Shown here piece by piece: positions 1 through 64,000 of a stretch of DNA of 64,000 nucleotides (positions within the stretch are counted from its first letter, which is position 1; each line of letters begins with the position of its first letter). The notes under the pieces are model-generated. The model saw nothing but the letters and a program-made list of their open reading frames with translations. It was not told where the DNA came from and ran no database searches. This stretch comes from Granulicella mallensis MP5ACTX8. Lineage in GTDB: Bacteria; Acidobacteriota; Terriglobia; Terriglobales; Acidobacteriaceae. The stretch is from the NCBI RefSeq assembly GCF_000178955.2, contig NC_016631.1, forward strand, positions 3,720,001-3,784,000, written 5' to 3'. The translations under genes and the position numbers were made by a program.

Positions 1-1
1 G

Positions 2-439
2 TTGGAGCGCAGCATGTCCCGCTACCTGATCGAGCAGATTGAAAAGACCTCCAACATTGCGGTCGAACATCACACGCAGATACGCGAGCTCAAAGGCAAT
101 GGCCATCTCGCGGAGATCGTGCTCGAGACCCCCAACGGATTCGAGACGCGTCCAGCGACCTCCGTCTTTGCCTTCATCGGAGCAGCGCCCAAAACCGGAT
201 GGCTTCCCGACTGTGTAGCCCGCGACCCCAAGGGGTTTGTGCTGGCTGGTCCCGATCTGAAGACCAAGGCCGGAAATCTTTGGAAGTATGAACGTGATCC
301 CTATCTTCTGGAAACAACGGTTCCCGGCATCTTCGTTGCTGGAGACGTTCGCTTCGGCTCCGTGAAACGTGTAGCCTCCTCTGTCGGAGAGGGCTCCATC
401 GCCATCCAGTTCGTCCACCAATATCTTGCAACACTCTAA
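2..439 (+). CDS. Thioredoxin-reductase-like FAD/NAD(P) oxidoreductase, 3' part
   Basis: This is the last ~145 codons of a flavoprotein whose start lies before the window. The segment carries the C-terminal FAD-binding signature of thioredoxin-reductase-like enzymes: a FAFIGAAPKT stretch followed by VPGIFVAGDVRFGSVKRVA, where GD contacts the flavin, and a helix ending GEGSIAIQ. The redox-active CxxC would lie upstream and cannot be seen. The stop is 12 nt before a histidine kinase with an N-terminal cyclic-nucleotide-binding domain, so the two are very likely one operon. In many bacteria this type of reductase itself carries an N-terminal cyclic-nucleotide-binding domain; whether this one does is not visible. 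Family assignment is firm, substrate unknown. Confidence 0.85.
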   Translation: MERSMSRYLIEQIEKTSNIAVEHHTQIRELKGNGHLAEIVLETPNGFETRPATSVFAFIGAAPKTGWLPDCVARDPKGFVLAGPDLKTKAGNLWKYERDPYLLETTVPGIFVAGDVRFGSVKRVASSVGEGSIAIQFVHQYLATL

Positions 440-451
440 CGAGGCAACAAC

Positions 452-1918
452 GTGACCCCCTCAGCCATTTCACCCCATCCCGTGACTTCGACACTTTCGC
501 CCGAGACCATCGCACGTCTCGCCGACGTCTCGATCCTGGCCTCACTCGACGAGACCACTCTGCATTGCCTCGATGGCGCGACCGAAGTCCATCTTCCTGC
601 TGAGGAGGTTCTCATCCAGCAGGGCGAAGCCGCGCGTTTTTTCTGGATTCTGCTCTCCGGCTCCATCACCATATCGAATACCTCCACCGATGGCCAGGAG
701 ACTACGCAGCACACCATGCACCAGGGTGTGGCCTTCGGTGAGGTCCAGCTCCTCGCCAACATCGCCTCTGCCGCGACATACCGTGCCGCAAGCGATTGCG
801 AGCTCCTCCAACTGGATGAAGAGCAGTTCTGGCTCCTTATGACGAGTTGCCCCGAAGTCCGCAAGGCGATCCTGGGCAACATGGCCATGCGCCTGGCCAA
901 GCTCCAGGCAACTACCTTTCACCAGGAGAAGATGGCCTCCCTCGGCACCCTTGCTGCTGGGCTTATGCACGAACTCAACAATCCGGGTGCCGCCGCGCGC
1001 CGGGCCTCCTCTCAGCTACGCGAAAATCTGCTCCGCATGCATGCTCTCACCGCCAAGTTTTCCAAGACAGATATGACGTACGAGCAGAAGCAATGCATGT
1101 TCGACCTCCAGGAGTTTGCACTCGGAGCATCGCTGCCCCAGCCACTCAGCTCCATCGAGCAGGCTGACGCGGAAGAGGCTCTCACCGCATGGATGGAAGA
1201 CTCCCAGATCGAGGACGCCTGGAAGATGGCCCCCACACTCGTCTCCATCGGCATACAAGCCCAGGACCTGGAGCACGCACGCATCACTTTTACCGGAAGC
1301 ATGTTTTCGGACTCTATCAGTTGGCTCGTGGCGTTAATCTCTTCCATGCAACTTGTAGGCATCGTGGAAGAGAGCATCACCCGCGTGACAGATCTGGTCC
1401 AGGCGGTCAAAAGTTACGCCTACGAGGGTCGCGGCGAAAAACAGACCATCGACGTGAACGCCAGCATTCACGCTACTCTCGTAATCCTCAGCCACAAGAT
1501 CCGCGAAAAGCAGCTTACTCTCGATAAGAGCTTCTCTTCGGACCTGGTCAATCTCCAGACCGAGTGCCAGGGTCTCAACCAGATCTGGACCAATCTCCTC
1601 GATAACGCCATCGACGCCGCTCCACAGGGAGGCACGCTGACGATCCGTACCTGGACGGAACAGGTCCGCACGGGGCCGCAGACCCCACCGCGAGCCAACA
1701 TCTGCGTCATGTTCCGCGACAACGGCCCCGGCATCCCTCCCGAGATCCAGTCCCGTATCTTCGATCCCTTCTACACCACTAAACCAGTAGGCGTCGGCAC
1801 AGGCCTCGGCCTGGGAATCGTCTTCCGCATCGTCGAACAGTGCGGCGGCACTCTCCGCTTCACCTCTGCTCCCGGAGATACCGAGTTCGTCGTTCGCCTA
1901 CCCTCGACCAGAGCCTGA
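452..1918 (+). CDS. Sensor histidine kinase with N-terminal cyclic-nucleotide-binding domain
   Basis: A 488-residue predicted soluble kinase with a GTG start preceded by GAGG. Residues ~20-145 form a cyclic-nucleotide-binding/Crp-like sensor fold (EVLIQQGEAA, GVAFGEVQLL). The dimerisation and phosphoacceptor helix follows directly, with His173 in the LMHELNNPGAAA box. The C-terminal ATPase domain has an N box (NLLDNAIDAA), a G1 box (DNGPGIP), an F box (FDPFYTT) and a G2 box (GTGLGLGI). There is no transmembrane segment and no receiver domain, so an intracellular signal and a separate response regulator are inferred. The 12-nt gap to the preceding reductase suggests a shared operon and a redox-linked signal. 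Phosphorelay partners are not in the window. Confidence 0.9.
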   Translation: MTPSAISPHPVTSTLSPETIARLADVSILASLDETTLHCLDGATEVHLPAEEVLIQQGEAARFFWILLSGSITISNTSTDGQETTQHTMHQGVAFGEVQLLANIASAATYRAASDCELLQLDEEQFWLLMTSCPEVRKAILGNMAMRLAKLQATTFHQEKMASLGTLAAGLMHELNNPGAAARRASSQLRENLLRMHALTAKFSKTDMTYEQKQCMFDLQEFALGASLPQPLSSIEQADAEEALTAWMEDSQIEDAWKMAPTLVSIGIQAQDLEHARITFTGSMFSDSISWLVALISSMQLVGIVEESITRVTDLVQAVKSYAYEGRGEKQTIDVNASIHATLVILSHKIREKQLTLDKSFSSDLVNLQTECQGLNQIWTNLLDNAIDAAPQGGTLTIRTWTEQVRTGPQTPPRANICVMFRDNGPGIPPEIQSRIFDPFYTTKPVGVGTGLGLGIVFRIVEQCGGTLRFTSAPGDTEFVVRLPSTRA

Positions 1919-1959
1919 GAGCAAATAGATTTCGACTAACGACAAACGGTGCAGATATT

Positions 1960-2100
1960 TTGCTGAGGCACAACTCGGAAGGGCGTGGCTTCAGCCACGC
2001 CGCACAGGGTCAGGACTAACTCCTTTCCGCTCTGCCGAAGGCCGGAGTGAAGGCGCAGCCACAACGACTGAATTGCTTTCTTTAGTCGTTGCAAAACAGT
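1960..2100. repeat. Intergenic palindromic element, family A (copy 1)
   Basis: This lies between two convergent genes. It contains a perfect 20-bp palindrome at 1982-2001 (GGCGTGGCTTCAGCCACGCC) followed by a block (CTCTGCCGAAGGC, GGAGTGAAGGCGCAGCC, ACGACTGAATTGC) that recurs, diverged or inverted, at 37.7-38.0 kb and 38.9-39.4 kb. No coding sequence is seen in it. Confidence 0.75.
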
Positions 2101-2134
2101 CGCGCCAGCCTTGGGTACAACCTTGATGAAGGCT

Positions 2135-3226
2135 CTAATGCTTGTTGGACTGAGGAGACAGAAGCCGAGGCTTCGGCCCTTCTTTCGTCATCTTGACCGT
2201 TTCAATATTGCCCTCCGCATCGAAGTGCATCGAGTCAATGGCCATCACCCGTTCGTTCGGCCCCGTCGTTCCAAGAGGATGACGATGATAGACGATGTAC
2301 CAATCATCCGTTCCCGGAATCTGAACCACTGAGTGATGCCCCGGCCCGTTCGCAATAGCCGGGTCCGTCCCCAGGATCTTGCCGATGCGCTCGAACGGGC
2401 CCGTCGGACTGTTGCTCTTCCCATAAGCGACCCCATAGCTTGAGTCGCCCCAATCGCCCTCCGACCACATGAAGTAGTACACGCCCTTCCGTTTGATCAT
2501 GAACGGCCCCTCGACGTAATTCCCCGGCGTGATCTCCTTGTACATCGAGCCGTCCTTCATGGGAATCACACTCTTCAGGTCGGGCGAGAGACGGGCCACA
2601 TTGCAGTGCCCCTGTCCACCGTAATAGAAATAGATCGACCCATCATCGTCCTTGTACACCATCGGATCGATCGGCTGAGCTCCATTGTGAAACTCGCCGA
2701 TGAGCGGTTTGCCCAGCGCGTCCACGAACGGCCCACCCGGCTGATCACTAACGGCCACACCGATTCCGCCGAGAAAGGTGTCGCTCTTCTGGATGTCGTT
2801 TGCAGCGAAGAAGAGATAGTACTTGCCGTTCAGATGGATGGCCGTCGGTGCCCAGATCGCGTAGGCCGCCCAGGAGACATTCCTGATGTCCAGCACGTCT
2901 TTATGCTTCGTCCAGTGCACGAGGTCAGGCGAAGAGAAAGCATCCAGAGACGTATGCAGCAGATAAACCGGATGCACAACATGCCCGCTACGCAGTCTCT
3001 GCTGCAGGGGATTGAAGCTTCGATGCTCGTCGCTATCCGGGTTAGGACTGGAAGACGTTGGATAGATCCAATACTGCCCCGCAAAGATGCGGATCTCAGG
3101 ATCGGCATACCATCCCTGCTGTGCAAGATTCGCGTTAGCCTGCGCCCATCCGGCGGAGACGAATGGCAGCGAGGCGAAGAGTACAAGGGTAGTTCGAAGA
3201 TATCGGTACACAGTCCATCCAGTCAT
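2135..3226 (-). CDS. Secreted glycoside hydrolase family 43 enzyme
   Basis: A 363-residue protein with an N-terminal signal peptide ending near AGWAQA. It has the five-bladed propeller signature of GH43 and the three expected acids in order: Asp42 in WYADPEI (base), Asp187 in QPIDPMVYKDDDG (pKa modulator) and Glu239 in NYVEGPF (acid). The family includes arabinofuranosidases, xylosidases and galactosidases acting on hemicellulose; the exact substrate cannot be read from sequence. An export location (periplasm or outside) is inferred. It stands alone, convergent with the kinase gene, and fits a soil plant-polymer degrader. The stretch WAPTAIHLNGKYYLFF is typical of the family. Confidence 0.88.
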   Translation of the reverse strand: MTGWTVYRYLRTTLVLFASLPFVSAGWAQANANLAQQGWYADPEIRIFAGQYWIYPTSSSPNPDSDEHRSFNPLQQRLRSGHVVHPVYLLHTSLDAFSSPDLVHWTKHKDVLDIRNVSWAAYAIWAPTAIHLNGKYYLFFAANDIQKSDTFLGGIGVAVSDQPGGPFVDALGKPLIGEFHNGAQPIDPMVYKDDDGSIYFYYGGQGHCNVARLSPDLKSVIPMKDGSMYKEITPGNYVEGPFMIKRKGVYYFMWSEGDWGDSSYGVAYGKSNSPTGPFERIGKILGTDPAIANGPGHHSVVQIPGTDDWYIVYHRHPLGTTGPNERVMAIDSMHFDAEGNIETVKMTKEGPKPRLLSPQSNKH

Positions 3227-3290
3227 ACGAGTCCATCAGGCCGGCAGATGAGAAGCTATAAGTCATCTCAATTGAAGGCTTGGAAAAAGA

Positions 3291-4397
3291 TCAAAGCGAT
3301 AGGTTCCGATAGAGCTCATCCGTTTCCCGAATCAAACTCTCCATCAAAGCTTCCACCGTAGTATGACGGATCAAAGCTGCCGCTTGCCCCGCCCAGAGTG
3401 GCAAAAAGTCCGTACGCTCCTGCCTCGTAGCAGCCTCTGTATACGGACGCATAAGAGCTCTTTGCAGTGGGTACGGTAACGGGTCAAGCGCTGATTTGTC
3501 CATGTCGTTCATGAAACGGTTTCGGATACCACGAGCCAGTCTTCCGCTGAAGTAGCGACTAAGCCCGGTCGATCTTACCGCATCCGAAAGAAGTGCCCGA
3601 CGATGGAGTGGGCCGATACCCGATCCCTCACAAACCAGAAAGGCAGTCCCGACCTGAACGGCATCCGCTCCAAGAGCAAATGCAGCTACGATGCCGCGTG
3701 CATCCGCAATACCACCCGCCGCTATCACCGGAATCCCTACGGTATCTGCGACCTGCGGGATCAATGCAAAGGTTCCTGTGAGAGAAGCCTCGGCAGGAGA
3801 CAGGAAGGATCCCCGATGCCCTCCTGCCTCAAAGCCAGAGGCAACAACCAGGTCCATCCCCGCATCGGCAACGGCTTTCGCTTCGTCTCCGGTTGTAGCC
3901 GATCCGATCGTGACGATGCCAGATGTACGACACGCTTCCAACACAGACTTCGGAGGAATCCCAAAGATAAAACTCGCGACAGGCGGGCGAGCCTGCAAGA
4001 GAGCATCGACCTGAGCATTGAAGTCCGGGGCGCTGAACTTCGGAGCTTCGGGTGTTGGAATATTCAGCTCTGCGAAATAGTGTTGAGTTGCCAGCACACT
4101 CGCTTCGATACGGGCGCCCGTCGTTGAGGGAGCAGCCTCATCGTAGGTAGAAACCCAGAGATTGATGGAGAAGGGCTTGTCCGTGGATTCGCGTAGTTGG
4201 GCCACGGTTTCCTTGATCTGAGTTGGACTCAGTTGAGCAGCACCAAAGGAGCCCAGACCACCGCTATTGGACACGGATGCTGCAAGCGCAACCGACGAGA
4301 GGCCACCGAATGGCCCCTGGATAATGGGATACCGAACGCCGAGACGCTGTGCGGCTTCACTCTCCCTCCACGGATGCTTGCGATCTACTCTCATCAT
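3291..4397 (-). CDS. Nitronate monooxygenase (2-nitropropane dioxygenase-like)
   Basis: An FMN-dependent TIM-barrel enzyme of about 368 residues. Near the N-terminus YPIIQGPFGG matches the family's PI.QAPM-type FMN loop. Later motifs are VASGFEAGGHRG (residues ~190-200), IPVIAAGGIADA and GADAVQVGTAFL, the phosphate-binding end of the barrel. Members oxidise alkyl nitronates such as propionate-3-nitronate, some being housekeeping detoxifiers. An ATG at 4397 has GAGAGG eight bases upstream and is preferred; the frame is open to an ATG at 4457, which would add 20 atypical residues. No operon partner is evident. Family is clear, physiological substrate uncertain. Confidence 0.87.
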   Translation of the reverse strand: MMRVDRKHPWRESEAAQRLGVRYPIIQGPFGGLSSVALAASVSNSGGLGSFGAAQLSPTQIKETVAQLRESTDKPFSINLWVSTYDEAAPSTTGARIEASVLATQHYFAELNIPTPEAPKFSAPDFNAQVDALLQARPPVASFIFGIPPKSVLEACRTSGIVTIGSATTGDEAKAVADAGMDLVVASGFEAGGHRGSFLSPAEASLTGTFALIPQVADTVGIPVIAAGGIADARGIVAAFALGADAVQVGTAFLVCEGSGIGPLHRRALLSDAVRSTGLSRYFSGRLARGIRNRFMNDMDKSALDPLPYPLQRALMRPYTEAATRQERTDFLPLWAGQAAALIRHTTVEALMESLIRETDELYRNLSL

Positions 4398-4575
4398 CTT
4401 GACGACCTCTCTTTTAAAGAGTAGTCGGCTCTCAGAGACATTGCTCTCCGGCAACATAGAAGTACATCGAAAATCGCACGAGAGCGTGGCCCCGGTTAGG
4501 GGATGCTCTCAAAGATGATTTCGAATACATCCGAAACTCCATCCTGATCTATTGGCAATAGGCTTCGGACACCGC

Positions 4576-7500
4576 TCAATACTTGAACGACTTGTCCGGA
4601 TATGGCGGAGCCTTTGGAACAGGCCTTGGATCGGACTGAATCTGCTGCTTCAATAACTCAATAGCAGACTGCAGTTGCGCATCACCGCCTGTAAAGGTGG
4701 CATGTGGAAGATTATCGACCGTGATATCCGGCTCAACACCATGCCCCTCGATCAACCACTTTCCTTCCGGCCCATACACCCCAGTCTCCGCCGCCGTAGC
4801 CACGCCGCCATCCGCCTGGCGATTGCTTCCACTGAGCCAGATCTCTCCGCCCCATGTGCGGGTTCCAATCACCTTCCCCATCTCGAAGCGTTTGAAGCCC
4901 TCCGTAAACGCTTCTCCGTCAGAGGCCGTCTCCTGGTCGCACAGCACAACAATGTGCCCCCGGAACGCGTCCTGCATGTTCCATGAGGGATTGCCCACCC
5001 GCGGCTGCCAGTAGAACCACGCCTTCCTTAGCAGCGTGCTCAGCAACCACGAGTCGATATTGCCGCCCCCATTATGACGAACGTCGATGATCAATCCCTG
5101 CCGGTCGAAGATCGGATAATACTCCCGCGCCCACTGATTGATATCGTCCGGCCCCATGGCACGCAGGTGAACATATCCGATCTTGCCGCCCGAATCCGAC
5201 TCCACCTTCAATCGCCGCGAGTACTCCCACTCCGCATAGCGCAGATTGTTCTCATCCCCCGACTTGATGGGCTTCACCAGTACATTGCGTATCTCTCCGG
5301 TCTTCGACTTCACCTGCAGCATCACCTGCGTATCGGCCTTGCCGCGCAACAACTCGCGTTCATCCGGTACGCTCAGCAAGTCCGTTCCATCGAGGCTCAC
5401 AATCACCTCGCCCTCATGCACCATCGAGTCCGGATGAGCCAGCGGAGGCGCCAGGTTCGGCAGATCCGGATCATGCAGATAGATATGTTCCACCACATAG
5501 CCACCGGCTTTTTCATCGCGCCGAAGCTCCGCTCCCAGCGCCGCCAGGCCAATTTCATCGGACGGCTTTCTCTCGTCTCCGCCATAAACAAACGTATGCA
5601 GCGCGGACAACTCGCTCACCATCTGCGCGATCACTTCGTTCAACTCGTCACGGTCCGACACCCGATCTACCAGCGGTAGATATCGGTCTCGCATCGCAGT
5701 CCAATCAACTCCGTGCATGTGCCGGTCATAGAAATAGTCCCTCTCCAGCCGCCACGCGTCCAGAAAGATCCCTCTGAACTCAGCCCTTGGCGTAGTCGAA
5801 AAGGTCCAATGCGAAAGATCGATCTTCGCCTTGCCGAGCACCTTCGGATCGCCGAGCCCGGAGGCCTTCACGTCGGAATCGACAATATAAAAATCATCCT
5901 GCTTGTGCAGAAGAATCTTCTTCCTGTCCAGCGAGACCTCATACCCTTTCACATCCGTCATCACGGTATCCACGTCATCGCCCTTGTTCGCGATGTCGAG
6001 ACACTGCAACGACCTCTTCCGATCAGCCTCATCATTTGAGTTCAGCCAGCACAGCCGCTTCTCCGTAGCCTGCAGACCATCGTAGTTTCCCGCAGGAACC
6101 GGAACCTCTGTCAAACGTGCCTGGATGTCCGTGAAATCGATCTTGACCTCGGGAACTTTCTTCTTCTCCGCGTCCGCCTTTTCGGCATCTGCTTTCTCCC
6201 CGGCGTCATCTTTCTTCGCCTTGTCCTCTGCCTTGTCCTTGGTCTTGTCTGCTGCTTTCTTCTCTTTCTCTTTTTCCCGCTTCTCCTTCTCTTCCTTCTC
6301 CGGCGTCTCCGGATGCAGCTCATCGGGCGGCAGGAAAGGAGACCGAAGTCCCGATGTCAGTGCGAGTTCATAGATCTTCACCGGGCGATCAAAGTGCGGC
6401 TGTGGCATCCGTGATCCCCACGGAGACATCACCGTCGTCTTAAGCATCCTGTCCGAGAGGAAGTAGAGCCACTTGCCATCGGAGCTCCAGATCGGATTCA
6501 CGCTGTTATAGCGATCGGAAGTAATCGTCGTGATCGCACCCGATTCCACATTCAACACCTTGGTCTGTGAAAACTGATTTTCCGCCGTCTCCACATACGC
6601 CAGCCACCGGCTATCCGGAGACCAGCTCAAATCCGAAAAGTCACCCGTCGTCGACTGCGCGATCCGCTTGCTCTGCTTCGTCTTCGTGTCATAGACCCAG
6701 AGTTGCTCATCCTTGTCGTGGTGAGCCAGCCATCGCCCATCCGGAGAGGGCACACCCTCCCAGCGCAGCACCTTCGCGTCGTGGGTCCATTGCTCCGGTT
6801 TACCTTCGCCATTCGCGGGATACTTCCAGAACTCCGTCTCACCGCTCTCGGTCGAAAGCGCAACAACGCTCTTTCCATCAGGCAGGAAACGGGCCCCGCG
6901 ATATCGCGTCGCAGAATCGCCAGCGACCTTGATGATCCGTCCACTCCGTACAGGCAGCGTAAACACCTCGCCGCGTGCCGTGAACACGGCACTGCTGCCA
7001 TCCGGCGCGATATGTACCTCCGTCAGATAACTCACGGGCTTCTTGACCCAGTGTTCGCGCATCTGGTCGAAGTCCGACATCAACGTGATCGGAATCACCG
7101 TCTCATGTCCCGTCTTCAAATCAAGAGACCACAGGTCCGCGCCGCACGCGTACACCATGTTTCCATCGGAGACAGAAGCAGCCTCAATATCGAATCCGTG
7201 CTGATGGCTCTCCTGCTTCAGGTCGTGCCCTTCCTGGTCCATGGACCAGACATTCATCACCCCATCCCGATCCGAGAGAAAGTACACGCGTCCATTCCAG
7301 AACATTGGATTGTGCGAAGTTCCCACCCAATCCGCCGCCATCGCTACAGCCTCTCCCTGTCCATCGAACCGCCATATGCTTTGAGGCCATCCGCCCTTGT
7401 AGCGTTTGGTGTTGCTCCACTGCTTCTCAAATCGCGTAAAGAACAACGTCTTTCCATCCGCCGAATACGCTGCCTCTGAACCCGTGGCCAGCGGCACCCT

Positions 7501-7962
7501 CTCACGTTCACCATGGCTGCCGACCAGCACCAGTCCAGGATCGGGCAGCGTTGAATAGCGATTCGTCGAAATCACCAGACGGCCATCTGGCTTCCATCCC
7601 ACTGGAACTGCGCCACCATCCCAGGTCTTCCGCTGCGGCATCCCACCTGTAATCGGAATCGTATAGACCTCGTCCGGCCCCTCATACTGCGCAGAGAACG
7701 CAACTGTCAGCCCATCCGGTGAGATGCTCGCCATCCTCTCCAGACCGGGGCTGGAGGTCAACCTGTGCGCCGCACCACCATGCACGTTGACCGACCAGAG
7801 ATCCCCTTCGGAGGTAAAGATCAGCGTGTCGCCATGCACTGCCGGATCGACATAATAGCCACCGTGCACCGCCTCATTCTCACTTGCATGTAGCGGCAGC
7901 AAACCAGGAATGCAGAGCACAAGAAGACTTGCAGCACAGCGAAACGCCTTCGAAGACACCAT
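4576..7962 (-). CDS. Tricorn-protease-like S41 family peptidase
   Basis: A predicted exported protease of 1128 residues. The ATG at 7962 is preferred because a clean signal peptide follows (KAFRCAASLLVLCIPGLLPLHAS); the frame is open 21 codons further. Residues ~25-580 carry repeated WSPDSRWLAY-like blades, as in TolB/tricorn propellers. A strongly charged Lys/Glu/Ala linker (~residues 570-630) precedes the core, PDZ and S41 domains. The active-site Ser is in QETASDGEAF, about residue 1014, with a downstream GGEIW segment. Tricorn-like proteases trim peptides from larger proteases; an exported peptide-scavenging role is inferred. It is divergent from the tolC operon. Confidence 0.88.
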   Translation of the reverse strand: MVSSKAFRCAASLLVLCIPGLLPLHASENEAVHGGYYVDPAVHGDTLIFTSEGDLWSVNVHGGAAHRLTSSPGLERMASISPDGLTVAFSAQYEGPDEVYTIPITGGMPQRKTWDGGAVPVGWKPDGRLVISTNRYSTLPDPGLVLVGSHGERERVPLATGSEAAYSADGKTLFFTRFEKQWSNTKRYKGGWPQSIWRFDGQGEAVAMAADWVGTSHNPMFWNGRVYFLSDRDGVMNVWSMDQEGHDLKQESHQHGFDIEAASVSDGNMVYACGADLWSLDLKTGHETVIPITLMSDFDQMREHWVKKPVSYLTEVHIAPDGSSAVFTARGEVFTLPVRSGRIIKVAGDSATRYRGARFLPDGKSVVALSTESGETEFWKYPANGEGKPEQWTHDAKVLRWEGVPSPDGRWLAHHDKDEQLWVYDTKTKQSKRIAQSTTGDFSDLSWSPDSRWLAYVETAENQFSQTKVLNVESGAITTITSDRYNSVNPIWSSDGKWLYFLSDRMLKTTVMSPWGSRMPQPHFDRPVKIYELALTSGLRSPFLPPDELHPETPEKEEKEKREKEKEKKAADKTKDKAEDKAKKDDAGEKADAEKADAEKKKVPEVKIDFTDIQARLTEVPVPAGNYDGLQATEKRLCWLNSNDEADRKRSLQCLDIANKGDDVDTVMTDVKGYEVSLDRKKILLHKQDDFYIVDSDVKASGLGDPKVLGKAKIDLSHWTFSTTPRAEFRGIFLDAWRLERDYFYDRHMHGVDWTAMRDRYLPLVDRVSDRDELNEVIAQMVSELSALHTFVYGGDERKPSDEIGLAALGAELRRDEKAGGYVVEHIYLHDPDLPNLAPPLAHPDSMVHEGEVIVSLDGTDLLSVPDERELLRGKADTQVMLQVKSKTGEIRNVLVKPIKSGDENNLRYAEWEYSRRLKVESDSGGKIGYVHLRAMGPDDINQWAREYYPIFDRQGLIIDVRHNGGGNIDSWLLSTLLRKAWFYWQPRVGNPSWNMQDAFRGHIVVLCDQETASDGEAFTEGFKRFEMGKVIGTRTWGGEIWLSGSNRQADGGVATAAETGVYGPEGKWLIEGHGVEPDITVDNLPHATFTGGDAQLQSAIELLKQQIQSDPRPVPKAPPYPDKSFKY

Positions 7963-8123
7963 AGGCTGGAGAGTTCCTTTCGGTTCCTTAAGACCCTGCC
8001 ATCGGCAAGGAATCTGACATTTCAATCTTCTGAAGGAGAATACTATCGATTTCCCAATCCAGGCCGCCAGCCGTGAAACTGGCCAAATGTCCGCAGATTG
8101 TTTCAGTAATACCTTTACATAGG

Positions 8124-8152
8124 TTTACGGTTCTCCAGGTGTTGGCTATGAT
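8124..8152 (+). promoter_or_regulatory. Sigma-70-type promoter of the tolC-mdt operon
   Basis: TTTACG (8124-8129), a 17-nt spacer and TATGAT (8147-8152) match the consensus at four and five of six positions. The start point would be near 8159, about 22 nt before the GTG start codon, with a GGAG ribosome-binding site at 8170-8173. Read by eye only. Confidence 0.6.
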
Positions 8153-8180
8153 CCAATTTAAATAGATTTGGAGAATTCTT

Positions 8181-9728
8181 GTGTTGGCACGAGCAGCTAT
8201 GCGATGCCCGGTGACTCATTCCTCTAAACGGCCTGAACGTTTAGGACGGTGGCAATTGCGCGTGCCATTGTGGGGTTTTCTTCTAGCCCTCGTCTGCCTT
8301 GGCCCCAAAACCGCTATGGCGCAGTGTGCCGGCATCGCTTCGACACCGGGAGCTGCGGCCGATTGCGCAGCCCATGCAGTTCCGATGGACACGGTGATAC
8401 AACTTGACCCTGTCCATCCCTACACCTTGGCCGAGTTGATCGACATCGCCGAGCACAACAATCCCCATACACGCATCGTATGGGAGCGCGCCAAGCAGAA
8501 GGCTGATGCGCTGGGCGTCGCAAAGAGTTCCTACTACCCTGTTCTCGCAGGTGTTGCCGCCTTTTCAGATGAACGCACCATCGAACCCTTCCCGAAGCCC
8601 TTGGCCCCCCGTGGTTACACCATGGTAGAAGTCCCGGCCGTCGTGCCCGAAGTCACGCTCGACTATCTTCTCTTCGACTTTGGACAGCGCGCGGCAAAAG
8701 TAGATGCAGCCACTGCCGAGAAGCTTGCCGCCGGAGCCAACTTTATCCAGGCCAACCAGCAAGTCGCCTTCTCCGTGGCCAGCGCCTATTACAAGCTGCT
8801 CACCGAGCAGGAACGCCTCGAAGCGGCACGCCAGACCCTGAAGACCGCCCAGGCGACGCAGGACGCCGCCGAGACACAGCTTCTCAACGGCCGCTCCACA
8901 CTACCGGACGTCTTGAATGCACGTGCGGAAACCTCGCAGGCCGTCTTCGATCTCGAATCAGCCGACGGTGACGAGAAGGTTGCACGGGTAGCACTGACGG
9001 AAGAGCTCGGCGTAGAGCCCTCGCCAGACATCAACGTTGACGGGCAGAAGAATGCCCCCCTTCCTGACGCCCTGACTCTGCCGATCAACACGCTGATCGG
9101 CCGTGCCATGTCAGACCGTCCGGATCTCATGGCGCAGGTTGCAGAGATTCGAGCCGCCGACGATGCCATCCGTTCCGCAAAATCCGAATATCTTCCGAAG
9201 ATCTCACTCTCGGCGAATGGAGCTCAAACCTCCATTTGGCCCACTACTGACTTCGGTCAGCTTGGAAATGCCAGTGAGCCAACATGGTCGGCAACGGTGG
9301 GCGTGCAGTGGAGGATCTTTGACGGTGGTGCGCGGAAGAACGAACTGGCTGAGGCCCGATCGAAGAAACGCGAGGCCCAGGATGATCTGAGAGAAAAGCG
9401 CGATCAGGCTACACGAGAGGTCTGGACAGCCTATATCGCCTTCCGCGCGGCACTTCGCAAACAAGATGCCGCTGTAGCGCTCCTTGCCTCCGCAAACTCT
9501 TCTTACTCCGCCTCGCTCGAAGCTTACAAATATGGAGTTAAAAATTTGATCGATGTCGTCACAGCGGAAAAGCAGTTGGCGCAGGCACGTTACTCCAGCG
9601 TCTCCGCGCGATCTCAGCTCTTTCTTGAAGCGGTCTCTCTGGAATTCAGCACCGGCAACCTGTTGCGGCCACAACCGCCGGCAACGAAGACATCAACTCC
9701 GCAACCTCAGGATGGCCAACCACAATGA
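8181..9728 (+). CDS. TolC-family outer-membrane efflux protein
   Basis: A 515-residue outer-membrane channel subunit. A long signal peptide ends near TAMAQC (residue ~48). Two OEP repeats follow, with the typical helices (LLFDFGQRAAKVDAATAE; QWRIFDGGARKNELAEARS) and coiled-coil-prone segments. The protein ends in a Pro/Thr/Gln-rich tail. The GTG at 8181 sits seven bases after GGAG. It is the first gene of a four-gene efflux operon with a YtcA-like protein, a membrane-fusion protein and an FUSC pump, the same set as E. coli ytcA/mdtN/mdtO/mdtP, which exports aromatic compounds. Substrate here is unknown. Confidence 0.9.
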   Translation: MLARAAMRCPVTHSSKRPERLGRWQLRVPLWGFLLALVCLGPKTAMAQCAGIASTPGAAADCAAHAVPMDTVIQLDPVHPYTLAELIDIAEHNNPHTRIVWERAKQKADALGVAKSSYYPVLAGVAAFSDERTIEPFPKPLAPRGYTMVEVPAVVPEVTLDYLLFDFGQRAAKVDAATAEKLAAGANFIQANQQVAFSVASAYYKLLTEQERLEAARQTLKTAQATQDAAETQLLNGRSTLPDVLNARAETSQAVFDLESADGDEKVARVALTEELGVEPSPDINVDGQKNAPLPDALTLPINTLIGRAMSDRPDLMAQVAEIRAADDAIRSAKSEYLPKISLSANGAQTSIWPTTDFGQLGNASEPTWSATVGVQWRIFDGGARKNELAEARSKKREAQDDLREKRDQATREVWTAYIAFRAALRKQDAAVALLASANSSYSASLEAYKYGVKNLIDVVTAEKQLAQARYSSVSARSQLFLEAVSLEFSTGNLLRPQPPATKTSTPQPQDGQPQ

Positions 9729-9985
9729 CCCGAAGAACTTCCATCTTCGTTCCAGCGATCTTCCTGCTTTGCACCGGATGCGGCCGCGCGCCGTCCATCG
9801 ATATCATTGGTTCCTTCTTTCCCGTCTGGATGGTCTGCCTAACAATCGCGATCGTTCTCGCCTCTATCCTGCGGCTCATCTTGCTGCGCTATCAATTCGA
9901 GGCGGAGATCGGTCCCGTTGCCCTCTTCTACCCCTCCGTCGTCATCCTCTTCAGCTGCCTGCTGTGGTTGATCTTTTTTCGCTGA
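9725..9985 (+). CDS. ytcA: YtcA-family small membrane lipoprotein
   Basis: An 86-residue protein whose ATG overlaps the tolC stop (ATGA), so translation is probably coupled. The N-terminus is a lipoprotein signal (VPAIFLLCTGC), with Cys19 as likely lipid attachment site. Two transmembrane segments follow (FPVWMVCLTIAIVLASILRL; VALFYPSVVILFSCLLWLIF). Size, layout and position before mdtN/mdtO-like genes match YtcA, an uncharacterised companion of MdtNOP; similar small proteins (AaeX) accompany other FUSC pumps. An accessory role in pump assembly is inferred. Confidence 0.75.
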   Translation: MTRRTSIFVPAIFLLCTGCGRAPSIDIIGSFFPVWMVCLTIAIVLASILRLILLRYQFEAEIGPVALFYPSVVILFSCLLWLIFFR

Positions 9986-10095
9986 AGCAAATCTCCTGTA
10001 GGTGTATAGCGAAACCACGAAATTTATGGCCGTTTTTCCCCAGAAAAACGGTACTGAAAGCCCGATTCAACTACCCAGTAACAGGAGATTTGCTT
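9985..10095. repeat. 111-nt inverted-repeat element with central hairpin
   Basis: Perfect 15-bp outer arms (9985-9999 and 10081-10095; AAGCAAATCTCCTGT) enclose a central hairpin at 10030-10051 (CCGTTTTTC/GAAAAACGG, 4-nt loop). The left end touches the stop codon of ytcA and the right end lies 12 nt before mdtN. The layout is nearly identical to the element at 33788-33902. In an operon it could modulate readthrough or mRNA stability. Confidence 0.75.
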
Positions 10096-10107
10096 TAAGG
10101 ACATCGT

Positions 10108-11307
10108 ATGGATCAAGAGACGCAAAGCACGCATCGCAAACGCCTCGGCCGCTGGGTTCTCATCGGTGTCGTCATCGCTGCGGTACTTACTCTCCTGCTG
10201 ACCGTCTATCAGGTCGATCGTCACCCGCGAACGGATGACGCCAACGTCTGGGCTAACTACATTGAGATCGCACCGGAGGTTAGCGGACGGCTCGTCCAAT
10301 TGCCCGTGAAGGACAATGCTTTTGTGAAGAAGGGCGACCTACTGTTCGTCATCGATCCGCGCCCCTATGAATACGCACTACAACAGGCACTGGCCGACCA
10401 GGACCTGCTGGAACAGCAGATCATCGACGAAGCACGCAAGATCGCCGCACAGAACAGCTCCGTCGACGCTGCCACCGCCGCGGTTCATGTCTCGAAGACT
10501 GGCATTCAAACCGCCAGCAGCAGCATCGATCTGGCCAAAGCCGCTGTCACTCGAGCACAGGCAGCCAGTGCCGCGGCCGAGGCGCGGTTGAAGTATGCGA
10601 CCAACGACCTCAACCGCATCCAGCCCTTGCTGCAAAAGCAGTACGTCACAGTCGACCAGGTCGATCAGGCCAACACTGCTGTGCGCGTCGCGCAGGGAAA
10701 CTACGACGAATCTCAGGCCGCACTCGCCCAGTCACAAGCCGCACTAAATCAGGCAGTGCTGCAGCACGAACAAGCCGGGAATACCGCCGTAGAGTCGCAG
10801 GCCCGGTTGGGCCAGGCGATCCACACCGTCGACCGCGTAGAGACCTTGATAGCGCAGAGACCCGCCAGAGCCTCCAGGGTCGACAGTGCACGGCTCGACC
10901 TCGAGCGCACGCGCGTACTCGCTCCCTTCGACGCTTACGTCACCAGCATGAATATCTCTGAAGGCGCTTACGCCCGTCCCGGCAGCCCCCTGTTTACGCT
11001 CATCGATAGCCGCAACTGGTACGTCATCGCCAACTATCGCGAGTCCAAGCTGAAAAACATCCACATCGGTTCGCCGGTCGATGTCTACGTGATGGCACAT
11101 CCGGACCACAGGTTTGAAGGCCATGTGGAGAGCATCGGCTACGGCATCTTCCCCGAAGACGGCAAGCAGGCCGATGGCCTGCCCAATATCGAGCGCACCC
11201 TCAACTGGGTCCACCTCTCGGCGAGGTTCCCGGTCCGCGTGCATATTGATAATCCCGACCCAAGCCTGTTCCGCATTGGAGCCACCGCTGTCACGGTTGT
11301 GAGGTAG
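10108..11307 (+). CDS. mdtN: HlyD/MdtN-type membrane-fusion protein
   Basis: A 399-residue periplasmic adaptor. An N-terminal membrane anchor (WVLIGVVIAAVLTLLLTVY, ~residues 14-32) is followed by the biotinyl-lipoyl half TDDANVWANYIEIAPEVSGRL, a long Ala/Gln-rich coiled coil (~95-240), the second lipoyl half (TRVLAPFDAYVTSMNISEGAY) and a beta-barrel (FTLIDSRNWYVIANYRESKL). It links the inner-membrane FUSC pump to the TolC channel. The stop lies three bases before the pump gene start, indicating coupled expression. The symbol follows family and context, not a proven orthologue. Confidence 0.88.
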   Translation: MDQETQSTHRKRLGRWVLIGVVIAAVLTLLLTVYQVDRHPRTDDANVWANYIEIAPEVSGRLVQLPVKDNAFVKKGDLLFVIDPRPYEYALQQALADQDLLEQQIIDEARKIAAQNSSVDAATAAVHVSKTGIQTASSSIDLAKAAVTRAQAASAAAEARLKYATNDLNRIQPLLQKQYVTVDQVDQANTAVRVAQGNYDESQAALAQSQAALNQAVLQHEQAGNTAVESQARLGQAIHTVDRVETLIAQRPARASRVDSARLDLERTRVLAPFDAYVTSMNISEGAYARPGSPLFTLIDSRNWYVIANYRESKLKNIHIGSPVDVYVMAHPDHRFEGHVESIGYGIFPEDGKQADGLPNIERTLNWVHLSARFPVRVHIDNPDPSLFRIGATAVTVVR

Positions 11308-11310
11308 GGT

Positions 11311-13383
11311 ATGGCCGCAAACCTCGGGGCTACGAGCCTAAGCACATGGATCGATCGCTTCTGGCAAGACCTGCAGCCGATGCCAGGACGGCTGAACAGC
11401 TCCCTGCGTGTCGTTCTCTCCACCGTCCTCACGCTCATCCTTCTGATGACGCTGAGGATGCCCTCTGCCTCGATAGGCCTTTACTTTGTCTTTCTCGTCG
11501 GGCGTGACTCCCCTTCAGTCTCGCTCAGGTCCGGTCTCTTCTCCGTAATAGCCTTTGCTGTTACGGTAGCTACCGTTCTCGGCGTCGTCGCCCTTACAGA
11601 CAACAATCCCGTAGCACGGCTTCTGAGCGTCTCTGTAGTTGTCTTCCTCTCGGGAATGCTGATGCTCTCCACGAACCTTACAGTTCTGGCCTCCACCTGG
11701 GGATTCATCTACTGCACACTGATCGCATTCTGGGAGACACAAGCCCCCTCCGACTATCTGGTCAAGCAGTCGCTGTACCTCATCGGAACAGTCTCGATTG
11801 CAGTCCTGTGTTCTGTCGCCGTCGAATATTGCTTTGGAGTCAAACATCCCGCCACAGAGCTCCAGAATCAGCGCAGGATTCGCTACGAGGCGCTCAGCAG
11901 AATGTTCTCTCTGTACGCGCAGGGCGCTACACGGGAACAACTCACCCCAGCGGTGATCGGCGTCTCTCGCCTCGCCGCCTCGGGGCAGAACGGAATGCTG
12001 CAGCTCTACAACACCATCGTCGATCGCAAGCTTGATCCGGGAGCGCTGCCCATTGGAACGCGTGTCCGCATCACCATGCTGGCGCAACTGATGGACGTCT
12101 CCGCTGCCTTCGGCACACAAAATCTCACCGTTACAGACCCGGAGCTTCAACGCCGCTGTGGCCACATCGCCGCCCTCTGCCTGGATCTCATCCATGACAT
12201 CAGGCCGAAGGCCAGAGAGCTGGAAGAGCAGAGATATACGGGAACCACCAACCTGCTCGATCGCGTCGATGAAAATCTCCACGCCATTCTCTCCATGCCC
12301 TCGGAGGTAGGGGGAGAAAAAAACAAAGAACTAGTCGCATTGCCTTCGAGCAAAACTCCTATCTTTATCCCCGGCGCTTTCACACGAAAGGAAACCGTCG
12401 CCTTCGCACTCAAGCTCAGCCTGTGCGCTACGATCTGCTACATCATTGTTCGCGCCGTTGATTGGCCAGGGATCTCTACCTCGGTCATCACGGTTGTAAT
12501 TGCAGGACTCAGCACCAGTGGTGCGATTAAGCAGAAGCTCATCTTTCGTCTCGTAGGCGCTGCCATTGGTGGTCTGATCTTTGGAATAGGATCTACGATC
12601 TACCTCTTCCCGCACATGGATTCAATCACCTCCCTGGTCCTGCTCATCGCAGCCATCTCGATGCTTGCAGCCTGGTGGGCCGGCGGACGCCAGTTCAACT
12701 ATGTAGGTCTGCAGATTGCGTTCGCCTTCTACCTCGTAGCTTTCGAAGGCTTCAGCTCACCCACCCAGCTTGCGCCCGCCCGTGATCGCCTCATCGGCAT
12801 TCTTCTTGCGCTCGTCGTCATGGCGTTCGTCTTCGACCTGCTCTGGCCGGTACGCACCGTAACCGCCATGAGAGGCTCTCTGGCAGCGATGATGCAACTT
12901 GCTACGGACTATCTGCAGAAAGCCAGCACAATCAGCGGACTTCCCGTGCTTCGGCAAGAAGCCGATGCTATTCGCGACCAACTCGGCAAGACAGTTGGCA
13001 CAGTCCGGGCCATGAGCGAAACGGTAGAGTACGAGTTCGGCGCTGACGTCAAACAACAGCTCGTCTCCAGCGAAATGATCCTAGGAGCCTCGCTGACCTT
13101 AGTCGCCTTCTTCTGGAATCAATTTGCTGTCCTGCATCGTGAAGAGGACCTCGACTTTCTACAGCAACCCGAACTCATTGCGATGCGCCTCAGGATGGCG
13201 GAGGGCATGAAGACGATGGCCAACGCAACCGTAAAAAAGACTGAATTCGCAATGATAGCTCCCGGCACACTCGTCGAAGCCTCGCTGCTCGATCATCCCC
13301 GTTATGGTGAGTTTGCCCGAAATTCAGTCGATCGATATCAAGAGCTGGAGAAGGTCGTGCTGCGTCTCACAACACTGGCATAA
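11311..13383 (+). CDS. mdtO: FUSC-family inner-membrane efflux protein (MdtO-like)
   Basis: A 690-residue pump subunit. Hydrophobic blocks at ~25-165 and ~360-515 form the duplicated aromatic-acid-exporter-type membrane domain, separated by a soluble region; a soluble C-terminal part follows (~520-690). The stretch RVVLSTVLTLILLMTLRMP and the second-half copy FALKLSLCATICYIIVRAVDWPGISTS show the internal duplication. It would act with the adaptor and TolC to expel aromatic compounds or drugs. It is last in the operon and converges on the S24 repressor gene 26 nt beyond its stop. Confidence 0.88.
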   Translation: MAANLGATSLSTWIDRFWQDLQPMPGRLNSSLRVVLSTVLTLILLMTLRMPSASIGLYFVFLVGRDSPSVSLRSGLFSVIAFAVTVATVLGVVALTDNNPVARLLSVSVVVFLSGMLMLSTNLTVLASTWGFIYCTLIAFWETQAPSDYLVKQSLYLIGTVSIAVLCSVAVEYCFGVKHPATELQNQRRIRYEALSRMFSLYAQGATREQLTPAVIGVSRLAASGQNGMLQLYNTIVDRKLDPGALPIGTRVRITMLAQLMDVSAAFGTQNLTVTDPELQRRCGHIAALCLDLIHDIRPKARELEEQRYTGTTNLLDRVDENLHAILSMPSEVGGEKNKELVALPSSKTPIFIPGAFTRKETVAFALKLSLCATICYIIVRAVDWPGISTSVITVVIAGLSTSGAIKQKLIFRLVGAAIGGLIFGIGSTIYLFPHMDSITSLVLLIAAISMLAAWWAGGRQFNYVGLQIAFAFYLVAFEGFSSPTQLAPARDRLIGILLALVVMAFVFDLLWPVRTVTAMRGSLAAMMQLATDYLQKASTISGLPVLRQEADAIRDQLGKTVGTVRAMSETVEYEFGADVKQQLVSSEMILGASLTLVAFFWNQFAVLHREEDLDFLQQPELIAMRLRMAEGMKTMANATVKKTEFAMIAPGTLVEASLLDHPRYGEFARNSVDRYQELEKVVLRLTTLA

Positions 13384-13409
13384 GTGCCAGCTTCACGGAG
13401 ATGGCCCCG

Positions 13410-14132
13410 TTACAAACCACCCTCGCCCATCTTGTGAATCACCTGCCCGATGATGAGCACGTTGTTCAGGTCATCGCCTTCGATGAACTCATCCGGATAC
13501 TTCGCCTTGTCAGGATTGTCGCTCACAACGCGCAACCGGCCGTCGGCCAACTGGTACAGCCTCTTCACCCGCGCCTCGCCCGCATAGGCCAGTGCAAAGA
13601 GCCGCTCATTCCGAATCCGCGTCATGCCCAGATGGATCACGACTTTATCGTTGTCCCAAAGCGTAGGCTGCATGGAGTCGCCGCGCACCCTGGCCACCCG
13701 GATCTCCTCCGGTTTGGCCTTCACATCCTTCAGCCACTTCCGTGTAAAGTGCAGCTTGTAGCGTGTCTCGGCAAACTCAAGAATCGGCGCACCAGGTCCA
13801 CCCGATACATCCATCTCGTACACCGGAATCATCACTCCGGTCTCAGGATCGAAGTCCTCATCGTCCACCATGCCATGAATCGCAAAGGCCTCGACCTTGA
13901 CGGAGCCAGGACTGCCCTCAACTCCATCCCCCTTGAGCAGGTGACGAACCGTCGTATGCAGCTTGTGTGCCGCGGCATCGAGAAACTCAGCCCTGATCTT
14001 GTCAGGCTGTGTTTCCCCACTCTCCCATTGCGAGATCGCGGCCCCACTGATGCCGATCTCGGACGCAAGCCCTCTCTGCGTATAGCCATGCGCTGTGCGG
14101 ATTCGCTTAAAGCGTTCCCCAAAGTTTTCCAT
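13410..14132 (-). CDS. XRE-family repressor with S24 (LexA/CI-type) peptidase domain
   Basis: A 240-residue repressor. Residues 6-65 are a Cro/CI helix-turn-helix (YTQRGLASEIGISGAAISQWESG). The C-terminal S24 domain has Ser153 in VRGDSMQPTLW and Lys190 in EARVKRLY, the self-cleavage dyad. The usual Ala-Gly or Cys-Gly cleavage pair is not obvious; VSGGPGAP (residues 109-116) is the nearest candidate. Proteins of this type control prophage, SOS or stress genes, but no phage genes are nearby. A perfect palindrome 14 nt upstream of the start suggests autorepression. Targets beyond itself are unknown. Confidence 0.87.
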   Translation of the reverse strand: MENFGERFKRIRTAHGYTQRGLASEIGISGAAISQWESGETQPDKIRAEFLDAAAHKLHTTVRHLLKGDGVEGSPGSVKVEAFAIHGMVDDEDFDPETGVMIPVYEMDVSGGPGAPILEFAETRYKLHFTRKWLKDVKAKPEEIRVARVRGDSMQPTLWDNDKVVIHLGMTRIRNERLFALAYAGEARVKRLYQLADGRLRVVSDNPDKAKYPDEFIEGDDLNNVLIIGQVIHKMGEGGL

Positions 14133-14146
14133 AGAAAAAGTTTAGC

Positions 14147-14166
14147 GCACTTATCAAGATAAGTGC
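14147..14166. promoter_or_regulatory. Palindromic operator upstream of the S24 repressor
   Basis: A perfect 9-bp inverted repeat with a 2-base centre (GCACTTATC-AA-GATAAGTGC) lies 14 nt upstream of the repressor start. A weaker related sequence (TACTAATCAAGTA) lies at about 14186-14198, sharing the ATCAAG core. Two sites upstream of a CI-like gene are what autoregulation would give. No convincing -35/-10 pair was identified. Confidence 0.65.
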
Positions 14167-14204
14167 TTGACAATAATAAAAAGCGTACTAATCAAGTAAC
14201 TACC

Positions 14205-15134
14205 TTAGTGGACTTTGAATTCCGTAGACGCCTTCAGAGCTTTAGTTACTTCACCGGCGATATCGTTCTGGACCATCAAAATGTCGTGTAACGGACGATC
14301 GTAGGTCTCAGACCAAACCACAAACCCGTTGTCCGCGCGAACTAGTCGCGCGGCAACCCGTAGCCTGTCGCCCGATTTGCGCACGCTCCCATCGAGCACA
14401 TAAGCGACGCCCAGCGTCCTGGCGATATCGGCGACGGGTATCTGTTTACCCTTGAAATAGAACGAAGAAGTCGCGCCCGGTACTCGAAGGTCCGGAATCT
14501 TGCTAAGTTTATCGATCAACTCCTCCGTCATACCATCAGCGAAGGGCTCCTCATTCATCTCTTCGGTAAGGTCGAGAAACGGCAGCACAGCAATGGATTT
14601 CTGCGTCTGCACAACAGACGCGGGCGGAGTTGGCAGGTGGCTGTTCGTGATTCTGCCATGGAACAGGAAGGCAACACCAAGCGTGAGACAAAGCGCCACG
14701 CCAGCAACCACCATGAACCCGGCCCTGAACCGCTTGCCGAATGCTGGCACATCAGGATCGGCTGATACCGCGGACTCACCAGGCAAAACTGGAGAAGACT
14801 CATCCACCCAGGGGCTGACCTTCGCCACCATCCGGTACCCTAACCGCGGCACGGTCGCGATGTAAGCGGGCTGCCTGGAATCATCTCCGAGCAGACGGCG
14901 AAGCGAAGCCACAGCCTGGTAGACGGAATCCTGAGAGACGATCACCCCAGACCAGACCTGGTTGAGCAAGTCATCGATACTGACGACCTCGCCCGCGTGC
15001 TCGGCAAGGCACAGCAGCAGTCGCATCGTTCGCGCCTCCAGCCGAGCCGTCTCACCCTCTCGTGAGATCTGACCGGACGCCGGATTGACGCACCAGTCAC
15101 CGATGCGAAGCATTGTCGTGGCCGGAGCGCTCAT
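14205..15134 (-). CDS. CadC-like winged-helix regulator with C-terminal FlgO/TolB-N-like domain
   Basis: A 309-residue membrane-bound regulator. Residues ~8-105 form an OmpR/PhoB-type winged helix (ARTMRLLLCLAEHAGEVVS; QAVASLRRLLGDDSRQPAYIATVPRLGYR). A single transmembrane helix lies at ~139-158 (GFMVVAGVALCLTLGVAFLF). The periplasmic part has the IAVLPFLDL...FADGMTEELIDKLSKIPDLRV pattern of FlgO/TolB-N domains that often follow such regulators. It would sense an envelope signal and bind DNA directly from the membrane. It lies upstream of the S24 repressor on the same strand, with a 72-nt gap holding the operator. Confidence 0.85.
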   Translation of the reverse strand: MSAPATTMLRIGDWCVNPASGQISREGETARLEARTMRLLLCLAEHAGEVVSIDDLLNQVWSGVIVSQDSVYQAVASLRRLLGDDSRQPAYIATVPRLGYRMVAKVSPWVDESSPVLPGESAVSADPDVPAFGKRFRAGFMVVAGVALCLTLGVAFLFHGRITNSHLPTPPASVVQTQKSIAVLPFLDLTEEMNEEPFADGMTEELIDKLSKIPDLRVPGATSSFYFKGKQIPVADIARTLGVAYVLDGSVRKSGDRLRVAARLVRADNGFVVWSETYDRPLHDILMVQNDIAGEVTKALKASTEFKVH

Positions 15135-15398
15135 GCGGGATCGGTGATTACCCTCTGCCTCATAGAAAGTGGCGTTCGCCGATTATACCGACAGCCTGAA
15201 GAACATCGGAAAAGCTCCGGTCACCCCTGCACCTTATGACGCCCCCCCTGACGATACAGCGTTATTTCAGAACTATTCAGAGTGTTTCAGGCCAGCCTCA
15301 GGACTTCCCAACCTCTTCTGGATACCGTAAGCCATAGCCCGCGATGAACGTCAGGTCACCTTACTAGCAAATCAAAGTGAAAGAGAGAACATCGGACA

Positions 15399-15887
15399 AT
15401 GGAAGACTCTGTACCTGGATCATGGAGCAAAAGGAACGCGCTCCTGGCAATCGCTATAGGCGGCATGATTGCCGGAGCTTTGGACCTTACACAAGCCTGC
15501 ATCCTGTTTGGATGGGACATCCCCCTCTCGATTGCGGCCGGCCTGATTGGGCCGAAGGCCCTCCATGGAGGCGCCGGCACTTATGTTCTCGGTGTCTCTT
15601 TGCACTTCGTTATTGCTCTCTCCGCAGCGACGATTTACTACGCTGCAAGCCGCAAGCTCGGCTTTCTTATAGAGCATCCGCTGGTATGCGGCTTGTTCTA
15701 CGGTGCCGCCATTGAAACGGTCATGAACCTTATCGTCTTGCCGCTCTCCGCGCTCCACGCAAGAGGACCTTACGAACTTCATGACCTGCTTCAAGGCCTG
15801 CTAGTACATATGGTCGTAGCTGGGCTGCCAATCGCTTTCAGCATTCGGCGATTAGCGAATAATCCTATGCGCGCCATAAAGCCCTAG
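15399..15887 (+). CDS. Hypothetical four-helix membrane protein
   Basis: A 162-residue protein that I cannot place in a named family with confidence. Hydrophobic segments lie at about residues 13-35, 60-83 (YVLGVSLHFVIALSAATIYYAA), 92-115 (VCGLFYGAAIETVMNLIVLPLS) and 127-147. Conserved-looking polar residues inside helices (GALDLTQ, His69, Glu104) hint at a transport or enzymatic role rather than a simple anchor. AGAGAG upstream of the ATG supports the start. It is divergent from the CadC-like regulator, which may control it. The 15135-15398 region between them holds no recognised element. Confidence 0.7.
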   Translation: MEDSVPGSWSKRNALLAIAIGGMIAGALDLTQACILFGWDIPLSIAAGLIGPKALHGGAGTYVLGVSLHFVIALSAATIYYAASRKLGFLIEHPLVCGLFYGAAIETVMNLIVLPLSALHARGPYELHDLLQGLLVHMVVAGLPIAFSIRRLANNPMRAIKP

Positions 15888-15900
15888 AACCTGTCATCAA

Positions 15901-16121
15901 GTTGCTTTTGTTTTTCTGGTTGTCATTCCGGCCCTGAGCGTAGTCGAAGGGGAGTGAACCTGCTTCCTCCCTTTTTCGCCAGTGATGCCACAAACGTTAT
16001 GCTTCAACCCAAATATCGTTTCGGTTCGCGCCTACATGTTTTCGGGGGGGACGAGCGAAGAAAGGGAAAACAATAGGTCGCTCGCTACGCGCGAAATAAC
16101 TGCCAGAAAAGCAAAGGCAAC
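15901..16121. repeat. Intergenic palindromic element, family B (copy 1)
   Basis: The left arm (TTTTTCTGGTTGTCATTCCG..., then CCCTGAGCGTAG and GGGGAGTGAACCTGCTTCC) is met by a decayed right arm ending GCCAGAAAAGCAAAGGCAAC. The same arms recur at 35515-35731 and partly at 21974-22075. It fills most of the 360-nt gap 15888-16247; nothing else is seen there. Confidence 0.7.
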
Positions 16122-16247
16122 AACCTCTCTTTATCCAGCTACGGCACTAGCACTCAACGAATCTGCGAAATAGCCTGCGCCCAGCAGACGATAGAAATTA
16201 AGGACTTTAGCCAGAGAGACTACAACAGGCAATGCTGCCAGAAACAA

Positions 16248-18083
16248 TTAGAAGTTGAACGCCAACCCACCCTGAAAAGCGCGCGGCATCTGGGCGAGGA
16301 ACAAAGTCTGCCCATCCGGCGCGAGAACCGGCTGATAGCCCTGCTCCAGTAGGTTCGTAGCCTCTACGACCGCATCCAGTCCTTGCGGAAGAAATCTTCC
16401 GCGCCAGAGCCGTTGCCGCACATAGAAGCCCACATAGGCTTCTCCAGCATCCGCATTGTAGGCATTGACCTGCGTAAGCGTACGCACGGGCTGCCAGCGA
16501 TACTCTGCCTTCAGCGAAGTTCCCGTACGCTGAATCTTTCCCCGCAACGACACGCTGGCCGCCTGAACGGTATGAGGCGCAATCTGGTTCTGGACATCGC
16601 TTACAGCGAACGACGGCTCCAGGCTGCTCCGCAACGCCGTACCCAGGTCATACTCCACCCACGCCGAGAGCGAAGACGTCAGCGGCTCTACCAGCGTGGC
16701 ACTAACGCCGCGCCCGGTATATCCATCAGCCGTCAGACGGAAGGCTCCTGTTGTCGGGTCCGTAACCATTCCCAGACCGCCCGCACTCAACTCTTCGAGA
16801 TCGTTGCGGTCGATCAGGCCATTGCCCTCAAGGGCTGCATTGGAAAACTCGTCATGGTAGGCAGCCACCGTGATCGAACGCTCCCCACCCAGCTTGCGGG
16901 TGATCGAAACCTCTTGATGGCTTCCCTTCGCGTCCAGTGGACGTCCCGCCGCATCGGACAACACTCCCACCGGAGGCTTCAGATCGTCCAGATCGTCGGA
17001 GCTCTGTAACGTACGGCCTGTCGCGTAGCGATACTCCACCATCACATTGGAAGTGGGCTTTACCTTGACTCGCACAAACGGTTCGGAGGTAAATCGACTT
17101 GCAGCCAACCGTTCCGCCTGGATCAGGGTTCCAGCATCGATCATGACCGCATCGCCCAGATTCAGTTGTTCTGCGCTGGCCAGTTGCAGCACCTGCAACC
17201 CGGTACCGTCTCCATAGGTCAACTCAGGATGCGACTGGTAGCTCGAGACCATCCGCATGCTTCCGCCAAGCGGCGAACGGCGCTCATAACCAGCGGTCAT
17301 CTCGACTGAAGCTCCTTCTGGAACTCCCGGCCGTGGGTCGCCGATCTCGGCGCGCATAACCGTGTTATCGCCATTTCTAAGGGTGTGGTTCAGGATCAAC
17401 GTCTGATGGACGCCACCTTCACCAAAAGCACCATCGCTGCCGGACACGGTTACACGACCCTGCAGGCCCAAACGATGGCCTTCCTCTGTGTCCGAGGAAT
17501 TCGGTGCTTTGTCATCATCGGAGCCGACGAGCCGCAGCAGAGGACGGTTAGCCGTCGATCGCAGCGTCCACTTCCAATCGTCGACCGGTTCATCGGCACG
17601 ACGCTTTTGTGCCGGCAACCAGTTTTCCGCTTCGAACAAGGTGCTCATCGTCAGGTTGACGATGGCGGCTGCGCCCGCCTGCAGCTTCAGATTTGCCCGC
17701 GTTACCGGAACAAGAAATGCCGCCGTCGCACGAATCTGATATTGCCCCGGAATGATCGAAGCCAGACGATAACGTCCCTGGTCATCCGTGAAAGCAGTGG
17801 CAATCGCACCAGCATCGGCTGAGAGCAGTTCCACCACGGCGCCCATCTGCGGTGTTCCGTGCGCGTCGCGGACTACGCCGGAAACGATGGCGTAGTTCGA
17901 CGCGGCAAAGCACGACCCGGTCAAACCGAGCAATACCGCCAGCAGCATACCTGGTACAAACACTTTCACCGCGCTATTATGCCCTCGCGCGCCCGACTCT
18001 CCAAAGATGGACGTCCCTGAAGTACCTGAGACGCTGGTGCCTGTGCTATGAAGCTGGCCATCGCGATCCGGTCTGCGTGGCAT
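16248..18083 (-). CDS. Carboxypeptidase-regulatory-like-domain protein (TonB-receptor-like beta-rich protein)
   Basis: A protein of up to 611 residues. After a signal peptide (VFVPGMLLAVLLGLTGSCFA) comes a carboxypeptidase-regulatory-like domain, residues ~65-145 (VSGVVRDAHGTPQMGAVVEL; FTDDQGRYRLASIIPGQYQI). The rest is rich in alternating beta strands like outer-membrane TonB-dependent receptors, but no plug domain is evident. The ATG at 18083 leaves 37 odd Ser/Gly/Thr-rich residues before the signal peptide; a GTG at 17969 would begin directly with the signal peptide and may be the true start. It follows the GWxTD gene by 15 nt from the ATG, so the two probably form one operon. Surface polymer handling is an inference. 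Confidence 0.75.
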   Translation of the reverse strand: MPRRPDRDGQLHSTGTSVSGTSGTSIFGESGARGHNSAVKVFVPGMLLAVLLGLTGSCFAASNYAIVSGVVRDAHGTPQMGAVVELLSADAGAIATAFTDDQGRYRLASIIPGQYQIRATAAFLVPVTRANLKLQAGAAAIVNLTMSTLFEAENWLPAQKRRADEPVDDWKWTLRSTANRPLLRLVGSDDDKAPNSSDTEEGHRLGLQGRVTVSGSDGAFGEGGVHQTLILNHTLRNGDNTVMRAEIGDPRPGVPEGASVEMTAGYERRSPLGGSMRMVSSYQSHPELTYGDGTGLQVLQLASAEQLNLGDAVMIDAGTLIQAERLAASRFTSEPFVRVKVKPTSNVMVEYRYATGRTLQSSDDLDDLKPPVGVLSDAAGRPLDAKGSHQEVSITRKLGGERSITVAAYHDEFSNAALEGNGLIDRNDLEELSAGGLGMVTDPTTGAFRLTADGYTGRGVSATLVEPLTSSLSAWVEYDLGTALRSSLEPSFAVSDVQNQIAPHTVQAASVSLRGKIQRTGTSLKAEYRWQPVRTLTQVNAYNADAGEAYVGFYVRQRLWRGRFLPQGLDAVVEATNLLEQGYQPVLAPDGQTLFLAQMPRAFQGGLAFNF

Positions 18084-18098
18084 TGCTTCATCTTATTT

Positions 18099-19853
18099 CT
18101 ACTGCTCCACGGTAAATGGTGCGGACTCCGCAATGTGCTGCTGCGAGATTCCGTCATTCACCTTGATCGTTACCTGGTACTTGCCCGGTGGCAGACTGGC
18201 CAACGGCATCGTCTTCTCCAGAGTCAACTGGTCTGCATTGGGGTTCAGCTTCGACGCCGACTCCTGAGAAACCAGAACCTGTTTGTTGGTCGCAAGATCC
18301 AGAACCTGGTACTCAATGGTTGCGTCGTTCTTCTTGGTGCTGTCCGAGATGCCCAGGTTATACACCTGCATCCAGAAGTTGAGGTTCTGTCCGCGATGGA
18401 AGGTTACCGGCGTAGAGATAGTCGCCGGAACGCGCGGGATGACCTTCGTGTTTCCGATGACAAAGTTGCCCGTGCCTACATCCTTCGTGGGCACCCGCTC
18501 CATCGAACCCGCCAGGATCAACGATGACGCGGCTAACCGATCATCGTCATACTTCGGAACCAGAACGCTGCGCCGCCAGACACCCACGTGGTCGGCGTTG
18601 TTGTCGTCCTTGATAGCAATCTCGATCTTGTAGTTGCCCGGAGGCAGCGGCAACGCCTTCCAGTACACCTGAAGGCCGTTCTTCGTCTTATCCAGCAGGT
18701 CGGCAGGGGTTTCCACCGTCACCGTGTCTTCAAACGTTTGTACGATATGGTGGGTCATTGTGCTCACGCGCCCACGAATATCCACGACACCACGAGCGTC
18801 GCCATCCTTAGTGTTATAGGTAATGTCGCTATTACGAATCTGCAGCGTGATCGGCACCATGACCGTGTCATTGGTCAGCTTCACATAGTCGGTCCGAACG
18901 TCGAACAGGAAGGGCGGACCAGTCAGCACTTTGGCCGTACCCAGAAACTCATCCAGATCGGCAAACTTCACAGGAGGCGGCGCCATGATCTTGGCGAACG
19001 TGTCCAGGCGATCGAACTGCTTGCCCTGGTTGCTGGAGGCCATGGGACCATCACCCAGCTGCTCCAGACCACCACCGCTGAAACGATCAGCTTTGGTCGA
19101 CTTGCCCATCTGCTCATAGAGCGTCTGGCCAGCACCGGGGACGTTCTTCAAGGCGTCCTTCTCCGAACGATCGATCGTAGCGTGATAGTCGCCGCACATG
19201 CAGGTATCGACGAACTCGATGTCGATATTGTCACCCACATTGGACAGATACCGGTAGTGCCACACTTCGAAGGGATAGGTCGACGTATTGCCGCCGCCCT
19301 CTTCCATCGGGCGGTCATAGTTGCCGCCGGAAGGATGCGAATCAATGCTGTCCGGCTTGCCGTAAGCAATATAGATATGGCCGCGGTCGGTCATCCAGCC
19401 GGGTTTGCCGGCGGCAAAGTGCTCGTTGGCATAGGCGATGCGCGCATAGTGCTCATCGCGAAACTCATTTTCAGGCGACTCGGGATTCGGGTTGCGACGC
19501 AGCCAGAATTGCTCGATGAACTGATCGCGCTCTTCATCGTTGGCGAGTCCCTTGAAGGCTCGGGCCTCTTCGTCGGTGATGATCCACCGTACATCCTCAT
19601 TCAGCCACTGCTTGTACTCACCCTTAAGTTCCTGTCTGGTGAGTTCGCGGCGCTTCTTTTCCTGGCTGTCGCTCAATCTGCGCTTCAACGGATCGGGCTT
19701 TTCCTCGATCGGAGGCGACTTCACGACGGTACCACTGCCATCCTGTAAAACCTGTTGATCAGGCTGTGCCGGCGCCGTCTGCGCGTGTGCTCCTGGGGCC
19801 ATACCTGAGAGCGCCAGGATCGTTATCGCAGATAGAAAAAATCGGACTTGCAT
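18099..19853 (-). CDS. GWxTD-domain secreted protein
   Basis: A 584-residue protein with a signal peptide (ITILALSGMAPGAHAQ). Residues ~85-250 form a GWxTD domain: ARAFKGLANDEERDQFIEQFWLRRNPNPE, then the diagnostic GWMTDRG and IYIAYGKPDSID. The C-terminal half is beta-rich with PPGKYQVTIKV-type strands, including a repeat of the LPPGNY/LPPGKY pattern. GWxTD proteins are common in Acidobacteriota and Bacteroidota and have no settled function. It is the first gene of a probable pair with the carboxypeptidase-regulatory protein. Domain identification is firm. Confidence 0.88.
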   Translation of the reverse strand: MQVRFFLSAITILALSGMAPGAHAQTAPAQPDQQVLQDGSGTVVKSPPIEEKPDPLKRRLSDSQEKKRRELTRQELKGEYKQWLNEDVRWIITDEEARAFKGLANDEERDQFIEQFWLRRNPNPESPENEFRDEHYARIAYANEHFAAGKPGWMTDRGHIYIAYGKPDSIDSHPSGGNYDRPMEEGGGNTSTYPFEVWHYRYLSNVGDNIDIEFVDTCMCGDYHATIDRSEKDALKNVPGAGQTLYEQMGKSTKADRFSGGGLEQLGDGPMASSNQGKQFDRLDTFAKIMAPPPVKFADLDEFLGTAKVLTGPPFLFDVRTDYVKLTNDTVMVPITLQIRNSDITYNTKDGDARGVVDIRGRVSTMTHHIVQTFEDTVTVETPADLLDKTKNGLQVYWKALPLPPGNYKIEIAIKDDNNADHVGVWRRSVLVPKYDDDRLAASSLILAGSMERVPTKDVGTGNFVIGNTKVIPRVPATISTPVTFHRGQNLNFWMQVYNLGISDSTKKNDATIEYQVLDLATNKQVLVSQESASKLNPNADQLTLEKTMPLASLPPGKYQVTIKVNDGISQQHIAESAPFTVEQ

Positions 19854-19967
19854 GGGTGCCGGCTCCTTGAGTTAAGACCCCACCATTCTATGCCCCGCCA
19901 CCCCCCTTTCACAAGCGACGCGCACAACCCCTGGCCGGGGTTTCGCATCTGGGCCAGCTCGGCTCAT

Positions 19968-20930
19968 CTAGCGGGCACGCGGATGCGTCTCTTCATACAC
20001 CCTCTGCACCTGCCCGACCGTCAGTTGCGTGTATCGTTGCGTGGTCGAAAGCCGCTCATGCCCGAGCATCTCCTGGATTGCTCGCAGGTCCGCGCCCTCC
20101 TCGAGCATGTGCGTTCCGAACGCATGGCGCAGGGTATGGGGATGTACATCGGCGGCAAGGCCCCGGCTCAGGGCAATGCGCTTGACGATGCGTCCGACAC
20201 TGCGAGTCGTCAGCCGGCACGCGCCGCGCATGCGCAGGTTCATCAGCAGTGCGCCGTCATGCACCAGCTTCGCCTTCCCCGCCGCCTCAAGCCGCGCCTG
20301 GCGCTGGGGCAGATAGGCCCGAATCGCTGCCGCCGCCTCATCGCCCAGTGGAACCAGCCGCTCCTTTTTCCCCTTGCCGAAGACCCGGATCGCATCGTCG
20401 TGCCAGTGAATGCTTTCGAGGTTCAACCCCACAAGTTCCGAGTTGCGAATGCCGCAGCCATACAGCAGCTCAAAGATGACGCGATCGCGCTCCGGCCACG
20501 TCGCGGCCTCTTCTCCATCCTCCCCCTTCGTGCCCGCACTCATTGAGTTCAGAACGCGGTTCAGCTCTTCCATCCCCGGAACCCTGGGAAGATGCTTGGG
20601 CAGCTTCGGAGTACTCACCAGCGACGCTGGATTCGCCTCGACAAAGCCCGACTTCGCAAGCCACTTGAACCAGCTTCGTACCGCCGCCAGCGCCCGCGCC
20701 GCACTGGCCTTCGTCAGCCCCTTGTCATAGAGGACTGCCAGATAAGCCCGGATGTGCGTGTGCTCCACGCTGCGAATATCCGCATCTTCGCCCAGCAACT
20801 CGCCAAGAAAATCGGCAAATCCACGAACCTCGCGCGAGTAAGCCCGCAGCGTGTGCTCAGACGCACCCCGCTCATCGCGCATCATCGCGAGAAAACTCTC
20901 TGCCAGCTCATGAAAGTTACGTCTCTTCAC
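19968..20930 (-). CDS. Tyrosine recombinase, XerC type
   Basis: A 320-residue integrase-family recombinase. The N-terminal SAM-like DNA-binding domain spans ~8-95. The catalytic domain has the complete set: Arg162 (GCGIRNSEL), Lys186 (FGKGKKER), His265/Arg268 (HTLRH), His291 ([13 protein letters not shown]) and Tyr300. XerC/XerD act at dif to resolve chromosome dimers. The ATG overlaps the stop of the upstream recombinase by four bases, so the pair is translationally coupled and could form a heterodimer. Which is XerC and which is XerD cannot be settled by eye. Confidence 0.88.
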
Positions 20931-21880
20931 GATGCCCTCTCTTGTAGAGGAGTGGAATGGACCTTCGCCCGCGGATGATGCAACCGATGCACCTGCTTCA
21001 ACCGGTCGATCGCCAGATGCGTATACACCTGCGTCGTCGCAATGTCCGCATGCCCCAGCAGTGTCTGTACGGTGCGCAGGTCCGCTCCATGCTCGACCAT
21101 GTGCGTCGCGCAGCTATGGCGCAGCTTATGCGGACTGGCATGGGAGTTCACACTGCGCACCATCTGCCATACTTTCTGCGTCGTCAGAGGATTGCCGCGC
21201 ACGGAAAGAAACAGCGTCCGCTGCACCCCTGACTTCGAGCGCATCAACTCCGGTCGTCCGCGCTGCACATACGCCTCCAGGGCCTCAATCGCCGAGCGCC
21301 CAATCGGCACAATGCGCTCCTTGTCTCCCTTGCCGCGCACCTGCACACTCGCCGATTCAAGCCGCAGATCTTCCTGCCGCAGCGAGACAATCTCTCCCAC
21401 GCGCAGCCCCCCGGCGTACAGCAACTCCAGAATCGCGTGGTCGCGCAGTGACGCTCCATCCGCCGCATCGCTCCGAGCCGCAACCCCGGTACGCTCCAGC
21501 ATCTCGTTCACTTCAGTCTCGGCAAGGCTCTTGGGCAGCACCTTCCAGCTCGATGGCGACTCGATATTCACCGTCGGATCGTGAGGAATGCGCTTATCCA
21601 TCAACAGCCAACGGTAGAACCCGCGCAGACAACTCAACTTACGCGCCACGGAGCGCGATTCGATACCATGCTCCCGCAGATGCTGCATAAATCCGCTGAC
21701 GCTCTCCTGCCGCGCCGTCAGCAGCGTTGCGTTCGCCCCCTCCAGGAACTCCGCAAACATCTCCAGGTCCCGCTGATAGGCCTCGCAGCTCAGCGGACGC
21801 AACCCTCGCTCCACGCGAAGATGCGTCATATACTCGCGCAGCAGACTGGCAGCGTTGATCGTTGGCGACGGCAAAGGCAT
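20927..21880 (-). CDS. Tyrosine recombinase, XerD type
   Basis: A 317-residue recombinase counted from the ATG at 21880; the frame stays open to 21952, but the extra 24 residues (Trp/Arg/Gly-rich) do not look like this family. The catalytic set is complete: Arg160 (AGGLRVGEI), Lys185 (VRGKGDKER), His251/Arg254 (HKLRH), His277 ([13 protein letters not shown]) and Tyr286. It is first of a coupled pair with the recombinase downstream and is divergent from ffh. Integron or phage integrases are alternatives, but the length and neighbours favour the housekeeping Xer pair. Confidence 0.87.
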
Positions 21881-21973
21881 ACCTTTGATTCTTGCTCTCC
21901 ACGAGGCCCAGCGCCAGCCCCCTGAACCACGCTTGCCAAGTATCCACACCAACCCACCCTTTGTGATACAAGG

Positions 21974-22075
21974 CCATTGCCTTTGTTTTTCTTGTTGTCA
22001 TTCCCGCAGGGAATCTGCTTCCCGAATCACCACAACCGCACAAGTAAGGCAATAAACGCCAGAAGCAGATTCCCC
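21974..22075. repeat. Short family-B-like inverted repeat before ffh
   Basis: Perfect 13-bp arms (22009-22021 GGGAATCTGCTTC and 22062-22074) are preceded by TTTTTCTTGTTGTCATTCCC, which resembles the left arm of the family B elements. It lies directly in the ffh upstream region and could affect its transcription start or leader. Confidence 0.6.
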
Positions 22076-22094
22076 ACTGGTAAACTTAACCTCT

Positions 22095-23477
22095 ATGTTT
22101 GAGAACCTCTCCGAGAAGCTGCAACGCTCCTTCAAGACCCTGCGCGGCCAGGGCACCCTCACCGACGAGAACATCAACGACGCCCTGCGCGAGATCCGTC
22201 TCGCCCTGCTCGAGTCCGACGTCAACCTCAACGTCGCCAAAGACCTCATCGAGCACATCCGCACCAAGGCCCTCGGCTCCCAGGTCGCCACCGCCCTCTC
22301 GCCCGCCGAGCAGATCGTCAAGATCGTCCGCGACGAGCTCGTCGAAGTTCTCGGCCGCGACACCGCCCGCTTCAAGTTCGCCTCACAGCCGCCCACCGTC
22401 ATCCTCATGGCCGGCCTGCAGGGCTCCGGTAAGACGACCACCTCCGGCAAGCTCGCCCAGTGGCTCAAAAAGGGCGGCCACCGCCCCATGCTCGTCTCGG
22501 TCGACGTCTATCGTCCCGCCGCGCGTGAGCAGCTCAAGGTCGTAGCCCAATCCATCAACGCCCAGATCTACGAGGGCGACACCAAGGGCGAAGCCGCCGG
22601 TACTCCGCTCGTCGAGCGCCTCGCCCGCGAGGCTCGCCGTGAAGCCGCGAACTACGGCTGCGACATCCTCATCGTCGATACCGCCGGCCGTCTCGGAATC
22701 GACGAGGCCCTCATGGAGGAGATGGCGCTGCTCAAGAAGCAGCTCAATCCCTCCGAGATTCTCTTCGTCGCCGACGCGATGACCGGCCAGGACGCCGTCA
22801 ACTCCGCCAAGGCCTTCAACGACAAACTCACCATCACCGGCTCGATCCTCACCAAGATGGACGGCGACTCACGTGGCGGTGCGGCGCTCTCCATCCGCCA
22901 GATCACCGGCCAGCCGGTCAAGTTCCTCGGTACGGGCGAAAAGTCCGACGCCTTCGAACCCTTCCACCCCGACCGCATCGTGGGCCGCATCCTCGGCATG
23001 GGCGATATCGCCACGCTGCTCGAACGCGCCGACGAAAAACTCGACAAGACCAAGGCCGAAGCCTTCGCGAAGAAGGCGCTCTCCGGCGATGGCTTCACCC
23101 TCGAAGACTTCCGCGAGCAGCTTCGCCAGATCAAGAAGCTCGGCAGCATGCAGTCGATCCTGAAGATGTTGCCCTCCGTCGGCCCCTTCGCGGGCATGCA
23201 ACAGGCCGCGGCCAACGTCGATGAGAGCCAGTTCACGCGCGTGGAATCGATCATCAACTCGATGACCAACAAAGAGCGCCAGAACTCGTCGATCATCAAC
23301 GGCAGCCGCCGCAAACGCATCGCGATGGGCGCAGGCGTCCAGGTCTCCGAGGTCAACAACCTCCTGAAACAGCACGCCCAGATGAGCAAGATGTTCAAGA
23401 CCATGGGTGCTGGCGGAAGCAAGATGCAGCAGCGCCTCATGAGCCAGATGCAGGGTGGGCAGCGGTTCGGAAGATAA
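22095..23477 (+). CDS. ffh: Signal recognition particle protein Ffh
   Basis: A 460-residue SRP GTPase that binds 4.5S RNA and hydrophobic signal sequences and delivers ribosomes to FtsY. It has the N domain (residues 1-90), the G domain with P loop GLQGSGKTT (107-115), DTAGRLG near residue 195, TKMDGDSRGGAAL, and the Met-rich M domain from ~330 with KRIAMGAG and a C-terminal Met/Gln tail (MQQRLMSQMQGG). Length and domain order match the family. It is monocistronic in appearance. The upstream region carries a short inverted repeat. Confidence 0.97.
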   Translation: MFENLSEKLQRSFKTLRGQGTLTDENINDALREIRLALLESDVNLNVAKDLIEHIRTKALGSQVATALSPAEQIVKIVRDELVEVLGRDTARFKFASQPPTVILMAGLQGSGKTTTSGKLAQWLKKGGHRPMLVSVDVYRPAAREQLKVVAQSINAQIYEGDTKGEAAGTPLVERLAREARREAANYGCDILIVDTAGRLGIDEALMEEMALLKKQLNPSEILFVADAMTGQDAVNSAKAFNDKLTITGSILTKMDGDSRGGAALSIRQITGQPVKFLGTGEKSDAFEPFHPDRIVGRILGMGDIATLLERADEKLDKTKAEAFAKKALSGDGFTLEDFREQLRQIKKLGSMQSILKMLPSVGPFAGMQQAAANVDESQFTRVESIINSMTNKERQNSSIINGSRRKRIAMGAGVQVSEVNNLLKQHAQMSKMFKTMGAGGSKMQQRLMSQMQGGQRFGR

Positions 23478-23542
23478 GGTCACAATGGCACTAACTGGAC
23501 GATAGGCTTCAGATCTGAAGCCCCAAATGCTATCGTTATGCC

Positions 23543-23821
23543 ATGCAAGTGACCATCGACATTCCGGACACTCTTGCCGCCCAGCTCTCAGCAGCGGGCA
23601 AGAATCCCTCACGGGCAGCTCTTGAAGCCCTGGCCGTCGATGGTTATCGCACCCGGCAACTATCTGAAGGCGAAGTCCGCACGATGTTGGGATACGAAAC
23701 CCGCATGCAGGTCCACGAATTGCTCAAGGAGCATGGAATCTATCTCAATTTTTCTGTCGAAGATCTTCAGCAGGATATAGAGACTTCCGACAGACTTTTC
23801 GAACGATCAACTGCAGCATAA
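23543..23821 (+). CDS. UPF0175-family antitoxin
   Basis: A 92-residue protein. It begins with a short strand (MQVTIDIPDTLAAQL) followed by a helical segment with ALEALAVDGYRTRQLSEGEVRTMLGYETRMQVHELLKEHGI, the pattern of UPF0175 proteins that act as DNA-binding antitoxins. The next gene, ten bases on, encodes a PIN-like DUF3368 protein, the usual partner. Antitoxin role is inferred from family and pairing. The promoter probably lies in the 65-nt gap after ffh. Confidence 0.82.
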   Translation: MQVTIDIPDTLAAQLSAAGKNPSRAALEALAVDGYRTRQLSEGEVRTMLGYETRMQVHELLKEHGIYLNFSVEDLQQDIETSDRLFERSTAA

Positions 23822-23831
23822 ATCTCCCCAG

Positions 23832-24302
23832 ATGATCGTCGTTGCCGATACAAGTCCCCTGAACTATCTGGTGCTCATCGAGCATATCGATGTTCTTCCT
23901 AAGCTCTATGGCTCGGTTGTCATACCGATAGCCGTCAGAGAGGAATTGCTCGTTCCGCTCGCCCCACAGCCTGTAAGACGTTGGATCGAGAGCGCTCCCG
24001 ACTGGTTGGAAGTTCGCGATTCTGGCGCCATCACTCTGAGCTTTGATCCCAAACTTGATGCAGGAGAGCGCGAAGCTATTACGTTGGCGCACGTTCATCG
24101 AGACAGCTTGCTACTTATCGATGAGGCTCTCGGCCGACAGGAAGCCCGGCATTTTGGCATCGAAATTATCGGCACACTCGGCATCCTCCGCTACGCACAT
24201 CTGCGAGGTCTTCTCGATCTAAACGAGGCAGTAAAGAGTCTACAGACGACCACATTTCAAGCCTCTCCTTCTCTCATCAAGTCCGTGCTTGCATCTGTTT
24301 AG
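23832..24302 (+). CDS. DUF3368 PIN-like toxin
   Basis: A 156-residue protein of the DUF3368 branch of the PIN nuclease superfamily. It has the acidic residues expected for metal binding: Asp6 in VVADTSPL, Glu38 in VREELL, Glu79 in DAGEREAITLA and Asp97 in LLIDEALGR. PIN toxins cleave RNA and are restrained by their cognate antitoxin. It follows the UPF0175 gene by ten bases, forming a toxin-antitoxin module. Enzyme activity has rarely been shown for this branch, so RNase function is inference. Confidence 0.82.
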   Translation: MIVVADTSPLNYLVLIEHIDVLPKLYGSVVIPIAVREELLVPLAPQPVRRWIESAPDWLEVRDSGAITLSFDPKLDAGEREAITLAHVHRDSLLLIDEALGRQEARHFGIEIIGTLGILRYAHLRGLLDLNEAVKSLQTTTFQASPSLIKSVLASV

Positions 24303-24327
24303 ACGACTGAAGCAATAGGCGCCTGTC

Positions 24328-25884
24328 TCACAACACCCCATCCCAAAACCGCAACTCCGCCTCCTGCGGCTTCTCTTCCACTCTGCTCTGCGTATCCAGA
24401 ACCATCGTCTGCCGCGCCCCATTGACATACTGCGGCCACTCCGGAAACCCCGGCGCCCCTGGTGTCTTCCCCTGGATAAACGCCACCCAGGCCTGGTGCA
24501 TCTGCTTGGCCAGCGCCGCCTCCGCAGCCGCATTGTCGATGTCCCGATTCGGCTTGTCCCACGCCAGTCCCAGGTCCTCCGAGTGGTATGCATAGCTCTT
24601 GAGCCTGCCGCTGCTCGGCGCAAAGTCCAGCCGATACATCCACGCGCTTCCACCGCCGCGAACATGAGCATCCGCCACGCGCATCGACGGCACCCAGTAC
24701 TCCTCCGCCGTCAACGCACGAATCCGTAGCCGCTCTTCGTTCATCTCCGGATACAGCGCCTTGTACTTCGCATACACCGCCTGGAACCGTTCCAGCGGCA
24801 CATTCCCCAGGTCGGCCGCGGTCGCATCGTGCGCCGGATGCGGCCCCACAAACAGCGCGCTCTCATCGCGATTGGTCCCGATCAGCAGTCGCTTCCCGCG
24901 CGTCGATCCACCTGCCGAACCACCTGCGATCGTCTCCACCGGAAGCTTCGGCAACAACGTGCCATCGATCTCTGTGCGCAACGGAAAGTGCTGCGGCCAG
25001 CTATCGATAAAGCTCGTCTGCGCCGTCATCAACTCCGTCGCCGAAGCCGTCTTCAAACCGGCAGCCCCACGCGCACCCCACACGTCTCCAAAGCCCTTCG
25101 CCACCGCCGTTGCATTCGACGCAGGCCACACGCGCTCCGCTCCGCCGCTCTCCGAGATCATCTGATGGAACAAGCCCTGCGCCTCCGGCACACCCATCAG
25201 AATGTCTGTCAGCTTCGCTCCCGCGGACTCACCACCCAGCGTCACCCGTGCAGGATCGCCGCCAAACGCAGCGACGTTCTCCTGCACCCACTCCAGCGCC
25301 AGCATAAGGTCGCGCAACGCATTGTTGCCCGAGCCGGCATACTCCGCCCCCAACAGCGGCCCCATATTCAGGAACCCCAGCACGCCCAACCGGTAGGTGA
25401 CAGTAATACAGATAATCCCCTCGCGCGCGAATTCGGTGCCATCGAAGATTGGGGCAAACGAGTTCCCGCCCGTAAAGCCGCCGCCGTGGATCCACACATA
25501 CACCGGCAGACCCGCACCGCTCTTCGCGGCCGCGCCTTCCAGTGCCCATACATTCAGGTACAGACAGTCCTCACTCTTGCTGACCGCCGGATCGCCCGTC
25601 TGTATCGCCGCAGCCGCAAAGCGCGTCGCATCGCGCTCGCCCTTCCACGCAGCCTTCTTCACAGGAGGCCGAAAGCGCAGCGGCCCCACCGGCGGCTCGG
25701 CAAACGGGACACCGCGAAACACTCGCACCCCATCCGTACTCTCTCCGCGCAAAACACCGTTGGGAGTCCTCACCACACACGGCCCCGCCGTTCCCTGTGC
25801 AAACAGCCTGCGTCCCTGCAACGACAGCGCCACCATCGCGCTCTTTGCCAGAAACCCTCTGCGATTCATGCCACGTTCGATCAT
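24328..25884 (-). CDS. Type-B carboxylesterase, probable Tat substrate
   Basis: A 518-residue esterase of the cholinesterase/carboxylesterase-B family. The N-terminus NRRGFLAKSAMVALS is a twin-arginine-like signal, so export in folded form is likely. The oxyanion loop HGGGF is at residues 133-137, the nucleophile Ser220 sits in LGGESAGAK, and FAEPPVGPLRF is a family signature. The C-terminal catalytic His should be near AYHSEDLG. The start could be the ATG at 25884 or the one five codons later (MNRRGFL). It hydrolyses carboxyl esters; substrate unknown. It is divergent from the sulfate-exporter-like unit. Confidence 0.9.
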   Translation of the reverse strand: MIERGMNRRGFLAKSAMVALSLQGRRLFAQGTAGPCVVRTPNGVLRGESTDGVRVFRGVPFAEPPVGPLRFRPPVKKAAWKGERDATRFAAAAIQTGDPAVSKSEDCLYLNVWALEGAAAKSGAGLPVYVWIHGGGFTGGNSFAPIFDGTEFAREGIICITVTYRLGVLGFLNMGPLLGAEYAGSGNNALRDLMLALEWVQENVAAFGGDPARVTLGGESAGAKLTDILMGVPEAQGLFHQMISESGGAERVWPASNATAVAKGFGDVWGARGAAGLKTASATELMTAQTSFIDSWPQHFPLRTEIDGTLLPKLPVETIAGGSAGGSTRGKRLLIGTNRDESALFVGPHPAHDATAADLGNVPLERFQAVYAKYKALYPEMNEERLRIRALTAEEYWVPSMRVADAHVRGGGSAWMYRLDFAPSSGRLKSYAYHSEDLGLAWDKPNRDIDNAAAEAALAKQMHQAWVAFIQGKTPGAPGFPEWPQYVNGARQTMVLDTQSRVEEKPQEAELRFWDGVL

Positions 25885-25966
25885 CCCGCCATTCTAGTGG
25901 GACAACTACCTGTAACACTCCTTTTATGTCCACAAAGCCCTGCTCCGTGGTACAAATAACCAACGC

Positions 25967-26053
25967 ATGAGCACCCCTATTTCATCTTTCGCTGCTCTGC
26001 CCTCGCCTGCGCGTACGCGTTGTTGTTGTACAGGCCATAGCTGTCTGCGCTAA
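25967..26053 (+). CDS. Candidate cysteine-rich leader peptide
   Basis: A 28-residue reading frame starting MSTPISSFAAL and ending RTRCCCTGHSCLR, with three consecutive TGT codons followed by a fourth Cys near the stop. It lies 105 nt upstream of a 35-residue membrane protein and 226 nt upstream of a YeiH-type putative sulfate exporter. Cys-rich leader peptides that sense cysteine supply are known upstream of sulfur genes in actinobacteria; the same role here is an inference. No strong ribosome-binding site precedes the ATG. A 15-nt stretch covering the end (26041-26055) is duplicated at 26058-26072. Without comparison the ORF is unproven. Confidence 0.45.
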   Translation: MSTPISSFAALPSPARTRCCCTGHSCLR

Positions 26054-26072
26054 GCAACTGTCTGCGCTAAGC
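26041..26072. repeat. 15-nt direct repeat at the leader stop
   Basis: CTGTCTGCGCTAAGC occurs at 26041-26055 and again at 26058-26072, two bases apart. The first copy encodes the last codons and stop of the candidate leader peptide. It may be a slippage duplication or may provide alternative pairing partners. Confidence 0.8.
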
Positions 26073-26158
26073 GCCCCTGCCCCACCCCAAAAATCCAGAT
26101 CAGAACAGCCGCGGCCTTTTTCCATGCACCTTCGCTGCTGCTGTTAAGGAGCCATTCC

Positions 26159-26266
26159 ATGCCGGCCAATTCCCGCCGCCTCTCGCCAGATACCTGGGCC
26201 GTTCTACTCTCACTCGGCCTCGCTCTCCTCATTCGCTTCGGCGTCCTCAAAGTAGTGCCCTGGTAG
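26159..26266 (+). CDS. Small single-helix membrane protein upstream of the YeiH-type transporter
   Basis: A 35-residue protein: a basic, polar start (MPANSRRLSPDTW) followed by one hydrophobic helix (AVLLSLGLALLIRFGVL) and a short end (KVVPW). An AAGGAG ribosome-binding site stands eight bases before the ATG, good support for translation. The stop is 13 nt before the transporter start, which has its own GGAAAGGAG. The helix contains an internal Arg. It probably is a transporter subunit or regulator; I do not recognise the family. Confidence 0.65.
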   Translation: MPANSRRLSPDTWAVLLSLGLALLIRFGVLKVVPW

Positions 26267-26279
26267 GAAAGGAGACCCC

Positions 26280-27377
26280 ATGTCCACAAGCACCCAAACC
26301 ATCCCCCAACCTATTGTCCAGACCGCGCCGGACTCCTCCACGAACCCGCTCGGCCTCATCCCCGGCTTGCTCCTGCTCGCCGCCGTCGGCTATGGCGGAA
26401 AGTTCATCGAGCAGTTCATCGCCCGCTACGGTAAAGTCCACCACCTGGTTCTGCCCAACATCGAGTACGTCCTCTGGGCCATCCTCATCGGCCTCGCCAT
26501 CTCCAATACCGTCGGCGTCCCGGCAATCTTCCGTCGCGGCGTGGCCACCTATGAGTTCTGGCTCAAGACCGGCATCGTCCTGCTCGGAGCGCGGTTCATC
26601 CTCGGAGACATCGCCAAGCTCGGCGGCATCTCCCTCGCGCTCGTCTTCATCGAGATCGCCCTCGCCCTCACCTTCATGACCTACCTCGGCCGAGGCTTCA
26701 AGCTCTCGCCGAAGCTCGTCACGCTGCTCGCGGTCGGCAGCTCCGTCTGCGGAGTCTCCGCCATCATCGCCACCCAGGGTGCCATCGAGGCCGACGAAGA
26801 GGACTCCTCCTACGCTATCGCCGCCATCCTCGCGCTCGGAGCGGTCTCGCTCTTCATCTTCCCCCTCGTCGGACACGCGCTGCACCTCTCCGACCATGCC
26901 TACGGCGTCTGGACCGGCCTCGCCGTGGACAATACCGCTGAGACCGCCGCGGCCGGCGCGCTCTACTCCGACGCCGCCGGCAAGATCGCCGTCCTCACCA
27001 AGACCTGCCGCAACGCCTTGATCGGCTTCGTCGTCCTCGGCTATGCCATCTACTGGGCCTCCAAAGGCCAGGCCGCAAAGGTAGAAAATAAAGCCGCCTT
27101 CCTCTGGTCGAAGTTCCCCAAGTTCGTCCTCGGCTTCCTGCTGATCTCGCTGCTCGCGACGGTCGGGTTCTTCTCCAAGCCGCAACTGCTGGCCGTCGGC
27201 AACCTCTCCCGCTGGGCCTTCCTGCTCACCTTCGCGGGAGTCGGTCTCCGCACCAGCTTCCGAGACCTCAGCAAACAGGGCCTTCGTCCATTCCTCGTCG
27301 GAGCCATCGGTGAGGTGGTCATCGCACTCCTCACCCTCGGCCTCGTCTATGGCGCAGACCACGCCTTCCATTTGTAG
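26280..27377 (+). CDS. YeiH-family putative sulfate exporter
   Basis: A 365-residue membrane protein of the YeiH/UPF0324 family. About ten hydrophobic segments are visible, with family patterns GKVHHLVLPNIEYVLWAILIGLAISNT, FWLKTGIVLLGARF, VGSSVCGVSAIIATQGAIEAD and GVWTGLAVDNTAETAAAGALYSDAAG, and VGLRTSFRDL near the end. The family is annotated as putative sulfate exporters on limited evidence, often near cysteine or taurine genes. It is third in a unit with the Cys-rich leader ORF and the 35-residue membrane protein. Transport direction and substrate are not established. Confidence 0.88.
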   Translation: MSTSTQTIPQPIVQTAPDSSTNPLGLIPGLLLLAAVGYGGKFIEQFIARYGKVHHLVLPNIEYVLWAILIGLAISNTVGVPAIFRRGVATYEFWLKTGIVLLGARFILGDIAKLGGISLALVFIEIALALTFMTYLGRGFKLSPKLVTLLAVGSSVCGVSAIIATQGAIEADEEDSSYAIAAILALGAVSLFIFPLVGHALHLSDHAYGVWTGLAVDNTAETAAAGALYSDAAGKIAVLTKTCRNALIGFVVLGYAIYWASKGQAAKVENKAAFLWSKFPKFVLGFLLISLLATVGFFSKPQLLAVGNLSRWAFLLTFAGVGLRTSFRDLSKQGLRPFLVGAIGEVVIALLTLGLVYGADHAFHL

Positions 27378-27445
27378 CCAGTGACTTTATTAGCGGGCTG
27401 GAAGGGGATGCAACAGCAATTTTTAGGTGAGACAAGAACAGTAAG

Positions 27446-27669
27446 AAGCGACACAGCCCCCAGCCCCGCAGGGGCGGCTCCATCACAGCCCAGGGTGGAA
27501 CTCTGGGTTACGGAATCACTATAAGAATCGAGCCCTGAAGGGGCGATCTATTGCGGGTGCATCGATAGATCGCCCCTTCAGGACTCTGCATTTTCTTAGC
27601 ATCACAGCCCAGGGTTCCACCCTGGGCTGTGATGAAGCCGCCCCTGCGGGGCTAGGATTTGTGCGACAC
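27446..27669. repeat. Intergenic palindromic element, family C (copy 1)
   Basis: Long inverted arms: AGCCCCGCAGGGGCGGCT (27462-27479) then ATCACAGCCCAGGGTGGAA, met by CACAGCCCAGGGTTCCACC, ATCACAGCC-type sequence and GCCGCCCCTGCGGGGCT (27637-27653). A smaller hairpin (GCCCTGAAGGGGCGATCTAT and its complement) lies in the centre. The related copy is at 44413-44775. It explains most of the 423-nt gap between the transporter and the peroxiredoxin-like gene. Confidence 0.75.
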
Positions 27670-27800
27670 AATCGACTTCTGCTTCATCTCAGACAATTCA
27701 AAAAGTCACCGGTTCTCAGGATGACGCTTTTAAAGTGAGGTCAAAAACCACCTCGTCCCCCCACGCCACCATAGCTCCCGACCATCTACACTGGAAGCAG

Positions 27801-28457
27801 ATGCCGTCCTCCGCCACGCCCCGACTTCAAGACCAGCTCGACACCATCACGGCGCAAACCCGAGGCCTCGTCCAGCCGGAACGCCTCGCCATCACCGACA
27901 CCGCCGTGCAGGAGCTCCTCGCCACCGGCATCGAGTCCCGCATCCCGAGTGTCGGCACACAGGCTCCGGAGTTCGCCCTGCCCGACGCCATCAACGGCAA
28001 AACGGTACGATCCTCTGACCTGCTCGCCGTCGGCCCGCTCGTCGTGAACTTCTTCCGAGGCCGCTGGGACCCCTACTGCATGACAGAGCTCGAAGCTTGG
28101 CAGAAGCTCTACCCCACAGTCCGCGAACGCGGCGCTTTGCTGGTAGCGATCTCGCCGCAATCACAGCGGCAAAACGATTTCACCGTCCAGCAGCACAACC
28201 TGACCTTCCCCATCCTGTCCGACGCAGGCGCCCGCCTCGCCGAACAGTTCGGAATCACCTACGCGGTCCCGGAGCCCATGCAGCGCCACTACCGCTCGAT
28301 CCTGGTGAACATCCCCTTCATCAACGGCGACGAGAGCTGGAGGCTCCCCCTCCCCGCGACCTTAGTGATCTCGCAGGCAGGAAAGATCCTCTTCAGCGAA
28401 GCCCACGCCGACCACCGCGTCAGGCCTGATCCAATGGATGTATTGGGAGTGCTCTAA
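27801..28457 (+). CDS. Peroxiredoxin-like (AhpC/TSA-type) protein
   Basis: A 218-residue thioredoxin-fold protein counted from the ATG at 27801 (GGAAG just upstream); the frame is open from a GTG at 27735. VGTQAPEFALPDAINGKTV starts the fold. The active-site strand reads NFFRGRWDPYCMTEL: relatives usually have W-C-P-[FY]-C here, so the first Cys is replaced by Asp and only one Cys remains. A peroxidase using a single Cys, or a lost activity, are both possible. The thiol chemistry fits the sulfur-related unit upstream, but the repeat element between them argues against one operon. Confidence 0.8.
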   Translation: MPSSATPRLQDQLDTITAQTRGLVQPERLAITDTAVQELLATGIESRIPSVGTQAPEFALPDAINGKTVRSSDLLAVGPLVVNFFRGRWDPYCMTELEAWQKLYPTVRERGALLVAISPQSQRQNDFTVQQHNLTFPILSDAGARLAEQFGITYAVPEPMQRHYRSILVNIPFINGDESWRLPLPATLVISQAGKILFSEAHADHRVRPDPMDVLGVL

Positions 28458-28480
28458 CCCAAAACCTCGCGGCAAACGGC

Positions 28481-29179
28481 TCACGCAAGTCCTTGCACAA
28501 ACTTCATCACCACTTCCGCGCTCAGCACCGGCTCCCGCTGGAACAACAGATGCGGCCCATCCACTACCACCGTCATCTCCGGCTTGATGCTTCTTGCCAC
28601 CTCCAGGCTCACGGGACCGACCATCTTGTCCTGCGCGGCCTGTAGATACAGGATCGGCACGTTGACCTTCGCCATCTCCGCGCGCACGTCGCATGTCAGC
28701 ACATCGCGGGCACGGCCCGCCATGATCTCCGGTTCAACCCACGAAGACGCCGCCTGCACCGCGGATACCAGAGCAGACGAAGCCCCCGGCCCGGCCAGAA
28801 ACATCTCAATGAAGAAACGCGGCAGCGGCAGCCAGAAGATGAACTGCGCCAGCGCCAGGGCAAGCGTACGCCGCCATCCCCATACCGGACTGGTGACAAA
28901 CCCCGCACACAGCACGATTCCCTTCAAGTTCGGAGGATTCGTCGCTGCGTACAGGATCGCAAGAGGCGTCGAGAACGACTCCGCCACCAGGCAGAACGGC
29001 TTGTCTTCCGGGGCCGCCGCGCGCACGAACTCCAGCAGCCCCGGGTACCGCAACCGGCGGTCGCCCGGATAGTGCACTGCGACCGTATCGGTTCCCTCCG
29101 GCAACGCCGCTACAAAATCCCGGAACAACTCACCCGTTCCATCCATGCCGGGCAACAAGACGAGCTTCGTCACCGGCAA
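28481..29179 (-). CDS. Alpha/beta hydrolase
   Basis: A 232-residue alpha/beta-hydrolase-fold protein. LVLLPGMDGTGELF supplies the oxyanion region, Ser68 lies in the elbow VAESFSTPLA, Asp is in LQAAQDKMVGP and His in VDGPHLLFQ. Small hydrolases of this type act on esters or thioesters; the substrate is not predictable. The start overlaps the end of the upstream hypothetical gene by ten bases, so they are probably cotranscribed. Convergent with the peroxiredoxin-like gene. Confidence 0.85.
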   Translation of the reverse strand: MPVTKLVLLPGMDGTGELFRDFVAALPEGTDTVAVHYPGDRRLRYPGLLEFVRAAAPEDKPFCLVAESFSTPLAILYAATNPPNLKGIVLCAGFVTSPVWGWRRTLALALAQFIFWLPLPRFFIEMFLAGPGASSALVSAVQAASSWVEPEIMAGRARDVLTCDVRAEMAKVNVPILYLQAAQDKMVGPVSLEVARSIKPEMTVVVDGPHLLFQREPVLSAEVVMKFVQGLA

Positions 29180-29589
29180 ATACCCATGCGCTCAAACATT
29201 GCAATCCCCCTGGCCACCTTCTTCTTGCCCCGAAATACCGTGTACGTCATGGTCATGCGCCGCCCATCCTCCGTGACCACGAGGGTCTCCTGAATCGTCA
29301 CAATCCCCTGCCTGCTGGCAGTTCCGGAGATCGTCTGGTTGTCGAGGCGTGTGTAGGCTATGGCGTCTGCCGCCGGTGACCCACTTACGGTATACGATTT
29401 GCCGTTGAATTTAGCTTCAATCTCAACGATCGTCGCATGGCCTCCCCCAAAGTCGATCTCCTCCCGCACACTCACCACGTCCCCCTCGCACTCGATCGTC
29501 TGCACCCACCTTCTCGGCCCCGGCGTATTCATCTTCGACAGCGCGGGCCGGAAGATCCAGCAACCCGTGAAGGGATCGACCTTATCCAT
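29170..29589 (-). CDS. Hypothetical beta-rich protein
   Basis: A 139-residue protein not assigned to a named family. It starts MDKVDPFTGCWIF and is made of alternating strands (HATIVEIEAKFNGKSYTVSG; IVTIQETLVVTEDGRRMTMTYTVFRGKK), as in small beta-barrels of the lipocalin or DUF1579-like kind. There is no signal peptide or membrane segment. Its last ten bases overlap the start of the hydrolase gene, indicating one transcript. Confidence 0.7.
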   Translation of the reverse strand: MDKVDPFTGCWIFRPALSKMNTPGPRRWVQTIECEGDVVSVREEIDFGGGHATIVEIEAKFNGKSYTVSGSPAADAIAYTRLDNQTISGTASRQGIVTIQETLVVTEDGRRMTMTYTVFRGKKKVARGIAMFERMGICR

Positions 29590-29641
29590 ATGCGTGTGAT
29601 TTTAAGGCCTGCGGAAAAAAGAAAACGTCAAAATCGATTTT

Positions 29642-29687
29642 GCCTTTCGACGCCATCCTGATCACAGCATTCAGGACGACGAAAGGC
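29642..29687. repeat. Interrupted inverted repeat upstream of pgi
   Basis: GCCTTTCG (29642-29649) pairs with CGAAAGGC (29680-29687), with an inner TCCTGA/TCAGGA pair. It lies in the divergent gap between the hypothetical gene and pgi and has no clear T tract, so it is more likely a regulatory or repeat structure than a terminator. Confidence 0.5.
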
Positions 29688-29719
29688 TGTTCACTGCATA
29701 TGACAACCTTCGCGCTCCT

Positions 29720-29747
29720 GGGGTTGTCATAAAGGGGTTGTCATAAA
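29720..29747. repeat. Tandem 14-nt duplication upstream of pgi
   Basis: GGGGTTGTCATAAA is repeated exactly twice in tandem, each copy bringing a TTGTCA that resembles a -35 box. It lies 43-70 nt upstream of the pgi start and may affect promoter strength. Confidence 0.7.
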
Positions 29748-29789
29748 GCAGTGATCGCTCAATGTTCTAATAGCGACAGGAGAGATTCC

Positions 29790-31421
29790 ATGAGTGAAAA
29801 GATAGCCCCTCTGACCCAGCGCCCAGCCTGGAAAGCCTTGACGCAGCACGCAGAAACCGTGAAGACGCTCCAGCTTCGCCAGCTCTTCAAGGACGACCCC
29901 GCACGCGGCACACGCCTTACCGCTGAGGCCGAAGGCCTCTTCCTCGACTACTCGAAGAACCGTGTCACCGACGAGACGCTGAGCCTGCTCACGCAGCTCG
30001 CCGAGCAGTCCGGCCTGAAGCAGCACATCGAGGCCATGTTCACCGGTGAAAAGATCAATATCACCGAGAACCGCGCCGTGCTGCACGTCGCCCTGCGCGC
30101 TCCCAAGTCCGAGTCCATCAAGGTCGACGGCGAAGATGTCGTTCCTGAAGTCCACAAGGTGCTCGACAAGATGTCCGGCTTCGCCGACCGCATCCGCTCC
30201 GGCGAGTGGAAGGGCCACACCGGCAAGCGCATCAAGAACGTCATCAACATCGGCATCGGCGGCTCCGACCTCGGCCCCGTCATGGCCTATGAGGCACTGA
30301 AGCACTACTCCCAGCGCGACCTCACCTTCCGCTTCGTATCCAACGTCGACGGCACCGACTTCGCCGAGGCCGTGCAGGACCTCAATGCCGACGAGACCCT
30401 CTTCCTCGTCGCCTCCAAGACCTTCACCACGCTTGAGACCATGACCAACGCGCACTCCGCGCGTGACTGGGCTCTCGCCTCGCTGAAGGACGATTCGGCG
30501 ATCGCCAAGCACTTCGTCGCCATCTCGACCAACGCCAAGGCCGTTGCAGCATTCGGCATCGACACCGAGAACATGTTCGGCTTCTGGGACTGGGTCGGTG
30601 GTCGCTACTCGATGGACTCCGCCATTGGTCTCTCTACGATGATTGCCATCGGCCCGGACAACTTCCGCGCCATGCTCGCCGGCTTCCACGCGATGGACGT
30701 TCACTTCCGAACCACGCCCTTCGAGAAGAACCTGCCCGTGCTGCTCGGCCTGCTTACTGTCTGGTACACGGACTTCTTCGACGCCCAAACCGTGGCGATT
30801 CTGCCCTATGAGCAGTACCTCAAGCGCTTCCCGGCCTATCTCCAACAGCTCACGATGGAGTCGAACGGCAAGCACGTCACGCTCTCCGGCGAGCACGTTG
30901 CAACTGAGACCGGCCCGATCTACTGGGGCGAGCCCGGCACCAATGGCCAGCACTCGTTCTATCAGCTCATCCACCAGGGTACGCGACTGATTCCCTGCGA
31001 CTTCATCGGCTTCTACAAGACACTCAACCCGCTCGGCAGGCACCACGACATGCTGATGGCGAACGTCTTCGCACAGGCCGAAGCGCTGGCCTTCGGCAAG
31101 ACCGCCGAAGAGGTCAAGGCGGAAGGTGTCGCCGAGGCTCTGGTGCCGCACAAGGTGTTCGAGGGCAACCGCCCCTCGAACACGATCCTCGCCGACGTAC
31201 TCACACCCGAGGTGCTGGGCAAGCTGATCGCACTGTATGAGCACTCCGTCTTTACCCAGGGAACGATCTGGAGCATCGACTCGTTCGACCAGTGGGGCGT
31301 AGAGCTCGGCAAGGTGCTGGCACAGAAGATCATCGGCGAACTCGAGAGCGCGACAGAACCGACACTCGCGCACGATACGTCAACCACCAACCTGATTCGC
31401 CGCTACAGAAGCAAGAAGTAA
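29790..31421 (+). CDS. pgi: Glucose-6-phosphate isomerase
   Basis: A 543-residue enzyme interconverting glucose-6-phosphate and fructose-6-phosphate in glycolysis and gluconeogenesis. Signatures are [64 protein letters not shown], with a catalytic Glu in the GEPGTNGQ loop, and a C-terminal [10 protein letters not shown]. The ATG at 29790 has GGAGAG six bases upstream and is preferred over an open-frame start at 29751. Length is normal for the E. coli-type enzyme. A strong intrinsic terminator follows, so it is transcribed alone. Confidence 0.97.
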
Positions 31422-31437
31422 TTACCGGAAAGAAAAT

Positions 31438-31478
31438 GCAAAGGTCGCCACGGAATTCGTGGCGACCTTTGCGTTTTT
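31438..31478 (+). terminator. Intrinsic terminator of pgi
   Basis: A perfect 15-bp stem (GCAAAGGTCGCCACG and complement) with a five-base loop is followed by GTTTTT. It starts 17 nt after the pgi stop. Confidence 0.92.
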
Positions 31479-31633
31479 ACTCTGGTCAAAAGCCGTTGGA
31501 AAGAGACGCCATTTCCGTACCGCCTGGGGGAGAAATGGGGGAGATCTTGCGCTTATCCGCATCGTGCGTTTATCGTAGAGACAGGACGGCAATCGCACCA
31601 TGTCGGTACGTGGCCCGTTTTTAGGAGGTTTCC

Positions 31634-32494
31634 GTGAACCCCACTCTGCCCGCGGCCACGCCAGCAGTCCCCGTTATTCCGTCTACCCCCGCTCCCAAAG
31701 TCAAGATCTCCCCTGCTACCGCGCTTGAGGTTTACACAGGCGACCCGAACTTTATGGCCTCGCTGGCTCGCGGCCTCGTAGTGATTCAGGCTTTTACCCC
31801 GCAGACACCGCAGATGACCATCTCGCAGCTCAGCGTACGCACCGGCCTCTCGCGCGCTGCCGTGCGGCGTTGCCTGTACACCCTGGTCAAGCTGGGATTT
31901 GCCGGCTCCGATGAGACCCAGCGCTACTCTCTGCGGCCCAAAATGCTGACCCTGGCTAACACCTACACCGCCTCCAGCACACTCGCAAACGCAGCGCAGC
32001 CCATTCTGGAGCGCATGTCGTCCACCCTGCACGAGTCCTTCTCCGTGGCCACGCTCGACGGCGACGACATCGTCTACATCGCGCGCACCAGCGTTACGCG
32101 CGTCATGTCAGTCGATCTGCACATCGGCTCTCGCCTGCCGGCGTTCTGTACCAGCATGGGCCGCGTCCTGCTGGCTTACCTGCCCCAGGACCAGCTTGAG
32201 CTCTACCTCTCGCGGGCTACCTTCACGCAGTTCACGCCGCGGACGATCACCTCGGCCGACAAGCTGCGGCTCGCACTCCGGAATGTCCGCCGTAACGGCT
32301 ATGCCCTGGTGGACCAGGAACTGGAGATCGGTCTGCGCTCTCTGGCGGTACCGGTACAGGCTCCCAATGGACGCGTCGTGGCCACCGTCAATCTGAGCGG
32401 TCATGCTCCGCGCATGCCGATGCTTGAAATGCAGACGCGCTTCCTGACCCATCTGCGTGGGGCGGCAGCCGAGTTGAGCGTCTTTCTGCGCTAG
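31634..32494 (+). CDS. IclR-family regulator (PcaR/PobR-like branch)
   Basis: A 286-residue regulator. A Pro/Ala-rich N-terminal stretch precedes the winged helix at ~40-100 (QMTISQLSVRTGLSRAAVRRCLYTLVKLGF). The effector domain (~115-285) has VYIARTSVTRVMSVDLHIGSRLPAFCTSMGRVLLA, close to PcaR/PcaU/PobR regulators of aromatic acid breakdown. The GTG start is preceded by a strong TAGGAGG. No aromatic catabolic genes are in the window, so its target must be elsewhere or be the following SGNH/MBOAT genes. Confidence 0.9.
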   Translation: MNPTLPAATPAVPVIPSTPAPKVKISPATALEVYTGDPNFMASLARGLVVIQAFTPQTPQMTISQLSVRTGLSRAAVRRCLYTLVKLGFAGSDETQRYSLRPKMLTLANTYTASSTLANAAQPILERMSSTLHESFSVATLDGDDIVYIARTSVTRVMSVDLHIGSRLPAFCTSMGRVLLAYLPQDQLELYLSRATFTQFTPRTITSADKLRLALRNVRRNGYALVDQELEIGLRSLAVPVQAPNGRVVATVNLSGHAPRMPMLEMQTRFLTHLRGAAAELSVFLR

Positions 32495-32611
32495 TAACTC
32501 ATTGATAAAAAACAATTTGGGAGCTATGTAATCTTATTGGCTAGTTCTTCGTCAAAGATCATAGTGGGTTGACTTACAGGCTTCTGCAATGAAGCCGTAC
32601 GCTGCCCTGTT

Positions 32612-33790
32612 ATGAAAACGACGCTGTCTACAGATTCGCCAAACCGGTCTTCCCGGTTAAGCGGACTTGTAGGTAGAATGATCCCACAAACCTTGGACCT
32701 CATGAGCTTGGCACTAGAGCTTCACGAAGCTGCGACGCACTTGCCTTCGACCGCCATCGGTCACCAGACAGGGCGACAGACCGCCGATCCAGCGATTCGC
32801 TACTGCATGCTGGTCGTGCTCCTTCCGCTATTGGCGATACCGGCGTTTATCTGCCTCGGCAAATCCGATTTCTTTCTTCACCATGGCGCCAGCGTCTGGG
32901 TTCAGTCCAATGACGCGATCTTCAACTTTCAAGATCGCAACTGCGACGTACTCGTCTATGGCGACTCCACCGCGATGACGGGTATCGACCCCGAGGTGGT
33001 GAACCGCGAAACCGGCTTCAAAACCTGCAACATCGCCGTGACCAACGCCGTTCTGGCCGTCACCGGAAACCTCACGCTCGACCACTATCTCAAACAAAAC
33101 ACACACCCTAAGGTGCTGGTCGTACAGTTGGCACCGGATGACTTCCAGCAGGAAAACCGTGTCTGGAGGCACACCATCTACGCGGAAGGCCTGCTTGAAC
33201 TGCTGCGTCATGGATCACCCAGCGAAAGCCGCCAGGTCCTTTTGAGTCACCCCCATGAAGCCATTGCCTTTGCCGGCTATGCCGCAGGCTTCACAGCGTA
33301 TTACGCAATTAAAGATGTTTGGTTCCGTACAACGCATCTTCGCGCGGAAGAAGACCAGATTCAGGTACGCAACGGCTTCTTTACTCCCCCCTCGCCGGCT
33401 CGAACGTACTGCGAATCGGCTGCCAAGCTCAATGAGCACTCCCATGGAGACTTTCCGCGCACCCTGGCGGATCAGTATCGGAAGGGCTATTCCAACCGCA
33501 GCGCCATCGTCCTGGTAGATGTCGCCCCGATCCCCTCCTGCGACGACAATCTCAAGGCCTACTCCTCACAGTTGGAAGGCATCACCAGCAACTCTCTGCA
33601 ATCGTTGCCCATCGGCCTCTTCAACGATGGCCGCCACTATACGGCCTTCGGATCGCGCATCGTCAGCACCCTGGTGGCGCGCCAGGTCAACGAAGTCCTC
33701 CAGAAAAACCCCTATATTGACAACGACAACCGCAGCATTGCGTCACAGCCCAACATCCCTGAGTTTCACTCTGTTTCTCTGCAGCGTTAG
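32612..33790 (+). CDS. Membrane-anchored SGNH-hydrolase-like protein
   Basis: A 392-residue protein. A single transmembrane segment (YCMLVVLLPLLAIPAFICL, ~residues 65-83) anchors a periplasmic domain with the SGNH block I VYGDSTAMTG (Ser119) and a terminal D-x-x-H (Asp339-His342 in NDGRHYTAFGS). This fold acts in sugar O-acetylation in AlgX/AlgJ and similar proteins. The next gene encodes an MBOAT acyltransferase, its usual partner, so the pair probably O-acylates an exported polysaccharide. The element that follows begins at its stop codon. Confidence 0.72.
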   Translation: MKTTLSTDSPNRSSRLSGLVGRMIPQTLDLMSLALELHEAATHLPSTAIGHQTGRQTADPAIRYCMLVVLLPLLAIPAFICLGKSDFFLHHGASVWVQSNDAIFNFQDRNCDVLVYGDSTAMTGIDPEVVNRETGFKTCNIAVTNAVLAVTGNLTLDHYLKQNTHPKVLVVQLAPDDFQQENRVWRHTIYAEGLLELLRHGSPSESRQVLLSHPHEAIAFAGYAAGFTAYYAIKDVWFRTTHLRAEEDQIQVRNGFFTPPSPARTYCESAAKLNEHSHGDFPRTLADQYRKGYSNRSAIVLVDVAPIPSCDDNLKAYSSQLEGITSNSLQSLPIGLFNDGRHYTAFGSRIVSTLVARQVNEVLQKNPYIDNDNRSIASQPNIPEFHSVSLQR

Positions 33791-33902
33791 AGCAGAATCC
33801 CTATCACTGTCCCCCGGAAAGAGCTGAGGAGTGACGCTTTTCCTGGGGAAAAGCGCCGTCTAGAGGATTGCCTTTGGGTATACCTATAGGGATTCTGCTC
33901 TA
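33788..33902. repeat. 115-nt inverted-repeat element with central hairpin
   Basis: Perfect 17-bp arms (33788-33804 and 33886-33902; TAGAGCAGAATCCCTAT) enclose a central hairpin at 33835-33855 (CGCTTTTCC/GGAAAAGCG). The left arm includes the TAG stop of the SGNH gene. The layout matches the element at 9985-10095. Confidence 0.8.
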
Positions 33903-33963
33903 GTCTCGCGTAGGCCCCGGCCCGCTTTGATACCCTCGTCTTTTATTTACGCTGCGGCAAACA

Positions 33964-35484
33964 ATGCTTTTTAACTCTTTCAAATTCATCTTCTGCTTTC
34001 TCCCCATCACCATGGTGGGATTCCACCTGCTCGGGCGCCTTGGACGCAGGCCCGTGATCGCGTGGCTTGCTCTCTGCTCAATCGTCTTCTATGCGGTCTT
34101 CAAGCCGGTCTTTGTCTTCTTCCTGTTGGGCTCCATCGTCGTCAACTACCTGGTTTCGATGGCCATTGCCTCGTCCGAGGAAGGAAGCTCGCGGCGTCGC
34201 CAATTTTTGACATTGGGCATCACGCTCAACCTGCTCGCACTCTTCTACTTCAAATATCTGTACAAGACGCTGCTGCTGATTCACAGCCTGCACCTGCCCG
34301 CTCCCGCCGCGCATCCGGTGCTTCTGCCCCTTGGAATCTCCTTCTTCACCTTCACCCAGATCTCGTATCTCGTAGATCTCGCGCAAGGACAGGCTGAGCG
34401 CCAGGACCTTCTCAGCTATGTGCTGTTCGTCACCTTCTTCCCGCACCTCATCATCGGTCCGATCCTCCATCACAAGGAGATGATGCCGCAGTTCGCGGTG
34501 GGACGACGCTTTCGCCTGGTGCCTGCGGACGTATCGCTGGGAATCACCTGGTTCCTGTTCGGCCTCGGGAAAAAGGTGTTGATCGCGGACAGGCTCTCAG
34601 GACAAGCCAGTCTCGCCTTTGCTCATGCCGGTTCGCAGTCCGCAGCCTCAGCGTGGACCGGACTCATCCTCTACACGATGCAGCTCTACTTCGACTTTTC
34701 GGGCTACTCGGACATGGCTTTGGGACTGGCGCGTATCTTCTCCATCCGCTTCCCGCTCAACTTCGACTCCCCGTACAAAGCCACCAGCGTGACCGAGTAC
34801 TGGCAACGCTGGCACATGACGCTCACGCGCTACGTCACGCTCTATCTCTACAATCCGATCCTGCTGGGCGTGCAGCGCCGCCGCCTGGCGGCTGGGAAGA
34901 AGATCTCGCGCAAGGCTCTGGCGACCGTTGGCGGGTTCTCCGCGATGGTGGCCTACCCGACGATCATTACCATGCTGCTCACCGGACTGTGGCACGGCGC
35001 AGGCCTGCAGTTCCTTCTCTTCGGACTGCTGCATGGCATCTACCTGACGGCAAACCAGGCCTGGCGGCACTTCCGGCAGCGGCAGAAGGGCGTCACGGAA
35101 GAGCCTCCGACGGGACTTCTGCGTATGGCGCTGCGCATCGGCGTCTATCTGCAGGTCTCGCTCGCGCTCATCTTCTTCCGCGCGGATTCTCTGCATTCCG
35201 CCTTCGCCATGCTGCACGATCTCTTCGGCGGCAACGGGCGTGGACACATCGGCAATCTTCTGGACGGAGCCCTGGGGCTGGCGCTCTTCCCCATCGTCTG
35301 GTTCATGCCCAACACCCAGGAGATTCTCGGAGAAGAACCGCCGTCCTCAGCCGCGCCCAGTATTCTTCTGCCGCGTCTGCGCTGGTCTTCCAACATTGTC
35401 TGGGGCATTGCGATGGCGGTACTCTTCTTTGCTATCCTCGCCAATCTCGACCACACGAGTTCGTTTCTTTACTTCCAGTTTTGA
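33964..35484 (+). CDS. MBOAT-family O-acyltransferase (AlgI/DltB-like)
   Basis: A 506-residue multi-pass membrane protein that moves acyl groups across the membrane to periplasmic acceptors. It begins MLFNSFKFIFCFLP, as AlgI-like proteins do. Family signatures are LPLGISFFTFTQISYLVD, YFDFSGYSDMALGLARIFSIRFPLNFDSPYKA, EYWQRWHMTLTRY and the catalytic His344 in LLTGLWHGAGLQF. It pairs with the SGNH-like protein just upstream; together they resemble alginate or cellulose acetylation systems. The acceptor polymer is not encoded nearby. Confidence 0.9.
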   Translation: MLFNSFKFIFCFLPITMVGFHLLGRLGRRPVIAWLALCSIVFYAVFKPVFVFFLLGSIVVNYLVSMAIASSEEGSSRRRQFLTLGITLNLLALFYFKYLYKTLLLIHSLHLPAPAAHPVLLPLGISFFTFTQISYLVDLAQGQAERQDLLSYVLFVTFFPHLIIGPILHHKEMMPQFAVGRRFRLVPADVSLGITWFLFGLGKKVLIADRLSGQASLAFAHAGSQSAASAWTGLILYTMQLYFDFSGYSDMALGLARIFSIRFPLNFDSPYKATSVTEYWQRWHMTLTRYVTLYLYNPILLGVQRRRLAAGKKISRKALATVGGFSAMVAYPTIITMLLTGLWHGAGLQFLLFGLLHGIYLTANQAWRHFRQRQKGVTEEPPTGLLRMALRIGVYLQVSLALIFFRADSLHSAFAMLHDLFGGNGRGHIGNLLDGALGLALFPIVWFMPNTQEILGEEPPSSAAPSILLPRLRWSSNIVWGIAMAVLFFAILANLDHTSSFLYFQF

Positions 35485-35514
35485 GAGTGTCCAAAGGTTC
35501 GTGGCGTTGACATT

Positions 35515-35731
35515 GGCTTTTGCTTTTCTGGTTGTCATTCCGACCCTGAGCGTAGCCGAAGGGGAGCGAACCTGCTGTCTCCGGTTTTTGCCATTGTCGC
35601 CAGAAACATTGTGTGTCAGCTGAAGCCAAGCCTCAGTTCCAGATCGCTTGCTTTCTGGGTGATACGAACGAAGAACGGGAGACAGCAGGTTCGCTCGCTG
35701 CGCTCGGAATGACAACCAGAAAAGCAAAGGC
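35515..35731. repeat. Intergenic palindromic element, family B (copy 2)
   Basis: Left arm from 35515 (GCTTTTGCTTTTCTGGTTGT, then CATTCCGA and GAGCGAACCTGCTGTCT) is matched by a right arm AGACAGCAGGTTCGCTCGCT and GGAATGACAACCAGAAAAGC to 35731. It lies between convergent genes. Confidence 0.85.
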
Positions 35732-35765
35732 AACAGCAAGGGCAAGGGCAAAGGCAAAGGCAAAA
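35724..35765. repeat. Hexanucleotide tandem repeat (GCAARN type)
   Basis: Seven consecutive hexamers (GCAAAG, GCAACA, GCAAGG, GCAAGG, GCAAAG, GCAAAG, GCAAAA) run from the right end of the family B element to the stop codon of the phosphatase gene. Such tracts are prone to length change. Confidence 0.75.
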
Positions 35766-35766
35766 A

Positions 35767-36465
35767 CTACAACCCGAGCACCGCTGGCCACTCCGAGGCA
35801 TGTTCAACAAACGCATCGGGTTGTGCAGCAGCCAGAGCATGAGGCGACAAACCGAACCCACAGCCGAGAGTGCGAACTCCGCAGCTCCGTCCAGTGAGCA
35901 CATCCACATCCGTATCGCCAATCATCACAATCTCATGGGCCTGTAGCGGCTGCTCGAGCCTTGCATTCGCTTCAGCGATGAGCGTCTGCAACCCTTGCGG
36001 ATCGGGCTTCTTGGTGGGGAAAGAGTCGCCACCGTAGTTCTGGAAGAAGAACGGCTCAAGGCCCAGTTGCCTGCAAATATCGAGCGAAGGCCCTACCGGC
36101 TTATTGGTCAGCACAGCCATCAGGATCTGCGGATGCCGGCTGCGAATCTGTTCCAGCGAGGTCAGCACTCCGTCATAGACGACCGTGTTATCGAGCTTGT
36201 GCACACGGTAGTAGCTCAGGAAAAACTCGAGCGCTTCGCGCACCACGCTCTCATCGTGGGTACTGGCATCGAGGTCCCCGGGATCACCCAAGGCGCGGCG
36301 AACCAGCATCGCCGCGCCATCTCCGATGTAACTTGCGATCACTGCATTCGGCAAAGGAGGCTTGCCGAGGTGCTCCAGCATCGCATTGACCGAGTTGCAG
36401 AGGTCAAGCGAAGAGTTGATAAGGGTACCGTCGAGATCGAAGACCAGAAAACGTGGAACAGGCAT
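35767..36465 (-). CDS. gph: HAD-family phosphoglycolate phosphatase-like enzyme
   Basis: A 232-residue HAD hydrolase. Motif I is FDLDGTLINSS with nucleophile Asp9 and acid Asp11; motif II is VLTNKP; motif III Lys is near FPTKKPDPQ; motif IV is MIGDTDVDVLTG. The helical cap at ~20-85 and the LNLCNSVNAML-type start fit phosphoglycolate phosphatase, which salvages 2-phosphoglycolate from DNA repair. The closing hydrophobic/Glu segment is normal. The stop abuts a hexamer repeat tract. Substrate assignment within HAD is moderately sure. Confidence 0.85.
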   Translation of the reverse strand: MPVPRFLVFDLDGTLINSSLDLCNSVNAMLEHLGKPPLPNAVIASYIGDGAAMLVRRALGDPGDLDASTHDESVVREALEFFLSYYRVHKLDNTVVYDGVLTSLEQIRSRHPQILMAVLTNKPVGPSLDICRQLGLEPFFFQNYGGDSFPTKKPDPQGLQTLIAEANARLEQPLQAHEIVMIGDTDVDVLTGRSCGVRTLGCGFGLSPHALAAAQPDAFVEHASEWPAVLGL

Positions 36466-36480
36466 GAACCTAGTTTAGGT

Positions 36481-36712
36481 TAGAGCGTGTCATCAAACCC
36501 ACAGCTTCAAACTACGGATGAGGGGATTAGAGCTCAAGTTTTTGTTTTGAAGGGGCGGGGCTTTAGCCCGCCGTTGAGGCGATCTCCTGAAGGGCTTTAG
36601 CCGCGGAGGGGACATGGGTTTGCTCCGATATCATTCCCTCAGTGGCTAAAGCCACCGTTCGCAGCGACTTCTAACGGCGGGGCTGAAGCCCCGCCCCTTC
36701 AAAACAAGAATC
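36481..36712. repeat. Intergenic palindrome, family E, with TAGAGCGTGTCATCAAA end
   Basis: The left tip TAGAGCGTGTCATCAAA (36481-36497) precedes 34-bp inverted arms (36542-36575 and 36673-36707, one mismatch) built on GAAGGGGCGGGGCTTTAGCC. The tip recurs at other elements in the window. It occupies the gap downstream of the DUF4097 gene. Confidence 0.85.
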
Positions 36713-36759
36713 TGGCTAAACCTGGAATAGGACTGCTGGAACAGGACTGAATGACCAGC

Positions 36760-37614
36760 CTAGCGAGGCTCCACATTGATGTTCCCGGAACCCGTGCGGA
36801 TCTCCAGGGGAGCTCCGCCTCCATTGATGGAGGCCGTGAGGTGGTGCCGCGAGGAGTCATCCTGCTTCGGAGCTCCGGGGAACTGGATGTGAATATCGCC
36901 TGAGCCCGTTGACGCTTCGAGGTTAAAGCGCGCATCCGGATTCAGATGCAGGCGCACCGATCCCGAGCCGCTCGCCAGATTTCCTGTTCCCTCAAGCCGT
37001 CCGATCGCCTCAACATCGCCCGAACCCGTGCGAGCATTCAGTGAGCCATTGAACTCGTGAATGCGAATATTGCCGGAACCGGTCTTGGCTTTCACATCGC
37101 CGGCAGCATCCTGATCCAGTTCGATATCGCCCGAGCCCGCCTGAAGTTCGGCAGGTCCATGAATGCCATGGGCGCGTACGTTTCCTGAGCCACTGGTCGC
37201 CGAAAGATAGCGGCCCACGTGGTTGATCTCGATGTCACCCGAACCGCTATGGAGGTTGAGTGCGGCGGATGAGGGAACGGCAATCTCGTAGTCGATGGAG
37301 ATGTTATTGAACAGGTTGCGATCGTTTGTCTCACCGATGCGGACTTCATTCCCGTTCTGCACGATTGGCGGGTTGTCGACGATACGCTGTTCGCGGGCTT
37401 TGACGTCGCCGAAGGAGCTCCATCCGGCATGAATGTGGCCAACCACATGAATCTGGTTGTCATTGGCCTGGGAGATCTTGATATCGCCTGACCCCGTAGA
37501 AACATAGAGATCGGCCTGCGACGAGACGTTTAAGGTGCGGGTAAAGGTGCTGTCCGCGAAAGCGGGCGCGACAAACAGCAGAAGACTCGAAGCGACAAGA
37601 AGATGAAGTTTCAT
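36760..37614 (-). CDS. Secreted DUF4097-type beta-helix protein
   Basis: A 284-residue exported protein with a signal peptide (HLLVASSLLLFVAPAFA). The mature part has nine GSG[DNS][IV] turns (TGSGDIKI, SGSGDIEI, SGSGNVRA, AGSGDIEL, TGSGNIRI, TGSGDVEA, SGSGSVRL, TGSGDIHI, TGSGNINV), the pattern of DUF4097/adhesin-like right-handed beta-helices. Location should be periplasm or surface; function is unknown. The regular turn spacing suggests repeated rungs. No operon partner is close. Confidence 0.85.
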   Translation of the reverse strand: MKLHLLVASSLLLFVAPAFADSTFTRTLNVSSQADLYVSTGSGDIKISQANDNQIHVVGHIHAGWSSFGDVKAREQRIVDNPPIVQNGNEVRIGETNDRNLFNNISIDYEIAVPSSAALNLHSGSGDIEINHVGRYLSATSGSGNVRAHGIHGPAELQAGSGDIELDQDAAGDVKAKTGSGNIRIHEFNGSLNARTGSGDVEAIGRLEGTGNLASGSGSVRLHLNPDARFNLEASTGSGDIHIQFPGAPKQDDSSRHHLTASINGGGAPLEIRTGSGNINVEPR

Positions 37615-37703
37615 GATGACGGCGGCTCCCTCATAAAGCGGCAGTTGTACAAGCTAGATCAGGATACGCAGTCTTACAGGTATTAGTTCCCCTCATTTCC
37701 TGG

Positions 37704-37966
37704 GGTGTGTCATCAAATCGCTCTTGTCGCGGAAGCGAAGGGTGCAAACAGTTTGTTGAGGCAGGGATCGGAAGGATCTGGCTTCAGCCAGGCCGTATGG
37801 GACCGGGACTAAACTCTTTCCGCAAGGACCGTGCAAGGCTCACAGGCATGTATCCGTAGCGAGGGAGGATTAGTTTGCCACGGCCAAAGAATGCAATTCA
37901 GTCGTTGCGGCTTCGCCTTCACTCCGGCCTTCGGCAGAATGGTATGCCCTTGGGCCTGCTATTTAC
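37704..37966. repeat. Intergenic palindromic element, family A (copy 2)
   Basis: It begins GGTGTGTCATCAAA (37704-37717), then CAGTTTGTTGAGGCAGGGAT and TCTGGCTTCAGCCAGG, and ends with an inverted GAATTGC/GCAATTCAGTCGTTGCGGC and CCGGCCTTCGGCAGAA block. Part of the 658-nt gene-free stretch 37615-38272. Confidence 0.75.
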
Positions 37967-38234
37967 GGCATGGCTAAACAGGCTGCGGAAAAACTCTTAG
38001 CCGGGAAGCGAGTCTTGATCTTTAGGGCCAAAGGCCCGTTTCATACCAGCCTGGGGTGAAGCGCAGCAGCGAGCGGTTTTTAGCTCGCTGCAAGCCTAAC
38101 CTGGGGCGTCGCTCCCCGAGCCACCACGCTGTCGCGTGGTGCCCCTGGGTTCGCTTTGCCCCAGGCTGGGATGAAACGGGCCTTTGGCCCTAAAGATCAA
38201 ATGGGGATTTTTCCGCAGCCTGTGAAGCCATGCC
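37967..38234. repeat. Intergenic palindromic element, family D
   Basis: Outer arms GGCATGGCTAAACAGGCTGC (37967 on) and its near complement ending 38234 are followed inward by AAAAACTC/GGGATTTTT and by TTTAGGGCCAAAGGCCCGTT, CCAGCCTGGGG and complements. It is one large cruciform-prone unit just downstream of lexA and completes the 37615-38272 gap; no gene is seen there. Confidence 0.82.
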
Positions 38235-38272
38235 CTTAACGAAACAATGCCGTGGCAGTTGCCTGAACAGCC

Positions 38273-38878
38273 CTACGCGTACTTGCGCAGGACTCCCAGC
38301 ACCTTCCCCTGGATGCTCACATTGGAGGCCGGAGCGTAGATCGGGGCCATCTCCGTATTGGAAGGCTGCAGCCGGATGAGATTGCCCTCGCGGTAGAAGC
38401 GTTTGAGCGTGGCATCGGCGCCGTCGATCAACGCGACGATAATCTCGCCCTCCCGAGCAGTGCGGGTTCTCTCGACCAGTACATAGTCTCCGGAGACGAT
38501 GTGTTCGTCCCGCATGGAGTCTCCGCGGACCTCCAGGGCGTAGACCTCGCGGTTGCCGATAATGTCGCCCAGGGAGATGGATTCGGCGGTCTCGATGGCC
38601 TCCACCGGCTTGCCCGCTGCGATACGGCCCAGCAGAGGAAGGCGGTCGAAGCCCTTCTTCGCGGAGCGCTGCGGCAGAACGTCGATCGACCGGCTGCGGT
38701 TGTGAGCGCGCTGGAGCAGGCCTTTGTTCTGCAGATTGGTGACGTGCTTATGCACCGTGGCCAGCGAATTCAGGCCGAGGCCCGACGCTATCTCTTCGTA
38801 CGAAGGAGAGTAGCCGTTCCTGGTGGTAAAGCTCGAAAGAAAGTCGATGACTTCTTTTTGCCGCCGCGTAATCGCCAT
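38273..38878 (-). CDS. lexA: LexA SOS repressor
   Basis: A 201-residue repressor. The winged helix is at residues 1-65 (YSPSYEEIASGLGLNSLATVHKHV). The self-cleavage pair Ala88-Gly89 lies in GRIAAGKPVEA; the catalytic dyad is Ser121 (VRGDSMRDEHI) and Lys159 (ATLKRFY). Activated RecA would trigger cleavage and induce DNA-repair genes. A promoter with a direct repeat in its spacer lies directly upstream, with the predicted start point at or next to the ATG, so the mRNA may be leaderless. The gene is flanked on both sides by large palindromic elements. Confidence 0.95.
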   Translation of the reverse strand: MAITRRQKEVIDFLSSFTTRNGYSPSYEEIASGLGLNSLATVHKHVTNLQNKGLLQRAHNRSRSIDVLPQRSAKKGFDRLPLLGRIAAGKPVEAIETAESISLGDIIGNREVYALEVRGDSMRDEHIVSGDYVLVERTRTAREGEIIVALIDGADATLKRFYREGNLIRLQPSNTEMAPIYAPASNVSIQGKVLGVLRKYA

Positions 38879-38884
38879 GCGGAC

Positions 38885-38912
38885 ATTCTAGCGAATAAAA
38901 AGCGAATTGCAA
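38885..38912 (-). promoter_or_regulatory. lexA promoter with direct-repeat operator in spacer
   Basis: On the minus strand TTGCAA (38912-38907), a 16-nt spacer and TAGAAT (38890-38885) form a sigma-70-type promoter. The direct repeat ATTCGCT-TTTT-ATTCGCT (38907-38890) fills the spacer, an ideal place for autorepression. Transcription should begin around 38879-38877, at the ATG (38878). LexA binding is inferred. Confidence 0.6.
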
Positions 38913-38945
38913 GCGGGGGAATCACATTTGCCATCATTTCCCAGT

Positions 38946-39358
38946 ATTTGTCATCAAACTCCCCTTGGTGTTAGACCGAACGGCGCAGTCAGTTTGTTGA
39001 GGCACGAATCGGAAGGGCACGGTTTCAACCGTGCCGAGAAAGCGGCGACAAAGCCTCTTTCCACTCTGCCGAAGGCGGGAGCGAAGGCGCAGCCGGAGCG
39101 ACGGAATTGCTCTCTTTCATCGCGGCGAAACGGGTGGCCACATCCCCGGTGCTCCTTGTTCAGCCTGGGCCGCACGAAGGAAGGCAATTCAGTCGTTGCG
39201 CCCTGCGGGCTTCACTTCAGCCTTCGGCAGAGCGGAGAGGACCTCTAAAAGCTCCCTTTTCGGCACGGTTGAAACCGTGCCCTTCCGATTCGTGACTCAA
39301 CAAACTGCTTGCACCCGTCCGACTTCGTCTCAGGAAGCAGTTTGATGGCACACTCTAG
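38946..39358. repeat. Intergenic palindromic element, family A (copy 3), complete
   Basis: The element is bounded by TTGTCATCAAA (left) and TTTGATGGCACACTCTAG (39341-39358). Near-perfect 47-bp inner arms (38990-39036 and 39261-39307) begin CAGTTTGTTGAGGCACGAAT. It accounts for most of the 604-nt gap 38879-39482; no gene seen. Confidence 0.85.
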
Positions 39359-39482
39359 CCGTCGAACGCCCCCGGATATGAACGGCACAATAAATCATCC
39401 GTTTACCGCGCGCGTGACAAACAGATGATGCACCTTTTCACAGCTTTCCTTCGTCTGAGGCAGTGGAGGACAAGTAAACAAC

Positions 39483-40169
39483 ATGAGTGAATGGGTAAAC
39501 GTAAAAGCAGCCGACGGGCACGAACTTTCCGCCTACGTGGCAAAGCCTGAAGGCGAGCCGATCGGCGCGCTGATCGTGGTGCAGGAGATCTTCGGCGTAA
39601 ACGCTTCGATCCGCAGCGTCGCCGACAGCTATGCCAAGGACGGGTTCCTGGCCATCGCACCGGCGATCTTCGACCGCTTCGAGCGCGGGCTTGAACTGAC
39701 CTACGAAGGCGAAGATCTGAAGAAGGCCTTCGACCTGTACGGAAAGCTCAATCCCGACACCCAGCTTCTGGATATCGCCGCAGCTTACGAGCACGTCAAA
39801 GGTGCCGGAAAGGGCGTTGCCATCCTTGGGTTCTGCTACGGCGGCCTGATGAGCTGGGTGAGCGCGACTCGCGCCGAAGCACACAAGATGCAGCTGGATT
39901 GCTGCGTCGGCTACTATGCCGGCGGTATCGGCAAAGTGGCTGCCGAAGAGCCCACCTGCCCCGTTCTGCTGCACTTTGGCGCGGAGGACAGCCACATCGG
40001 CAGCGACCAGATCGATGCCGTGCGGAACGCGCATCCTGAGGTCGAAATCTTCCTCTACGAGGGCGCCGGGCACGCCTTTGCCAACCACGCACGCACCGAC
40101 TACAAGGCGGAAGCGGCAAAGCTGGCCCGCGAACGCTCGTTGGAGTTCCTGAAAGAGCACGTAGCGTAA
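39483..40169 (+). CDS. Dienelactone hydrolase family protein
   Basis: A 228-residue cytoplasmic alpha/beta hydrolase with a Cys nucleophile. Glu35 in VVQEIFGVN, Cys118 in LGFCYGGL, Asp169 in HFGAEDSHIG and His197 in GAGHAFAN form the complete DLH catalytic set. Dienelactone hydrolases open lactones in chlorocatechol breakdown, but many genomic members have other ester substrates. No other catechol-pathway gene is nearby. The gene is followed by a strong hairpin at 40186-40242. Confidence 0.9.
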   Translation: MSEWVNVKAADGHELSAYVAKPEGEPIGALIVVQEIFGVNASIRSVADSYAKDGFLAIAPAIFDRFERGLELTYEGEDLKKAFDLYGKLNPDTQLLDIAAAYEHVKGAGKGVAILGFCYGGLMSWVSATRAEAHKMQLDCCVGYYAGGIGKVAAEEPTCPVLLHFGAEDSHIGSDQIDAVRNAHPEVEIFLYEGAGHAFANHARTDYKAEAAKLARERSLEFLKEHVA

Positions 40170-40186
40170 AGGCAGAGTGTAGAGAA

Positions 40187-40246
40187 TAGAGCGTAGAGGA
40201 TAGAGACAGCGGAGCAATCCGGTTGCCTCTATCCTCTACGCTCTTT
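40187..40246 (+). terminator. Perfect hairpin after the dienelactone hydrolase gene
   Basis: AGAGCGTAGAGGATAGAG pairs with its exact complement ahead of TTTTGCG. The loop is about 21 nt, larger than usual, and the T run short, so it may be a weak terminator or a repeat. A nearby GTGTAGAGAATAGAGCG is part of the same short-repeat pattern. Confidence 0.6.
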
Positions 40247-40344
40247 TGCGTCTACACTCGGTTCCTGGGCTCCAGCGTGCTATCTTTAATTGGACACTGA
40301 GAGAAGTGGACTAGAGCACAGAGAATCAGGAGTACGTTACAGCC

Positions 40345-40611
40345 GTGTTGGCACCCGCAAAGAAGACAGACATTATCACTAAATTCCGCACTCACGATTC
40401 GGACACTGGTAGCCCGGAAGTGCAGATTGCGATCCTCAGCGAGCGTATCGGCGAGTTGACCGAGCACTTCAAAACCCACAAAAAGGATCACGGTTCACGC
40501 CGCGGTCTGCTGATGCTTGTGAGCAAGCGCCGCCGCCTTCTGGACTACCTGAAGAAGACGGATCCGGATCGCTACCGCGACGTTATCGGCAAATTGGGTA
40601 TCCGCAAGTAG
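40345..40611 (+). CDS. rpsO: 30S ribosomal protein S15
   Basis: An 88-residue primary 16S rRNA-binding protein. Signatures are [51 protein letters not shown] and KLGIRK at the end. The GTG at 40345 follows AGGAG by eleven bases; a TTG one codon later is an alternative. It lies upstream of pnp, the usual arrangement in bacteria, with an intrinsic terminator in the gap. Confidence 0.97.
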
Positions 40612-40866
40612 CTTGCACGTATCCCATCGAGGGCTGTCGCGGCCTGTCGTGCCGCGCAGTCATCAGGAGTATAGGAAAGCATTGAGTTCGCCAAGCGCCA
40701 TGGATTGGATGGGAGCCCCTTCGAGTGTTCCCGTTCCCGCTGCTCTCCGCAGTGTCACCCTGCGCTTGCCGCTGATGCTTCCGGCTTTCTATACCCTGAA
40801 CTCACTAACTGGCTATGCCCCAAACCGGCTAAATTTTCAGACCCCGAATTCATACCTGAACCAAGG

Positions 40867-40900
40867 AGCCCCGACCGAAGCTACTTCGGCGGGGCTTTTG
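40867..40900 (+). terminator. Intrinsic terminator between rpsO and pnp
   Basis: AGCCCCG-A-CCGAAG pairs with CTTCGG-CGGGGCT (one bulged A, three-base loop) and is followed by TTTTGTC. It lies 256 nt after the rpsO stop and 84 nt before pnp, so pnp needs readthrough or its own promoter. The rest of the 372-nt gap has no recognised feature. Confidence 0.85.
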
Positions 40901-40983
40901 TCTTAGCACTGCTCCCGTAGCGGGCAGTCGGACGACATGACTTTCGAAAAGCTTAAAGACAGAAGACAAGAAGAGGAACGTAC

Positions 40984-43440
<2,457 letters not shown>

Positions 43441-43456
43441 TCTGAAACACGAATGC

Positions 43457-43497
43457 AAACGATGGAAGCCGCGCCTTGTGCGCGGCTTCTATCGTTT
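43457..43497 (+). terminator. Hairpin after pnp
   Basis: An 18-bp stem (AAACGATGGAAGCCGCGC with one G-U pair in RNA) and five-base loop ends in TTT with no longer T run. It may terminate weakly or protect the pnp 3' end; the next gene starts 29 nt later. Confidence 0.7.
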
Positions 43498-43525
43498 CAG
43501 CGTCGAACCAGACAGAAGAGGTCGT

Positions 43526-44413
43526 ATGACACAGAGACGGGGGATTGACCTGTTGCGCCAGGGATGGCCGTTCGCTCTGCTCTGCCTCGCCGCTTCGAGC
43601 GAAGGGTGGATCACCGACACCTGGCCCCAGGCAGGTTCAACGCTGGCTTCTGAGACCGCCGCCTGCGCCCTGGCTGCGGCGCTGAGCTTTGGTCTGGCCT
43701 TTCTGAAGCCAAAAGCACGCCCTACACGGCTATCGACCTCTTCAACAGCATGGGGTGGAGCTTTGATTCTTGTCGGCCCTGCCATCGGACTCTTCCTGAT
43801 GTCTTCTCTGGGACCCGCGAACCGGGTTCTGGCGTTGGCACTGACACCGGTGGTAGTCGCTGTCGCTGAAGCCGCTCTCGGCACTCAGGAGCAGGGCCTT
43901 TCAGCAAGAAGCCTCTGGCCGGGGCTTGCCGCTGTCTCCGGCCTACTGCTCGTGCTGCCGGAGCCCTCCCTGGCGAGTCCACTCAACGATGCAGCCTTGC
44001 TATTGGCACCCCTGCTCACTGGTATCGGATGTACTTTGTTCCGCCGCCACACTCTCGATGCGATGGACGCCACAACCACCTTTGCGGGCGGGTGCCTTCT
44101 CTTTGGCCTCGGCACAGTCGTTCAATCCGCGCTGCAACACACCCTTCCCGTTCCAGATTTTGCGGCTGTAGCCATCGACCTTGTTCTCACACTGCTCTCC
44201 ATCCTTGCGCTGCAAAGGCTGACAGCCACCCAATACGTGTCGCGATACGTGCTCGTCCCGTTAGTGATCCTGTTGCTAAGCCTTCTTCAGGTTCACGAGA
44301 CGATCACGGCTCGGAGTGTGACCTGCGCTGTCCTGCTGGCAGGAGCGGCAATTTCGCTTTTGCGGCAAAGCGACAGACGGAAAGATGAACCCTTGAATGT
44401 TGTGATTGGCTAA
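43526..44413 (+). CDS. Multi-pass membrane protein, DMT/EamA-like
   Basis: A 295-residue membrane protein. The ATG at 43526 follows AGAAGAGG; the frame is open further upstream inside pnp but that part reads as a shadow of pnp. About ten hydrophobic segments arranged in two similar halves suggest a drug/metabolite-transporter-type fold (GPAIGLFLMSSLGPANRVLALALTPVVVAVAEAAL is typical of the EamA turn). No substrate can be named. It may be cotranscribed with pnp by readthrough. The stop adjoins a repeat element. Confidence 0.7.
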   Translation: MTQRRGIDLLRQGWPFALLCLAASSEGWITDTWPQAGSTLASETAACALAAALSFGLAFLKPKARPTRLSTSSTAWGGALILVGPAIGLFLMSSLGPANRVLALALTPVVVAVAEAALGTQEQGLSARSLWPGLAAVSGLLLVLPEPSLASPLNDAALLLAPLLTGIGCTLFRRHTLDAMDATTTFAGGCLLFGLGTVVQSALQHTLPVPDFAAVAIDLVLTLLSILALQRLTATQYVSRYVLVPLVILLLSLLQVHETITARSVTCAVLLAGAAISLLRQSDRRKDEPLNVVIG

Positions 44414-44775
44414 GGTGTGTCATCCAACCGCTTTAGGACACTGCGTGAATGCCAGCCCCAAAGGGGCGATATATACCAGCCCAGGGTCAAGTGGCGAAGA
44501 AGACCGAGCGCTGTAAACGCGACATATCGTGCAGCCGCGATAGGTCGCCCCTTCAGGGCTCTACCTTCGCGGAGCCCGTAACCCAGGGTTGCGGCGACAC
44601 GGCGAGCAAAGAACGCTCGCCAGCCGCCTCCACCCTGGGCTAGTATAGGCCGCCCCTTTCGGGCTTGTACCCGTGGACGTGTGAGCATTTCCTCTCCATT
44701 TTGTGTTCCCGTAGGCGCGAAGTGGGCAAAGTCCCATCATTATCTCGGACAACAATTTGATGACACGCTCTAGAC
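44413..44775. repeat. Intergenic palindromic element, family C (copy 2) with TAGAGCGTGTCATCAAA-type ends
   Basis: The left end GGTGTGTCATCCAA (from 44414) starts at the stop codon of the membrane-protein gene, and the right end TTTGATGACACGCTCTA (44756-44772) is its complement with few changes. Inside are AGCCCCAAAGGGGCGATATA, CAGCCCAGGGT, TCGCCCCTTCAGGGCTCTAC and CCACCCTGGGCTAGTATAGG, matching family C at 27446-27669. It fills most of the 464-nt gap 44414-44877. Confidence 0.82.
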
Positions 44776-44877
44776 TCACTATCTTTCTGGCAAAGGCACA
44801 GGAAGCGTGAACCATGAACTATTCAGACCCACAAAAGCCACTCGAAGATTTGCCCCTGCGAAGGTAAACTGCGGAAC

Positions 44878-45288
44878 ATGGCAGCATCGATGTATATCGT
44901 GGTCCAGGGCGAGGATCCCGGCTTCAACATCTACGTCAACGGACGCGCGCTGGCACGTCACGAAAGCGCCGTGGAACGTCTGGCGCTTGAGCTTGGGGTG
45001 CGTCCGCTGCTCGAGTTCTTCTCCGCGGATGAAAGCTCCATGTCGCTGCTGATCGAAGAGGGCGCGGGCAATCCCGAGCTGCTAAAGCGCCTGCCGCCGC
45101 CGCAGTGGTATCGCGGCGAAGACGGCATGCCCACCGTCATGGCCCTCATCGAATCTCTCGAAAACGACCCGCAACAACTCGGCACCGAGGGGGCTTCGGT
45201 GCTGGAAGAACTCCGCGAGTATGAGATCGTCCTGCGTAAGACAGCGGAACGCGACCTTCGCTGGCATCTTGCAGTAAGCTGGCGCTAA
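44878..45288 (+). CDS. Hypothetical small acidic protein
   Basis: A 136-residue soluble protein that I do not recognise. It has a strand-rich N-terminus (MYIVVQGEDPGFNIYVNGRAL), an acidic helical middle (LELGVRPLLEFFSADESSM), LPPPQWYRGEDGMPTVMALIESLENDP and a helical end RKTAERDLRWHLAVSWR. The middle resembles small immunity-like or regulatory proteins, but this is not firm. A 17-codon ORF with a GGAAG site ends ten bases upstream. Convergent with the DinB gene. Confidence 0.7.
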   Translation: MAASMYIVVQGEDPGFNIYVNGRALARHESAVERLALELGVRPLLEFFSADESSMSLLIEEGAGNPELLKRLPPPQWYRGEDGMPTVMALIESLENDPQQLGTEGASVLEELREYEIVLRKTAERDLRWHLAVSWR

Positions 45289-45314
45289 GAATTACGCCCG
45301 AATGAAGAAGTGCG

Positions 45315-45830
45315 TTAGTGTTTCTTCCACACACCCAGCAACCGCCGCAACACGATCAGTTCACCGATGTGGTACGCGTTGTGGTCGGCGATCAGCAGGG
45401 CCTCTCGCAGCAACGTCTGACCGTTTCCCCAGGAAAAGGCTTCGGTCAGCGCCTTCTCGTCCGCTGCCTTCAAAAGCTTCTCGAAGGCCTTGCGATCGGA
45501 ATGAATCTCGCGAATCGCATGATCCCATGCGGCTTCACTCGGTGGCGCGGCTTCCTTTGGCCAGTACTCCTCCGGCCACTTCAGCTCGCGATACCCTCCA
45601 GCCTTGTTATCGCTGAATTCGAGGATGTCACGCTGCGTAATCCGCAGGTGTTCGACAAGCTGCCAGGCGGAGTACGGCAGGCCCACAGGAATCTCGCTGC
45701 GAAGCTTTGCCGGAAAATCCTTTACGGCGTCTTCGAAGGTGGCATGGGCATTACCGCCCTCAAAGAGGGAAAGCAGCTCCCGTACCAGGCTTCCATTCAG
45801 ATCTTCTTCGGTCGTCGAATCGTGTCTCAT
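45315..45830 (-). CDS. DinB/YfiT-family protein
   Basis: A 171-residue four-helix-bundle protein of the DinB superfamily. The expected metal-binding His residues are seen in QLVEHLRITQRD, DHAIREIHSDRKAF and IADHNAYHIGELIVLRRL. Members are thiol-S-transferases or metal-dependent hydrolases, some linked to bacillithiol or mycothiol use. It lies downstream of the ROK kinase on the same strand with a 50-nt gap. No precise reaction can be given. Confidence 0.87.
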   Translation of the reverse strand: MRHDSTTEEDLNGSLVRELLSLFEGGNAHATFEDAVKDFPAKLRSEIPVGLPYSAWQLVEHLRITQRDILEFSDNKAGGYRELKWPEEYWPKEAAPPSEAAWDHAIREIHSDRKAFEKLLKAADEKALTEAFSWGNGQTLLREALLIADHNAYHIGELIVLRRLLGVWKKH

Positions 45831-45880
45831 GCCCTATCGGATGCAGGTTCGCGGAGAACCGTCGCATGAAAGATGAAGCC

Positions 45881-46831
45881 TTAGCGTGTCTCCGGCTGCC
45901 ACAGCCACGCTGCCCCACGAACGCCGCTGGAATCTCCATGAACCGCCCGAACGACGGGGGTATCAACGCCGCCGCCAAACGGATAGTCACGCAACCGTCG
46001 CGAAATTCCCGCGTAGAGACGTTCAATGTTGGAGAGTCCGCCCCCCATCACGATCACGTCCGGGTCGAGGATATCGATCATGATCGCCAACCCACGCGCC
46101 ATGCGGTCTTCCAAGCGGTCGAGCGCGTCCAGGGCCTCAGCATCTCCAGCCTCAGCCGCCGCGACGATCTCCTTGCCGAGAAGATCCCGCCCGGTTCTGC
46201 GAGCAAAGTCCTGCTCAAACCCCGTGCCCGAGATCCAGGTCTCCAGGCACCCGGTGCGGCCGCAGTAGCACTGCGGACCGGGCACCTCATCGCCCTGAGC
46301 CCAAGGCAGAGGAATGTGTCCCCACTCCCCGGCGATACCGTTCCTGCCGGCATGGACACGGCCGTCGATCGCCACGCCACCACCGCAACCTGTGCCGACG
46401 ATCACGCCAAAGACGATCCGAGCGCCACGGGCCGCGCCGTCGGTGGCCTCACTGACGGCAAAACAATTCGCATCGTTCGCGCAACGGACCTCGCGTTCGA
46501 GCGCGACACTCAGATCGTGCTGGAAGGGACGCCCGTTGATCCACGTCGAGTTCGCATTCTTTACAAGCCCGGTCGACTCAATAATCGTTCCGGGAATTCC
46601 CACACCGACGCTGCCGACCCGTTTGGTCGCCTGCTCCATGTCATGAACCAGTCCGGCAATCGTGGACACGGTTGCATCGTAGTCTCCACGTGGTGTTGCC
46701 ACGCGAATCCGGCGCAGTTCCTGTCCTTTTGCATCCAGCGCAATCGCTTCTATCTTCGTCCCACCAAGGTCAATTCCAATTCGCACGTCTTCGTTCACTC
46801 CAACCTGTCTAGTCAAGGGTAACGCGAGCAT
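45881..46831 (-). CDS. ROK-family sugar kinase, fructokinase (Mak)-like
   Basis: A sugar kinase of up to 316 residues. The ATP site is [14 protein letters not shown], with [12 protein letters not shown] and a zinc-finger [17 protein letters not shown]. The C-terminus [21 protein letters not shown] is very close to Mak (fructokinase, acting on fructose and other hexoses). The ATG at 46831 has no clear ribosome-binding site; a GTG at 46786 ([13 protein letters not shown] eleven bases before) matches the usual Mak start and may be correct. Glucokinase or mannokinase activity cannot be excluded. Confidence 0.88.
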
Positions 46832-46886
46832 GGAGTTTTGGGCTACGTCGATTGAATTCAGTCACCTAAACCCTTGTTCGCAGTCG

Positions 46887-46926
46887 CAAAAAACGTGTAG
46901 AGCGGCCACCCGAAGGTGACCGCTCT
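46887..46926 (-). terminator. Intrinsic terminator of the first S53 protease
   Basis: Read on the minus strand AGAGCGGTCACC, TTCG loop, GGTGGCCGCTCT (one mismatch) and then CACGTTTTTTG, giving a T6 run. It starts 28 nt after the protease stop. Confidence 0.85.
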
Positions 46927-46953
46927 GTTTTATTCGTTCGCAATGGTAAGGAC

Positions 46954-49900
46954 TTAGTTAAGGGTGATCGGCAGACTGATGGAGTGAACCAGGGTGCCGG
47001 AGGTCGCAGTGATCTGCAGCGTGCTGCTTCCGGTGATCACCTGGGTAACAGGGGAGGAAGTGCTTCCACTGTCCTTTGCATCGCCGCTGTACACGGCCGT
47101 GATCGTATGCGCCCCCACAGCAAGGGTGGAACTCGCGAGCGTTGCCGTCCCGTTCATCACGGTCACTGACGATCCAAGCTCCGTGCTTCCGTCGTAGAAC
47201 TTAATCGTTCCTGTCGGATTGCTTGCAAGCGAGTTGAGTGTGGCTACCAGCGATACACTCTGACCGGAAGCTGTCTTGGTGTTGCTGGAGGTCAGCGACA
47301 ACAAAGTCGCCTGAGGTACAGGTGCGCTCGGACTTGAGCCACCACAACCGACAACCGGCAGAAGCACCGCCAGCAGAACCAGAAGAAATCCCGGACGGCG
47401 GCGTACCGCAGGCAGACAAAACAGAAGCAGCCCCGCGAGACTGGTAAGTTCAAGCACGCTCCCCGTGAATGCCGGCTTCATCGCTACCCTTGCACTGGTC
47501 ATTGGCGACGGCGCAGGAGTCGAGATCGAAACCGTAGCGGTTTGCGCGGTGCCAAACGTTACGCTCGAAGGATTGACGACACAGACCGCCCCTGCTGGGA
47601 CGCCTGTACCGCAAGCCAGTGTCACGCTGCCGGTGTAACCCAGCTCCGGAGTCAGCGACAACGTCGCCGCGCCAGGAGCCCCCGCCGTCAACTGCAAGCC
47701 GGCTTGTCCGCTGGTGAAGACGAAGTCCGGCGGGCTGACCACAACCATCGTGGAGGAGACGACAGCATTGAAGTTCGGATCGCCGGGATAGGTTGCGGTA
47801 ACGACATTTGTTCCGACAGGCAAGGTAAACCGTCCGCTATAGCCTTCAAGCAGACCATTGATCGGAAGCAGCTGGAAATTACCTAGCGGAGTAGCTGCTG
47901 CACCATTCACAGAATCGGTAAAAGTGATGGTCCCGGTAGGAGCCTGCTGCGCTCCGCCGGAGTTGATGACCAGACCCGCCGTTGTGTAGTTGAGACTCAA
48001 CTGTGTGTTCGGCAGGATGTAGCTTGCTCCCGCCGCGAAGGTTACCGCCGGAGTTAGCTTTGGAACAGTAAGCGTGATGTTGTCTTTCGCGGCGCTAGTG
48101 CTGCTCGCAAAGTTGTTGTCTCCCTCATACGTTGCGGACATCACAAAGGTTCCGGCACCGTCCATGTAGCAGGCACCTGTCGCCGTACCGTTGACAAGAT
48201 TGCCTCCGCATATGGCACCGGAACTGCCGGCCGGGTAGACAAGGACCAATCCTGAAGGCACGTTGGCGTTTTTACTTTGTGACTTCACAGTGAATACGAA
48301 GTTGGCGATCTGCCCTTGCTGCAAGGTTGCAGGCGTGGTCATCGTGAATGTGGTTGTCGTGGCCGCTCCCGTATTGCTGCCCACGTTGATCGTTGTGACT
48401 TTTGCGTAGGGACTATTAAGAGCCACACCCACATAATTCGTATCGCCACTATAGACAGCCTGAAGCGAATGGGACCCGGGGGTAAAGGTGTAGGGAATAT
48501 TGACCTGCGGCCCGCTATTGTTTGCTCCCATAACGATCGGCATCGGCTGGCTGATCGCCTGGCTGACCCCCTTGTATTCGTCAAAGATCTGCAATGTTCC
48601 AGTCGGTTGCGTCGTCCCCGAGACCCCGAGATAAGCCGTAATGCCATTTCCGGTTTGCACTAGTGTGGAACTCTGACCCTTGGCGACAACGACCGATACA
48701 GGACTGGATGTGCTCGGGTTGAAGCTGTTATCGCCGAGATACTGCAGCGTGATGGCGTGGTTTCCCACCGGCACAGTCCCTGACGAAAGAAGAACTCCCG
48801 CATCGAGTGTCAGGGTTGTAGATCCGAGGTTCGTGGTTCCATCCATCAGCACATTGACGGTTCCCGTCGGTATACCTTGTCCGGAAAGCCCCGCAACCGA
48901 TCCCTTGAAAAACAAAGCACTGCCTAAAAAGTTCGAGGTGGGGGTAGAGGGGACAAGAGCACCCGTATTGGGATCGATGATATCGACCGCAAGCATGGGC
49001 GTGCTGTCTTCAGGGGTGATGTTCAGGCTCGTTCCCGCCGATGTACTGGAAGCATACGTACCGTCTCCTGCATAACGAGCGGTGAGCGTATACGTGCCGC
49101 CGGGAAGATCCTTCACCTGTCCCGTCCACGTTCCATCCGAGCCCAGGGTGTACTGGTCGTTCGCACCGTACTTATCGGTGAGCAGCACGAAGTCTCCACC
49201 CGGAGTGCCTGAGGCAGACGTAACGGCCACCGACAGAGGGACCGCCGTGCCATGCTTGGCGGTTGTCGTCGTCGCCGTCAACTGGGTAGTCGTAGCCGTT
49301 CCGCCGGTGCCTGCCTTCCATCCCGCCACCAGGTTGGCGATGTTGACACTGCCCAATCCCGTCGCCAGATCGTAGCCCACACCTGCGGTAAAGTCCGCAG
49401 TATCGGTGCCATATCCCGGCAGCCCCGGCGCGCTGTTATTGCCTACGATTACGTCGTTGAAGATGCAGGTCACGGGCGCGGCCGGATCGGTGCGGGCACT
49501 CGAAGAACAGGAAGCATTCTGCTGCGCGAGGCTATACAAAGTCGGGTTCACAAGCCCCTGGAACGCGCCATTCTGCTGCTCGACAAGAGCCAGGATCGAA
49601 GCCATCACCGGAGATGAAGCCGACGTTCCGCCCACGAGGGACTCCCCTGTGAGCGAAGTGCCCGTGCTTGTCTGCGTATACGTACAGCTTCCCAGGAAGC
49701 AGATGATGTAGGGATCATCGACTCCGGAAGCATTGAGCGCGACATCCGGAATATCGCGAACTCCGTCTGCGGGTACGCCCGTGCCGGACTGCCATGAAGG
49801 CTTCGGATACCCAGCCGTGCACGTCACATTGCCGCTGTTGTCGACCGTACCGGTTGCGCAGTTACTGCGGCCACCACCACCGCCGGTGCTCTCGTAGTAC

Positions 49901-51390
49901 GTCTGTCCATAGGCACAGTTTCCTGAGCCAACACCCACCGGCAAGGTAGGATCGCAGCTCTGGTTCCACACCGCCTCGGGAATATATCCGAGCGCCGACG
50001 CGAATCCCGTGCTGTTGTTCGAGTCCCAATACTGGAAGGCAAGATCGCCCTCGGCAAACTGCGTTCCGCCCACGGCGAGGTTGTATGGCGTGGACGCAAT
50101 TCCATTGACCGAATCACCATCGATGTCGGGCGAGTTTCCATAGTCGGCATCGCAGATTCCCGCGCCGCCATCCCCCGAAGAGGCGAGGGCAGTAATGCCT
50201 TCAGCGGCTGCCTGCTCCCAGAGCGTGCTCCAGAATAAGTTGCCGGACGGCCCCTCGTCCTTCTCGCACGCGCCATAGCTGACGGTCATAATCGGGGACA
50301 CGACATTTTCGACGGCATAGGCTGCGGCGAGCGAGATGCCATCCGTCGTATCCGTGCTGCCGGCGATCACAAAGTTGACGGTTGCCTTGGGAGCAATGGC
50401 GCCAGCCCACTCCAGGTCCAGGCTCGACTCGATGGCATCGTTCAGGCTATTCAGTCCAGGATCGGGTCCGCTCACGATCATGTTGGGATCGTTGACCGGC
50501 AAAGCAAAGAGCTTGCGGAAGGTCTGGAGATCGCTCAGCACGATGTCCGAACGCCCAATCACGGCAATCGACACCCCGGTGCCATCAACTCCGGCCGGCA
50601 GCGTCGTCGCTCCGTAGATCTTGCTTACGTCGCTGGGTGACAAGGCATACTCGAAGTCACCATTGCCATCGGTAAAGGTCGTATCCCCTTTTGCCTTTAC
50701 AAACTTCCCGGCAGCATTCCTGACGACGTTTTGCAGGGTGGTGTGCAGCGGCTTCGAGGTGAAGTTATTGAGCGAGAGAACGCCGGACACGACGGGCGCG
50801 AGTGCCGCCGGAATTGAGATCGTCGTCGCATTCGCGATGTGATTTTCAGTACCGGCTGCAGTCTTGAGCTGATACTGGTGCATCGACGTACCGAAGGCCG
50901 ACTCGACGCTGGAGACACCGCCGGAAAATTCAATCCTCTGGCCGCTGCGGCTCACCGCAACCTGTGTAAATCCATGGCTCTGCAGCCAGGCCGCGACCTT
51001 GGCCACATCGCCTGGGGCAGGCGCAAAGCGCGCCGAGAAGGCTTCAGGAGTCAGCCACTGATGATATTGGGGCGTCCCCTTCTTTTGTTGGGCTGCTACC
51101 AAAGTATCAAGGTCCTTCTGCTGGGTCGCGGAACGCTTCAGGACAAGGACCATGCGGTTCATCTGCTGGGCCGGGGACAACACGCCCAGGTCGCTTGCTC
51201 GTTTCACAGTGGGCACTACGGAGTTGGGCAGGGTAATGCGTTGTGAATCATCAATCCGCTGCGTAAGCACCGCAGGAACAGGTGCGATAGCCGAAGCAGC
51301 AGGTGCCCCGGGTTGTTGAGCCACGGCGAAGGCTCCCAGCAGAAGACAGAGGGCAGCATTCCAGACGATACGACGAAGTCGAACAAGCAT
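46954..51390 (-). CDS. S53 (kumamolisin-type) protease with Ig-like repeats
   Basis: A 1478-residue exported serine-carboxyl protease. The ATG at 51390 has GGAGG four bases upstream. A signal peptide (VWNAALCLLLGAFAVAQ) and an activation prodomain (MVLVLKRS...YHQWLTPEAF) precede the catalytic domain with Glu321/Asp325 (IESSLDLEWAGA) and Ser590 (GGTSASSPVM). Several Ig-like repeats (YAGDGTYASSTS, YLGDNSFNPSTS) follow. Near the end come a membrane hairpin (SLAGLLLFCLPAV-RRR-PGFLLVLLAVLLPVV), Cys1349 in VVGCGGSS, another Ig repeat and a terminal TATSG strand. It digests proteins at acidic pH, outside the cell. Confidence 0.9.
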   Translation of the reverse strand: MLVRLRRIVWNAALCLLLGAFAVAQQPGAPAASAIAPVPAVLTQRIDDSQRITLPNSVVPTVKRASDLGVLSPAQQMNRMVLVLKRSATQQKDLDTLVAAQQKKGTPQYHQWLTPEAFSARFAPAPGDVAKVAAWLQSHGFTQVAVSRSGQRIEFSGGVSSVESAFGTSMHQYQLKTAAGTENHIANATTISIPAALAPVVSGVLSLNNFTSKPLHTTLQNVVRNAAGKFVKAKGDTTFTDGNGDFEYALSPSDVSKIYGATTLPAGVDGTGVSIAVIGRSDIVLSDLQTFRKLFALPVNDPNMIVSGPDPGLNSLNDAIESSLDLEWAGAIAPKATVNFVIAGSTDTTDGISLAAAYAVENVVSPIMTVSYGACEKDEGPSGNLFWSTLWEQAAAEGITALASSGDGGAGICDADYGNSPDIDGDSVNGIASTPYNLAVGGTQFAEGDLAFQYWDSNNSTGFASALGYIPEAVWNQSCDPTLPVGVGSGNCAYGQTYYESTGGGGGRSNCATGTVDNSGNVTCTAGYPKPSWQSGTGVPADGVRDIPDVALNASGVDDPYIICFLGSCTYTQTSTGTSLTGESLVGGTSASSPVMASILALVEQQNGAFQGLVNPTLYSLAQQNASCSSSARTDPAAPVTCIFNDVIVGNNSAPGLPGYGTDTADFTAGVGYDLATGLGSVNIANLVAGWKAGTGGTATTTQLTATTTTAKHGTAVPLSVAVTSASGTPGGDFVLLTDKYGANDQYTLGSDGTWTGQVKDLPGGTYTLTARYAGDGTYASSTSAGTSLNITPEDSTPMLAVDIIDPNTGALVPSTPTSNFLGSALFFKGSVAGLSGQGIPTGTVNVLMDGTTNLGSTTLTLDAGVLLSSGTVPVGNHAITLQYLGDNSFNPSTSSPVSVVVAKGQSSTLVQTGNGITAYLGVSGTTQPTGTLQIFDEYKGVSQAISQPMPIVMGANNSGPQVNIPYTFTPGSHSLQAVYSGDTNYVGVALNSPYAKVTTINVGSNTGAATTTTFTMTTPATLQQGQIANFVFTVKSQSKNANVPSGLVLVYPAGSSGAICGGNLVNGTATGACYMDGAGTFVMSATYEGDNNFASSTSAAKDNITLTVPKLTPAVTFAAGASYILPNTQLSLNYTTAGLVINSGGAQQAPTGTITFTDSVNGAAATPLGNFQLLPINGLLEGYSGRFTLPVGTNVVTATYPGDPNFNAVVSSTMVVVSPPDFVFTSGQAGLQLTAGAPGAATLSLTPELGYTGSVTLACGTGVPAGAVCVVNPSSVTFGTAQTATVSISTPAPSPMTSARVAMKPAFTGSVLELTSLAGLLLFCLPAVRRRPGFLLVLLAVLLPVVGCGGSSPSAPVPQATLLSLTSSNTKTASGQSVSLVATLNSLASNPTGTIKFYDGSTELGSSVTVMNGTATLASSTLAVGAHTITAVYSGDAKDSGSTSSPVTQVITGSSTLQITATSGTLVHSISLPITLN

Positions 51391-51793
51391 AAAGCCTCCA
51401 GAAGGTAGTGAAGCGGCAAAATCCAAATAGCTAGATCAAGACAACGGGCGGCGAACGCAACCTCAGTGCATCGGGCGGCAGATAGACCGATATCGCCAAT
51501 CCACCCCATCGACGCCACGGTCATGCGCTGGCGACGGCGACTCCGAGATACACCGGAGCGCCGTGGCGGCAACAGAGGCGACACCTGTTCTGCGCTTTGA
51601 AGAGAGCGAATCTATCGCCTCTCCAAGCCCAAATGTGAAGGACATATGAAGAATGTAAGGGGAGTCGTGAAAACTCGTTTATCGGAGAAATATACTTTTA
51701 ACATCGTGCCGTAAGTTGTGTTGCATGAGCTACTTGAGACACAATAAGCCGCGCCGCGACCGCTCTTTCAGCTCGCTGGTGTAGAGTTTTGAC
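51391..51793. other. Divergent intergenic region, no recognised element
   Basis: This 403-nt gap separates the protease and the CadC-TPR regulator. It must hold both promoters. A TATACT at 51691-51696 is a possible -10 on the plus strand, without a good -35. No palindrome of the window's repeat families and no small ORF with a ribosome-binding site was seen. Confidence 0.5.
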
Positions 51794-53797
51794 ATGGGGG
51801 AACAGCCTGACGGGAAGTTTATTTTCAGCTCGTTTGAGTTTCGAGTTTCGACCGGAGAACTCTTTCGGCGAGGCCACAAGCTCCGGCTACCCGATCAAAA
51901 TGCTCGTCTGCTGACAGTTCTGCTGGAACATCCCGGTACGGTTCTGGGCCGAAATGATTTGCGCTCGGTGATGTGGCCGGACGGCGAACACCTCAACCAC
52001 GATCACGCCATCACCAACAGCATCAACCAGCTTCGCGCGATTCTTCGTGACAACTCCCGCTCCCCTTCTTACATAGAAACCATCCCCAAGCGAGGCTATC
52101 GCTTCATTGCCGAGGTGCGCTTTGAACCGGCGAGCCTCCCACCAGCGGCTCTTGAGGAGCCAGGGTCAGCCGGGATCATCATCACCCCGCCTGAGCTGCA
52201 GCCAGCCTCGTCGCCCGAAGCGCTTCCTCTTCCGACTGTCGAGCTACCAGACCTGTCCCCGGGCTTGGTTGACACTCAAATTACCCAGCAAAGGCGACCT
52301 TTTCTCTGGTACGGAGTTATCGCCATCCTCGTGGCCGGGGTACTTTTCGGGGCGGAGCATCTATGGGGACACCACGCCCACCCCTTGCCATCCCCGCCAC
52401 GGCAGATCACCCTGGGCATCGCTCCCATCGAGGCCTCCGATGTCGAAGCCCAATCGATCGCTGAACCGTTTCGCCTGGAGTTAGTGGATGCCGCTTCGCA
52501 GTTGCCGGGAGTGGTAGTCCGGGCTGCTCACTCCTTTGGCTCCACGACCATCAACCATGACGCCATCCCGTCCCTCACGCAGGGACTTCAGTTGGATACC
52601 CTATTACTTGGCAAAATCACAACCAGCGCTCCCCATCACTTCGACTTCACCTTCGAGCTGGTACGTGGAAGCGATGCAGTCCATCTCGCCACCTTTCACT
52701 ACAGCGGCACCAAGGAGCAGCTCGGCACCATTCGCAGTCAGATTCAGCGAGACCTCTTCCTGCGGCTCAGCGACTCCCCGAGCAGTCGCCTGGACCCTAT
52801 CCACAGTACGGAGAACACTCAGGCCTATAGCGACTATCTGCAAGGACGCCAGGAGCTGATCCATCCAACAGATGAAGCGATTGGAAGGGCTATTCAGGAC
52901 TTTCGCAGCGCTACAAGCCAGGACGCCTCCTTCGTGCAGGCCTTCTCAGGACTGGGAAGCGCGTATCTGCTGCGGGCCGAACACAGCAGTCTCGATCGCG
53001 ATGCGAGTTACGCGGCGGCCCGTGCTGCATCTCTGACCGCCATCCATCTGGACCCTCGTACGGCGGAAGCCCATGCCACCCTGGGATTCCTCTACTTTCG
53101 GCACGATTGGAACGCTGTAGCGGCAGAATCCGAACTCAAGCAGGCTATCGATCAGGAATCAGGGCAGGCCTTGCATCGGATTATGTATGCCCTGGTGTTG
53201 GGCAATACGGGCCGATTCCGCGAGGCTCTTGAAGAGCTGGATAAAGCCCAGGCGGCCGACCCGCTCTGGCCACCGATTTACCTTACCGAGATCTATCTCT
53301 ACAGCGCTGCCCGGGACAACGCACGGGCGCTGGACGCTGCCCAGAAGCTGCAAAAGCTCATGCCGGACTGGCCTCTGGCTTGCGATCAAAAGGCCTGGGC
53401 TTTCTGGTATGCAGGGCGTCATGAAGAGGCTATCCGCGAGTGGATTCACATGGCGACCCTGGAGCACGATGCGCTGCGCCTCAAACTCGAACAGGATGGA
53501 CTGAAGGCCCTTGCCACCGGTGGAACCATCGCCTATGCCCGCCTGAAGCTCGCCTCCCTTCAAAGCGAACAATCCTCCTCGCATCCCAATGACTTTCAGC
53601 CCGCCGAGTGGCAACTCAACGCCGGAGAGCCACAGCAGGCCCTTCGATCGATGGAGAGCATGGTCCACGCCCACGATCCGGAGGCCCTTCAGTTTGCCGC
53701 CAGCCCTGCCTACTTTTCACTTCATGGCGATCCAGCCTTCAATGCCTTGTTAACGCAGATCGGGCTCCCCTTACCCGCTAAGACTTCTACGCCATAG
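51794..53797 (+). CDS. CadC-like winged-helix regulator with TPR-type C-terminus
   Basis: A 667-residue membrane regulator. The winged helix is at ~10-110 (RLPDQNARLLTVLLEHPGTVLGR; SINQLRAILRDNSRSPSYIETIPKRGYRFIAEV). A transmembrane helix lies at ~170-188 (LWYGVIAILVAGVLFGAEHLW). The periplasmic part contains tetratricopeptide-like helices, e.g. AEAHATLGFLYFRHDWNAVAAESELKQAI and ALEELDKAQAADPLWPP. It is divergent from the protease gene, which it may control. It lacks an obvious ribosome-binding site before the ATG. The other CadC-like protein in the window has a different sensor domain. Confidence 0.85.
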   Translation: MGEQPDGKFIFSSFEFRVSTGELFRRGHKLRLPDQNARLLTVLLEHPGTVLGRNDLRSVMWPDGEHLNHDHAITNSINQLRAILRDNSRSPSYIETIPKRGYRFIAEVRFEPASLPPAALEEPGSAGIIITPPELQPASSPEALPLPTVELPDLSPGLVDTQITQQRRPFLWYGVIAILVAGVLFGAEHLWGHHAHPLPSPPRQITLGIAPIEASDVEAQSIAEPFRLELVDAASQLPGVVVRAAHSFGSTTINHDAIPSLTQGLQLDTLLLGKITTSAPHHFDFTFELVRGSDAVHLATFHYSGTKEQLGTIRSQIQRDLFLRLSDSPSSRLDPIHSTENTQAYSDYLQGRQELIHPTDEAIGRAIQDFRSATSQDASFVQAFSGLGSAYLLRAEHSSLDRDASYAAARAASLTAIHLDPRTAEAHATLGFLYFRHDWNAVAAESELKQAIDQESGQALHRIMYALVLGNTGRFREALEELDKAQAADPLWPPIYLTEIYLYSAARDNARALDAAQKLQKLMPDWPLACDQKAWAFWYAGRHEEAIREWIHMATLEHDALRLKLEQDGLKALATGGTIAYARLKLASLQSEQSSSHPNDFQPAEWQLNAGEPQQALRSMESMVHAHDPEALQFAASPAYFSLHGDPAFNALLTQIGLPLPAKTSTP

Positions 53798-53818
53798 AAG
53801 CATAGCGTGCCCCTTTAT

Positions 53819-54514
53819 TTACTCCCTCCAACTAAGACTAAGCACTCCAGGAAGAGTTCGCAGCCTCTCGATAGCCGGCGGCGTTTCGGGAATTCGTGAA
53901 GCTTTGGCTACCCACTTCAGCTCACAGTTCAGGACCACCATTGCGGTAGCAGGCTCATAGAGCGGACTCCAATGAACGATGCCGAAATCGGTCAATAATT
54001 GACTCCGAAGGGCCGTCTCACTCGGAGCCTCTCCGGACAAAGTGAGGCTTAGCGACCCGTGATACTCATGGGCAATATTCTTCTCGATCCGCTTCAATGC
54101 CCAAAGCACCAGGAACGTGGCCAGCGATCCCGCGATGCCAAGATAGAGATTGCCTCCGCCAAAGAGCAGACCGAGGACCGTAACCAGCCAGAGGGTCGCT
54201 GCGGTAGTCACGCCACTAACGTTCCCCTCGTGCTTGATGATTACGCCTGCTCCTATAAAGCCGATACCGGAAAGAATGCCCAGCGGAAGCCGCATGAGAT
54301 CCATAACGACGAAAGAGCTTGATGGTTTCCCCGCAAGAGGAAGCAGCAGGTTTACCTGCAACATGGCCAGGGTAGCGGCCAGACAGACGATCATCGTGGT
54401 TCGAATGCCGGCAGGATGACCATTCTCATCGCGATTGAGACCAATCACAAAACTGGCAAGCAACGCCAGAACAAGGCGAAGAGCGATCTGTTCCCATGTG
54501 AGATGAAGTGGCAT
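53819..54514 (-). CDS. MgtC/SapB-family membrane protein
   Basis: A 231-residue inner-membrane protein. The MgtC domain at ~10-145 has LRLVLALLASFVIGLNRDENGHPAGIRT and FIGAGVIIKHEGNVSGVTTAATLW, typical motifs. Four or five helices are visible and the C-terminal ~80 residues form a soluble ACT-like part (ALRSQLLTDFGIVHWSPLY). Members help growth in low magnesium and affect the proton ATPase. AGGAG precedes the ATG. It begins nine nt after the acyl-CoA-dehydrogenase-like gene, as last member of that operon, though functional linkage is unclear. Confidence 0.9.
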   Translation of the reverse strand: MPLHLTWEQIALRLVLALLASFVIGLNRDENGHPAGIRTTMIVCLAATLAMLQVNLLLPLAGKPSSSFVVMDLMRLPLGILSGIGFIGAGVIIKHEGNVSGVTTAATLWLVTVLGLLFGGGNLYLGIAGSLATFLVLWALKRIEKNIAHEYHGSLSLTLSGEAPSETALRSQLLTDFGIVHWSPLYEPATAMVVLNCELKWVAKASRIPETPPAIERLRTLPGVLSLSWRE

Positions 54515-54523
54515 ATCGGTCTC

Positions 54524-55498
54524 CTAAAAAACAGGCGAACTAACATGTTCGTTCGATCGAATCTGCTGGCTCTTCAGTTCCCTGCCTAACGATTCCAGGT
54601 CGCGCTCCGCATGGGATTGCCGCAGATACAAATCGAGCTCCTGGTAGCGGCGGGAGATCTCTTCATCGAAGGCAAGCGGGTGCGGACCATAGGCCCGAGG
54701 CAGCCGGCGAAGGACCTCGGTGCAGGCCTGCTCCACGAGATGTCGAACGATGAGTGCCCGGCTATGAGCCTCACCGACATCGCAGGGCTTCTCGTCGATC
54801 TCTCTGCCCGCCAGATCAAGATAGGACCTAAGTCCCCAGATAGAGGCGTTCATCGCTCCCAGGTGCGCCAGGGTATGGGAGTCATCCCGTGACTGCTGCA
54901 TGGCGTAGTCCACGAGCCCCGCAGCGCCTCCGGCCCAGCACGCTGCAGGACCACAGGCCCCATGCCAGAATCCCGGACGAGAGAGATACCACCCGGCCTC
55001 CCTAACCACTTCATCCGGCAGGATGGAGATCTCTTTGAAAGTAGCCGTCGCAGTCCCCGTTTGCTGGAAAGCATTCGACTTCCAACCCGAGGTATTGAAT
55101 TCAAAGCCCTCCACCTCCCTGCGAAGATCGACATCCACGAGAAATCGCTCTGGCTTCGAAACAGTGACAAGAGCGCGATCCACCAGCCCCGCTCCACTAC
55201 AGAACATCTTTGTTCCCACAAGAGAATAACGACCACTTCGTGGAATGAGACTCAGTTCTTGCCCTGGCTTCTCGGACGCCCATACCCCATAGATCGCACC
55301 CGGCTCAGGCTTGAGTCCGGCCTCCGCCAGAATGGAGACGGCATCCCAATGGGCTTCGGCCAAACGAGCCAGGGACAGGTCCTCCCGCCCAATCTCCATC
55401 AACTGCCTGTGACGCCCGGGAGTATCACCCGCACCCGGCAATGGCATAGCGATCTCTGTAAGGGAGCGGAGTCTTTGGAGCAGAGCTTCGCTGGTCAT
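54524..55498 (-). CDS. Acyl-CoA-dehydrogenase-like flavoprotein
   Basis: A 324-residue protein, shorter than the ~380 residues usual for acyl-CoA dehydrogenases. Residues ~60-160 resemble the central beta domain (YSLVGTKMFCSGAGLVDRALVTV; FNTSGWKSNAFQQTGTATATF) and the C-terminal half is helical (AACWAGGAAGLVDYAMQQS). The usual catalytic Glu is not obvious. The start overlaps the glycosyltransferase stop (ATGA). It probably oxidises or reduces an intermediate made by the cassette. Family assignment is good, activity uncertain. Confidence 0.78.
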   Translation of the reverse strand: MTSEALLQRLRSLTEIAMPLPGAGDTPGRHRQLMEIGREDLSLARLAEAHWDAVSILAEAGLKPEPGAIYGVWASEKPGQELSLIPRSGRYSLVGTKMFCSGAGLVDRALVTVSKPERFLVDVDLRREVEGFEFNTSGWKSNAFQQTGTATATFKEISILPDEVVREAGWYLSRPGFWHGACGPAACWAGGAAGLVDYAMQQSRDDSHTLAHLGAMNASIWGLRSYLDLAGREIDEKPCDVGEAHSRALIVRHLVEQACTEVLRRLPRAYGPHPLAFDEEISRRYQELDLYLRQSHAERDLESLGRELKSQQIRSNEHVSSPVF

Positions 55499-56208
55499 GC
55501 CGCCACCTCATCATGCGCTGCAAGTGCCTGGGCAAATCCATAAGGCGCGCGCCCCACCTTCCTGCCGCTGGTCAGAACTTTCATCCGGCCGACCGAAGCC
55601 CGCCTGGACCCCGCAATCCGCAGTCGATTCCACAGATCATGATCTTCGGCGGTTTCAAGATGCCGCCATCCGCCCACTCTTAGATACGCATCTGCGCGCA
55701 CTCCGAGATTTGCGCCGTGCACATGGGGATGCGTGCCATCGGAAAAGATTCGGTAGCTCGCTCGGAACAGGTCATCCACACCTGCACGATGTTCCTGGAA
55801 GGTGTCGACATCGACGGTGCCCGCAAAGGCCTCTACGTTAGCTGCCGCCAGTTCCCATTGATCCCTCAGCCACGTCTCAGGAACGCTGCAGTCAGCATCG
55901 GTATTTGCGAGCCAGCAGCAGTTTCGCGGACCGCGATAACGCTTAAGAGCTACGGCAGCGGCCAGCGCTCGGGCTTTCCCCACCGCGCCTGCATCGGTGC
56001 GGATGGCGACTCCGCGACCACGCAGCACGCATTCCGCGATCTCAAAGGTCCTATCGGTGGAGCTATCCACGGCAACGACTACATCCCAGCTCACAGACAG
56101 CGGCAACAAGGAACATGCCGCAAAGATGGATCGAAGACACCGAGGCAATAGCTCCTCTTCATTGCGCGCAGGAATCAACACGCTCATATGTTGGAGAGCG
56201 CCATTCAT
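55495..56208 (-). CDS. Family 2 glycosyltransferase
   Basis: A 237-residue GT-A transferase counted from the ATG at 56208, which overlaps the upstream stop (ATGA); an ATG four codons earlier is possible. The N-terminal MSVLIPARNEEELLPRCLRSI and VVVAVDSSTDRT bind the nucleotide sugar; the metal-binding NTDADCSVP and ETAEDHDLWNRL near residue 200 follow. It has no membrane helices. It lies third in the four-gene overlapping cassette and likely adds a sugar to a small acceptor or lipid. Substrate unknown. Confidence 0.88.
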   Translation of the reverse strand: MNGALQHMSVLIPARNEEELLPRCLRSIFAACSLLPLSVSWDVVVAVDSSTDRTFEIAECVLRGRGVAIRTDAGAVGKARALAAAVALKRYRGPRNCCWLANTDADCSVPETWLRDQWELAAANVEAFAGTVDVDTFQEHRAGVDDLFRASYRIFSDGTHPHVHGANLGVRADAYLRVGGWRHLETAEDHDLWNRLRIAGSRRASVGRMKVLTSGRKVGRAPYGFAQALAAHDEVAA

Positions 56209-56780
56209 ATCCGTTTCCACCTATCCAGCCGAAACCCAGCATGATGTTCCTCATGTTCATGAGCTAGCCCCTTAAGGGATGCCAGGATCTCATGCACGCG
56301 GTCACCACTCAGCACATGATCTTCCGAGGCTCCCAACCAGTGCGCGGCAACCAGAACACCGGACATACTCATTTGGGCAACAATGCTCTTAGCCAGACCT
56401 TCCAACTCTTCTTCCTCGAAGTAATAACCAATCTCGCTGAGCACTACAAGATCGAAGGAACCTATCGGAATGAGGTCCGGTAACGCTCCACACTCAATAT
56501 CGACATTCAACAAGCCACGACAGCGCTCTCGTGCATATCGAACGGCTGTCGGCGAAATATCCATAGCATCGACATATTGACAAACCGATGCCAGCCGCTC
56601 TGTCAGCAGACCGATAGAACAACCCGGCTCGAAGCCATGCCGATAGCGCCGATGATTCAGCGAACGAAAGATCGCGTCATACCGGCATTGCTCGTAGCTA
56701 CTGGATGCAAACGACCAGGGGTCGGCATTCTTCAGATATTTCTGCTCAAAAAAATCCCGGCTTGTTGTCTCTGTATTCAT
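56205..56780 (-). CDS. SAM-dependent methyltransferase, NodS-like
   Basis: A 191-residue class I methyltransferase. The start FFEQKYLKNADPWSFASSSYEQCRYD is characteristic of the NodS type, which N-methylates chitooligosaccharides. The SAM loop is GFEPGCSIGLLTERLA, followed by VDAMDISPTAV and DLVVLSEIGYYF. It begins with ATGA overlapping the deacetylase stop and ends overlapping the glycosyltransferase. Together with a deacetylase and glycosyltransferase, N-methylation of a freed amino sugar is a plausible role, by inference. Confidence 0.87.
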   Translation of the reverse strand: MNTETTSRDFFEQKYLKNADPWSFASSSYEQCRYDAIFRSLNHRRYRHGFEPGCSIGLLTERLASVCQYVDAMDISPTAVRYARERCRGLLNVDIECGALPDLIPIGSFDLVVLSEIGYYFEEEELEGLAKSIVAQMSMSGVLVAAHWLGASEDHVLSGDRVHEILASLKGLAHEHEEHHAGFRLDRWKRI

Positions 56781-57466
56781 CCGATGCTGAAAACCTCAAA
56801 GGAACGCCTCGCGGGAGCTAACAACGACTCCGGCAAGATAGGATCGCCTGATTCACGAGTTAGCTGAGACCTGTGGCAGAGGAGCGCCTCGGTCTTGGCG
56901 AGCAGCGACTCATCGCTCAAGGAAAAGGAGCGTAGAGACATCTCCTGCAGTAGCTCTGTCGTTCCCCTGTGCCATGTCCAGAAAAAATAGGAGGTAAGAC
57001 TCGCACCGGTCCGTCTTGCCACCTCTTCGGCAGCGCGGCCACAAGCCTCATGGTCCGGGTGAAAGTCCCCTCGCCAGGGAGCAACGATAGAAGTAGAGCG
57101 AGAAACCAGTGGCATTAACTGCTCTACCAACAGTCGCTCCTGAGAACCTACATCACTATCCGGCAACTTGAGTCGAACAATATTCTCAGCGGCAACGCCG
57201 AGCCGCTTTAGAGCGTCTCTCTGTTCGCCGGCGCGTAGGTCTCCCAGCCCCGGAAAATCGGGATATGCATTTTCGCCGTCAGTTACTGCGGCAACGATTA
57301 CCTCAAGACCTTTCGCGCGCTGTGCAGCGATCAATCCCCCAACGGCTAATGTCTCGTCATCGGGATGGGGAGCGATGACTAAAAGAGATGCCGCAGGCGG
57401 CTGCCAGGATGCCAAGGCATCCAGACAATTGATCCACTCATGTTCTTCTACTATCGGGACAATCAT
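56777..57466 (-). CDS. PIG-L-family deacetylase
   Basis: A 229-residue zinc-dependent deacetylase. The metal motif HPDDE is in LLVIAPHPDDETLAVGG, with a later FHPDHEACG supplying the third ligand and the acid/base Asp/His. PIG-L (MshB/BshB-like) enzymes remove N-acetyl groups from GlcNAc-type glycosides and some antibiotics. It is the first gene of the cassette, starting at ATG 57466. Target unknown. Confidence 0.9.
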   Translation of the reverse strand: MIVPIVEEHEWINCLDALASWQPPAASLLVIAPHPDDETLAVGGLIAAQRAKGLEVIVAAVTDGENAYPDFPGLGDLRAGEQRDALKRLGVAAENIVRLKLPDSDVGSQERLLVEQLMPLVSRSTSIVAPWRGDFHPDHEACGRAAEEVARRTGASLTSYFFWTWHRGTTELLQEMSLRSFSLSDESLLAKTEALLCHRSQLTRESGDPILPESLLAPARRSFEVFSIG

Positions 57467-57635
57467 AGTGAGCCAAGCATTGAGATGCTTAATCTCTCAA
57501 AAACGTGCAAGCGCTCACCAAAAGAAGGACGAATCGTTCTCAGAAACAAGCAGAAGGGCAGGCTTTGCATTCTTTCTCAAAATATTCAGCTGCCGCACGC
57601 GCAAAAAGCATCATAGAGGTACAGGGAGAACATTT

Positions 57636-57779
57636 ATGCTCATCATTTTGCTCATCTTGCTTTTGGTTTTTGGTTTTGGCGGCTATCGCATGGGACCTGG
57701 TCTGGGTTACTACGGAGGTGGTGGCATCAGTTTGATTCTGTTGATTGTCATCATCCTTCTCCTGCTAAAAGTTTTTTAG
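57636..57779 (+). CDS. DUF3309-family small membrane protein
   Basis: A 47-residue hydrophobic protein: LIILLILLLVFGFGG, a Tyr/Gly-rich centre (YRMGPGLGYYGGGG) and ISLILLIVIILLLLKVF. This matches DUF3309, a widespread two-helix protein of unknown function, often stress-induced. AGGGAGAA precedes the ATG by seven bases. It is divergent from the PIG-L gene and followed by an intrinsic terminator. Functional role unknown. Confidence 0.88.
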   Translation: MLIILLILLLVFGFGGYRMGPGLGYYGGGGISLILLIVIILLLLKVF

Positions 57780-57795
57780 GAAGACACGTAAGAGG

Positions 57796-57839
57796 CAACG
57801 CAAAATGCCGCCCTATCAGCAGGCGGCATTTTTGCGTTG
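57796..57839. terminator. Bidirectional intrinsic terminator
   Basis: CAACGCAAAATGCCGCC and its complement (one added base) form a 17-bp stem around a nine-base loop, with T/A runs inside both arms. It serves the DUF3309 gene on the plus strand and the second S53 gene on the minus strand. Confidence 0.85.
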
Positions 57840-57847
57840 GAACATCT

Positions 57848-60800
57848 TTAGTTAGTCGACGCGGCTGTTACTACGATATTTGCCAGGACATTGTGAGTAA
57901 TTACTCCGTCCGTTGCAGTGATCACGGCCTTGTAGGTCCCGGCCGGAACAAGGGTTGGGCTGGGTGGAGCAGTAGTAACCGGCGGGCTGCTGCCTCCACT
58001 GCAGCCTCCCATCACGCCCAGGAGTGTCACCGATAGAACAAAGCCAAGCGTCACCGTCCATCTGCGCTTCCGTGATGGAACCCCAAACAGGAGAAGGCAG
58101 GCAAAGGCTGCGATTCCACTGCCTCCAGCTAACCATCTTCTGGCTGGCTGCGCCAATTGAGACGTAGTAGCAGGAGGAATCGAGGTTACCAATTGGACAG
58201 AGGCTGTGGCTTGCCCCGTAGTAGCAACGGCCACCGTACCCGGCACGGTGCAGAGCGGCACAACTGTGCCACTACCGGTAACAGCACAGGCCAGAGTTAC
58301 CTTTCCGCTGAACTGATTATTGGAACTCAGCGTCAGGTTTACGGATGCAGGAGAACCAGCAGCTACTGTAACCGTTGGATTGTTATTGAGGATCGAAAAA
58401 TCCCCCTGCAGGTTATTGAACATCAGCACAGGACTGCTTGAAGTGCTGTAGACCTTATCGCCGAGATAGATCACATAGAGCTGATTCGAGCCGGCGGAAG
58501 AGTTCGCAGCGGTAAAGGTGATGGTCGCCGTCGATGTGCCACCACTCCCCGGAACAAGCGTCACTTGAGGGCTGTTGCCGGAGCTGAAGAGCTGGCCATC
58601 TGAGACGAAGTACACTCCGCCGGTAGGCGCGACAGTAGAACCGGTGACCTTCGCTGTCAGCGTAATCAAAGTCCCAGGGACGATGGTTGTAAGGTCTACA
58701 GGATCGCTGGTGACCGCCGTGGTTGTGGGCAACAAGGTTGAGGCGCCAGTGACCATGACTGTTTGAGGCGAGGCCGTTGAGCTGCTCCAGTTACTGTCTC
58801 CCGCGTAACTTACTCCCAGGCTGAAGGTACCTGCAGCCAAGCTGGTAAACGTTTCAGTAGCAAACCCTTCGCCATTCGATGTCGCCGAAAGCGGCACGGT
58901 CTGGGTGAGACTGCCCAAAGTGAACGTCACGTTGCCTGTAGGAGATAACCCACTATTTAGCCCGGTTACCTGGGCCTGGACCACTAACGTACCACCCGCA
59001 GAAAAAGAGGTGGAGTTAGCGACCGTGCCAATCTGAGTAAGTCCCTTGGTTACGGTGAAGGTCAGTGGACCTTTAGGGTTGCTGGTGGTTGTTGCGTTGT
59101 AACTGGGATCACCGGAGTAGCTGAAGGTAAGACTATGCTGCCCCAGGGTCCATGTTCCCGAGGAAAGAACAGTCGCGCCATTCGCGTTGAGAGGCAGTGT
59201 CGCAATCGCGGTGCCGTTGTCCTGCACCGTAACCGTCCCGGTGGCGATGCCATTCACGCTGCCGGCGCTGCCGCCAATTTGCAGATCAATGCCCACGATG
59301 GTGCCATAGGTTACCGACGGTCCAAGCGGTGTCTGCAAACCATAGGGACTCGTCTGGTTCTGAAAGGCGCCCGCCAGAATGATGCTGCTCTCCGGTTTCA
59401 CCGTAATCGAAACGGGCGCGGACTGACTGGCTGCGAAGGTCGCATCTCCGCTGTAGCTAGCGTGCATGTTGTAAGTACCGCCGGGCAGGAAGCTAACGCT
59501 GGCAGCGCCGGCCCCCGTGCTGTCGAGCGTCATGGAAAGCTGTCCGCGGTTGGAGGGCAGCGGGGTATCGGCCACAACGGCGACGGCTCCCGTGGGAGTT
59601 CCTGAACCTGAATTCGCGACGACGTTCGCAAGTAAGTTCATCGTCTGGCCGTGGGTGATGGTTGTGGGTGTCGCCTGGAACGCAATACTGGTAGCGCTCA
59701 GACTAACGCTATTCCAGTTTGCGACCAGCGCATTGGCATCCATACTGCCGAGACCCGAGGCAAGGTCATAGCCCACTGTCGCCGGCCACTCCTGCAGAGA
59801 AGCCCCCGTGCCGGTCTTATCTTTTGAGCATTGCAGGCCGCCCTGCACACTGCACGGAACGTTGTTGGAACCAACCGTAACGTCGTGAAAGATCGACGGC
59901 ATCTTCGCGGCAAGGGGATAAAGAACAGCGTTCGCCTGTCCCTGCGGACCATACTTCTGATTGACAAGTGCCATGATGCCTGCAAAGGCAGGGGCAGAGG
60001 CAGAGGTTCCACCTACCGAGGTATAGAAGACAGATTTCGTATTGGGGTCAGTATTGATGCAATCGCCAGTAGCGGCACAGATAGCATAAAAGCTATTGTT
60101 CGCGGCAAAGGCGGCAAACAGTGAGACGTCCGGAATATCGCGCACCTTATCATCGGGAACGCCAGGGCCCGCCTGCCACGCGGGTTTTGCATAACCTCCT
60201 AGTCCAAGGCACAGGCCCTGCGAGGTAAGAGCATTTGTTCCAGCCAGAGGCCCGCCGACGACCGCACAGGTACTCTGTCCACCACTACCACCCACAATGG
60301 AAACGCCAGTAGTCGGATTAATATTCAAGCCATAAGAGCTGTTATTCCAGGGCTGTTCAGGGAGCGGATGAAGGAGTGAGCCGAGACTTGCATCGTTCGT
60401 TGCGCTCCAGTCCTGCGCGCTGCTTGCTCCACCGGTAGCGTAATCGTTGTAGTAGAAGTCGGTGCCGCCCACCGCGATGTTCCATGGAGTAGAAGCCAGT
60501 CCATTGATCTGCAAACCGTCTGCGGCATCGAACGGATCGTTCTGATTGTCGCAACCGGCGGAGCTGTTATCGCCCGAGGACACCATCACCGTTTGGCCCT
60601 GGGCAGCAGCCTGCTCCCACAAAGAATTGACGTAGGCCATGTAACCCGCGCCTTCTTCGGCTTCACACGTACCGAAGCTCAGGCTGAGAACGGTGGCGGC
60701 ATCGTCCTCCACGGCGCGCAGCATGGCAAGATCAAGGCCATCGTTGTAGTCGGTACTGGCAGCGATATACAGGTTGACGGTGGCTTGCGGAGCCACAGCG

Positions 60801-61765
60801 CCAGCCATCTCCACATCCAGATAGGCTTCGGTCAGGGCAGGAGTATAAAGCCCAGGATCGTTGCCGTCGATGATGATGTGAGGAAGATTGGGAGCGGCGG
60901 AGTTCGTATCCAGGGCAAAGAGCTTTCGGTAAGCCTGGACAAGTCCCAAATCGATATTGGACTCATTGATGATGCCGATGGTTTGGCCGGCACCATTCGT
61001 ACCGGCGCTGTAAAGCGGAGTGACGTTGTACTGAGTCGCGAAATCCTTCGGCCCAACGGCGTAATAGGCTCCGCCCGCGCCGTCGGGAGTCGTCCACTGT
61101 GGAATCACTTTATGCGAGGTCGCATCGTACTTCGCTCGGCCCAGCGTCTGCGCTTGCGATTTGGCGTGAAAGTCATTCAAGGACCCAACCCCCGCGATCA
61201 CCGGCGCGAGCGCAGAGGGAATCTGCGGATTGGTGGCATTTGCATGGTGTACTTCCCCGTTGACGCTGTAGGTATGAAGCGATGTATGGAAGGCGTTCGC
61301 GACCTGGCCGGTAGTTCCGGAGAACTCGATGGCCGTTCGACCTGCACCGACCTTATCGATACTGAAACCATGAGACTGCAGCCAGGACTCAACCTGCGCG
61401 AGATCTGCGTCAGCCGGCCCATACTTCTGCCCGAACTGCGCCGGTGTAAGCCACTTGTGATAGTTCGGACTTCCCTTCGTCTGAACGTCCGCAAGGAACT
61501 GATGCAGAGCATTCTCCTGCGCATCTGGACGCTTCAGGGTGAGGATCAACCGGCCTGTCGGCGTCGAGTCCGGAACCGCACCCTGATCGTAGATCGCTTT
61601 CGCGAGAGGATGGACGTTGTTCTGCAGCGCAACTACTTCAGCGTCGTTCACTCTTTGATTGATCTGAGGAGCAGCCTGCGCACTGGCGGCATTCACTGAA
61701 AAGGCCAGTAGCGCAGCGGGCAATACGGACGAGAGAGGGGACAACATACGGAAGTTCAGTTTCAT
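57848..61765 (-). CDS. S53 (kumamolisin-type) protease with Ig-like repeats, second copy
   Basis: A 1305-residue exported protease; the ATG at 61765 follows GGAGC by six bases. The signal peptide (SVLPAALLAFSVNAASAQA), prodomain (YHKWLTPAQFGQKYG), catalytic Glu/Asp (TEAYLDVEMAGA) and Ser (VGGTSASAPAFAGIMAL) match the first copy, though the two proteins differ widely in sequence. Ig-like repeats (YSGDATFAASQS, YSGDPSYNATTT) follow. The end has a membrane hairpin (SGIAAFACLLLFGV-PSRKRR-WTVTLGFVLSVTLLGV), Cys in MGGCSGGSS and a GTYKAVITATDG tail. Confidence 0.9.
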   Translation of the reverse strand: MKLNFRMLSPLSSVLPAALLAFSVNAASAQAAPQINQRVNDAEVVALQNNVHPLAKAIYDQGAVPDSTPTGRLILTLKRPDAQENALHQFLADVQTKGSPNYHKWLTPAQFGQKYGPADADLAQVESWLQSHGFSIDKVGAGRTAIEFSGTTGQVANAFHTSLHTYSVNGEVHHANATNPQIPSALAPVIAGVGSLNDFHAKSQAQTLGRAKYDATSHKVIPQWTTPDGAGGAYYAVGPKDFATQYNVTPLYSAGTNGAGQTIGIINESNIDLGLVQAYRKLFALDTNSAAPNLPHIIIDGNDPGLYTPALTEAYLDVEMAGAVAPQATVNLYIAASTDYNDGLDLAMLRAVEDDAATVLSLSFGTCEAEEGAGYMAYVNSLWEQAAAQGQTVMVSSGDNSSAGCDNQNDPFDAADGLQINGLASTPWNIAVGGTDFYYNDYATGGASSAQDWSATNDASLGSLLHPLPEQPWNNSSYGLNINPTTGVSIVGGSGGQSTCAVVGGPLAGTNALTSQGLCLGLGGYAKPAWQAGPGVPDDKVRDIPDVSLFAAFAANNSFYAICAATGDCINTDPNTKSVFYTSVGGTSASAPAFAGIMALVNQKYGPQGQANAVLYPLAAKMPSIFHDVTVGSNNVPCSVQGGLQCSKDKTGTGASLQEWPATVGYDLASGLGSMDANALVANWNSVSLSATSIAFQATPTTITHGQTMNLLANVVANSGSGTPTGAVAVVADTPLPSNRGQLSMTLDSTGAGAASVSFLPGGTYNMHASYSGDATFAASQSAPVSITVKPESSIILAGAFQNQTSPYGLQTPLGPSVTYGTIVGIDLQIGGSAGSVNGIATGTVTVQDNGTAIATLPLNANGATVLSSGTWTLGQHSLTFSYSGDPSYNATTTSNPKGPLTFTVTKGLTQIGTVANSTSFSAGGTLVVQAQVTGLNSGLSPTGNVTFTLGSLTQTVPLSATSNGEGFATETFTSLAAGTFSLGVSYAGDSNWSSSTASPQTVMVTGASTLLPTTTAVTSDPVDLTTIVPGTLITLTAKVTGSTVAPTGGVYFVSDGQLFSSGNSPQVTLVPGSGGTSTATITFTAANSSAGSNQLYVIYLGDKVYSTSSSPVLMFNNLQGDFSILNNNPTVTVAAGSPASVNLTLSSNNQFSGKVTLACAVTGSGTVVPLCTVPGTVAVATTGQATASVQLVTSIPPATTSQLAQPARRWLAGGSGIAAFACLLLFGVPSRKRRWTVTLGFVLSVTLLGVMGGCSGGSSPPVTTAPPSPTLVPAGTYKAVITATDGVITHNVLANIVVTAASTN

Positions 61766-61847
61766 CGGAAGCTCCTGAAAAGTGGTGCAGGACAAGACGA
61801 GCGGCTCGGCTTAGAGACCTCGCATCCTCGTACGTTTCTGTAGCGCT

Positions 61848-64000
61848 TTATTGCACGACGATCGTCAGGTTGAGAGCGGCGGACTGACTGCCATCCGTCG
61901 CCGTCACGATGACCGTGCTTGTACCGGAGGGAGTCGCATTGTTTACGGGAGCGCTGGTCCCACTACCGCCGGAACAAGCCGTCATCAACCCGCCCATGCA
62001 GAACAGCACCGCCAGCATCAGCATCTTGCGCCACCGGAGATATCCTCTCCTTCTGCCAAAGAGCCCTGCGACCGCAAAGAGTCCAGGCAACGTCAGCGCA
62101 TACATCAGGCGCGTGCCCATTCCATTTGCAGGCTGAACGAGGCTCGCACTGCCGCCGCCGGTCGTAGTGATCTGGAGAGCAGACGTGCCCGAGCCGCTCA
62201 AAGCGCCAAAGCTGCAGGCTGCTCCCTTGGGCAGACCGGAGCAGGCGAACGAGACGGAAGCGTCAGGAAAGTTGAGGACCTTCAACATCGTCGATCCATT
62301 TCCACCTGCGCTGGAGATCATCACGGTGTCGGGTGTCGCCACAATGGCGGCAAGAGTCGGAGCCGTTACGGTCAGCGTGGTTGTCGCTACATTTCCGGCG
62401 GTGTAGTTGCCATCACCGGAGTACGTAGCCGTAATACCGTAGGAGCCGGTTGCTGTAGGAGCCTGGCCTGGCAGCGTCGCCGTGCCATTCGACAGTTGAA
62501 CCGGCGCACCCAGAGCACTTCCGCTGGCAGCGAACTGCACGGTGCCCGTCGGCGTGGGCACATTGGCGAGACCGGTTACGGTCGCCGTCAGCGATGTGCT
62601 CTTCCCCAAAACAATGCTGGAGGGACTTGCACTGACAGACACCGTGGGAGGAACCAGCGGAGCCGGAACGACAACGATGCTGAGAGCGGCGGTCGCGGTC
62701 AAAGGAGTGCTCTCCGAGTCCTTCACCTGTACGGTGAAAGAACTCGTCCCGCTCTGCGCCGGGGCTCCGGAGATAACGCCGGTGCCGGCCGAAAGAGCGA
62801 GTCCGGGCGGCAGACTGCCGGCAGTGATGCTCCAGGTATAGGGCGACGTTCCTCCAAGCAAACCAATGGTCTGCGCGTAGGCCGCCCTGACCATGCCGCC
62901 CGGCAGGTTGGTCGTCGTAATCTGCGGAGGAATCGTTCCGACCACGATCGTAGCCGTAGCCGTCTCGCTGCCACCGCAGGTAAACGAATAGGTCAGAATG
63001 CCCAGGGCAAGCGTAGGCTTCACCGTCGCACTACCGGTGGTCGCAACAGAGCCCGTCCAGGAGTTGTCGGAGCTATAGGCGAAGCAGACCTTCGCATTGG
63101 TGGAGAATGCGTTCGTGACCGACCACGTAAGGGTAAGAGAATCGCCGGGATTCACATTCGCAGTGCCTGGAGTAAGAGTTATGGCGGGTGGCAGCGTGGT
63201 CAGAATCTGGTAGATGTTTCCCTGGTAATGGGGTCCACCAGACGAAGCCACTCCATAGAGATTGCCGTCTGTCGATTCAAAGGGCTGCGTCTGTACATTG
63301 AAACCATCTGCCGCGTTCGAGCCAAAGTCGTACACATCGGCTTTCGTGCCGGTGGGGCTGATCTGCATCACCTGTCCGGAGCTATGAGATCCGCCTTCAG
63401 AACCGGCGATGTAAAAGTTGCCGTCGCCGCCAAGGAAGGGCCGTCCGTGGAGCGGATTGTTTCCGTCGCCGACCTGGAAGTCATAGATGTTATGGAGCGT
63501 CGAGTTCACACCGTTCGGCACGATCTGGTAGAAGATGCCGGTTCCATTTCCCTGCGTACCGCACTCGAAGGTAAAGCCGTAGAGGTTCCCATCCGGCCCC
63601 TGAACCGGAGAGCCGGTTGGCCAGCAGCTATCTTCAACGCCCTGTCCGTCGTTATCGAAGTTGTGGAAGACATGGAAGTTTGAACCGTCGGGAGCGATAA
63701 CGAAGGCCGTGCCATAGCCATAGCCCAAAGGGCTGCCGGAGACATAGGGACCGCCAAACTCAGCCGTGCCGTAAAGGTTTCCATCGGAAGCCAGAACGAG
63801 GCCTCCAACGGGGCTATTGCCATCCGCCCCGGTAAACGAATGGAGCGTTGTAAAGGTCTGGGTCAGGTAGTTGAAGGACCAGATGCTGCCTAGATTGTTG
63901 CCCGTCGGGTCGTCGACGTTGGCTGTGCCATAGATCGTCCCTTTCCCATCGTCGATCAGTTCTCCAAAACCGGCCGTCCCTCCATATTGGAAGGAGTGGA
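61848..64000 (-). CDS. GloVer-repeat and Ig-like-domain secreted protein, 5' part outside window
   Basis: A large partial gene, open to the window edge. The visible N-terminal part has GloVer repeats (GTIYGTANVDDPTG; GLVLASDGNLYGTAEFGG; PDGNLYGFTFECGTQG), propeller-like units named from G-L-V motifs. Ig-like and putative He-PIG domains follow (NLPGGMVRAAYAQTIGLLGG; SLPPGLALSAGTGVISG), then a YSGDGNYTAGN repeat. The end carries a hairpin (LTLPGLFAVAGLFG-RRR-GYLRWRKMLMLAVLFCMGGLM), Cys in TACSGGSGT and STVIVTATDG. It lies 82 nt upstream of the second protease and may share its operon. Confidence 0.85.
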   Translation of the reverse strand, partial: HSFQYGGTAGFGELIDDGKGTIYGTANVDDPTGNNLGSIWSFNYLTQTFTTLHSFTGADGNSPVGGLVLASDGNLYGTAEFGGPYVSGSPLGYGYGTAFVIAPDGSNFHVFHNFDNDGQGVEDSCWPTGSPVQGPDGNLYGFTFECGTQGNGTGIFYQIVPNGVNSTLHNIYDFQVGDGNNPLHGRPFLGGDGNFYIAGSEGGSHSSGQVMQISPTGTKADVYDFGSNAADGFNVQTQPFESTDGNLYGVASSGGPHYQGNIYQILTTLPPAITLTPGTANVNPGDSLTLTWSVTNAFSTNAKVCFAYSSDNSWTGSVATTGSATVKPTLALGILTYSFTCGGSETATATIVVGTIPPQITTTNLPGGMVRAAYAQTIGLLGGTSPYTWSITAGSLPPGLALSAGTGVISGAPAQSGTSSFTVQVKDSESTPLTATAALSIVVVPAPLVPPTVSVSASPSSIVLGKSTSLTATVTGLANVPTPTGTVQFAASGSALGAPVQLSNGTATLPGQAPTATGSYGITATYSGDGNYTAGNVATTTLTVTAPTLAAIVATPDTVMISSAGGNGSTMLKVLNFPDASVSFACSGLPKGAACSFGALSGSGTSALQITTTGGGSASLVQPANGMGTRLMYALTLPGLFAVAGLFGRRRGYLRWRKMLMLAVLFCMGGLMTACSGGSGTSAPVNNATPSGTSTVIVTATDGSQSAALNLTIVVQ

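Follow-up and report, generated by a model that had tools for sequence, protein, structure and literature searches.

A catalogued C-terminal anchoring tail of Acidobacteriota appears to be an Ig-like domain split by a membrane hairpin that bears a lipoprotein-like signal

On the minus strand of the window (the whole stretch of 64,000 nucleotides analysed here, from Granulicella mallensis MP5ACTX8), the gene at 57848-61795 encodes a secreted protease-like protein of 1315 aa with a Pro-kumamolisin activation domain and Big_3_5 Ig domains (domain scans). Its C-terminus raises the question of how such a protein might be anchored by a tail that continues beyond its last hydrophobic helix. An earlier note had taken this tail for an undescribed sorting or anchoring module, and reading of the window sequence confirmed the stated features at 57851-58126; the unit also has an upstream half (58187-58405), which lay outside these coordinates. 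From the N- to the C-terminal side, it consists of a first helix (GIAAFACLLLFGVP), the basic turn SRKRR, a second helix (WTVTLGFVLSVTLLGVMGG), a Cys preceded by lipobox-like letters (GVMGGC), SGGSS, a Pro/Thr linker and the segment PAGTYKAVITATDG. Eighteen residues separate the TATDG segment GTYKAVITATDG from the stop codon.

Numbered from the beginning of the upstream half, tail residues 97-110 form transmembrane helix 1 (58076-58117; helical at 97-107 in the AlphaFold model), which is followed by the basic turn (58061-58075), presumably cytoplasmic according to the positive-inside rule. Helix 2 (58004-58060; helical at 117-131 in the model) spans 19 residues, from the one after the last Arg to the one before the Cys, and, judged from its sequence, is similar to a type II signal peptide h-region. 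The invariant Cys is residue 135 (58001-58003) and precedes a linker, rich in Gly/Ser and then in Pro/Thr (57950-58000; both from the sequence and the tail alignment). The hairpin and linker are flanked by two segments similar to Ig-like domains. The first (58187-58405, residues 1-73) would correspond to strands A-E, with 26.9 bits to an HMM of hairpin-free Ig domains (model positions 4-65) and strands over residues 2-73 of the AlphaFold model; the second (57851-57949) would supply strands F and G, with 21.8 bits to the same HMM (positions 54-94). The latter contains the TATDG segment, which is better read as a piece of strand F than as a sorting motif of its own, the five preceding strands of the Ig domain lying upstream of the hairpin. 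Directly downstream of the gene, the plus strand encodes a very short Gly-rich two-helix protein (57636-57779), in our view reminiscent of DUF3309. Four adjoining minus-strand genes (54524-57466) were assigned by eye to an acyl-CoA dehydrogenase-like protein, a glycosyltransferase, a methyltransferase and a PIG-L deacetylase.

The same order was found, as had been claimed, in all three window proteins at the expected places. A second protease-like protein (46954-51426, minus strand; sequence and domain scans) displays the N-half of a split Ig-like domain at 47518-47730 (AlphaFold strands 2-70, block pLDDT 92-98), a membrane hairpin with the basic turn RRR at 47347-47469 (sequence, AlphaFold) and a lipobox-like Cys (VVGC) at 47344-47346. 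To the order described earlier it adds a complete extra Big_3_5 Ig domain at 47053-47313 (protein residues 1378-1465, model residues 140-233), placed between the Cys and the strands F-G that would complete the split domain (46957-47049; AlphaFold, structural alignment). The third, a GloVer-repeat protein (61848-63728, minus strand; sequence and domain scan), carries an N-half at 62148-62366, a hairpin at 61977-62105 (sequence, hairpin profile), a lipobox-like Cys (MTAC) at 61974-61976 and strands F-G at 61851-61931. Its two halves scored 18.3 and 13.4 bits, respectively, with an earlier and partly contaminated Ig HMM, and their limits were set by eye.

The module is not undescribed, as the earlier note had it, since an NCBIfam model, NF058595 ('invert_tail', "lipo-invert putative C-terminal anchoring domain"-containing protein), already covers it. 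The proteins at 57848-61795 and 61848-63728 scored 41.7 and 67.4 bits, both above the curated cut-off of 37 bits; the one with the extra domain (46954-51426) reached 22.5 bits, below this value. NF058595 has 113 positions, starts at strand E and covers E, the hairpin and F-G, and no Ig domain is named in its short description. As a counter it is impure: within the genome of the window, its cut-off was also passed by the summed repeats of an uninterrupted Ig protein (L016, L017, L021), and protein scans left two of six tail proteins of this genome unreported (L140, L141). A literature search under the names of the module found no paper naming it, and searches on related anchoring topics contained nothing about it among the matches listed. 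The split Ig domain is the element added here to a catalogued, real and widespread anchoring module.

Sequence and predicted models both support an Ig-like domain opened at the loop between strands E and F, with A-E preceding the membrane hairpin and F-G following it. Halves were taken from 103 tails, i.e. the 107 described below minus four long ones. They were scored with an HMM of 20 hairpin-free Ig copies, some of which derive from tail-bearing proteins themselves. It replaced a first, contaminated HMM which had included tails among its 37 copies; at least four of the 17 copies dropped were apparently good uninterrupted ones. N halves exceeded 10 bits in 101 out of 103 tails (median model positions 3-69) and C halves in 98 out of 103 (65-94), while this score was reached by none of 1030 shuffled N halves and by two of 1030 shuffled C halves. 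N halves stopped at model positions 63-73 (5th to 95th percentile) and C halves began at 54-70. Rejoined halves, scored with the earlier contaminated HMM, yielded one spanning match in 45 of the 103 tails and did better than either half in 22. A paralogue from the same genome (L143, with a Pro-kumamolisin domain) ends in a hairpin-free Ig domain of the same type; its alignment to the tail of 57848-61795 left gaps of 30 and 39 residues where the hairpin lies.

Predicted structures pointed in the same direction. The AlphaFold model of this tail (103 rows, alignment A1) displayed block pLDDT values of 92-98 for residues 1-70 and 95-98 for 151-180, with 81 over the final five residues, against 51-71 for 81-140. 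Structural alignment placed 98 residues of a contiguous sialidase Ig domain (404-502) on model residues 1-180 (Z 12.3, rmsd 2.1) and 103 residues of Vpr 594-701 on the same model (Z 13.0). The rows of these alignments are end points only, and the hairpin is considered to be skipped because of the aligned lengths. Foldseek searches gave no match reaching E 0.001. In the tail of 46954-51426 (48 rows), block pLDDT was 92-98 for residues 1-70 and 88-98 for 231-258, as compared with 63-80 for the inserted domain. The three top alignment rows fell within 1-258 (95-99 residues, Z 11.4-11.8) and other rows on the inserted Ig domain (140-233) alone. Because the alignments to 1-258 and to 140-233 separate the two domains, strands F-G appear, in the model, to complete the first Ig domain whatever intervenes, even a whole additional one. 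Four of the 18 tails of this genome (46954-51426, L014, L018 and L024) have such a complete Big_3_5 domain inserted after the Cys, ahead of F-G. The pTM values of the two AlphaFold models were 0.64 and 0.62, and their hairpins were of low confidence.

Conservation was measured on tails recovered with a 43-tail profile run on the six frames of 119 out of 127 loci (eight LspA loci being excluded). This gave 114 matches, from which seven named non-tails or duplicates were removed to leave 107. The earlier suggestion of a conserved Cys and basic turn was borne out: the Cys was present in 107 out of 107 tails, immediately preceded by G, A or S in all of them (38 expected), and a net charge of at least +3 was found in 106 (13 residues ending at the last K/R). 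These counts are not fully independent because the tails were collected with profiles containing the Cys and F-G, so that conservation was partly selected, because, where more than one Cys was available, the script favoured those after G/A/S/N and the hairpin finder rewarded basic residues, and because some rows came from near-identical genomes. The last K/R and the Cys were separated by 16-20 residues in 98 of the 107 tails. A relaxed lipobox ([LVIMFA]x[GAS]C) was found in 85 of them, more than in any of 1000 shuffles of helix 2 (28 +/- 4.4, maximum 43). The strict form ([LVI][ASTVI][GAS]C) was displayed by 42, and position -3 lay outside [LVIMFA] in 22. Following the Cys were 35-53 residues (5th to 95th percentile; range 34-146); none of the 107 tails had Asp directly after the Cys, and eight contained a further Cys downstream. 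A conserved Pro before helix 1 in the 103-row alignment A1 was set aside, as gaps are frequent at that place and the alignment itself may account for it.

The likeness of helix 2 and its Cys to a lipoprotein signal, also proposed earlier, held outside the collected tails as well. Weak NF058595 matches in the same genome (L020, L023, L025 and L028-L030) read like ordinary N-terminal lipoproteins, as did nine of the 14 weaker loci read from the hairpin-profile search (L178-L184, L186 and L187, L186 being the gene of L028). The N-termini of the tail proteins themselves were mostly type I signal-like by eye.

A simpler reading would make the tail an uncut two-helix anchor, in which the hairpin fixes the Ig domain to the inner membrane and the Cys is left unprocessed or serves otherwise, for instance in a disulfide. 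The hairpin alone would suffice for this and a split Ig domain works without a cut; moreover, no dedicated enzyme was found among the four families tested (LspA, Lgt, exosortase and rhomboid). Such an anchor would have no need for a Cys in 107 of 107 tails, for G, A or S before it in every one or for a lipobox far above shuffled expectation. The Ig domain commonly has a Cys pair of its own (alignment column 40 in 86 and column 52 in 88 of 103 rows), which would leave the lipobox Cys partnerless, an extra downstream Cys occurring in the eight tails mentioned above. We consider the uncut anchor rather unlikely.

The distribution of the tail was assessed at three levels. Reading of 30 NF058595 matches in the genome of the window (6.24 Mb, one contig) gave 18 tails (L001-L015, L018, L019 and L024), located at the C-termini of eight kinds of secreted protein. 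The expectation of an anchoring module shared by many unrelated secreted proteins, rather than one orthologous family, was thereby upheld. Eight of the 18 proteins contained a Pro-kumamolisin domain. The other ten comprised pairs of NHL propellers, FG-GAP proteins and GloVer-repeat proteins, and single representatives of a glycosyl hydrolase 53 with ricin lectin, an endonuclease/phosphatase with lamin-tail domain, a TIGR03118 protein and a lamin-tail/choice-of-anchor X protein. Hosts included proteins of two 'choice-of-anchor' families besides the TIGR03118 (PEPCTERM_chp_1) protein, in keeping with a role as an anchor. The latter (L137, at 4832800-4834750 of the same genome) bears this tail, suggesting that anchors were swapped between lineages.

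Within the family of the window, represented by one genome per genus, 39 out of 41 genomes exceeded the NF058595 cut-off, and in a survey of 297 genomes of the phylum, 53 matched at E 1e-5 and 36 exceeded it; these tallies are not pure, as uninterrupted Ig repeats can pass the cut-off. Thirty-one of the 53 belonged to the window's family. The remaining 22 displayed one or two matches each, mostly weak, these being lower bounds since at most 14 candidates were scored per genome. Two genomes from one other family contained strong single matches which read as tails (L041 and L045) and whose occurrence so far from the window's family possibly results from horizontal transfer. One query against named genomes listed at least 17 loci among its matches, partial ones included, whose names we take to be all from Acidobacteriota; the range of the module is not bounded thereby. 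A profile restricted to the hairpin (built from 42 of the 107 tails, nine of them from the window's genome) gave 16 near-full-length matches in this genome at E < 0.003, all of them tails with F-G. It missed L012, detected L014 at E 1.05 and produced two weak long matches at 3806419 and 753224. A degenerate DNA pattern for Cys-x-Gly-Gly was rejected as a detector, with 87 and 76 matches per strand against 107 and 123 in the reversed control.

Confinement of the tail to genomes sharing a dedicated processing enzyme, as the earlier note had anticipated, found no support across four enzyme families. A dedicated LspA was sought and not found, every one of the 20 sampled family genomes giving a single match. 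Lgt was detected in 39 of the 41 family genomes (33 out of 33 good ones) in one to four copies, and tails also occurred in one-copy genomes. Exosortase was found in 22 of the 41 genomes, as compared with tails in 39 of the same 41. Rhomboids were encountered in all 41, tail-free ones included, so that their distribution is uninformative; neither exosortase nor rhomboid distribution points to an enzyme. The genome of the window contains four LGT-family (PF01790) homologues versus a single LspA match, and many family genomes contain two or three LGT homologues. Its three exosortase homologues lie at 243670, 2973677 and 5898552 in frames of 545-591 aa, the other 40 family genomes displaying none to two matches.

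These distributions bear on a second alternative, namely a sorting tag of the PEP-CTERM or MYXO-CTERM type, in which a dedicated sortase would cut at helix 1 and the remainder would be discarded. Helix 1 followed by an Arg cluster does resemble the end of such tags, one host belongs to the PEPCTERM_chp_1 family and exosortase homologues are present in the same genome; both tail-free genomes among the 41 also lacked exosortase, two being too few to judge. Tails were nevertheless found in 17 of the 19 family genomes without an exosortase match, and NCBIfam scans of nine tail proteins gave no PEP-CTERM, MYXO-CTERM or GlyGly-CTERM match. The segment after helix 1 is conserved, which would not be expected for a discard, and a tag of this type seems very improbable.

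The explanation we favour, and consider probable, is that of a C-terminal anchor made of an Ig domain split by a hairpin together with an internal type II signal, in which Lgt would lipidate the Cys and LspA would cut at it. The protein would be exported by its N-terminal Sec signal until helix 1 halted transfer, leaving the Arg/Lys turn in the cytoplasm (a topology expected from the positive-inside rule). Helix 2 would then return outwards, allowing F-G to join A-E and complete the Ig fold on the outer face. Turn, helix 2 and Cys would act as an internal type II signal peptide: by analogy with lipoprotein biology, ordinary Lgt would add diacylglycerol to the Cys and ordinary LspA would cut before it, breaking the chain in the E-F loop. 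The putative product would be two chains joined by the Ig sandwich, one comprising the body, A-E and the remaining stub of the hairpin, the other a short lipopeptide, mostly some 35-55 residues long, with F-G, so that the protein would be tied to the membrane through the hairpin plus the lipid. The usual substrates of LspA are N-terminal signals. Here, helix 2, as its putative substrate, comes after another helix, which was counted against cutting.

An LspA cut would leave helices 1 and 2 on the body, and the lipid would therefore add little unless a further step took place. This leads to a third alternative, overlapping the favoured one, in which LspA cuts at the Cys and a second protease acts downstream of strand E, ahead of helix 1; held to the lipopeptide only by the Ig domain as by a clamp, the body would proceed to the outer membrane as a surface lipoprotein. 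Retention of F-G even where a whole Ig domain stands between them and the Cys (four of the 18 tails, one of them modelled) is consistent with it, as are the host protein kinds, presumably extracellular or on the surface, and the 0 out of 107 tails with Asp after the Cys. In E. coli, Asp at this position retains lipoproteins in the inner membrane. In alignment A1, however, no conserved motif for such a second cut was established, and rhomboids were present in 41 out of 41 family genomes, including the two tail-free ones. We hold this two-cut route to be possible and on the doubtful side. Tentative to the same degree is the wider picture in which a lipidated two-strand peptide, generated through an internal signal by ordinary enzymes and completed by a further cut that frees the body from the hairpin, would hold large secreted enzymes and propellers non-covalently at the surface through their last Ig domain.

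The split-Ig reading offers a concrete mechanism needing only general lipoprotein enzymes. If true, it would account for the conserved segment after the Cys and for the retention of many large secreted proteins by acidobacteria, and surface display would gain from the module a natural anchor in the form of a two-part beta sandwich.

Among known systems, the C-terminal anchoring signals described in the available part of PMC11980579 are tags cut by dedicated proteases. MYXO-CTERM, cut by myxosortase, displays the order Cys, helix, Arg and protein end in that part, and shares with the present tail an invariant Cys, a helix and an Arg cluster near the C-terminus, predicted lipidation and surface anchoring (PMC11980579). 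The tail is reversed and doubled in comparison, with helix, Arg, helix, Cys, two beta strands and then the end. PEP-CTERM and GlyGly-CTERM share a C-terminal helix with a basic cluster on many secreted proteins but, as far as described in the same part of this source, are devoid of a second helix and of a Cys with a folded segment after it (PMC11980579); exosortase, the partner of PEP-CTERM, does not track this tail. The earlier note had set the tail apart from LPXTG, PEP-CTERM, GlyGly-CTERM and MYXO-CTERM signals, which end shortly after a helix; at least 34 residues follow the Cys in all 107 tails. Instead of the motif, single helix, basic residues and end that define PEP-, MYXO- and GlyGly-CTERM, a second helix, a Cys and these at least 34 residues follow the basic cluster. 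The basic n-region, hydrophobic stretch, lipobox, Cys and Gly/Ser linker are all shared with the lipoprotein signals of Lgt and LspA, which are N-terminal, whereas the signal of the tail lies near the C-terminus behind another helix. GAIN and SEA domains are cut in a loop yet held together by their strands, and in donor-strand pilins a beta fold is completed by a separate chain. Those systems are self-cut or made of two subunits, in contrast to the present tail, which carries a membrane hairpin and a lipoprotein-like signal in the loop.
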